32,624 nucleotides of DNA, from contig NYVM01000053.1 in NCBI GenBank assembly GCA_002684605.1, forward strand, positions 33,636-66,259, given 5' to 3'. Of the stretch, positions 1-32,624 are shown in pieces. The stretch's first letter is position 1. The number at the start of each line of letters is the position of its first letter. The notes below the pieces were generated by a model. It searched no databases, was not told the origin of the DNA, and saw only the letters and a list, made by a program, of their open reading frames with translations. Source of the stretch: Candidatus Pelagibacterales bacterium. GTDB taxonomy: Bacteria > Pseudomonadota > Alphaproteobacteria > TMED109. A program made the translations under genes and the position numbers.

Positions 1-707
1 TTTTTATAATTATTTTTTAACCATTTAACTAGAATGGATATTTCGGAAACAGTTTCACCTAAACTTGTTTTACCTAATATTAAGGAATGAAAACTAAAAT
101 CTATAGTAGGTGATGCATTAGCCTTAGTTAACTTCCTTTCTTGTCTCTCACCAAAACCTATTCTTTCATAAGAAATTGCAATAAAACCTTTATCTGCTGC
201 TTGTAGAGCTATAGCGCTACCATTAATAATTTTGTATATATCAGCGGGCATTTTTATTTCTGCTATACTTAAATGAGCACCTGAATTTGTTCCTTGCATA
301 CAAATCATAACACCTCTAAATTTTTTGAACTTATCATTAATGATAATATCTATAGGTGCATGTCTATTTTTTGAAAATTCTACATAAATTCTTGTTCTTG
401 AATAACCATTTTTAATTGGCATTTTTATGCGACCTACCTCTTTAAAATATAAATTTTTATTGAGGCATAATAAATCTATAAATTTTTTCTTAGTATTTTT
501 TTTCCATTTATTATGTGACTTTTTGTTTTCTAAATAATTAAGTTTGTTATATTTAAATTTAGAATTTTCCTTAATTATATCACTAGGAGAAAAGAATAAA
601 TTTTTGGGTATTGTAGGATATGGATTATAAGCTTTATAAAGCGTTATATGGAGCCTTCTTTTTAAAGCTAAAAATTTTGAAAGTATGTAGACATATATTT
701 TTTGCAT
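1..707 (-). CDS. alpha/beta hydrolase (esterase-like), C-terminus cut off by window edge
   Basis: The minus strand is open from an ATG at 705-707 to the window edge, giving 235 codons with no stop, so the gene is truncated on its 3' side. The N-terminus is basic (KRR near residue 17). A hydrolase-type core follows, with RGVMICMQGTNSGAHLS at about residue 135, then a segment ending FIAISYERIGFGERQ and a short SLG motif. This arrangement resembles the acetyl-xylan esterase / dienelactone hydrolase branch of alpha/beta hydrolases. The catalytic Ser, Asp and His would lie mostly in the missing part, so the substrate cannot be named. The next gene on the same strand, a crotonase, starts 814 bases upstream and ends 43 bases before this start, so the two may be cotranscribed. 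Fold assignment is moderate; function is not assigned. Confidence 0.7.
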   Translation of the reverse strand, partial: MQKIYVYILSKFLALKRRLHITLYKAYNPYPTIPKNLFFSPSDIIKENSKFKYNKLNYLENKKSHNKWKKNTKKKFIDLLCLNKNLYFKEVGRIKMPIKNGYSRTRIYVEFSKNRHAPIDIIINDKFKKFRGVMICMQGTNSGAHLSIAEIKMPADIYKIINGSAIALQAADKGFIAISYERIGFGERQERKLTKANASPTIDFSFHSLILGKTSLGETVSEISILVKWLKNNYK

Positions 708-750
708 TTTTAAATCAGTTTATGATATAATCAGTAATATTATATAAGTT

Positions 751-1521
751 TTAATCCCCTTTAAATAAAGGCTCTCTTCTATTTATTGAAGCATCTATAC
801 CTTCTTTAAAATCAGATGTTTTTCTTAATATATTTTGTTCTCTTGCCTCTATTTTAACTGCTTCTTCTATTTTATCAGCTAAATCATGATTTAGAGTGTT
901 TCTTATAGCTTTTATTCCCAAGGGACCTGAAGAATTTATTTCGCTAGATATTATTTTTGCTTTATTTAATAATTGTGACTGTTCAACTAAATAATCAGCT
1001 AAGCCAATATTGTAAGCTTCTTCTCCATTTATTCTTTTACTTGTTAATAACATTAATTTTGCTTTTTGCATTCCTATAACTCTTGGTAAGGTAATAGTTG
1101 TTCCAAAACCTTGGTGAAAACCAAGTTTTCCAAAATTTGCACTAAATTTAGATTCTTTGCATGCAATTCTAAAATCTGCTGCAAGAGCAACTCCTAATCC
1201 CCCACCTATAGCAGCACCTTGTATAGAGGCAATTATTGGTTTTTTTGTTCTAAATAACCTTACGGCTTGTATGTAAAGGTCTTCATAAATATTCTCCCCA
1301 TTGGTAAAATTTGATTTAGTAAAATCTGCGCCCGCACAAAAGTTTTTACCCTCCGAAGATAATATTATTGATCGACATTTATTTTCTTGATCCATTTCTT
1401 CTAAAATATCTGCAATTTGACTGATAAGGTTTCTATCAAAAAAATTATGAGGAGGACGATTAATTTTTATATATGCTGTATAATTTTCTAGATGAAATAT
1501 AATGTCTTGTTCAGTTTTCAT
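751..1521 (-). CDS. enoyl-CoA hydratase/isomerase (crotonase) family protein
   Basis: This 256-residue protein has normal crotonase length. The first oxyanion-hole motif is visible as GKNFCAGADF near residue 60. The second is GAAIGGGLGVALAADFRIA near residue 102, ending in the usual A-D-x-R-I-A. These motifs bind the CoA thioester and polarise its carbonyl. The family includes hydratases, isomerases and decarboxylases of acyl-CoAs, and nothing in the sequence picks one. The start is supported by AAGGA about 7 bases upstream on the minus strand. An SDR-fold gene is divergently transcribed from the other side of a 163-base intergenic region. The surrounding thiolase-like and NIPSNAP genes suggest catabolism of an unidentified acyl-CoA or carboxylic acid. 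Confidence 0.9.
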   Translation of the reverse strand: MKTEQDIIFHLENYTAYIKINRPPHNFFDRNLISQIADILEEMDQENKCRSIILSSEGKNFCAGADFTKSNFTNGENIYEDLYIQAVRLFRTKKPIIASIQGAAIGGGLGVALAADFRIACKESKFSANFGKLGFHQGFGTTITLPRVIGMQKAKLMLLTSKRINGEEAYNIGLADYLVEQSQLLNKAKIISSEINSSGPLGIKAIRNTLNHDLADKIEEAVKIEAREQNILRKTSDFKEGIDASINRREPLFKGD

Positions 1522-1684
1522 AAATAAATCCTTTTAAATTATAATAATAAAAAATATTTAAAATTGATATAAAATAAATGATGCAAAAAATTATATTTTA
1601 TATAAGAATATAAAAATAGTTAAATAATTTCTATTTATACAAATAGGATCTTCCTTTAAGGTTAAAAAAATAAGGATTATTAAA

Positions 1685-2467
1685 ATGAAAAAAATTTGTT
1701 TAGTAATAGGAGCTGGAGCTGGAATAGGTGGAAATACTGCGCATCGTTTTGCCTCCGAAGGCTATCATGTAGCATTATGTAGAAGAGGCAACCAAGAGGG
1801 CTTAGATACTATGTTAGAGTCTATTAAAACTAATGGTGGATCCGCATCTGGTTATATATTAAATGCTGTAAAAGAAGATAGCATTGAGAATGTTATCAAT
1901 AAAATTGAATCAGAAGTTGGTGGAATAGAAGCAATAATATTTAATTTAGGTGCTCAAATAGGAGATGTTGCACTAAATGATTTAAGCTACAAACAATTTG
2001 AATTAGGTTGGCGCATGGCTACTTTTGCATTATTTAGAACTGCATCAACAGCATTTCCATATATGGAAAAAAGAGGTAAAGGAACATTAATAGTTACTTC
2101 TTCTACTGCATCTGTCAGGGGAAATCCTAAACAGCATTCTCATGCATCTGCTATGGGAGGTAGAAGGTTATTATGCCAAAGTCTAAATGCTGAATATGCA
2201 CCTAAAGGTATTCATATTGCACATATTATAGTAGATGGAGCAGTAGATGCTCCTGATACATTAGGTAGAATGCTAGGCGCAGAAAAATTTCAAATATTAA
2301 GAGAAAAGAAAGGTAATGAGCATGATGGGCTTATGCTACCTGAAAAAATTGCAGATACATATTATCATATTGCCCAACAGCAAAGGTCAGTTTGGACTCA
2401 TGAAATGGATATGCGAGCTTTTTCAGATAGCCCTTGGTGGAATGATAATAATAATAGTTATATATAA
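1685..2467 (+). CDS. SDR-fold protein with degenerate active site
   Basis: This 260-residue protein has the classical short-chain dehydrogenase/reductase layout. A Gly-rich nucleotide motif GAGAGIGG is at residues 9-16, FNLGA (in place of NNAG) at about 86-90, and a conserved TSS at 138-140. In the family, the catalytic Tyr and Lys lie in Y-x-x-x-K (F-A-S-A-K in the closest subgroup I recognise). Here the segment reads HASAM at 153-157, so neither Tyr nor Lys is present. The following stretch (AEYAPKGIHIAHIIVDGAVDAPDTL) keeps the fold signature. The protein probably folds and may bind NAD(P), but standard SDR chemistry is doubtful. An AAGGA-like site precedes the ATG. The stop directly abuts the end of the convergent NIPSNAP gene. 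Confidence 0.85.
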   Translation: MKKICLVIGAGAGIGGNTAHRFASEGYHVALCRRGNQEGLDTMLESIKTNGGSASGYILNAVKEDSIENVINKIESEVGGIEAIIFNLGAQIGDVALNDLSYKQFELGWRMATFALFRTASTAFPYMEKRGKGTLIVTSSTASVRGNPKQHSHASAMGGRRLLCQSLNAEYAPKGIHIAHIIVDGAVDAPDTLGRMLGAEKFQILREKKGNEHDGLMLPEKIADTYYHIAQQQRSVWTHEMDMRAFSDSPWWNDNNNSYI

Positions 2468-2782
2468 TTATTTAATATTAGAAAAATTAGCAGGAATTAA
2501 TATTTTACTTTCTTGAGATTCAAATAAGTCAATTGCTTTAGCAATATATTTTTGCCAAATTTTATTTTCAGCAAGCTTTTTTCGTCTTTTTGCTCTATCA
2601 TCTAAGCTTTCATAACCATAAAGGTGTACTATTTCATTTAGTGGGCCAATTTCTGTATAAAAATAACCAATTTGATTACCTAAGATTTTTTTATGAACTT
2701 CCATTCCTTCTTTTTCATATAATTCCATTAATGCATTAAGCTTTCCTGGCTTAATTTTATATGTCCTATGCTCAATAATCAT
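2468..2782 (-). CDS. NIPSNAP family protein
   Basis: This 104-residue protein fits the ferredoxin-like (dimeric alpha/beta barrel) NIPSNAP family. It opens with the typical IIEHRTYKIKPGKLNALMELY strand-helix. It then has GNQIGYFYTEIGPLNEIVHLYGYESLDDRAKRR, the conserved core around W/L-x-H-L/I-x-x-Y-x-S-x-D-x-R. The family has no single agreed reaction in bacteria and is often found in catabolic clusters. AAGGAGA lies 8 bases before the ATG. Its 3' end touches the end of the convergent SDR gene with no terminator visible between them. It sits 51 bases downstream of the thiolase-like gene and probably shares its control region. Confidence 0.85.
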   Translation of the reverse strand: MIIEHRTYKIKPGKLNALMELYEKEGMEVHKKILGNQIGYFYTEIGPLNEIVHLYGYESLDDRAKRRKKLAENKIWQKYIAKAIDLFESQESKILIPANFSNIK

Positions 2783-2833
2783 TTTTTTAATCTCCTTATA
2801 TATTTTAAATTATTAAATAATACACTATTAAAT

Positions 2834-4366
2834 TTAATTAGGAATAAATATGTTTAAACCATTTTTACTCCTAACCTTTCCTTTCGCATCAAGATAGTCA
2901 CTAACCATCATTTCCTTCATAAGTTCTTTTGATTTTGGAGTGTTAGCAATAAAACGACTACCATTTTCCATTCTTCCAAATAAGATAGAATAGCTTGGTC
3001 CTTCTCTATCATTAATCACAGTATAAGTTTCGATTGAAGCATTACCATTTGGACTTAAATTTATTTTTGGTCCAATTAGCTTATCAATTTGTTTTTGGTA
3101 TAAATTTGGTTTTTTTACTAAAAATGGTTTTATTGGCTCTTCAGAAGAATATATACCTATTGACTGTTTAGTTATATAATTTCCATTAGCAGTAATAAGT
3201 CCTTTTGTAGATTTATTTCTTACCCTGTTCATCATCTCTGAAATTGAGTGAGTTACATAATTATTTCCAGGCCCACCAAAATAAGGTAAGCCACCTGTTA
3301 TAGTTAATTTTTTATCAGTATTTATATCAATACCCATTTCATCACAGGCTATTTTTATAGCAGAAGGAAAGCAGCTATAAATATCAAAAATATCTATATC
3401 ATTTATATTACAATCAGCCATTTTTAGAGCTTCTGTACATGAAATATTCATTGCTGGAGAGCTATGAAAATTTATTCTATCACTTAAATACCAATGATCA
3501 TTAGCATCTGCACATCCATGCAAATAAACCCATTTATTTTTAGGAATCCCCATTTTTTTGGCATACTCTACATTTGTAAGTATAATTGCTGATGATTGAT
3601 CAATAAATGCATTTGCATTCATTAATTTTGTATAAGGAAAGCCAATGTAAGGATTTAAGTCATTGACAGTAGATATTTCTTCTGATGTATAACCTTGTTG
3701 TCTGACAGCTAAAGGATTGTTTTTAGCTATATTAGAAAACTTAGCTAAAATTCTTCCCATTTCCTTATTATGTTCTAAAATTGTTCTTTTTTCATTACCT
3801 CTGATAGCATTCTCTATTAAAGGATAGGCATAAATAGCCCCTTTCATACCATGATTATCCTCCAAGTTTGACCACCCTTTTTTATTAATACCCCATTCTT
3901 TAAATTCACCTCCAGGGTTTTCATTCCAATCTAATTGGAGTCCTAGGCGTTGTGCTTTTTTTTGAGTATATAAAGATTCACCGCCTGCAATTAATGCAGT
4001 TTTAACTTCTCCTTTAGTTATTAACTCGCACATCCTATTAACAGACCATTGAGGCATATTTCCTCCAGCATAAGTATAAATATACTGTTTTACATTTTTA
4101 CTATTTATTCTGTTAGCTAATGATAAAGGTGGATTATGATACTTGCCAAATGGACATGTAAAACGCCAACTAGTATCTGAAAAAGACCGAATGACTAATA
4201 TAGTATCAAGATTTTCTAAAATTATATTCCCTATTTCTGTATCATTTGCTGCTTCAAAACACGCTTTAGAAGTTAAATCCATAGGAGATAGTGCAATATT
4301 AGGATCTTTTTCTCTTTGTGTTATTTGGCCGCAACCAACTAAAATAGGTATTTTTGAATCATTCAT
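2834..4366 (-). CDS. thiolase-like protein type 1 (acetyl-CoA acetyltransferase-like) with C-terminal extra domain
   Basis: From the ATG at 4364-4366 the protein is 510 residues. An in-frame start 33 bases further upstream would add a Lys/Ile-rich tail with no family support, so I use the inner ATG (MNDSKIPILVGCGQ). The thiolase fold shows in IPILVGCGQITQRE at the N-terminus, ALIAGGESLYT in the first half, DIDIFDIYSCFPSAI in the middle, and TGGLPYFGGPGNNYVTHSI. The last has the Gly-rich loop and His seen in thiolases. About 130 C-terminal residues form the extra domain typical of TLP1 proteins. This subfamily is described as CoA-binding and often lacks classical thiolase activity, so the reaction is uncertain. 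It is divergent from the dehydratase gene across 113 bases. Confidence 0.85.
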   Translation of the reverse strand: MNDSKIPILVGCGQITQREKDPNIALSPMDLTSKACFEAANDTEIGNIILENLDTILVIRSFSDTSWRFTCPFGKYHNPPLSLANRINSKNVKQYIYTYAGGNMPQWSVNRMCELITKGEVKTALIAGGESLYTQKKAQRLGLQLDWNENPGGEFKEWGINKKGWSNLEDNHGMKGAIYAYPLIENAIRGNEKRTILEHNKEMGRILAKFSNIAKNNPLAVRQQGYTSEEISTVNDLNPYIGFPYTKLMNANAFIDQSSAIILTNVEYAKKMGIPKNKWVYLHGCADANDHWYLSDRINFHSSPAMNISCTEALKMADCNINDIDIFDIYSCFPSAIKIACDEMGIDINTDKKLTITGGLPYFGGPGNNYVTHSISEMMNRVRNKSTKGLITANGNYITKQSIGIYSSEEPIKPFLVKKPNLYQKQIDKLIGPKINLSPNGNASIETYTVINDREGPSYSILFGRMENGSRFIANTPKSKELMKEMMVSDYLDAKGKVRSKNGLNIFIPN

Positions 4367-4479
4367 TTTAAACTTTATAAATTTTATAATTAACAACAAT
4401 CAATATAAAAAATTAACAATTAATGAGTATTCTGATATTATAGTTAAAGTTTATACAGATATTATTGGGAGGTTAAATA

Positions 4480-6261
4480 ATGAGTTCTAAAAAATCAAAT
4501 TATAAATTAAGAAGTAGAGAATGGTTTGATAATCCTGAAGACCCAGGCAACACTTCTATTTATTTAGAACGCATAATGAATTATGGTTATACTCCTGAAG
4601 AATTAACCTCTGGTAAACCAATAATAGGAATTGCACAAACAGGTTCTGATATATCTCCTTGTAATAGAATACACCTTAAATTAGCAGAACGTATTAGGGA
4701 AGGTATTAGATCAGCTGGAGGAATTGCTTTTGAATTTCCTGTTCACCCAATTCAAGAAACATTAAAGAGACCTACTGCATCATTAGATAGAAATCTCTCT
4801 TATTTAGGACTCGTGGAAATATTACATGGTTATCCTATTGATGGAGTCGTCTTAACAACGGGCTGCGATAAAACTACACCTGCATGCTTAATGGCAGCAG
4901 CTACGGTAAATATACCGGCTATCGTTCTTAACGGTGGACCAATGTTAGATGGTTGGCATAAAGGAAAATTAGCAGGTTCTGGAATGGCTGTTTGGGATAG
5001 CCGAGTAGAATTGGCAGCAGGTAGAATTGATTATAAAGAATTTGTAGACATAGTTACATCATCTGCACCTTCAGATGGGCATTGTAATACTATGGGTACT
5101 GCCTCAACTATGAATTCTTTGGCAGAGGCCCTCGGCATGAGTTTAACAGGAAATGCAAATATACCAGCACCTTATAGAGAGCGTGGTCAAATGGCCTATA
5201 GAACTGGTTTACGAATAGTGGATATGGTTAAAGAAGAATTAACTCCTTCAAAAATTATGACACGAGAAGCGATTGAAAATACAATAATAGTTAATACAGC
5301 AATAGGTGGATCAACAAATGCACAAATGCACTTAACAGCAATAGCAAGGCATATGGGAATAGAGCTTGAAACAGAAGCATGGCAAAAAATTGGCTATGAT
5401 ATTCCTTTAATGGCGAATATACAACCTGCAGGAAAATATTTATGTGAAAGTTATCATAGAGCTGGTGGAACAGCCGCTATAATGTCAGAACTTTTAAAAC
5501 ATAAAAAATTAAATGGTACTGTTTTAACTGCTTCGGGAAAAACACTAGCTGAAAACTTAAAAGGTATAGAAATTAAAGACCATGATGTAATAACACCATA
5601 TAATAAACCTTTAATGGAAAGAGCAGGTTTTATAGTTTTAAAAGGTAACCTATTTGATGCTGCTATAATGAAAACCTCTGTTATTTCTGACAACTTTAGG
5701 TCTAAATTTTTATCAAAACCTGGAAAAGAGGGGGTTTTAGAAGGAAATGCTATAGTATTTGAGGGATCGGAAGACTACCATAATAGAGTTAATGATAAAA
5801 ATCTTAACATGAATGAAAATTCAATTCTTGTCATACGTGGAGCAGGTCCAGTTGGTTGGCCAGGCTCAGCTGAAGTTGTTAACATGCAACCTTCAGATGA
5901 TCTTATTAAAAAAGGAATAAAAGAATTACCTTGTATAGGAGATGGAAGACAGTCAGGTACCTCTGCAGCTCCTTCTATTCTTAATGCTTCTCCTGAGAGT
6001 GCAGTTGGCGGTGGATTAGCCTGGTTAAAAACTGGAGATATGATTAAAATAGACTTAAATAATTATACTGCAGATATGCTAATTGATGAAGAAGAAATAG
6101 AGAAAAGAAAACTAGATGGAGTACCTCCATATCCAGAAAGTCAAACACCATGGCAAGAAATTTATAGAAAAAATGTAGGACAGATAGATAAAGGGGCTGT
6201 TTTAGAAGACTCTATAAAATTTCAAGATATTAAAAAGGATTTACCAAGAAATAATCATTAA
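4480..6261 (+). CDS. IlvD/EDD family dehydratase, sugar-acid (pentonate) type
   Basis: At 593 residues this matches the length of the sugar-acid branch of the IlvD/EDD family, which dehydrates aldonic acids such as L-arabinonate or D-xylonate to 2-keto-3-deoxy acids. Cluster-ligand cysteines are visible at C61 (DISPCNR), C129 (TTGCDKTTPAC) and C202 (GHCNTMGTAST). They are offset by one from those reported for the Rhizobium arabinonate dehydratase, which carries a [2Fe-2S] cluster. GGSTNAQMHL and GRQSGTSAAPSIL near the C-terminus are conserved family motifs. A strong GGGAGG precedes the ATG by 7 bases. Branched-chain dihydroxy-acid dehydratase (IlvD proper) is less likely given the N-terminal WFDNPEDPGNTSIYLER block. 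The exact substrate is not determinable. Confidence 0.88.
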   Translation: MSSKKSNYKLRSREWFDNPEDPGNTSIYLERIMNYGYTPEELTSGKPIIGIAQTGSDISPCNRIHLKLAERIREGIRSAGGIAFEFPVHPIQETLKRPTASLDRNLSYLGLVEILHGYPIDGVVLTTGCDKTTPACLMAAATVNIPAIVLNGGPMLDGWHKGKLAGSGMAVWDSRVELAAGRIDYKEFVDIVTSSAPSDGHCNTMGTASTMNSLAEALGMSLTGNANIPAPYRERGQMAYRTGLRIVDMVKEELTPSKIMTREAIENTIIVNTAIGGSTNAQMHLTAIARHMGIELETEAWQKIGYDIPLMANIQPAGKYLCESYHRAGGTAAIMSELLKHKKLNGTVLTASGKTLAENLKGIEIKDHDVITPYNKPLMERAGFIVLKGNLFDAAIMKTSVISDNFRSKFLSKPGKEGVLEGNAIVFEGSEDYHNRVNDKNLNMNENSILVIRGAGPVGWPGSAEVVNMQPSDDLIKKGIKELPCIGDGRQSGTSAAPSILNASPESAVGGGLAWLKTGDMIKIDLNNYTADMLIDEEEIEKRKLDGVPPYPESQTPWQEIYRKNVGQIDKGAVLEDSIKFQDIKKDLPRNNH

Positions 6262-6273
6262 TATTTAATTTAA

Positions 6274-6498
6274 TTAATAATGATAAATATCATGGTCACT
6301 CACAGTATGCTCATCTTTTGCTCTACCAGTGCCAAAACCAGTTTGCTTATTAGGTAGTTTTTTAATAGGTTTTTCTAAATTTAATAGCTTGGATTTAATT
6401 ATTTTTAGCTCTAAATTTATTTTTTTAATTCTATAAAACAGATAAAAAATTATCATTGCATTAATAAAAGCTACGCCAAGATAAATTAATTTAATCAT
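6274..6498 (-). CDS. small membrane-anchored protein, function unknown
   Basis: This is about 74 residues from the ATG at 6496-6498, which AGGA precedes by 6 bases. An ATG six bases earlier would have the AGGA directly against it. Residues 3-22 form one hydrophobic segment (LIYLGVAFINAMIIFYLFY). A Lys/Leu/Ile-rich helix follows with heptad-like spacing, probably a short coiled coil, and then a polar tail with FGTGRAKDEHTVSDHD. It begins 8 bases after the stop of the YaiI-family gene on the same strand, so it is probably the last gene of the RRM-YaiI operon. I do not recognise the family. Confidence 0.6.
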   Translation of the reverse strand: MIKLIYLGVAFINAMIIFYLFYRIKKINLELKIIKSKLLNLEKPIKKLPNKQTGFGTGRAKDEHTVSDHDIYHY

Positions 6499-6506
6499 GC
6501 TCATTC

Positions 6507-6959
6507 CTATTTTTTATCTTTTGTTACTATAAGCTTATCTAAAGCATTAGCAAATTTACCACTATCCTTACTAGTGAAACTATCAGGTCCACCTGTTATA
6601 ACACCATCATTACGAAGAGAACTCATAAAATCTCTCATATCAGATATACCTCCTATATTATTCTTATCATATACTTTTCCACGTGGATCTAGACCTAATG
6701 CACCCTTCTCAACTATACGAACTGCTAATGGTATGTCTGCAGTTATAACTAAATCTCCAATTAAGCAATCTTCTACAATCTTATCATCTGCTATATCTGG
6801 ACCTTGATTAACAAGAATAAAATTAATATAGTTTGATTCAGGTAAGGAAAGCCAACTATTGGCTACAAAATTGGTTATGACTTCTCTTTTAATTGCTGCC
6901 CTAAATAATATATCTTTAATTAGCTTAGGACAAGCATCAGCATCTACCCATATTCTCAT
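6507..6959 (-). CDS. yaiI: YaiI/YqxD (DUF188) family protein
   Basis: This 150-residue protein matches the YaiI/YqxD family along its whole length. It begins MRIWVDADACPK, and later has the acidic DIADDKIVEDCLIGDLVITADIPLA block, ALGLDPRGKVYD, and MRDFMSSLRNDGVITGGPDSFTSKDSGKFANALD. The family is predicted to have a PIN/NYN-like nuclease fold with clustered Asp residues. Its physiological role is not established. The start ATG overlaps the stop of the upstream RRM gene by one base (TAATG), which implies translational coupling. Confidence 0.93.
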   Translation of the reverse strand: MRIWVDADACPKLIKDILFRAAIKREVITNFVANSWLSLPESNYINFILVNQGPDIADDKIVEDCLIGDLVITADIPLAVRIVEKGALGLDPRGKVYDKNNIGGISDMRDFMSSLRNDGVITGGPDSFTSKDSGKFANALDKLIVTKDKK

Positions 6960-7201
6960 TAGTTTTGGTTTGAACGTTTAACACGTATTTTTTCCTTAAG
7001 AACTTTTGTACCATGTAATTTTTCAATTGCTTTTTCTGCCTCTCTCTCAACTGGCATTTCAACAAAGCCAAATCCTTTTGATTTACCTGTTTCATCATCA
7101 GTGACTATATTACAGCTTTTAACATCCCCATAAGCTATAAACATTTCTTCTAATTCTGCAACTGTTAGTTCGCGAGGCAGGTTTAGGGTAATAATTTTCA
7201 T
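6959..7201 (-). CDS. RNA-binding protein with single RRM domain
   Basis: This 80-residue protein is almost entirely one RRM. RNP2 is IITLNL at residues 3-8 and RNP1 is KGFGFVEM at about 45-52, with the usual basic tail KEKIRVKRSNQ. It should bind single-stranded RNA. Small single-RRM proteins of this type occur in many bacteria and may act in cold response or RNA stability. I choose the inner ATG at 7199-7201 because AGAGGAG lies 5 bases upstream. The longer frame would place that Shine-Dalgarno inside the coding region. The stop overlaps the start of the YaiI gene. Confidence 0.93.
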   Translation of the reverse strand: MKIITLNLPRELTVAELEEMFIAYGDVKSCNIVTDDETGKSKGFGFVEMPVEREAEKAIEKLHGTKVLKEKIRVKRSNQN

Positions 7202-7277
7202 TTGATCTCCTCTAAAGAATATATCTTTGGGTATCACAATTTAATCACAATGCCTATAGTAAAACTTAGTAATAGTT

Positions 7278-9116
<1,839 letters not shown>

Positions 9117-9118
9117 TT

Positions 9119-9190
9119 ACACTCCCTATGTCAGCATTATCTGACAGGTTATAAGGGTATATTCTCAGCCAATTAGCACCCCCGTTTTCA
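9119..9190 (-). promoter_or_regulatory. TPP riboswitch (THI element) for thiC
   Basis: Read on the minus strand, the segment contains GGGGGTGCTAATTGGCTGAGA, split here as GGGGGTGC and GGCTGAGA. It then has ATACCC, AACCTGTCAGATAATGCTGA and TAGGGAGTGT. These are the conserved pieces of the thiamine pyrophosphate aptamer, in order: P1/P2 strand, the CTGAGA pyrimidine-binding loop, ACCC, the AACCTG and TAAT of P4/P5, and the closing AGGGA. The P3-type extension is minimal. It ends 60 bases before the thiC start, enough space for a ribosome-site sequestering or termination platform. Confidence 0.93.
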
Positions 9191-9196
9191 TTAAGT

Positions 9197-9224
9197 AAAA
9201 TAGTAATTCTAAATATAGTGTCAA
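9197..9224 (-). promoter_or_regulatory. thiC: probable sigma70-type promoter for thiC
   Basis: On the minus strand a perfect TTGACA (9219-9224) is followed after 16 bases by TATTTT (9197-9202), a 4-of-6 match to the -10 box. The predicted transcription start falls at about 9190, exactly at the 5' edge of the TPP aptamer. The position is what makes this convincing; the -10 box alone is weak. Confidence 0.6.
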
Positions 9225-9295
9225 ATATTTAATTTAATAACTTTATTTTTGTGATATAAATTATAATATAAATAATTAAATTTATTGGATACAGT

Positions 9296-9526
9296 ATGTC
9301 AAAAATCATGAAAGCATCTTTTGGAACACTCGCTGACCCTAAGAGGATAGCCAGAGGAAGTGCATCAAATGTTATTAAAAAAGGAGCATTTTATACATTT
9401 TCTTTAACTATTGATAACGAAGATATTAGGGAATATTCTTTTACAGATAGAGCAAGAGCAGACACAATGAGGCAAATCTTAATGAGTCATCTGGAAAAGA
9501 AGATTATAGATGACCTTAATAAATAG
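9296..9526 (+). CDS. small hypothetical protein
   Basis: This is a 76-residue soluble protein that I do not recognise. It has a basic N-terminal half (KASFGTLADPKRIARGSASNVIKKG), a predicted beta segment (AFYTFSLTIDNEDIREYSF), and a C-terminal helix from DRARADTMRQILMSHLEKK. There is no signal peptide or membrane segment. A GGATACAGT stretch precedes the ATG. It is divergent from thiC and has its own upstream AT-rich region. Composition is coding-like (full charge balance, no low-complexity runs), which supports a real gene. Confidence 0.6.
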   Translation: MSKIMKASFGTLADPKRIARGSASNVIKKGAFYTFSLTIDNEDIREYSFTDRARADTMRQILMSHLEKKIIDDLNK

Positions 9527-9666
9527 AGTTAATTAATTTTCTCTAATTAAATACTATATAATAAATACATGTTCATCAAATGTTTATATCTAAATAGTCC
9601 TTAGGTTTGTAACTCAATATTTTCTCTGCTAGAGTTCTTACAAGTTCAATAAATAAAGGATTTTTT

Positions 9667-10080
9667 ATGGTAGAAAAATTAGTATTAAACTTGATAAAAA
9701 GAAAATGCATTACAATTAAAGTAGATTCAACAATTTCTAATTTAACTGATTTACTAACCTTACATGATATAGGAGCAGTAATTGTAGTGGATAATAATAA
9801 CAAACCTATTGGAATAGTCTCTGAAAGAGATGTAATTAAAAATTATAGTAAAAATTATAATGATATAAAAAATATTATGACTAATAAATTAATTTCATGT
9901 GATTTATCTATTTCATCTACTAACTTATTGGAAATAATGAATAAAAACAAAGTTAGACATGTTCCTATTATAAATAATGATGAATTGTTAGGAATAGTAT
10001 CAATAGGAGATGTTGTAAAAAGATTGATTGAAACGTACGAAAATGAAAATACAAATTTAAAAGCTTTTATTAATTCTTAA
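9667..10080 (+). CDS. two-CBS-domain protein
   Basis: The 137 residues form a stand-alone CBS pair. The first domain spans about residues 13-68, with GAVIVVDNNNKPIGIVSERDVIKNY. The second spans about 72-128, with VRHVPIINNDELLGIVSIGDVVKRLI. The G-I-V-S-x-x-D-V signatures are those that bind adenosyl ligands (AMP, ATP, SAM) or NADH. Such proteins act as energy or redox sensors, but the partner cannot be told from the sequence. AAAGGA lies about 6 bases before the start. Confidence 0.93.
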   Translation: MVEKLVLNLIKRKCITIKVDSTISNLTDLLTLHDIGAVIVVDNNNKPIGIVSERDVIKNYSKNYNDIKNIMTNKLISCDLSISSTNLLEIMNKNKVRHVPIINNDELLGIVSIGDVVKRLIETYENENTNLKAFINS

Positions 10081-10206
10081 ATTTACTGTATTATTATAAT
10101 TTTGCTCTGCATGTAACTAATTATAATAAAAAATCTTCCATGAATACATTTTCAAAAAATAAATTTATAAAAACTATTTGTAACTTTAGTTTAAATATTT
10201 ATTATT

Positions 10207-10419
10207 CTATTTATTAGTGTAAGTACTATTATCTCTGGTATTACATCTAGAGTTTTTAATTATTATAGCCTCACACTTAGTTTTTTCGTCCTCAATATAT
10301 TTTGCTTCTAATTCAGGATATACATGTGCAATTGCATGTTGCTCTAAATTTTCATGCGAATAAGATACATTTATAAAAAACAACATAGTATTGAAAATAA
10401 TTAAAAATAATAATTTCAT
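10207..10419 (-). CDS. small secreted protein, function unknown
   Basis: This is a 70-residue frame. The N-terminus (KLLFLIIFNTMLFFINVSYS) is a clear signal peptide, with cleavage likely after SYS. The mature part is about 50 residues, acidic then polar, with two cysteines (KTKCEAIIIKNSRCNTR) that could form one disulfide. GGGGGTG lies about 3 bases before the ATG. No family is recognised. Confidence 0.55.
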   Translation of the reverse strand: MKLLFLIIFNTMLFFINVSYSHENLEQHAIAHVYPELEAKYIEDEKTKCEAIIIKNSRCNTRDNSTYTNK

Positions 10420-10486
10420 AACACCCCCATAAAGTATACTTTTATAGGTAAAAAACAGATCTTATTATATATATATTTCTTTTATT

Positions 10487-11023
10487 CTATTTATTTTTTT
10501 CTATAATATTTGCTTGTAATATTTCTATCCAATAGCCATCAGGGTCTTCTATAAAGGCTAAGCCCTTCATCTTTCCGTCATCTGGCTTTTTAATAAACTT
10601 TATGCCTAATTTTTCAAAGCGTTCTGATGCCTTATAAACATCTGGAACTGAAAACCCTATATGTCCATAACCTTGTGGATTTGTGTTACCATTATGATAC
10701 TTAAAATCATCATCATTTTCAGATCCCCAGTTATGAGTTAATTCTAGCATTGCTCTTTGACTGAAAGTCCATGTGGTCCTTTTATTATCATTTTGAGGTA
10801 TATTATTATTTACATCGCCAGGCATCGCTAGGAAATATAGTGTAAATTTCATTTCTGGAAAATCTAATTTTCTATATAATTTCATACCTAAAATTCTAGT
10901 ATAAAAATCTAGTGAAGTTTGTGGATTTTTAATCCTTAACATAGTCTGATTAAATATATAAGATTGCGTTTCTAAATCTACTTCCTCACACAAACCCTCT
11001 GCTATCTCATGGTGTATACTCAT
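10487..11023 (-). CDS. gloA: lactoylglutathione lyase (glyoxalase I)
   Basis: Glyoxalase I isomerises the methylglyoxal-glutathione hemithioacetal to S-lactoylglutathione. The 178-residue protein is of the long, eukaryote-like type also common in alphaproteobacteria. It has [26 protein letters not shown] at about residues 24-49, [21 protein letters not shown] in the middle, [13 protein letters not shown], and [16 protein letters not shown] at the C-terminus. Metal ligands expected from the family (Gln in the N-terminal FNQTM, Glu in LELTHNWG, His in GHIGF, Glu in WIEIL) are all present. The gene lies at the left border of the proposed accessory region. Confidence 0.95.
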
Positions 11024-11103
11024 TAATAACTCCTATATATATATAAAATTCTTCTGATTTATAGTATCAGAAGAATTCTTTTTATCCATAATTGTTATAA
11101 TAA

Positions 11104-11193
11104 TTAACTAAAGATTACCTTTTTTAATTCATTAGCTAAGTATACGCCTTGTCTAATAGCAAGAGCTGTAATTGTTAATGTAGGATTTGTATA
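11104..11193 (-). pseudogene. GMC-family oxidoreductase C-terminal remnant
   Basis: Minus-strand translation ends NPTLTITALAIRQG, then VYLANELKKV, shortly before a TAA at 11104-11106. NP-[ST]-LTI-x-ALA-x-R-x-x-x-[YH]-[IL]-A-[DE]-EL is the C-terminal signature of glucose-methanol-choline oxidoreductases, where the Asn lies close to the flavin. Upstream in this frame there is no longer any GMC-like sequence, and about 500 residues of the enzyme are missing. I read it as the tail left after a deletion or insertion. It lies 81 bases downstream of gloA, at the island edge. Confidence 0.65.
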
Positions 11194-11294
11194 AAAACAT
11201 AATAACATGTCTAAGATTTCTTATCTACAATTTAAGAAAAACATTAATCACTTAAAAAATTACCTAGCAGCAAAAATCAAATATTTTTAGAGCA

Positions 11295-11456
11295 TTAAAA
11301 TCTTCTCAGTATTAATCTAATTAAATTCTTTATAAGAATAAATATAAATGGGCTCTTTAGTATTTTTATTAAAAGTAATTTTAGCTTTGGAAAAAATTTA
11401 TAAATTATATAAATAGATATTACTAATAAAATTAATATCAAAACAATTCTAATCAT
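11295..11456 (-). CDS. 53-residue hydrophobic/basic membrane peptide
   Basis: This short frame encodes a 53-residue peptide. Residues 1-20 form an Ile/Leu-rich membrane segment (MIRIVLILILLVISIYIIYK), followed by a Lys/Leu/Phe-rich amphipathic stretch ending RLILRRF. It could be a small membrane protein or the N-terminal remnant of a larger one. The ATG overlaps the TGA of an 8-codon leader frame (11453-11479) by ATGA. That leader has its own AAGGA site 7 bases before its ATG, so translation may be coupled. It is far from any known family. Confidence 0.4.
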   Translation of the reverse strand: MIRIVLILILLVISIYIIYKFFPKLKLLLIKILKSPFIFILIKNLIRLILRRF

Positions 11457-11479
11457 AGACTTCGCTCATCATCGCTCAT
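11453..11479 (-). CDS. possible 8-residue leader peptide (MSDDERSL)
   Basis: ATG at 11477-11479 and TGA at 11453-11455 encode MSDDERSL. AAGGA lies 7 bases upstream, and the stop overlaps the start of the 53-codon frame in an ATGA arrangement. Such an arrangement normally signals translational coupling. It could also mark a frameshift that split one gene. Very short, so only tentative. Confidence 0.25.
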   Translation of the reverse strand: MSDDERSL

Positions 11480-11597
11480 TTTAAAATCCTTAAAATAGGG
11501 TAACATAATATTAATTAAAGGAGAACTTATATGAAATACATATCAACTAGATTAGTATCTCTTCCACCTTGTAGATTCATTTATTGACTATATGGAA

Positions 11598-12005
11598 TTA
11601 TTTCATAACTCTGCAGGTGTAAGTTGATATTAGTGTTGCTGATTCAGGTAGCATGATAAATTTTTTAAGTATTAAATCCCATGTGTTAATTTTTTTTCCT
11701 CCATCTTCCATAAAGAAGCCTTGGCTACTAATAATTTTTCCAGCGCCATTGCATGTTCCACAAGTCATAGGCATATATCCAGATATAGAATCATATTCTT
11801 TTGAATACTTGTATATACTATTTGTTAGCTCTGGATAAAAAGGAGTCCACTTTTCCACCTTTCTTACATAAATCATAGGAATACCTGTATCTATTTTAAA
11901 TACTGTATCTCCATCACCAAATACATCACATTCCCATATCTCTTCTTTTGCTAAAGCATTAGAAAAAAGTGTATATAAAAATAATACTATTAATAGTTTT
12001 CTCAT
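11598..12005 (-). CDS. secreted protein, paralogue of the gene at 16320-16652
   Basis: This is 135 residues from the ATG at 12003-12005. Six further codons upstream would need a TTG start and would extend in front of a normal signal peptide. Residues 1-19 (MRKLLIVLFLYTLFSNALA) are a signal peptide. The mature chain starts KEEIWEC and ends YTCRVMK, with an internal CGTCNGAG. The four cysteines suggest disulfides in the periplasm. The signal peptide, the WEC motif and the C-terminal Y-x-C-[KR]-V pattern recur in the second copy at 16320. The DNA around both start codons is identical for 31 bases. No family is recognised. Confidence 0.6.
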   Translation of the reverse strand: MRKLLIVLFLYTLFSNALAKEEIWECDVFGDGDTVFKIDTGIPMIYVRKVEKWTPFYPELTNSIYKYSKEYDSISGYMPMTCGTCNGAGKIISSQGFFMEDGGKKINTWDLILKKFIMLPESATLISTYTCRVMK

Positions 12006-12040
12006 AAATTTATGGTAACACAAAAGTTCTATTCTTCCAC
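12003..12040. repeat. direct repeat copy 1 spanning a start codon
   Basis: Positions 12003-12033 are identical base for base to 16650-16680. After one mismatch the match continues for TTCCAC. The block begins with the reverse complement of the start codon of the secreted-protein gene and covers its 5' untranslated region. It was evidently duplicated together with the gene. Confidence 0.85.
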
Positions 12041-12098
12041 CACCATCCTCTCCATCACTCAGATATTGTAGATAATTACTTATATGGTAGAGTCATAT
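12035..12098 (+). repeat. dispersed repeat, copy A (ahead of the gene at 12100)
   Basis: This contains CCACCACC, then CTCAGATATTGTAGAT, then TATGGTAGAGT. It is closely similar to copy B (CTCCAGATATTGTAGAT) and more distantly to copies C, D and E (CCAGTATTTGTAGAGA, GGCTCTAATTTGGTAGAG). It ends 1-2 bases before the ATG of the next plus-strand gene. Confidence 0.55.
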
Positions 12099-12099
12099 T

Positions 12100-12360
12100 A
12101 TGAAAAAACTTATACTCATCAGTCTTGTAATATTTTTTACCATCTGCTCAAGGTCTTGGGCTGAAGATAGTTCTTCTTATATTTTAGGTAATGGTAATGT
12201 TATATACAGTTATAAAGAACATCCTAACTCACGAACAGTTATTACGTTTCATATTGTATATTATAAAAAACAAGTGTTTAGATGTGTTACTAGTTATAGC
12301 TCTATAGAATGTACTTTACTAAAAGATAATCCTGTTGATAGAAGAGAAGTAGAGCAATAA
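12100..12360 (+). CDS. small secreted protein, function unknown
   Basis: The 86-residue protein has a signal peptide at residues 1-21 (KKLILISLVIFFTICSRSWA), with likely cleavage after SWA. The mature part of about 65 residues is beta-rich (NGNVIYSYKEHPNSRTVITFHIVYYKKQVFRC) and has two cysteines, FRC and IEC. It is divergent from the secreted protein at 11598-12005, with only 94 bases between them. I do not recognise the family. No strong Shine-Dalgarno is visible; GAG in the repeat tail is about 9 bases upstream. Confidence 0.5.
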   Translation: MKKLILISLVIFFTICSRSWAEDSSSYILGNGNVIYSYKEHPNSRTVITFHIVYYKKQVFRCVTSYSSIECTLLKDNPVDRREVEQ

Positions 12361-12695
12361 AGATAATTATTACTCTCATGTATATTTTTGGGTGGGGTAT
12401 TAATTGAGGACAAGATGACAGCCATTGAAACTGTTATGTATCCCTTTAATAAAGAAGAAATAGAGTTTGTAATATCTGGCTTAAAATAAAGCTCTATATG
12501 ATTCCACCAGTAGCTCCTAGAATCTAACCATATACACAAGCTGTTCCAATGACTCAACGTGGATTCTACACCTGTTTCTGATTACTATAGGCATATATAT
12601 CCACCACCACATCTCTATAACTCCAGATATTGTAGATGACTCTTTAATTTGTTAGAGTTTTATTATATATTTTAAATTTTTGATAAAGAGGCAAC
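12361..12695. other. intergenic stretch with one mini-frame and repeat copy B
   Basis: No convincing gene is present. A 24-codon frame at 12415-12489 (plus strand, starting MTAIETVMYPFNKEE) has GAGGA about 6 bases before its ATG and could be a remnant or a small peptide. The right half contains repeat copy B and stretches rich in GATTCT/AGAATC motifs that also occur at 15337-15440. Confidence 0.4.
12601..12664 (+). repeat. dispersed repeat, copy B (ahead of the gene at 12696)
   Basis: This begins CCACCACCACATCTC and continues CTCCAGATATTGTAGAT, then ACTCT and AGAGT that could pair as a small hairpin. It is the nearest relative of copy A and lies about 30 bases before the next start codon. 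Confidence 0.55.
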
Positions 12696-13124
12696 ATGAT
12701 TATTAATTATATTCTTTTTATTTCTTGTCCTATAATCTGTATTATATTTCATTGCTCAATAATATTGTCTATCAAGTTTTTATTCAAAAATTTAAATTAT
12801 GTTAATCTTTTTTTAATTACTTTAATACTATTTTTATCTCATATCGCTCATAATATATTATACGCATTTTATTATCAGTACTTAGTAAATACTAGCACAA
12901 ATATAAATATTATTATTAATAAAGCTAACGTAACTTTTATGGATTTTATTTATTTTTCATTCAGTAACTATACAACTTTAGGTATGGGAGATATTTTTAT
13001 TACAGGAGATGCTCGTTTAGCAGCAGCCATAGAATCTTTATTAGGGTTAATACTGATAGCTTGGTCAGCATCTGTAACTTATTATTACTTAGCTTATAAA
13101 ACTTATCCCAAAAAAAATAATTAA
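12696..13124 (+). CDS. potassium-channel-like membrane protein
   Basis: The 142-residue protein has three hydrophobic helices (about residues 6-30, 37-60 and 105-132). A re-entrant pore loop at 80-100 contains FSFSNYTTLGMGDI. T-T-L-G-M-G-D is a variant of the T-V-G-Y-G-D selectivity filter of two-helix ion channels, with Met in the Tyr/Phe position. The layout fits the Ion_trans_2 group, where four subunits would make a pore. There is no cytoplasmic ligand-binding domain. GAGG lies 6 bases before the ATG. Ion specificity is uncertain because of the filter change. Confidence 0.8.
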   Translation: MIINYILFISCPIICIIFHCSIILSIKFLFKNLNYVNLFLITLILFLSHIAHNILYAFYYQYLVNTSTNINIIINKANVTFMDFIYFSFSNYTTLGMGDIFITGDARLAAAIESLLGLILIAWSASVTYYYLAYKTYPKKNN

Positions 13125-13181
13125 ATGAATAAAATGGTAGCTATATATAAAAAAAATTAATTTATAAATATGACAAAAATT

Positions 13182-13904
13182 TTATAAATGTAATAAATTA
13201 TTTATATTATTTAATGATAAAATTTTATATGACTTTTTACTTACTGATATCGTATTTTTTTCACAGAGCCTTTTAAGAGATCTAGATACATGCACAGCTG
13301 TCAAACCTAATATATCAGCAATATCTTCTTGGTTTAATGGAATTTTAATATCTTTTCCTATTACATTTGAATCGTTATATTTATAAACTTTTTTAGCAAG
13401 GTTATAAATTAAAAAACATATTCTTGATTGCGAGTTTGTTTTACCTATCGAAGTTAAAAAACTAGACATATTTTCTATATTTAAAGTAAGCTTTTTAATT
13501 ATTTCAGAAGATACAGTTGGGGTTTTATTTACAAAACTTAATAAAAACTCCTTATCATACGTACAGCACTTTAAATCTGTTACTGCTGCAAATGTTGACT
13601 TCGTTAAGAAATTATTATCCAGATTAAAACCTATAAAATCTCCAGGTGTAAAGATATTAACTATACTTCTCTGACCATCTGGTAATAATCTGTATTCCAT
13701 TACCCATCCACTTATAATAGTCATTACTTTATGAAGCTTTGAACCATTAGAGAATATAATTTCTTTTTTTTTATAAAATATTTCATTCTTTTTGTATAAA
13801 TTTATTGCTTCAATATCTACATTTTTACCTTCATCCACATATACACAATCATTTAAAACTGGGCAAATTTTACAACGATCTAATTTATTAACTGTTTTTA
13901 ACAT
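13182..13904 (-). CDS. Crp/Fnr-family transcriptional regulator, FNR-like
   Basis: The 240-residue protein has an N-terminal Cys cluster C11-x2-C14-x5-C20. A cyclic-nucleotide-like beta barrel follows (about 40-125), with C113/C114. Then come a dimerisation helix and a C-terminal winged helix with QEDIADILGLTAVHVSRSLKRL as recognition unit. Four suitably placed cysteines suggest an oxygen-labile [4Fe-4S] cluster as in FNR/FnrL. That is an inference, since the spacing differs from E. coli FNR. It should act as a DNA-binding activator or repressor under low oxygen. It is the last gene of a minus-strand set with a 27-residue membrane peptide and an 88-residue Cys-rich protein. Confidence 0.88.
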   Translation of the reverse strand: MLKTVNKLDRCKICPVLNDCVYVDEGKNVDIEAINLYKKNEIFYKKKEIIFSNGSKLHKVMTIISGWVMEYRLLPDGQRSIVNIFTPGDFIGFNLDNNFLTKSTFAAVTDLKCCTYDKEFLLSFVNKTPTVSSEIIKKLTLNIENMSSFLTSIGKTNSQSRICFLIYNLAKKVYKYNDSNVIGKDIKIPLNQEDIADILGLTAVHVSRSLKRLCEKNTISVSKKSYKILSLNNINNLLHL

Positions 13905-13935
13905 ATTTAAAACTTAACATATTTTATATAATAAG

Positions 13936-14019
13936 CTAATCATCAAGTAAAGATGCCCAAAGCATAACACCAATAAATAACGCAAAAGCTAATATTACAA
14001 TCCAAAGATATAATTGCAT
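13936..14019 (-). CDS. 27-residue single-pass membrane peptide
   Basis: A complete frame from ATG (14017-14019) to TAG (13936-13938) encodes 27 residues. It starts MQLYLWIVILAFALFIG and ends ASLLDD, that is, one membrane helix with an acidic C-terminus. GGGAG lies 7 bases before the ATG. It is 31 bases upstream of the FNR-like gene and 21 bases downstream of the Cys-rich protein gene, all on one strand. Size and layout recall accessory subunits of terminal oxidases such as CydX or CcoQ-type peptides. No sequence identity to them is claimed. It is too short for routine gene callers. Confidence 0.6.
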   Translation of the reverse strand: MQLYLWIVILAFALFIGVMLWASLLDD

Positions 14020-14040
14020 AAACTACTCCCTATAATTAAT

Positions 14041-14307
14041 TTACTTATAACAACCTATGCCTTTTTTAAAGCAGACTTTACAAGCTTCTGTGGGCGTACA
14101 TGTTGAGGTTAATTTATTAAATTCTATATTATTAATTAATTTATCTATATATTTAATGGCTATTTTTTTTTGTAAGTTTTTTTCAAAATGCAATAATAAG
14201 TTTGTAACCATTCTTCGTGCTGAATACTCATCTATTTTTTTTTCTTTTGCTGATAAATAAGTAGCTATAAGTACCTTATAATGCTCATCTATAGATTTAT
14301 CTTGCAT
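14041..14307 (-). CDS. 88-residue protein with Cys-rich C-terminus
   Basis: I start at the ATG at 14305-14307, which TGAGG precedes by 9 bases. A longer frame adds 18 hydrophobic residues without a ribosome site. The protein is mostly helical and charged (HYKVLIATYLSAKEKKIDEYSARR). It ends with a cysteine cluster CTPTEACKVCFKKGIGCYK (four Cys), which could bind metal or an iron-sulfur cluster. It is the first gene of the probable operon with the 27-residue peptide and the FNR-like regulator, so a redox or metal-related role is plausible but unproven. The family is not recognised. Confidence 0.6.
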   Translation of the reverse strand: MQDKSIDEHYKVLIATYLSAKEKKIDEYSARRMVTNLLLHFEKNLQKKIAIKYIDKLINNIEFNKLTSTCTPTEACKVCFKKGIGCYK

Positions 14308-14354
14308 AATCAAAACCTCAATAAATGATAATATTTTAAAACAAAATTTGAAAA

Positions 14355-14383
14355 AAAACATAACTTAAGTTAAGTTATGTTTT
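14355..14383. repeat. 29-bp perfect inverted repeat
   Basis: AAAACATAACTTAA, one G, then TTAAGTTATGTTTT: two 14-base arms that are exact reverse complements. It lies 48 bases upstream of the 88-codon gene on the minus strand and is flanked by eight A/T residues. It could be a regulator operator for the FNR-type operon or a bidirectional terminator. Confidence 0.75.
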
Positions 14384-14579
14384 ATTATTTTTAACAAACT
14401 ATTTTTATTAAAAATCCAGAAAATTAAAGATAGTTTAGATATATAAAGATACTAGTATTCTAGAATTGATGATAATTTTTACATATTTTTTCTATTATTG
14501 CTTTAATTGATGTAGGTTAATTTTCTTATATTTATTGTTTGTTATATTAAAGTTGCGAATTAACAGGAGTAAACATTTT

Positions 14580-15020
14580 ATGATAAAAATACTTTTCGTA
14601 TTTTCTTCTTTATTTTTATTTAACTTTACATCAATAAGTTACAGTAATGACTGTGAAAAAAATGATGGTTGTCTAGCAGATATAGCAATTAAAAATGCCC
14701 AAGAAAATAGAATTAAAGACTCTTCATCTGAACTTTTTAGTTGTATGTTATCTAATTGGCATGCTGAAATAAATATTAGTAAAAGTAAAATAAATGAAAA
14801 TATTGAAGCTTATACTGTATTTGGTTATGAGAGGTTCCTAGCATGTTATAGATCTGTTGCTGGTCATGGAGCAGCTGGAGAAATTGGAGTAGATACAGAA
14901 AAACGAAAAGTTGCTAATGGAACTAGATTTAGAGCAGAAGTACTTTGCAAGTCTAATGTTTGTGAAACAGCTTGGATAGATAAAGATTGTTGCTATGATT
15001 TAGATTTAGTTAAATATTAA
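14580..15020 (+). CDS. secreted Cys-rich protein, function unknown
   Basis: The 146-residue protein starts at the ATG at 14580, with ACAGGAG 10 bases upstream. A start 45 bases earlier would put a charged segment before the signal peptide. Residues 1-22 (IKILFVFSSLFLFNFTSISYS) are a signal peptide. The mature protein begins NDCEKNDGCLADIAIKNAQ and carries eight cysteines, including CKSNVCETAWIDKDCC, so several disulfides in the periplasm are likely. A central YERFLACYRSVAGHGAAGEIGVD is well structured. I do not recognise the family. Confidence 0.6.
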   Translation: MIKILFVFSSLFLFNFTSISYSNDCEKNDGCLADIAIKNAQENRIKDSSSELFSCMLSNWHAEINISKSKINENIEAYTVFGYERFLACYRSVAGHGAAGEIGVDTEKRKVANGTRFRAEVLCKSNVCETAWIDKDCCYDLDLVKY

Positions 15021-15234
15021 TCATAAGCATAATGGAAGATCACTATTAGGATAGAGTAGTTAAAAAGAAGATGAGTAAATGAAACCAACAGATAAAAAAA
15101 TAAGAAACCACAACCTTAGTTACTAAATGTATTAGATCAACCTATGGTAAGGCAATTAAATGGAGGTAGGGATTCTAAAAAAGACCACAAAGAGTATTTA
15201 TTGAAGAAAGTAAAAGAAAAAAAGGAATAATAAA

Positions 15235-15336
15235 ATGGCTGAAACAGCTTACCTACAAAATAAAATGGCATACCCTTTAGTAGAAAGAAAAAAACATTTA
15301 GAACTTTGGGCTGATAAATTTACCTTCAGCTTCTAA
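15235..15336 (+). pseudogene. probable tyrosine-integrase C-terminal remnant
   Basis: A 33-codon frame with AAGGA 7-8 bases before its ATG encodes AETAYLQNK, then VERKKHLELWADKF. This resembles the far C-terminus of phage/island tyrosine recombinases of the P4 type, which typically end AY-x(5-9)-EKRRxLMxxWADYL. All catalytic residues would lie upstream and are missing. Its position inside a tRNA-bounded accessory region supports the reading, but the match is short and could be coincidence. Confidence 0.45.
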
Positions 15337-15452
15337 TATAGACTGATTTTAAGAATCTTCTAGGTGCCTTTAGAATCTCCTGATTCTAATGATACTCCAG
15401 AATCTTAAACAGAATCCTGAATGATTTATGAGCTATATGGAATCTATTCTTA

Positions 15453-15507
15453 CACCACTCTTCAGGATTTGTAGAGACTGCTCTAGTTGTGGTAGGATTT
15501 TTGTAAC
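15453..15507 (+). repeat. dispersed repeat, copy C (ahead of the gene at 15538)
   Basis: This contains CACCACTCTTCAGGATTTGT, then AGAGACTGCTCTAGTTG and TGGTAGGATTTTTG. It aligns with copies D and E from ATTCTTACACCAC through the GCTCTA-GGTAG hairpin-like part. It is located 30 bases before the start codon of the DUF1772 gene. Confidence 0.6.
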
Positions 15508-15537
15508 TTAAAAATCAACTATAAGGTTAAACATTAA

Positions 15538-16032
15538 ATGGACTTGTTGGATATCTCATTAATCTTTTCCATCACACTTTGTAGTTTGCTAAGTGGCTTC
15601 ATTTTTACATACGCAATTGTTGTAATGCCTGGCTTATCTAACCTTAATGATAAAGAGTTTATAAGAGCATTTCAGGTTACAGATGCTGTAATACAAAATA
15701 ATCAGCCAATATTCATGTTTACTTGGATAGGTTCTATTGTTTCATTATTAATTACAATCTTAATTTCAGTAGTAAATTTTGGGCTATCAGAAACTTGGTT
15801 AATAGTTATCATTAGTGTTTTTTATTTGTTGGGTGTGCAAGGTATAACAATTGCAATCCACATACCTTTAAATAACCATATTCAAAAAGTTATAATCGAA
15901 GAGTTAAGCGATGAGGCTATGACTGAGGAACGTATAAAGTTTGAGAGAAAATGGAATTACTTTAACAATATTCGTACAAGCATCTCTATTTTAATCAGTT
16001 TACTACTACTCATCCTATTAAGTCTACGTTAA
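15538..16032 (+). CDS. DUF1772 family membrane protein
   Basis: The 164-residue protein has four membrane helices (about 5-30, 60-82, 88-108 and 145-163). DUF1772 signatures are visible: FTYAIVVMPGLSNLNDKEFIRAFQ after helix 1, NNQPIFMFTWIGS before helix 2, and ITIAIHIPLNNHI after helix 3, with KWNYFNNIRTS before helix 4. The family includes anthrone-oxygenase-like proteins in fungi. Bacterial members have no settled role. The ATG follows AAGGTTAAACATTAA, a modest ribosome site. Confidence 0.85.
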   Translation: MDLLDISLIFSITLCSLLSGFIFTYAIVVMPGLSNLNDKEFIRAFQVTDAVIQNNQPIFMFTWIGSIVSLLITILISVVNFGLSETWLIVIISVFYLLGVQGITIAIHIPLNNHIQKVIIEELSDEAMTEERIKFERKWNYFNNIRTSISILISLLLLILLSLR

Positions 16033-16165
16033 CAGCGCACTTAAAAATCTAAACAAACTTACAAAGTGAAAATTAAAAACAATAAAATTAATATTTTAGA
16101 TAAGTCGTATTATTGAGTGGAATTTATTCTTCATCATATAGAAACTTTTGGGTTTTTTTATTCTT

Positions 16166-16220
16166 ACACCACCTACTCCAGTATTTGCAGAGATAGCTCT
16201 AGTTACGAAAAAGTATTTAC
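16166..16220 (+). repeat. dispersed repeat, copy D
   Basis: This contains ACACCACCTACTCCAGTATT, then TGCAGAGATAGCTCTAGTTA. Its left part is nearly identical to copy E and it shares ATTCTTACACCAC with copy C. Unlike the other copies, it is not followed by a plus-strand gene. A short frameless stretch and the end of a minus-strand gene follow. Confidence 0.6.
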
Positions 16221-16319
16221 GAAAATTTTAGACAACATTAAATAATTTAATCCTCAATTTTTGACAGATAACCAACACATAAGGCTTGAAAAGTGTTCCT
16301 CATGTTCTATTAATTATTT

Positions 16320-16652
16320 CTAATTTATTACTTTACACAAATATTTAAAATTAGATACAAAACGTTCTTTTGATTCCAAGTCAAATATATGGTTAAAACC
16401 TACAAAGGAAAAATATAAGAGTTGTTTTTCTTTATCAAAGTTTATGTCACAACACCAATCATAATATTTCCAATTTCCATTGCTAAGATATGCAACAGTT
16501 GCATTATCAGTATCTAATTTATACGTTCCCACTACTGTAGTATCTGCAAATTTACTTGAATTCTTAGGTGCATAACATTCCCATTTTTCAATTTTAGCAA
16601 AAGCATTACTAGAAATTGACATTAAGAATATGACTAACAATATTTTCTTCAT
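16320..16652 (-). CDS. secreted protein, paralogue of the gene at 11598-12005
   Basis: This is 110 residues from the ATG at 16650-16652. The first 19 residues (MKKILLVIFLMSISSNAFA) are a signal peptide, nearly superposable on that of the copy at 12005. The mature chain begins KIEKWECYAP and ends YLCKVIN, with a central WCCDINFDKEK. The cysteine pattern (one at each end, CC in the middle) suggests disulfide bonding in the periplasm. The middle of the two paralogues has diverged beyond easy alignment. The role is unknown. Confidence 0.6.
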   Translation of the reverse strand: MKKILLVIFLMSISSNAFAKIEKWECYAPKNSSKFADTTVVGTYKLDTDNATVAYLSNGNWKYYDWCCDINFDKEKQLLYFSFVGFNHIFDLESKERFVSNFKYLCKVIN

Positions 16653-16687
16653 AAATTTATGGTAACACAAAAGTTCTATTATTCCAC
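16650..16687. repeat. direct repeat copy 2 spanning a start codon
   Basis: Positions 16650-16680 are identical to 12003-12033, and the match resumes (TTCCAC) after one mismatch. It overlaps the start codon and leader of the second secreted-protein paralogue. Confidence 0.85.
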
Positions 16688-16736
16688 TACCTACTCCAGT
16701 ATTTGTAGAGATGGCTCTAATTTGGTAGAGTATTTG
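16683..16736 (+). repeat. dispersed repeat, copy E (ahead of the gene at 16751)
   Basis: This reads TCCACTACCTACTCCAGTAT, TTGTAGAGATGG and CTCTAATTTGGTAGAG. CTCTA and TAGAG form a perfect 5-bp stem with a 6-base loop. The right half superficially resembles the acceptor/D-arm part of a tRNA (GCTC...TTGGTAGAG), which may indicate its origin. It ends 15 bases before the next start codon. Confidence 0.6.
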
Positions 16737-16750
16737 TGGGAGGATTAAAT

Positions 16751-17134
16751 ATGAATATTTTTACTAAAATTTTAAAAATTATATTTAAATTTCTATTATT
16801 TAGAGTATTTCAATTAATAAAATTTTTACCAACACTAATTCTTCTTCCATTTAAAATTCTTTTTTGGATTCTAGGAGCAACTTCTGGTAGCCAAGGATCT
16901 AATAATAATGGAGGAAGCAGACCAACTGTTTATACTGATAATTCTGGTATAGTATGTATTAGAGTTAAAAAAGGTTGGGATGGATGGAGAGCAACTTTTG
17001 CAAGACGAGGAGCATCAATAGGAGGAAGAAGCACACAAACCTTAATTATTGGAAATGGAAGAAGTGGTTCCAGTGTGAGTGGCAATAGCTCTTTTGAAGG
17101 AATACAATTTAATTATACAGTAGATTGGAGTTAA
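16751..17134 (+). CDS. membrane-anchored Gly/Ser-rich protein, function unknown
   Basis: This is 127 residues from the ATG at 16751, chosen because GGGAGGA lies 6 bases upstream. An ATG 15 bases earlier lies before that site. Residues 1-45 are strongly hydrophobic with Lys/Phe/Leu runs (about two short membrane segments). A flexible GATSGSQGSNNNGGSRP linker follows, then a probable beta domain with SGIVCIRVKKGWDGWRATFA and repeated Gly-Arg-Ser (GGRSTQTLIIGNGRSGSS). No family is recognised. Confidence 0.55.
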   Translation: MNIFTKILKIIFKFLLFRVFQLIKFLPTLILLPFKILFWILGATSGSQGSNNNGGSRPTVYTDNSGIVCIRVKKGWDGWRATFARRGASIGGRSTQTLIIGNGRSGSSVSGNSSFEGIQFNYTVDWS

Positions 17135-17499
17135 TTTTCTTTGGTGGGATGCAGAAATATGGTCATAAATCTAATAAAATTTCTCTAAATGATACCTTTA
17201 AATGATTATATTTTAAGAATTATAACCATATAAGGATGAATGTGGATGGTATTGGTTCATCTTAAAGGTCTATTATTTCATCATTAAACCTAGTTATAGG
17301 CTGTATATATAGTTAAACGTATGTCCTTCTATAGTTTTTTGATAAGTAAGTTACCCTACTATAGTTAGTATTTGCTACATATTCTTATAGACTGCTACTA
17401 AAAACTGCTACTAAAGACAATTATAGCTATTCTATATTTAGTGGATTTTTTAGCCTCTGCTCTACAATAGATGGTTTTTTTGTAGAGTTTCTAAGATAG
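17135..17499. other. non-coding stretch next to the tRNA gene
   Basis: I see no gene here. There is a two-unit tandem repeat of ACTGCTACTAAAA / ACTGCTACTAAAG (17391-17416). A hairpin, CTCTACAA (17460-17467) pairing with TTGTAGAG (17480-17487), lies 13 bases beyond the tRNA 3' end. It has no T-run on the tRNA-sense side, so it is not a classical terminator. Confidence 0.5.
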
Positions 17500-17574
17500 T
17501 GGTATCCCCTAGGAGAATCGAACTCCTCTTTCCAGGATGAAAACCTGGTGTCCTAACCGATAGACGAAGGGGAC
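17500..17574 (-). tRNA. tRNA-Glu (anticodon UUC), CCA encoded
   Basis: The minus strand reads GTCCCCTTCGTCTATCGGTT, AGGACACCAGGTTTTCATCC, TGGAAAGAGGAGTTCGATTC and TCCTAGGGGATACCA. The acceptor stem pairs GTCCCCT with AGGGGAT (one G-U). The anticodon stem is CCAGG/CCTGG around TTTTCAT, giving anticodon TTC. The T arm is GAGGAGTTCGATTCTCCT. The discriminator A is followed by encoded CCA (17500-17502). Its 3' end faces the accessory region, the usual side for island integration. Confidence 0.96.
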
Positions 17575-17670
17575 ACATGGTAAATGATATATAAGTAGTA
17601 TTAAAACTAGTCAATACTTTTAGCAAATTAAACATTTAAAAAATTTACTCACAATCCCAAATAAAGTATG

Positions 17671-17689
17671 TATTACTAAATAGGTAATA
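17671..17689. promoter_or_regulatory. small inverted repeat ahead of the importer operon
   Basis: TATTAC and GTAATA flank a 7-base spacer, 19 bases before the ATG of the binding-protein gene and just ahead of its GGGGGA ribosome site. It may be an operator. The arms are only six bases, so chance is possible. Confidence 0.3.
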
Positions 17690-17707
17690 ATATTTTGGGG
17701 GACTTCA

Positions 17708-18895
17708 ATGTACATTAAAAGCATTAGTATAAAAATTTCGTTGGTAACTATAATAGTTTTTAATACCATTGTATTTGCTAATGCAAAAGACACTATTAAA
17801 ATTGGCACTTTATTACCATACTCAGGAGTTTATACAGTTCTTGGAGAAGAAATTACAAATGCAATGATTTTGGCCTTTGAGGAAGTAGATAATTCCATAC
17901 TTGGTAAAACAATTGAATTAATAAAAGGTGACACTGAAGTTAAACCAAATATAGCACTTCAAAAAGCTAGAAAATTAGTTTCATCAGATAAAGTTGATAT
18001 CCTTGTTGGTCCAGTTTCATCATCAGTTGCATTAGCAATTAGAAACGTAGTAGTACAATCTAAAACACCACTCATTATACCTAATGCTGGTGCAAATGTT
18101 CTGACTGGAGAAAAGTGTTCTAAGTTTATAACAAGAATATCTTTTTCTAACTATCAAATAAATGCTCCTATGGGGACATGGCTTGCTGAAAGTGGTATAA
18201 AATCTGCATTTCTTTTAGCCCCTGATTATGCTGCTGGAAAAGAAATGATGTATGCATTTAAAACTAAGTTTGAAGAAGCTGGAGGAGAAATATTTGGTGA
18301 GGAATATACACCTTTTAGAAAAACAAAAGATTTTGGACCATATCTAGCAAGAGTAAAAAATAGTGGTGCAGATGCTGTTTACGTTTTCTATGCTGGAGGT
18401 GAAGCAATTAATTTTATTAAACAAGCGCATTCATTTGGACTAGGAGATGTAATGAAATTAACAGGAGCTGGCTGGACAACATCTCCTCTTTTCTTGCCTG
18501 CACAAAAAGATGCTGCTATTGGATTTATAGGTAGTTTAAATTATGTACCTTCAATAGATACAGAAGAAAATAATAATTTTATAAAAGCATATAAAGATAG
18601 ATTTGGTAGGTCTCCATCTGAATTTGCTGTTCAAGGCTATGACTCTGCTAAAGTTATAATTAAAGCAATTGAGGCGCTATCCGGAAACATAACAGATAAA
18701 GATAAGTTAGCGGAAGCAATTAACGCCGTATCTATTACTGGCCCTCGTGGCCCATTAACTATTGATCCTGAAACTAATAATGTAATTCAAAATATATATA
18801 TATTTGAAGTAGTAAAAGATAAAAATGGCCCAGAGCTGAAAGTATTGGATACAATTGAAGCTGTAAAAGCTCCGGGACCAGGTTGTAAACTTTAG
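17708..18895 (+). CDS. LIV-type ABC transporter, periplasmic substrate-binding protein
   Basis: The 395-residue protein has a signal peptide (about 1-26, ending FANA) and no lipobox Cys, so it is soluble in the periplasm. It is a Peripla_BP_6-type binding protein. IKIGTLLPYSGVYTVLGEE opens the first lobe, followed by DILVGPVSSSVALAIRNV, IIPNAGANVLTG, FAVQGYDSAKVII and GPRGPLTIDPETNNVIQNIYI. The family binds branched-chain amino acids but also amides, urea and aromatic acids. Adjacent box genes and benzoate-CoA ligase make an aromatic acid a good candidate ligand, by inference only. GGGGGA precedes the ATG. It is the first gene of a five-gene operon. Confidence 0.93.
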   Translation: MYIKSISIKISLVTIIVFNTIVFANAKDTIKIGTLLPYSGVYTVLGEEITNAMILAFEEVDNSILGKTIELIKGDTEVKPNIALQKARKLVSSDKVDILVGPVSSSVALAIRNVVVQSKTPLIIPNAGANVLTGEKCSKFITRISFSNYQINAPMGTWLAESGIKSAFLLAPDYAAGKEMMYAFKTKFEEAGGEIFGEEYTPFRKTKDFGPYLARVKNSGADAVYVFYAGGEAINFIKQAHSFGLGDVMKLTGAGWTTSPLFLPAQKDAAIGFIGSLNYVPSIDTEENNNFIKAYKDRFGRSPSEFAVQGYDSAKVIIKAIEALSGNITDKDKLAEAINAVSITGPRGPLTIDPETNNVIQNIYIFEVVKDKNGPELKVLDTIEAVKAPGPGCKL

Positions 18896-18903
18896 GAATT
18901 ACT

Positions 18904-19752
18904 ATGCTTCTTATACAATTTCTTAATGCCCTTCAGTTTTCAATGACATTATTTCTATTAGCTGTAGGGCTGACTATTATATTTGGATTAATGAAAATAG
19001 TTAACTTAGCACACGGTAGTTTATATATGATAGGAGCTTATTTAGGCTTATCAATTACTAACTATACAGATTCTTTTTGGTTAGCATTAGTAATTGCACC
19101 TATTCTTACAGCATCAATAGGAGCTATATTGTATTCCCTTCTCTTTAAACGTATTCAAAATGCAGACCCTATGAAACAGGTATTATTAACTTTTGGCCTC
19201 ATCTATATAGCTTTAGATTCTGTAAGATTATTATGGGGAACAATGAGTCATTCTATCTCAGCGCCTAATATATTATCAAATTCAATATTATTAATTAATG
19301 AACCTTATCCATCTTATAGATTATTTGTTATTGCTATAGGATTAATAGTCCTTTTTATATTATATATTATTTTAGAAAAAACAAAAATTGGAGCAAAAGT
19401 AAGAGCTTCTGTGGATGATCCAGAAACAGCACAGTTACTTAAGATAAATACAGATAAAATACTATTTTATACTTTTGCATTAGGATGTGGCTTAGCTGGT
19501 TTAGCAGGTATAACTGTAGCTCCTATATTAGGAGTAGAACCAGGAATGGATATGGAAGTTCTAGTCTTAACTCTTATTGTGGTGGTCGTCGGAGGTCCTG
19601 GCAGCCTAAAAGGAGCTATCATTGGTTCTTTATTAATTGGTTTTGTAGATAGTTTTGGCAAAGTCTACATACCTCAGCTAGCGCAAATCATAATTTATGC
19701 AGTTATGGCTTTAACTATATTATTTAAGCCAGATGGGTTGTATAAAAGATAA
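18904..19752 (+). CDS. LIV-type ABC transporter permease (LivH-like)
   Basis: The 282-residue membrane protein has about eight helices. LivH-type motifs are visible: LAVGLTIIFGLMKIVNLAHGSLYMIGAYLG at residues 18-47, RASVDDPETAQLLKINTDKI (cytoplasmic coupling loop), and ALGCGLAGLAGITVAPILGVEPGM, then GGPGSLKGAIIGSLLIGFVD. It forms the translocation pore with the LivM-like partner, whose start codon overlaps its stop by one base. It begins 8 bases after the binding-protein gene. Confidence 0.94.
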   Translation: MLLIQFLNALQFSMTLFLLAVGLTIIFGLMKIVNLAHGSLYMIGAYLGLSITNYTDSFWLALVIAPILTASIGAILYSLLFKRIQNADPMKQVLLTFGLIYIALDSVRLLWGTMSHSISAPNILSNSILLINEPYPSYRLFVIAIGLIVLFILYIILEKTKIGAKVRASVDDPETAQLLKINTDKILFYTFALGCGLAGLAGITVAPILGVEPGMDMEVLVLTLIVVVVGGPGSLKGAIIGSLLIGFVDSFGKVYIPQLAQIIIYAVMALTILFKPDGLYKR

Positions 19753-20705
19753 TGCATGCTGTAAATAATAATCCACAGTTAAGATTACAATTATTTTTTG
19801 TATTATTAATGTCTGCAATTATAGCAAATATATTTGGTGGATATTTTACAAGGTTTTTTGTGGCTGAAATAGTAATACTTTCTATTTTTGCAATAAGCTT
19901 AGATTTTATAGCCTCTAGAGGAGGAATGGTTTCTTTAGGTCATGCTATGTTTTTAGGAATTGGGGCATATGCAACTGCTATATTAACGCTTAATTATGGC
20001 ATAAGTCCTTTTGTATCAACTTTTTTAACATTTATTATTGCATCTTTAATAGGCCTTATTATAGCATATTTTATAGTGTTATTAGATGGAATATTTTTTA
20101 TAATGGTGACCTTAGCATTGGGAGAAATGTTCAATTCTTGGGTCTTTACAAGTGATTATTTAGGAGGTTCTGATGGTATTTCAGGTATTATGCGTCCTGA
20201 TTTAGCCTTTATAGGAATAGATACTAATAATCCTCTTATTTTCACATTTTATGTCCTTTTATGGTTAATAAGTATTTATGTTTTATTAATAAAAATTACA
20301 GATTCTCCACTTGGAAAAAACTTAGATGCGATAAGACAAAACTCAAATAGAATATCTGCAATTGGAGGGCACACTAAAGCGTACAAAGCAATTGCATTTT
20401 CTTTATCAGCAGGAATAGCGTCTATTGCAGGCTCGTTATATGTACAATTAAATGGGTTTATCTCTCCTGAATTAACGCATTGGACAGTTTCTGGTGAAGG
20501 TTTAATTATGATAATAGTTGGCGGAATTGGCTCAATTTCAGGTGCTATTTTGGGAGCTACTGTAGTACATATTATCCAGCATGAATTATCAAGTATAATA
20601 AATTGGTGGATGCTAGTCATAGGCTTTGGTTTTATATTTATTGTGCTCTTTATGAAAGATGGATTATGGGGCTTACTTGAGCAAATACAAAAAAAGATAA
20701 GGTAA
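19752..20705 (+). CDS. LIV-type ABC transporter permease (LivM-like)
   Basis: This is a 317-residue multi-pass protein. It has ISLDFIASRGGMVSLGHAMFLGIGAYATAIL near residues 47-77, DSPLGKNLDAIRQNSNRISAIGGHTKAYK as the cytoplasmic coupling loop, and AGIASIAGSLYVQLNGFISPELTHW, then VGGIGSISGAILGA. All are typical of LivM. The start overlaps the LivH-like stop (TAATG), so the two permeases are translationally coupled. No long N-terminal extension is present. Confidence 0.94.
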   Translation: MHAVNNNPQLRLQLFFVLLMSAIIANIFGGYFTRFFVAEIVILSIFAISLDFIASRGGMVSLGHAMFLGIGAYATAILTLNYGISPFVSTFLTFIIASLIGLIIAYFIVLLDGIFFIMVTLALGEMFNSWVFTSDYLGGSDGISGIMRPDLAFIGIDTNNPLIFTFYVLLWLISIYVLLIKITDSPLGKNLDAIRQNSNRISAIGGHTKAYKAIAFSLSAGIASIAGSLYVQLNGFISPELTHWTVSGEGLIMIIVGGIGSISGAILGATVVHIIQHELSSIINWWMLVIGFGFIFIVLFMKDGLWGLLEQIQKKIR

Positions 20706-20708
20706 AAT

Positions 20709-21443
20709 ATGTCATTATCTCTAAATAATATTAGTAAAAGTTTTGGAAATATAAAAGTTTTAAATAATGTAAATATTCAATCTCATGGTAGAGAATGCCT
20801 TGGCATAATAGGACCTAATGGAGCAGGTAAAAGCACTTTATTTAAAGTAATTTCTGGGAGCCTAAAACAAGATAAAGGTGATATTTATTTTAATAATCTT
20901 AATATAAATAATTTAAATATTAACAAAAGAGCAAGACTAGGTATAGCTCAAAGCTTTCAAAAAAATTCATTATTTTTAGAAATGACCGTAAAAGAAAGTA
21001 TAATGCTTGCACTTTCCCATAAATATAAAATTACATTCAAAATGCTAAATTCATTAATTAGTAATAAAGCAATAAATAATGATGCTATAGAAATTGCAAA
21101 AGATACAGGGCTTTATGATTATTTTGATACAAAATCTGATAATTTATCATATGGTTTACAGAGGCAGTTAGAATTAGGAATAGCAATATCTTGTAGGCCA
21201 AAATTGTTATTGTTAGATGAACCTACAGCCGGTATGAGTCCAGCAGAAACTAAGGAGATTATTAAATTAATAAAAAATCTATCTGGCAAATATTCTATCA
21301 TTTTAGTTGAACATGATATGGATGTTATTTATGAATTAGCTAATAGGATATATGTTTTAGATAGAGGTTCATTAATTTTTGAAGGTGACGCAAAAGCTGT
21401 AAAAAGTTCAGAATTAGTACAAAATAAATATTTAGGAATATAA
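20709..21443 (+). CDS. LIV-type ABC transporter ATP-binding protein (LivG-like)
   Basis: The 244-residue ATPase has Walker A GPNGAGKST at about residues 35-43, the Q-loop in QSFQKNSLFLEMTV, and signature LSYGLQRQLELGIAI. Walker B is LLLLDEPTAGMSPAET and the H-loop is LVEHDMDVI. The signature is LSYGLQ rather than LSGGQ, a variation usual in LivG. The 35-residue insert between the Q-loop and the signature also fits LivG. It follows the LivM-like gene by 3 bases. Confidence 0.94.
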   Translation: MSLSLNNISKSFGNIKVLNNVNIQSHGRECLGIIGPNGAGKSTLFKVISGSLKQDKGDIYFNNLNINNLNINKRARLGIAQSFQKNSLFLEMTVKESIMLALSHKYKITFKMLNSLISNKAINNDAIEIAKDTGLYDYFDTKSDNLSYGLQRQLELGIAISCRPKLLLLDEPTAGMSPAETKEIIKLIKNLSGKYSIILVEHDMDVIYELANRIYVLDRGSLIFEGDAKAVKSSELVQNKYLGI

Positions 21444-21446
21444 CTT

Positions 21447-22148
21447 ATGTCAATTCTTAGCCTTGATAATGTAAATACATTTTATGGAAAAAGTCATATC
21501 TTACAAGGAATAACCTTTGATTTAAAAAAACCAGGATGTTTAGCACTTTTAGGAAGAAATGGAGCAGGAAAAACAACTACACTTAGATCAGTTGTAAATT
21601 TAACTAAACCTTTTTCTGGTAAAATATTATTTAATAACAATAGTTTAATAAATTTATCTACTTATAAAATTGCAAAATTAGGTCTTACTTTGGTGCCTGA
21701 AAATAGAGGAATGTTTTCATCATTAAGCGTAGAAGAAAGCTTAAATATAGTAAATAGCCATTTTGATAATATTGAATGGACTAAAGAAAGAGTCTTAGAT
21801 ACTTTTCCACAGCTAAAATTAAAACTAAAAAATAACTCTGCAAGTTTATCCGGCGGAGAACAGCAAATGCTCGCAATTGGAAAAGCATTATTAACTAATC
21901 CAAAACTTATATTATTAGACGAACCAACTCAGGGATTAGCACCTAATATCGTAATTCAACTTACAGAAACATTAAAAGCGATAATTAAAGAAGGTATATC
22001 CATCGTAATAGTAGAGCAAAATGTTAATATGGCTCTAAAAATTGCAAATGACGTAGCTATAATCGGCAAAGGCGAGACAAAATGGAAAGGTAGCAAAGAT
22101 AAATTTTTAAAAGATATACAAAAACATAAGGAATGGATTGGTATATAA
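21447..22148 (+). CDS. LIV-type ABC transporter ATP-binding protein (LivF-like)
   Basis: The 233-residue ATPase has Walker A GRNGAGKTT near residue 36, LGLTLVPENRGMFSSLSVEESL (the Q-loop region), and signature LSGGEQQMLAIGKAL. Walker B is LILLDEPTQGLAPN and the H-loop IVEQNVNMAL has Gln where most ABC ATPases have His, as is usual in LivF proteins. It ends the operon. Its stop is only 5 bases from the end of the convergent boxB gene, and no terminator hairpin is visible between them. Confidence 0.94.
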   Translation: MSILSLDNVNTFYGKSHILQGITFDLKKPGCLALLGRNGAGKTTTLRSVVNLTKPFSGKILFNNNSLINLSTYKIAKLGLTLVPENRGMFSSLSVEESLNIVNSHFDNIEWTKERVLDTFPQLKLKLKNNSASLSGGEQQMLAIGKALLTNPKLILLDEPTQGLAPNIVIQLTETLKAIIKEGISIVIVEQNVNMALKIANDVAIIGKGETKWKGSKDKFLKDIQKHKEWIGI

Positions 22149-22153
22149 AAAAA

Positions 22154-23584
22154 TTACTTACCTAATTCAACATATTCATAGCCAGTATCAAGTTTATTTA
22201 TGCCTCTACTAGGGGCAGCAATCCAACCTGCAGTTTTATTTACTTCTGTTACTTGTACCATCAAGCTTTTAATATATTCTCTATCATTTTCTGATGGTAA
22301 CCATGAACTTATGTTAGTATCAAATTCACTTTTTGATATTATCTTGCCTCCAGGGTTAGTTTCTATACCCGCCCATATTCCAATACTTCTTCTGAACCTC
22401 GTTGAAGGCAATGCTAATACTATATCTTGTCCAGATTTTTTAATTAATCTATTCCATCTCTTTAAACCAATTTCACAATCTGCAACATAAGATAACCTTG
22501 TAATTTCATTCATAGCATTTCTCATGGGAATAGTTTGCTCTTCTAAAGCATTTTTTATTGATAACCCTTCAAATGTATATGTACTATTTTTCTCTGAATG
22601 ATCCTCATATCTCATTTCATCAGGCCTGCCTTTCAACCCATTAGCAAAGGCTGTGGCTGAGTTTGAAGATATCTCAGACCCAAACAAATCTAAAGATGAA
22701 GAAAACCAAAAATTTATATATCTTTGTATAGTTTGTAAATCTACTACACCTGCATTTCTTATAGCCTCTACAGAGTCTGTTTTTAGCTCATTCATGACTT
22801 CTAATGTTCTTTGTATCATCCGTGTAATACCTGACTCCCCTACTTGCATGTGATGAGCTTCTTCCGTCAACATAAATTGACATGTTCTTGCTAAAGGATC
22901 AAAACTACTTTCTGCCAAAGATTTTAATTGGTACTTACCATCTCTATCTGTAAAATACGTAAACATAAAGAAACTAACCCAATCTGTAATTGGCTCATTA
23001 AATGTTCCTAGTATTCTAGGATTGTCAATATCTCCAGAATTTCTTTCTAATAGACCTTCAGCTTCCTCTCTTCCATCTCTTCCAAAATAGGCATGCAATA
23101 GATAAACCATAGCCCATAAGTGCCTACCTTCTTCAACATTAACCTGAAATAAATTTCTTAAATCATACAAAGAGGGGCACGTCTTACCAAGTTCTCTTTG
23201 TTGTTCAACAGATGCGGGCTCCGTATCTCCTTGAGTAACTATTAATCTTCTCAATATTGAACGATAGTCACCAGGAACTTGTTGCCAAACAGGCTTACCA
23301 ATATTATCTCCAAAATGAATTTTTCTATCTGTTACTTTATCATTTAAAAAAATGCCCCACCTATATTCAGGCATTTTTACTTTACCATAAGTGGCCCATC
23401 CTTCTGCATCTACAGATGTTGCTGTTCTGAGGTAGACATCAGAAGCTTGAAAACCCTCTGGACCCATTTCTGTCCACCAGCTTTTGAATTTCGGCTGCCA
23501 ATGTTCTAGAGCTCTCTGTAGAGATAAATCATTACTTAGGTCAACATTGTTAGGTATTTTTTCTTGGTAGTTTAAGTTAGTCAT
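22154..23584 (-). CDS. boxB: benzoyl-CoA 2,3-epoxidase, oxygenase subunit BoxB
   Basis: BoxB is a class I di-iron monooxygenase that inserts oxygen into benzoyl-CoA to form 2,3-epoxybenzoyl-CoA. It needs electrons from a reductase (BoxA). The 476-residue length is standard. Di-iron ligand motifs E-x2-H occur at E152-H155 (VEEGRHLW) and E242-H245 (TEEAHHMQ), with E122 and acidic residues between them as further ligands. Other family blocks are SKWW-like FKSWWTEMGP, WATYGKVKMPEYRWGIFL, FFMFTYFTDRDGKYQL, and DLFGSEISSNSA. The gene follows boxC by 3 bases with AAAGGGTG as ribosome site. It is the last gene of the minus-strand unit. Confidence 0.96.
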   Translation of the reverse strand: MTNLNYQEKIPNNVDLSNDLSLQRALEHWQPKFKSWWTEMGPEGFQASDVYLRTATSVDAEGWATYGKVKMPEYRWGIFLNDKVTDRKIHFGDNIGKPVWQQVPGDYRSILRRLIVTQGDTEPASVEQQRELGKTCPSLYDLRNLFQVNVEEGRHLWAMVYLLHAYFGRDGREEAEGLLERNSGDIDNPRILGTFNEPITDWVSFFMFTYFTDRDGKYQLKSLAESSFDPLARTCQFMLTEEAHHMQVGESGITRMIQRTLEVMNELKTDSVEAIRNAGVVDLQTIQRYINFWFSSSLDLFGSEISSNSATAFANGLKGRPDEMRYEDHSEKNSTYTFEGLSIKNALEEQTIPMRNAMNEITRLSYVADCEIGLKRWNRLIKKSGQDIVLALPSTRFRRSIGIWAGIETNPGGKIISKSEFDTNISSWLPSENDREYIKSLMVQVTEVNKTAGWIAAPSRGINKLDTGYEYVELGK

Positions 23585-23587
23585 AAT

Positions 23588-25237
23588 TTACACCCTTTTA
23601 TTATCAAATTTTGCTCTTGTTCCTGTGCCAAATAATTTTAATGCACCTTTTTCGCTTACTGCATTTGGTCTATTAAATATCCAGTTTTGCCATGCTGAAA
23701 GTCTTCCAAATATTTTTGTTTCACAAGTTTCTTTTCCTGGAAAACGCAAATTAGCTTCTAAACCTGTCAAAGCATCAGGTGAGAAACTTGTTCTTTCCTC
23801 AACACTTAATCTAATTTCTTCTTTCCAATCAAGGTCATCCGGAATAATCGTGATTAATTCTTCATCGTATGCTTCTTCAGCATTAATCTTTTTATTTATT
23901 ATTTTACGTAAATTATTTAATTTTAGTTCATCACTATTAAATCTTGTTGATAATCTCGTAAGACCATTTACCATCTCTAATGATTCAAAATTTATTTTAC
24001 TTAATGATATGTAAGGGCCTTTAAGAGAATTTGCTTCTAAAGCATTATTAAGCATGTAAGTTCTATCTGCACAAAATAGTAACTCAGCTAAAATACCTGA
24101 AAAACAACTATCATTGTCTACTATCGTAAATATAGACCTTGAAGACAAATCTAATCGGGATAAAGTCCTTCTAAGAAAACCAATAATTTCATTAACCAAC
24201 CAATTATTTTTATTTTCTTCAATAATAGTAGTAAGTTTAATAATATTTTCTGTATTGCCTTCAGATGTAATAGTAAACACTCCTACTTCTAACTCATTTG
24301 TTCTTAGTAAAAGTATTAAATCCTCAAGTTCCCTTGCAAATTTTAATGGCCACCAATTACATCCTAATTCTTCTGCATCATCTAGAGATATTAATTGGTC
24401 CTCTTTAGGTCCTATAATATGAATATTAGCTATGCGGCTTTCTTTATCTATTTTACACAAGACTGTTTCATAATTAATTTCATTATCATTAACTGCTCTA
24501 TTTAATTTAGATAATGCAACTCCTGTTTTACCATTTCTTAATTTAACAGTATTAGATAATTCAGAAACTCTAGATTCTGTCAAATCGTCAAATTTTGAAG
24601 GCGGAGCAATATAATCTACTAATTTCCATTCAACCGCCTTTTTCCCTCTAATACCATCAGCATTAGTGCAAAAAATATCAGCTAAATCTTTTCTTACTTT
24701 TCTTTTGTCTATTAACCTTGTAACCCCTCCTGTTCCTGGAAGAACTCCTAACAATGGAACTTCTGGTAAACTAACTGTACTTGACCTATCATCTACTAAA
24801 AGTATTTCATCACAGGCAAGCGCTACTTCATAACCTCCACCTGCACAAATACCATTTACTGCAGCAATAAATTTGATAGATCCAGAGTTACTAGAATCCT
24901 CAAAACCATTTCTTGTTTCATTAGTAAATTTACAAAAATTAACTTTCCAAGTATGTTCTGATTGTCCCAGCATGTAAATATTTGCTCCTGCTGAAAAATT
25001 CTTTTCTTGTTTAGAAGTAATTACAACTACTTTTACTGTTGGTTGTTCAAAACGTATTCTTTGAACAATATCATTTAGCTCTATATCAACTCCTAAATCA
25101 TAAGAATTTAGCTTTAAGTCATAACCAGGTTTAATTCCATCTTTCTCAGAAACATCTAAATAAAGAGTCGCTTTATTGTCAGTTACTTCTACAGTCCAAT
25201 GTTTATAATTACCCCACTCTTTGTCAAATGTAATCAA
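23588..25237 (-). CDS. boxC: 2,3-epoxybenzoyl-CoA dihydrolase BoxC
   Basis: BoxC opens the epoxide ring hydrolytically to 3,4-dehydroadipyl-CoA semialdehyde and formate. The 549-residue protein is of normal BoxC length, about twice a simple crotonase. The crotonase core shows in KNFSAGANIYMLGQSEHTWK at about residue 80, AAVNGICAGGGYEVALACDE, and LPEVPLLGVLPGTGGVTRL. The C-terminal part contains the BoxC-typical LTGLEANLRFPG, IFGRLSAWQNWIFNRPNAV and LKLFGTGTRAKFDNKRV. The start codon is TTG (25235-25237), with GGGAG 7 bases upstream. No ATG in frame gives a better start. A TGCA-N6-TGCA site lies 18 bases upstream. Confidence 0.96.
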   Translation of the reverse strand: MITFDKEWGNYKHWTVEVTDNKATLYLDVSEKDGIKPGYDLKLNSYDLGVDIELNDIVQRIRFEQPTVKVVVITSKQEKNFSAGANIYMLGQSEHTWKVNFCKFTNETRNGFEDSSNSGSIKFIAAVNGICAGGGYEVALACDEILLVDDRSSTVSLPEVPLLGVLPGTGGVTRLIDKRKVRKDLADIFCTNADGIRGKKAVEWKLVDYIAPPSKFDDLTESRVSELSNTVKLRNGKTGVALSKLNRAVNDNEINYETVLCKIDKESRIANIHIIGPKEDQLISLDDAEELGCNWWPLKFARELEDLILLLRTNELEVGVFTITSEGNTENIIKLTTIIEENKNNWLVNEIIGFLRRTLSRLDLSSRSIFTIVDNDSCFSGILAELLFCADRTYMLNNALEANSLKGPYISLSKINFESLEMVNGLTRLSTRFNSDELKLNNLRKIINKKINAEEAYDEELITIIPDDLDWKEEIRLSVEERTSFSPDALTGLEANLRFPGKETCETKIFGRLSAWQNWIFNRPNAVSEKGALKLFGTGTRAKFDNKRV

Positions 25238-25250
25238 AATCTATCTCCCA

Positions 25251-25272
25251 TAATGTGCAATATAATGCATTA
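25251..25272. promoter_or_regulatory. candidate BoxR operator ahead of boxC (TGCA-N6-TGCA)
   Basis: TGCA at 25256-25259 and 25266-25269 are separated by 6 bases and flanked by TAATG...CATTA. The same TGCA-N6-TGCA spacing occurs in the divergent promoter region at 26219-26232. It lies between the regulator gene and boxC, close to the boxC ribosome site. Confidence 0.5.
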
Positions 25273-25282
25273 AGCAATAATC

Positions 25283-26185
25283 TCAAGTTTTAAATAATTT
25301 TAATTTAAGTTTTGAATAAGATTGTTTAACTGAAGCATTTTCTGTATCAATTATTAAATCAGCTTTTGAATATAAGGACACCCTCTCATTTAAAATGTTA
25401 TTTAAATCTTCCATTGCTCTAGGATTAGAATTCATTGGCCTAGAATCTCCTTGCATTAAAACTCTAGACATATGTTCTTTAGGACTTGCCTTAATCCAAA
25501 CAGTAAAATAATTATTTAACAAATAATTGTATGTTTCTTTTTCAGAAACAATACTTCCTCCCGTTAGAAGTATTAAATTTTTATGATTTTTATGAAAAGA
25601 ACTAACTATATCGTATTCAAATCTCCTATACATGCCTTGACCACCAAGTTCTATTATTTCATTAATATTCATACCACCTAAAATTTCAATTTCATTAGAT
25701 ACTTCAAATACAGGAGTATTAAACTCTTTATGAAGCATATTACCTAATGTAGATTTCCCCGCACCTCTTAGACCAATAAATGCAATTTTATTTTTATTCT
25801 TTTTAAGTGTGTTATCTCTATAAATGTTCTCTATTAAACTATAAACTTTTTTTAATTGTTCAGGGGAAAACTCACTAAGTTTATTATCAAGAGTTCCTAG
25901 CTCTAATTGATTATAGTCATTTTCAAAAAGCATATCAGAAAGCGACATGTTGAGTGCATAAGCAATATTTTTTAAAATAGATATGGAAGGATTTGCTTTA
26001 CCACCTTCTAATTGAGCTAAATACCTAATCGAAGTCCCAGATAAACTTGCTAAAAGTTTTCTTGTTATTCCTCTTTTAGATCTATATTTTTTTACCATCA
26101 AACCTAAATTATTTAATCTGATACTTTCTTCTTCTATAGCTTTTAATGATAAAAGATTATTTTCTTGATCTAATATTTTATTCAT
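25283..26185 (-). CDS. boxR: BoxR/BzdR-type transcriptional regulator (HTH + shikimate-kinase-like domain)
   Basis: The 300-residue protein has the two-domain architecture of BzdR/BoxR. An XRE-type helix-turn-helix spans about residues 28-85 (TRKLLASLSGTSIRYLAQLEGGKANPSISILKNIA). A short linker follows, then a shikimate-kinase-like domain with P-loop GLRGAGKSTLG at 138-148. Members of this family repress aromatic-degradation promoters and release DNA on binding benzoyl-CoA. They do not act as shikimate kinases. It lies between boxC (same strand, 45 bases downstream) and the divergent flavodoxin gene, so it probably controls both transcripts. Confidence 0.93.
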   Translation of the reverse strand: MNKILDQENNLLSLKAIEEESIRLNNLGLMVKKYRSKRGITRKLLASLSGTSIRYLAQLEGGKANPSISILKNIAYALNMSLSDMLFENDYNQLELGTLDNKLSEFSPEQLKKVYSLIENIYRDNTLKKNKNKIAFIGLRGAGKSTLGNMLHKEFNTPVFEVSNEIEILGGMNINEIIELGGQGMYRRFEYDIVSSFHKNHKNLILLTGGSIVSEKETYNYLLNNYFTVWIKASPKEHMSRVLMQGDSRPMNSNPRAMEDLNNILNERVSLYSKADLIIDTENASVKQSYSKLKLKLFKT

Positions 26186-26211
26186 TTACAACTTTCACTA
26201 CTAATGATATC

Positions 26212-26239
26212 AAATAAATGCATTATAGTGCATTTATTT
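26212..26239. promoter_or_regulatory. candidate BoxR operator, perfect 11+6+11 inverted repeat
   Basis: AAATAAATGCA (26212-26222) and TGCATTTATTT (26229-26239) are exact reverse complements around a 6-base spacer. It sits in the 89-base divergent region between boxR and the flavodoxin gene. The TGCA-N6-TGCA core recurs at 25256-25269. TGCA-containing operators have been described for BzdR/BoxR in other bacteria, which supports the assignment. Confidence 0.7.
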
Positions 26240-26274
26240 AACAAATGTAAACTTATTTAACTTTGGATAAAAAT

Positions 26275-26742
26275 ATGAGTTCTAACAATTTACTAATATT
26301 AGTTGCTACAATGACTGGCACAGCACTTATGGCAGCTGAAGATATAGCTGAATATTGTGAAAATAATGATATAAAAACAATAATTCATGAAATGGATGAT
26401 CTTCAAATTAGTGAAATAATAAACGTTAATAGTCCTGTTTTAATTTGTTCTTCTACCTATGGACAAGGCGATGTTCCTGACGGATCCCAAGAATTCTATA
26501 ATGAATTAAAACAGGCAGCCCCAGATCTATCTAACGTAAAATATAGTGTTTTTGGTTTAGGCGATATGACTTATAGAGACACATTTGCTTATGGTGGTAA
26601 AAAGTTCTTTGACTTGTTAAAATCTTTAGGTGCAAACTCTTTAGGAGAACCTTTTTATCATGATGCCTCAGACGGAACATTACCTGAAGAAATAGCTGTT
26701 GATTGGTTTAAAGATAATATAATGCAATTAATAAAAAGTTAA
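26275..26742 (+). CDS. flavodoxin-domain protein (MioC-like), candidate electron carrier for BoxB
   Basis: This is 155 residues from the ATG at 26275. A TTG 12 bases upstream is also in frame but offers nothing. The flavodoxin fold shows in ILVATMTGTALMAAEDIAEYC (phosphate loop T-x-T-G-T), STYGQGDVPDGSQEFYNEL (first flavin loop), and VFGLGDMTYRDTFAYGGKKFFDLLKSLGA (second loop). These are typical of short FMN flavodoxins related to MioC and the flavodoxin domains of diflavin reductases. It is the first gene of the unit with benzoate-CoA ligase, behind the putative BoxR operator. This suggests a role in delivering electrons to BoxB, since no BoxA reductase is seen. That function is inferred. 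Confidence 0.88.
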   Translation: MSSNNLLILVATMTGTALMAAEDIAEYCENNDIKTIIHEMDDLQISEIINVNSPVLICSSTYGQGDVPDGSQEFYNELKQAAPDLSNVKYSVFGLGDMTYRDTFAYGGKKFFDLLKSLGANSLGEPFYHDASDGTLPEEIAVDWFKDNIMQLIKS

Positions 26743-26754
26743 GTAGAGCTAATA

Positions 26755-28284
26755 ATGAACATAAAATATAATGCTGCATATGATTTGTTAAAGAGAAATA
26801 TTGATAAAAATCCCGAAAAAATTGCCTTTATAGATAATAACAATTCGATTACCTATAAAGAATTATTTGATAGAATAAAAGCCTTTTCATATTCTATAAA
26901 AAAACATCAAATAAAAGAAAATGATAGAATTATTTTATGTATGCATGATTCTATTGAATATCCAATTGTATTTTTAGGATTAATATGGGCGGGTATAATT
27001 CCCATATGTATAAATACAATGCTTCCACAAAAAGACTATGAATATATGCTCGAAGATTCAGAGGCTAAAGCTGTTATTACTTCTTCTAATTTAAAAGATT
27101 GTTTTTTATCAATAATTAAAAAATTAAAGAATAAACCATTACTAATTATTAATGAGGATGATAAATTAAACAGCCTTAATATGCTTATAAATCAAACAGA
27201 TAATTATATACAAAACCCCTTTGATACTCATGGAGATGATGTTGCCTTTTGGCTTTATTCTTCAGGCTCTACAGGGACTCCTAAAGGCACATTGCATATA
27301 CATAAAAGCTTAATAGCCACGGCAAATACCTATGCAAAAAAAGTAATTAAGATAAATAAAAATGATATCTGTTTTTCTGCGGCCAAACTTTTTTTTGCTT
27401 ATGGTTTAGGAAATGCGCTTACCTTTCCTATGAGCGTTGGAGCTACATCTATATTAATGACAGATAGACCAACCGCAGAATCTGTTTCTAATATTATTAA
27501 AAAATACTCTGTTACATTGTTTTTTGGCGTACCAACCTTATATGCTGCACTTTTAAACTCCAATATAAATATAGAGGATTATATATCCTTAAGGCTTTCA
27601 GTGTCTGCTGGAGAAGCATTACCTGCTCATCTATGTAAAAAATGGAGCGAAATATTAGGTATAAGCATTTTAGATGGAATAGGTTCTACTGAAATGTTAC
27701 ATATTTTTATATCTAATACAGTTGAAGAAACTATTCCAGGAGCTTCTGGTAGACCAGTAGAAGGATATAAAGCAAGACTTATTAAGGATGATGGCACAAA
27801 AGCTTTAGACGATGAAATTGCTGAATTAGAAATTCAAGGACCTTCAAGCGCTATATCTTATTGGAAAAAACCAGAAAAATCTCAAATAACCTTTAAAGAA
27901 AATTGGGTAAAAACTGGTGATAAGTACATTAGAAGTAAAAATGGTATATATACATACTGTGGAAGAGCTGATGATATGATGAAAGTATCGGGTCAATACG
28001 TTTCGCCCTTTGAAGTGGAAGGGGCATTACAAAGTCATAAAGGCGTCTTAGAAGCTGCCGTGGTTGCCGAAAAAGATGATAATAATTTAATTAAGCCAAA
28101 AGCCTTTATCGTTTTAAATAATAATATTTTAGCATCTAAAGATTTAGAATTAGAACTAACAAACCATGTAAAAAATCAATTAACACCCTTTAAATACCCA
28201 AGATGGTATGAATTTGTGGAAAATTTACCTAAAACTGCCACAGGCAAGATTCAAAGGTTTAAACTAAGAGGTAAAAATGGATGA
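26755..28284 (+). CDS. bclA: benzoate-CoA ligase family protein
   Basis: This ATP-dependent ligase activates benzoate (or a close analogue) to the CoA thioester, with AMP and PPi released. The 509-residue protein carries the AMP-binding motif YSSGSTGTPKGT at 168-179. It also has the family-typical FSAAKLFFAYGLGNALTFPMSVGAT and TLFFGVPTLYAALL, KTGDKYIRSKNGIYTYCGRADDMMKVSGQYVSP, and a C-terminal catalytic Lys in KTATGKIQRFKLR. AKLFFAYGLGN is a hallmark of benzoate- and hydroxybenzoate-CoA ligases. The first start lies 12 bases after the flavodoxin stop, and the stop overlaps the next start by 8 bases. Confidence 0.95.
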   Translation: MNIKYNAAYDLLKRNIDKNPEKIAFIDNNNSITYKELFDRIKAFSYSIKKHQIKENDRIILCMHDSIEYPIVFLGLIWAGIIPICINTMLPQKDYEYMLEDSEAKAVITSSNLKDCFLSIIKKLKNKPLLIINEDDKLNSLNMLINQTDNYIQNPFDTHGDDVAFWLYSSGSTGTPKGTLHIHKSLIATANTYAKKVIKINKNDICFSAAKLFFAYGLGNALTFPMSVGATSILMTDRPTAESVSNIIKKYSVTLFFGVPTLYAALLNSNINIEDYISLRLSVSAGEALPAHLCKKWSEILGISILDGIGSTEMLHIFISNTVEETIPGASGRPVEGYKARLIKDDGTKALDDEIAELEIQGPSSAISYWKKPEKSQITFKENWVKTGDKYIRSKNGIYTYCGRADDMMKVSGQYVSPFEVEGALQSHKGVLEAAVVAEKDDNNLIKPKAFIVLNNNILASKDLELELTNHVKNQLTPFKYPRWYEFVENLPKTATGKIQRFKLRGKNG

Positions 28285-29050
28285 AGATAATGATTTTATT
28301 TATATAAATGGTTTTAAAATAGAAATTAAAGTTATTTCACAAAATTCTAATTTGGAACCTATTATTTTCTTGCACGAAGGTTTAGGTAGCGTTTCATTAT
28401 GGAAAGATTTTCCATTAAAAGTTTCAAAAGCTACAAATAGAGATGTAATATTATATTCTCGAATAGGTATGGGAAAGTCATCTCCTATAAGAGAAAATAG
28501 AAAATCAACCTACATGCACGATGAGGCAAATATATATTTACCTCAAATCATCAAAAGTTTAAACCTATCTGAAGTAATTTTATTTGGTCACTCTGATGGA
28601 GCTTCAATTGCATTAATATATGCAGGCAGTGGTTTTAAAGTAAAATCTCTTATTTTGGAAGCTCCACATGTGTTTGTAGAAGATATTTCAATAAAAGGAA
28701 TAGAATATGCAAAAAAAATGTGGCATAGCAATGACTTAAAGAATAAACTTTCTAAATATCATAAAGATGTAAGTGGGGCATTTAATGGGTGGTGTAATGC
28801 ATGGTTATCAAAAGAGTTTAGAAAATGGAATATTGAAAGCTACTTAAAAAATATTAATTTACCAATCATGTTGATACAAGGTCTAAATGATGAGTACGGA
28901 ACTTTAAAACAATTAGATAGTATAGATAAAAATGTTATTAATAAAACCTACAGGATAGAGATAGAAGACTGTGGTCACAGTCCTCACTCTCAATACCCTA
29001 AAGAAATTATAAATAAGATAAAATATTTTTTATCTTATAATTTAACTTAA
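28277..29050 (+). CDS. alpha/beta hydrolase, possible aromatic acyl-CoA/ester hydrolase
   Basis: The 257-residue alpha/beta-hydrolase has [15 protein letters not shown] (oxyanion region, HEG in place of HG), nucleophile Ser106 in GHSDG, an acid in IQGLNDEYG, and His in [11 protein letters not shown]. These are the expected triad. Its start overlaps the end of the ligase gene, so it is translationally coupled. Hydrolases next to box genes are known in other bacteria and have been suggested to act on aromatic esters or CoA thioesters, for example to prevent CoA trapping. The actual substrate is unknown. Confidence 0.88.
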
Positions 29051-30459
29051 ATTGACGGTAAATTTGATAACGCCATAGCAACTTCACTTTCATCATAGGC
29101 TTGGTCTTTTAATTTACCACCAAAATAATCCATGTATGCTTGCATATCAAAATGACCATGACCACATAGATTAAATAAAATTGTCTTGCTCTCTCCTTCT
29201 TCTTTTGCCTTTAAGGCCTCAACAATAGCACCTTTAACTGCATGATTGGCTTCAGGAGCTGGCAATATACCCTCTGCTTTAGCAAATGTTACACCTGCTT
29301 CAAAACACTCTAATTGTTTATAAGATGTACATTCAATATGCTCTTCATTTGCCAGATGACTAACTAATGGTGACATTCCATGATATCTTAATCCACCAGC
29401 ATGAAATCCAGGTGGCACAAAAGAGGAGCCTAAAGTATGCATTTTTACTAAAGGCGTTAAATGACCAGTATCACCAAAGTCATATGCAAATTTACCTTTT
29501 GTTAAAGTTGGGCAATTTGCAGGTTCTACAGCAACAATTCTTGTTTTACTTTCTCCTCTTAAGTTTCTTCCTATGTATGGAAATGATATTCCTGCAAAAT
29601 TAGACCCTCCACCAGTACATCCAACTATAACGTCTGGTTCATCACCCGCAATTTCTAATTGTTTAATACTTTCTTGCCCAATGATTGTTTGGTGTAATAA
29701 AACATGATTTAGAACACTTCCTAATGCATACTTTGTATCATCTCTCTGTGCTGCCATCTCCACTGCTTCTGATATAGCTATTCCTAGACTACCTGTACTG
29801 TCTGGACTATCTGCTAGTATAGCTCTTCCCGATTCTGTCTCATTACTTGGACTAGCCACACATCTCGCTCCAAAACTTTCCATTAAAGCTCGTCTATAAG
29901 GTTTTTGACCATAACTTACTTTAACCATATAAACATCTACTTCTAGACCAAAAATAGCCCCTGCATAGGCTAAAGATGATCCCCACTGACCCGCTCCGGT
30001 TTCAGTAGTTAATCTTTTTATACCTTCTTGCTTATTATAATAAGCTTGAGGAATTGCTGTATTGGGTTTATGACTTCCAGAAGGACTTACTCCCTCATAC
30101 TTATAATAAATTTTTGCAGGTGTATCTAAAGCTTTTTCTAATTTTCTTGCTCTATATAAAGGGCTTGGGCGCCACTGCCTGTAAATATCTCTAACTTGAT
30201 CTGGTATTTCTATTTCTCTATCAGTACTCACTTCTTGCATTATTAATTCCATAGGAAATAATGGGGCTAAATCAGCTGGTCCGATAGGTTCTTGTGTTCC
30301 AGGATTCAAAGGAGGAGCAAGTGGCGTTTTTAAATCTGAAGCTATATTATACCAATGAGTTGGCATCTCATACTCATTTAAATGAATTTTTACTCTTTCA
30401 TTTTCATAATTTGTTTGATCTAGTGCTGAAAGCACATCTTGTTCACCTTTTTTAAACAT
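29047..30459 (-). CDS. TrpB-like (TrpB2-type) PLP-dependent enzyme
   Basis: This 470-residue protein belongs to the TrpB2-like branch of tryptophan-synthase beta chains. The PLP Lys is K131 in [18 protein letters not shown], preceded by [11 protein letters not shown]. The phosphate-binding loop is [11 protein letters not shown]. The longer N-terminus ([24 protein letters not shown]) is typical of TrpB2, not of TrpB1. There is no trpA partner nearby. TrpB2 enzymes can act as serine/threonine deaminase-like or indole-scavenging enzymes. It follows the nitrilase-fold gene by 18 bases on the same strand and overlaps the tail of the alpha/beta hydrolase gene by 4 bases. Confidence 0.92.
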
Positions 30460-30477
30460 ATAACACCCCTTTAATAA

Positions 30478-31548
30478 CTATTTTTTTGACTTAACCCATA
30501 TTCCTCTATCATGCATTAATTTGATTTGTTTATCAATAATTTTTGATTTGTATTCTTTATGTTTCATTGGTTTATTATTTAAATATAAATTTTTTGGATA
30601 TATAGGATCTTTATATAACAATTGATATAATTCACTTCTAATATCTTTCATCCAGTTATCCCATTGAGCATTTTCCCTATGGTATCTTAGGGCTTCTATA
30701 TCTACCACCCCAGAAACATAGGTTGAAGAACCTCCATAATCTTGTTTACCAACTATTTTTCCTTTATAATCAATAAGAGAAGACCGTCCTCCAAAAGTAT
30801 CTATTGGAATATTACTTTCTTTTTGTAAATAGTATGTACCCATATTTGGGGCTAAAACATACATATTATTATCTAATGCTCGGGCACGGCTTTGTATTTC
30901 GAATATCTCATTTCCAGTTGCAGGATGAGGATAAGAAGCTCTATAAACAACCTCTGCTCCATTTAATGCAAGAGCTCTCGCATTTTCAGGATAAGAACCT
31001 TCATTAGCCATCATGATACCAAGTCTACCTATATCTGTCTCAACTACAGGCCAAAAAGCATCTAAATTATTTCCATATTTATCTATCCACCAATCATAAA
31101 TATCGTGAGGACAAACTGAGTGTTCAACTGGAAATAAAGGAGAAACTTTATAATGAATTAATATTACTTCTCCTGAAGGATCTATAATAAAACCACAATT
31201 AAAAAATCTATTTGGCCAATCTGGATGTCTTGCTTTAGCCTGAGCTATAATATAAGTATCATATTCTCGAGCTAAGCCTCCAAGCATATCTGTTTCCCAT
31301 CCAGGAATATCAATACAACATGTTTTTGCAAAATCTTCGTGATCAGCATCTAGGACTTCATCATTAAAACCCTGCAATGCTCCTTCAGGTATAGCTATTA
31401 GTCTTACAGGCAAAGATAAGCTTGATAACCAAGAAGCTGCTTTTGTTAAGTGCTTAATATGGGTTAAGTTTTCCTTAATATCAGACCTATGCCTTATTCC
31501 TCTTACAGTAGGGATCAATCCAACTGCTGTATATGGCTTAATACTCAT
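30478..31548 (-). CDS. nitrilase/amidase-fold protein lacking the catalytic cysteine
   Basis: This is 356 residues from the ATG at 31546-31548, with AAGGAAG 5-7 bases upstream. An ATG 21 bases earlier lies within that site. The carbon-nitrogen hydrolase fold is clear: Glu55 in LIAIPEGALQGF, Lys134 in LIHYKVSPLFP, and GIMMANEGSYPENARALALNGAEVVY. In aliphatic amidases the last motif reads IICDDGNYPE, with Cys as nucleophile. Here the aligned position is Ala181 (codon GCT). With the Cys gone the usual covalent mechanism is not possible, so it may be a binding protein, a regulator, or use a different chemistry. It is encoded upstream of the TrpB-like gene in one unit. Confidence 0.88.
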   Translation of the reverse strand: MSIKPYTAVGLIPTVRGIRHRSDIKENLTHIKHLTKAASWLSSLSLPVRLIAIPEGALQGFNDEVLDADHEDFAKTCCIDIPGWETDMLGGLAREYDTYIIAQAKARHPDWPNRFFNCGFIIDPSGEVILIHYKVSPLFPVEHSVCPHDIYDWWIDKYGNNLDAFWPVVETDIGRLGIMMANEGSYPENARALALNGAEVVYRASYPHPATGNEIFEIQSRARALDNNMYVLAPNMGTYYLQKESNIPIDTFGGRSSLIDYKGKIVGKQDYGGSSTYVSGVVDIEALRYHRENAQWDNWMKDIRSELYQLLYKDPIYPKNLYLNNKPMKHKEYKSKIIDKQIKLMHDRGIWVKSKK

Positions 31549-31626
31549 AATATCTTCCTTAAAATACAAATTAACAAAATTGAAGTCTGCAATTATACTT
31601 ACATATAATATATATTCTTAATAGTA

Positions 31627-32574
31627 TTATCCTAAAATTGATAATAATTTATTTATAACGTCTTTAGTTTTCGCTTTGCCTCCTAAATCTGGAGTAAAAG
31701 GCCCCCCATCTTTAGCATATTTTTTTATAGCATTATTAATTCTATTAGCAGACTTATATTCTCCTAAATAATTTAACATAAGAACCCCGCTCCATATAGC
31801 ACCTATAGGGTTTGCAATTCCCTTACCTACAATGTCAAATGCAGAACCATGAATAGGCTCAAACATAGATGGATATATTTTATTAGTATTAATATTTGCA
31901 GTAGCTCCTATTCCTAAACTACCTGTTAATGCAGATGCAAGGTCTGATAAAATATCTGCATGTAAATTTGTAGCAACTATGACGTCAATTTTCTCTGGGC
32001 TATTAACCATTACTGCTGTAGCTGCATCTACTAACAACTTACTTGTCTTAATTGAAGGGTATTTTTTACTAACCTCATAAAAAACCTTGTCCCAAAGCTT
32101 CATACCATGCCTTTGTGCATTAGATTTTGTAATTAATGTTAAATGCTTTTGGGGTCTTTTTAAAGCTAATTTAAAAGCATATTCATGAATTCTTCTGCAT
32201 CCTTCTCTAGTGAATATTGCTAATTCGCTTCCTACTTCTAAAGAAAGTCCTTTATGAACAATACCTCCGGAGCCAGCATATTCACCCTCACTATTTTCTC
32301 TGACTATTATCCAATCTATATTTTTTGCTAAATTTTTATTTAATGGTGTATTAATTCCCTCCATATATTTAGATGGTCGGATATTTGCAAATTGATCAAG
32401 TTTCTGACAAATTTCTAATCTAAGCCCCCATAAGGTTATATCGTCGTCAATATTTTTATCACCTACAGCACCAAAGAAAATTGCATCATGCATTTTTAAT
32501 TTATCTAAACCATCACTTGGCATCATTTTATTATATTTTTTAAAATAAGCACTCCCCCATTGATAATACTTTAG
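31627..32574 (-). CDS. isocitrate/isopropylmalate dehydrogenase-family protein (tartrate/malate dehydrogenase type), 5' end missing
   Basis: This NAD-dependent beta-decarboxylating dehydrogenase is truncated at its N-terminus. The reading frame stays open beyond the MMPSDG codons at 32521-32526. Codons up to the palindrome axis at 32574 encode LKYYQWGSAYFKKYNK, which matches the WG-x-x-YY-x-x-x-GRMMPxDGLD block of tartrate dehydrogenases. Further motifs are DAIFFGAVGDK, VRENSEGEYAGSGG, LTLITKSNAQRHGMKLWDKV, DAATAVMVNSPEKIDVIVATNLHADILSDLASALTGSLGIGATANIN, and MFEPIHGSAFDIVGKGIANP. The GDD region of isopropylmalate dehydrogenase is replaced as in the tartrate/D-malate group. The remaining N-terminus (about 50 residues) is lost because of the fold-back. 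Confidence 0.88.
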   Translation of the reverse strand, partial: LKYYQWGSAYFKKYNKMMPSDGLDKLKMHDAIFFGAVGDKNIDDDITLWGLRLEICQKLDQFANIRPSKYMEGINTPLNKNLAKNIDWIIVRENSEGEYAGSGGIVHKGLSLEVGSELAIFTREGCRRIHEYAFKLALKRPQKHLTLITKSNAQRHGMKLWDKVFYEVSKKYPSIKTSKLLVDAATAVMVNSPEKIDVIVATNLHADILSDLASALTGSLGIGATANINTNKIYPSMFEPIHGSAFDIVGKGIANPIGAIWSGVLMLNYLGEYKSANRINNAIKKYAKDGGPFTPDLGGKAKTKDVINKLLSILG

Positions 32575-32624
32575 CTAAAGTATTATCAATGGGGGAGTGC
32601 TTATTTTAAAAAATATAATAAAAT
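32525..32624. repeat. 100-bp perfect palindrome at the end of the window
   Basis: Bases 32575-32624 are the exact reverse complement of 32525-32574, with the axis in TTTAGCTAAA and no spacer. The left arm is coding sequence of the dehydrogenase gene; the right arm repeats it inverted and stops exactly at the last base. A perfect, spacerless palindrome that ends on the contig end is the mark of an assembly or amplification fold-back, not of a natural element. Confidence 0.95.

Follow-up and report, generated by a model that had tools for sequence, protein, structure and literature searches.

A BoxR-linked flavodoxin as a candidate electron donor to the benzoyl-CoA epoxidase BoxB in a marine alphaproteobacterium

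What reduces the di-iron oxygenase BoxB in a box cluster that encodes no BoxA? In the accessible portions of PMC10803450, BoxA is treated as the BoxB reductase, and a cluster that has no boxA counts as incomplete. The question is raised by a 32,624-nucleotide stretch of DNA (the window) from a marine, AT-rich alphaproteobacterium, in which a profile scan of open reading frames (ORFs) identified genes for BoxB, BoxC, BoxR, a flavodoxin, benzoate-CoA ligase and a hydrolase at positions 22154-29050. We propose, with a probability of about 0.73, that a dedicated cindoxin-class flavodoxin replaces BoxA in this organism, with electrons passing from NADPH through an FprA-type reductase and the flavodoxin to BoxB.

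A box cluster with a flavodoxin and without BoxA

The locus had been described, in an earlier note made from the sequence, as a box cluster with a flavodoxin in two divergent units, and this description held, with family profiles over cut-off for the genes:

17708-22148, plus strand: branched-chain-type ABC transporter (SBP, LivH, LivM, LivG, LivF), ORFs named by reading; convergent with boxB
22154-23584, minus strand: boxB, benzoyl-CoA 2,3-epoxidase (di-iron oxygenase); TIGR03225, 733.8 bits (cut-off 499)
23588-25237, minus strand: boxC, dihydrolase; TIGR03222, 794.7 bits (cut-off 712)
25256-25269, unstranded: second BoxR-operator-like palindrome, TGCA-N6-TGCA, in the boxR-boxC gap
25283-26185, minus strand: boxR, regulator with XRE-HTH and shikimate-kinase folds; NF006015, 312.6 bits (cut-off 204), PF01381 and PF01202
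26219-26232, unstranded: putative BoxR operator TGCATTATAGTGCA, by sequence match, in the divergent promoter between boxR and the flavodoxin gene
26275-26742, plus strand: flavodoxin of the cindoxin/MioC/P450-reductase-FMN-domain class; PF00258, 86 bits (cut-off 25)
26755-28284, plus strand: benzoate-CoA ligase; TIGR02262, 658.1 bits (cut-off 375)
28277-29050, plus strand: alpha/beta hydrolase; PF00561, 55.7 bits

The flavodoxin and ligase genes are separated by 12 bases, and the hydrolase gene overlaps the ligase gene by 8 bases. BoxB matches PDB 3per with 632.9 bits, and its residues E122, E152, H155, D213, E242 and H245, which we take to be the di-iron ligands (numbering offset by 2 from the A. 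evansii structure), are the same in every one of the 107 compared rows that has a residue there; judged by these residues, the di-iron site appears intact. Profile scores also place the two further requirements of the box pathway, the BoxC dihydrolase and benzoate-CoA ligase, in the window. The hydrolase is a usual box neighbor, found too in BoxA-type clusters (for example, L022, L144 and L145). The ABC transporter, homologs of which occupy the corresponding position in 8 of the 13 close relatives (L001-L006, L011 and L013, the L004 copy being cut by the contig end), probably serves benzoate uptake.

With its BoxB, BoxC, ligase, BoxR, operator sequence and neighboring ABC transporter, the cluster resembles that of the BoxAB/BoxC pathway of Aromatoleum/Azoarcus evansii but differs from it in lacking BoxA (a ferredoxin plus plastid-type FNR) and BoxD and in having a flavodoxin at the head of the ligase unit. 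Neither BoxA nor a BoxD-type aldehyde dehydrogenase was found among the window ORFs (at least 80 aa from position 17708 on and at least 100 aa before), those of the cluster being scanned with family profiles and those outside it judged by reading their translations, in agreement with the absence previously claimed for the cluster. The check for a canonical boxA, which the earlier note had called for in the genome, was run on the relatives: BoxA exceeded the family cut-off in none of the 13 close relatives, the completeness of whose genomes is not stated. The search is effective because it recovered BoxA in all six relatives whose canonical BoxB-BoxA cluster is complete. An aldehyde dehydrogenase not named BoxD adjoins boxB in 5 of the 13 relatives and has a homolog elsewhere in 7 more.

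The lack of boxA, although borne out in the relatives, turned out not to be special in itself. Among alphaproteobacterial BoxB genomes, 67 of 81 lack BoxA, which reached the cut-off in 13 of 79, and 13 of 17 gammaproteobacterial BoxB genomes lack it (4 of 17 over the cut-off). Since most sampled BoxB genomes are devoid of BoxA, its absence is ordinary, and the new part is the BoxR-linked flavodoxin. The chromosomal box copy of P. xenovorans LB400 likewise lacks BoxA; in the accessible text of PMC10803450, such clusters are treated as incomplete and complemented by a second copy, and no replacement donor is named there.

The flavodoxin, its operator and its association with BoxB

Although the ORF list starts the flavodoxin at a TTG (26263), the ATG at 26275 is favored, being the start indicated by the relatives and by a 155-residue twin in the database (P0001, 99%). 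The PF00258 match, the alignment and the fold predicted by AlphaFold2 (mean pLDDT 93.5) all indicate a flavodoxin of the PF00258 type, predicted to bind FMN, with the loops TMTGTA, which we take to be the phosphate loop, and STYGQGD and GLGD, presumably further flavodoxin loops. The nearest solved structure is cindoxin, PDB 4oxx (78.5 bits by sequence; TM 0.84 by predicted fold, with 32% identity in the fold comparison), a flavodoxin that brings NADPH electrons to an oxygenase in the chain from cindoxin reductase through cindoxin to P450cin (PMC9687028, in part). In that system, the oxygenase is a haem P450, whereas that of the window is a di-iron acyl-CoA epoxidase. BoxB is related in this respect to the phenylacetyl-CoA epoxidase PaaABCE (PF05138), which, unlike the window system, uses PaaE, an FNR plus 2Fe-2S protein (PMC4498308, in part). 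A related flavodoxin is encoded divergently from a PaaA-like di-iron protein in five genomes.

The earlier note had also placed a BoxR operator ahead of the flavodoxin gene, and the sequence supports it: the site reads ATGCATTATAGTGCAT, one mismatch from the published BoxR consensus ATGCACTATAGTGCAT (PMC6449761, in part), and the motif is expected by chance on average 0.005 times per window (200 order-1 simulations). The strict form TGCAYTATARTGCA occurs in 9 of the 11 close relatives that have boxR and is absent in both that do not. The second palindrome is exact in L001, L003, L006 and L013, has one mismatch in L002 and is degenerate in L007, L009, L010 and L012 (L004 and L005 being outside the comparison). 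The window thus appears to encode a BoxR with a TGCA-N6-TGCA operator. Of the 28 BoxB loci from other genomes with the flavodoxin, only 5 show the strict motif, which argues against the donor chain.

In all 13 close relatives, the flavodoxin-ligase-hydrolase unit is divergent from boxC-boxB, and the flavodoxin is the only PF00258 protein of the genome. The adjacency, whose conservation the note had proposed to check, was thus kept throughout; it recurs in 18 of 65 BoxA-less BoxB loci from a class-wide draw and in two Gammaproteobacteria, which possess a BoxR-flavodoxin-ligase cassette like that of the window. Since other bacteria share the arrangement, the flavodoxin probably represents a second, hitherto undescribed means of supplying BoxB with electrons. 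Across 385 alphaproteobacterial genomes, BoxB is present in 32 of the 36 with the flavodoxin (at least 200 bits) compared to 81 overall (Fisher 2e-20), a test that is partly circular given that 17 of the flavodoxins in the A1 profile come from BoxB loci of this very draw; when the genomes whose flavodoxin built the profile are set aside, 13 of 17 have BoxB (p = 4e-8). The 200-bit line was chosen after the scores were seen, and both tests ignore kinship. Where the flavodoxin of a BoxB genome lies away from boxB, 10 of the 13 loci concerned have it in a BoxR-flavodoxin-ligase/hydrolase cassette.

Mutual exclusion of BoxA and the flavodoxin at the genome level is not significant (flavodoxin in 3 of 14 BoxB genomes with BoxA versus 29 of 67 without; p 0.15), which counts against the donor chain, and an independent-pairs test on the BoxB tree yielded only 3-4 pairs and has no power. 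Furthermore, 38 of the 67 BoxA-less alphaproteobacterial BoxB genomes have no flavodoxin at 200 bits or more (37 if G136, at 178 bits, is counted as a carrier), so evidently neither protein is indispensable to BoxB, another point against the donor chain. Among ten neighbors of BoxA-less BoxB loci without a nearby flavodoxin, the FprA-type gene of L135 was the single candidate donor; the L106 neighbor is an old-yellow-enzyme-type flavoprotein.

Alternative roles of the flavodoxin

The BoxB genomes with neither protein favor an explanation that we nevertheless consider unlikely, namely, that BoxB receives its electrons from an FprA-type reductase and a general ferredoxin, while the flavodoxin has an accessory role, such as substituting under low iron or partnering another enzyme. 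The wide distribution of FprA-type proteins (63 of the 80 genomes searched) also counts in its favor, as does the fact that frames of 113-122 residues in 8 of the 13 close relatives match the ferredoxin part of BoxA over a short stretch (from query position 9 to 56-91); these matches speak against the donor chain. Such an accessory role does not account for the position of the flavodoxin gene at the head of the ligase unit and next to the BoxR operator, nor for its co-occurrence with BoxB in two classes, nor for the cassette itself, within which BoxB is, we assume, the only enzyme that requires outside electrons.

The flavodoxin and the hydrolase could instead form a unit with some other shared function, merely captured by the box cluster, as flavodoxin-hydrolase pairs without adjoining BoxR or ligase genes in six genomes would suggest; four of these (G110, G143, G246 and G411, but not G226 and G319) encode no PaaA/BoxB-family protein at all, which also speaks against the donor chain. 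We regard such capture as very improbable, given that the hydrolase is present in BoxA-type clusters without a flavodoxin, that L197, L263 and L264 have BoxR-flavodoxin-ligase with no hydrolase match, and that flavodoxin genomes so regularly have BoxB. Only a minimal chance is left to a BoxA encoded elsewhere in the genome of the window, with the flavodoxin as an addition: G319, G226 and G093 do have both proteins, but none of the close relatives has BoxA over the cut-off, and in G226 and G319, BoxA adjoins boxB while the flavodoxin is apart and without BoxR. In G093, the BoxA gene abuts a BoxB of the clade of the window, between two BoxB copies, either of which it may serve; with that reservation, this arrangement, too, counts against the donor chain.

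A candidate electron chain and its probable reductase

The flavodoxin as dedicated donor remains our preferred reading. From the gene content, operator sequence, conservation, co-occurrence and predicted fold, we infer BoxR regulation, reductase identity and electron flow as follows. BoxR, as its literature suggests, would repress both units from the boxR/flavodoxin operator until benzoyl-CoA, the product of the ligase, appears; an FprA/adrenodoxin-reductase-type enzyme encoded elsewhere would pass NADPH electrons to the FMN of the flavodoxin, which would dock transiently on BoxB and hand them singly to its di-iron centre; and BoxC would open the epoxide. Such a swap of donors is plausible because BoxA reportedly works in small quantity and by transient contact (PMC4498308, in part).

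A general ferredoxin/flavodoxin-NADP reductase, previously suggested as the feeder, is probably not the one in this scheme, the PF00175 type having been found in only 7 of the 13 relatives; the FprA/adrenodoxin-reductase type is the likely one. In nine distant BoxB loci, boxB is followed downstream by a same-strand gene of this type, and eight of these loci also contain the flavodoxin. In support of the chain, 11 of the 13 close relatives encode such an enzyme as well, apart from the box genes. Against the chain, the gene is set in other contexts there, and the search of the close relatives did not find it in G002 and G007. BenC/MmoC-like 2Fe-2S/FNR reductases (about 340-350 aa, PF00175) were rejected as partners, having been found in only those 7 relatives and never on the boxB contig; in G001, G003 and G011, such a reductase adjoins another member of the PaaA family and is more likely the partner of that protein.

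More generally, the chances are somewhat better than even that cindoxin-class flavodoxins are dedicated donors of di-iron acyl-CoA epoxidases (BoxB and the single-subunit PaaA-like enzyme) and are reduced by NADPH through an FprA/adrenodoxin-type reductase, independently of BoxA and PaaE, in Alphaproteobacteria and some Gammaproteobacteria, and most regularly with one BoxB clade. Literature searches gave no report linking a flavodoxin with BoxB or naming one as donor to a di-iron acyl-CoA epoxidase, the sources including accessible portions of PMC5489048, PMC13186573, PMC9765128, PMC12008989, PMC3200346, PMC10078663 and PMC11231019. If the proposal is correct, a flavodoxin becomes a donor to such an epoxidase, and marine and soil bacteria that would be judged incapable of aerobic benzoate degradation do have this ability.

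Other redox proteins were encountered in the survey. In L018 and L019, boxB is followed by a gene for a Fer2 protein, which was dismissed as a donor because its domains are those of a molybdenum-hydroxylase subunit. The genomes of L018-L021 encode a PetH-like FNR that matches the reductase part of BoxA with 132-145 bits, and CysJ-like diflavin proteins are present in G017 and G026.

Gene content and conservation of the box cluster

The box cluster of the window consists of two divergent units, and its features are as follows:

Minus strand: boxR-boxC-boxB
Plus strand: flavodoxin-ligase-hydrolase, the flavodoxin gene most likely starting at ATG 26275 rather than TTG 26263
26219-26232, between boxR and the flavodoxin gene: putative BoxR operator TGCATTATAGTGCA
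29047-32526: flanking TrpB-like, nitrilase-like and isopropylmalate/tartrate-dehydrogenase-like genes, named by reading

BoxB, BoxC, BoxR and the ligase score above the curated NCBIfam cut-offs, and the flavodoxin and the hydrolase above those of Pfam. BoxB matches the solved A. evansii enzyme with 632.9 bits; across 107 BoxB sequences (two distant second copies excluded), the presumed di-iron ligand positions hold an identical residue wherever a sequence has one. Neither boxA nor boxD was found among the listed window ORFs, those outside the cluster being judged by reading. The ORF listing and the family model matches thus confirm the earlier note's observation of a cluster that lacks both genes and contains a flavodoxin.

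A BoxB scan of the genome collection yielded 29 loci, of which L001-L013 belong to close relatives, namely, marine alphaproteobacterial MAGs or, by name, single-cell genomes, with BoxBs 72-90% identical to that of the window. All 13 have the flavodoxin-ligase-hydrolase unit arranged divergently to (boxR-)boxC-boxB, and in each the box-linked flavodoxin is the sole PF00258 protein of the genome. Whole-genome searches detected no BoxA at the cut-off in any of the 13 (best match, 33 bits, partial). Both checks proposed earlier, on conserved adjacency and on the absence of boxA, were therefore borne out in the relatives. Because genome completeness is not given, absence of BoxA from one relative weighs little, and absence from thirteen jointly weighs more. 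Six genomes of the scan encode BoxA above the cut-off (G022-G025, G027 and G028), all Acetobacteraceae, an assignment that we assume for three of them; the ten more distant genomes G014-G021, G026 and G029 have none at the cut-off. In G018-G021 (loci L018-L021), BoxB genomes with no BoxA above the cut-off, frames of 333-467 residues encoding a plastid-type ferredoxin-NADP reductase match the reductase half of BoxA; the one scanned, from G021, is PetH-like.

The TrpB-like, nitrilase-like and dehydrogenase-like flank is kept with the cluster in 8 of the 13 relatives. In five, a BADH/HpaE-like aldehyde dehydrogenase, not named BoxD, is convergent with boxB:

L007: 11266-12696
L008: 11447-12883
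L012: 11443-12864
L009 and L010: matching genes

A homologue (59-66% identity) is encoded elsewhere in seven further relatives, and this enzyme may do the job of BoxD. Three of six close relatives searched (G001:C27, G003:C5 and G011:C1; loci L038, L039 and L040) encode a second PaaA-family protein (PF05138, 82-88 bits). A BenC/MmoC-like 2Fe-2S/FNR reductase gene lies about 1 kb from it, beyond a short-chain dehydrogenase gene, and the two probably make up a further di-iron oxygenase system with a dedicated reductase.

The putative BoxR operator

The putative operator TGCATTATAGTGCA differs by one base from the BoxR consensus palindrome ATGCACTATAGTGCAT given in an excerpt of PMC6449761, and a second operator-like palindrome lies in the boxR-boxC gap. 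The window holds three TGCA-N6-TGCA sites, compared with a mean of 0.48 expected from order-1 simulations, and one site of the strict form, TGCAYTATARTGCA, compared with 0.005. This form is present in 9 of the 11 close relatives with boxR beside the flavodoxin gene, L007 and L012 having a degenerate version; it is absent from L008 and L011, both lacking boxR in the fetched loci. Among 41 BoxB loci fetched from flavodoxin genomes, 14 have this form, nine of them being those of the close relatives. It becomes rarer farther off, with 5 of 28 loci of the other flavodoxin genomes, 2 of 16 BoxA loci and none of the 30 loci with neither BoxA nor flavodoxin. Judging from these sequence patterns, the flavodoxin is very likely a member of the BoxR regulon in the window's group.

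Distribution of BoxA and the flavodoxin among BoxB genomes

Among 385 alphaproteobacterial genomes drawn by tool, 81 encode BoxB above the cut-off. BoxA exceeds its cut-off in 13 of 79 of these; G260, in which a partial BoxA (416 bits) is truncated at the end of a contig, was counted as positive, and none was found in the remaining two, G001 and G008, leaving 67 without BoxA. Absence of BoxA is common among BoxB genomes and uninformative taken alone. With the flavodoxin profile, a match of at least 200 bits was obtained in 36 genomes, of which 32 have BoxB (Fisher, 2e-20); after exclusion of the 19 profile-building genomes, the fraction was 13 of 17 (4e-8). BoxB surroundings (8 kb per side, less at contig ends) were fetched for 65 of the 67 BoxA-less genomes and 13 of the 14 BoxA genomes (G372 left out). 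The flavodoxin is near BoxB in 18 of the former versus none of the latter (p 0.03); mutual exclusion at the genome level is not significant (3/14 versus 29/67, p 0.15).

Seventeen flavodoxin loci from elsewhere in their genomes were also fetched (L197 and L199-L214). Ten (L197, L199-L202 and L210-L214) contain a cassette of BoxR and flavodoxin together with ligase, hydrolase or boxC, four (L204-L206 and L208) come from genomes without BoxB, two (L207 and L209) are flavodoxin-hydrolase pairs in BoxA genomes, and L203 lies at a contig edge. The four BoxB-less genomes (G110, G143, G246 and G411) have the flavodoxin-hydrolase pair and no PaaA/BoxB-family protein; the hydrolase is of the alpha/beta type, and aconitase acnA adjoins the pair by scan in L206 only, with the same gene cluster in L204, L205 and L208. 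Among the BoxA-less alphaproteobacterial genomes, 38 of 67 have no flavodoxin at 200 bits or more (37 if G136, at 178 bits, is counted as positive); seven of these encode a flavodoxin cousin, and 30 have neither.

In a BoxB tree of 109 sequences built by a quick method, the window BoxB falls in a group of 35, of which 31, the window counted, have the flavodoxin. One of these, G093, has both the flavodoxin and BoxA; its BoxA is flanked on one side by a BoxB truncated at the contig end and on the other by the BoxB that belongs to this group, and either of them may be its partner. The other BoxB sequences from genomes with BoxA (16, plus 2 with both) are in the other large BoxB group, which also has 12 with flavodoxin. 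BoxA above the cut-off is missing from 13 of 17 gammaproteobacterial BoxB genomes, one of which (G499) has boxB at a contig edge. Two Gammaproteobacteria, G503 and G726, with no BoxA above the cut-off, have the BoxB-BoxC-BoxR-flavodoxin-ligase arrangement; their BoxBs are the lowest scoring of the 17 (735 and 726 bits; window, 734) and 66-67% identical to that of the window. In G519, BoxA adjoins BoxB and the flavodoxin is elsewhere. In the gammaproteobacterial draw, the flavodoxin reaches at least 150 bits in 5 of 369 genomes, three with BoxB (p 8e-4).

A candidate redox chain and its parallels

Among solved structures, cindoxin (4oxx, 78.5 bits) matches the window flavodoxin best by sequence, scoring higher than P450-reductase FMN domains, and cindoxin is again the top match of the AlphaFold2 model (mean pLDDT 93.5; TM 0.84, 32% identity). 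Cytochrome P450cin receives its electrons from an FAD reductase by way of cindoxin (PMC9687028). Nine BoxB loci have, downstream of boxB and in the same orientation, a gene of the FprA/adrenodoxin-reductase type (168 bits to 1cjc). It adjoins boxB in L131, L132, L133, L135 and L136 and stands 0.6-2.1 kb off in L127, L129, L130 and L134; all nine except L135 also contain the flavodoxin. A search of loci L001-L029, L076-L155 and L186-L214 detected it neither in any BoxA locus nor in L001-L013. The FprA-type gene is also beside or near the flavodoxin in two genomes without BoxB, G228 and G113. These loci (L195 and L196; genomes of about 2 Mb) contain a branched-chain-type ABC transporter as well.

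In 11 of the 13 close relatives, one FprA-type protein is encoded elsewhere, and its gene stands among other genes in all eight viewed. An enzyme of this kind agrees with the "general" reductase proposed to feed the flavodoxin, but its type would be FprA. We infer that the FprA-type enzyme is the reductase of the flavodoxin; electrons would pass from NADPH through it and the flavodoxin to BoxB, independently of BoxA. This chain is well supported as a hypothesis. BoxA is reported to work in minor amounts by transient contact (PMC4498308), and its replacement is therefore plausible. Our literature searches found no publication linking a flavodoxin with BoxB.

Ten genomes have a second-tier flavodoxin whose gene is divergent from genes of the enoyl-CoA-hydratase family (ECH_1, PaaG and PaaF-like in the three scanned); it scores 112-136 bits with the local profile and 131-153 with A1, a profile including flavodoxins from BoxB loci. 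In five, the gene of a PaaA-like di-iron protein is directly beside the flavodoxin gene and divergent from it:

L186 (G213)
L187 (G108)
L188 (G116)
L190 (G398)
L192 (G151)

The three PaaA-like proteins scanned score 54-78 bits with TIGR02156, well under the cut-off of 280. This neighborhood suggests a wider role of the flavodoxin class as a partner of acyl-CoA epoxidases. The PaaA-like protein could be a single-subunit phenylacetyl-CoA-type epoxidase without PaaE, and the gammaproteobacterial loci of G496 and G620 resemble this arrangement.
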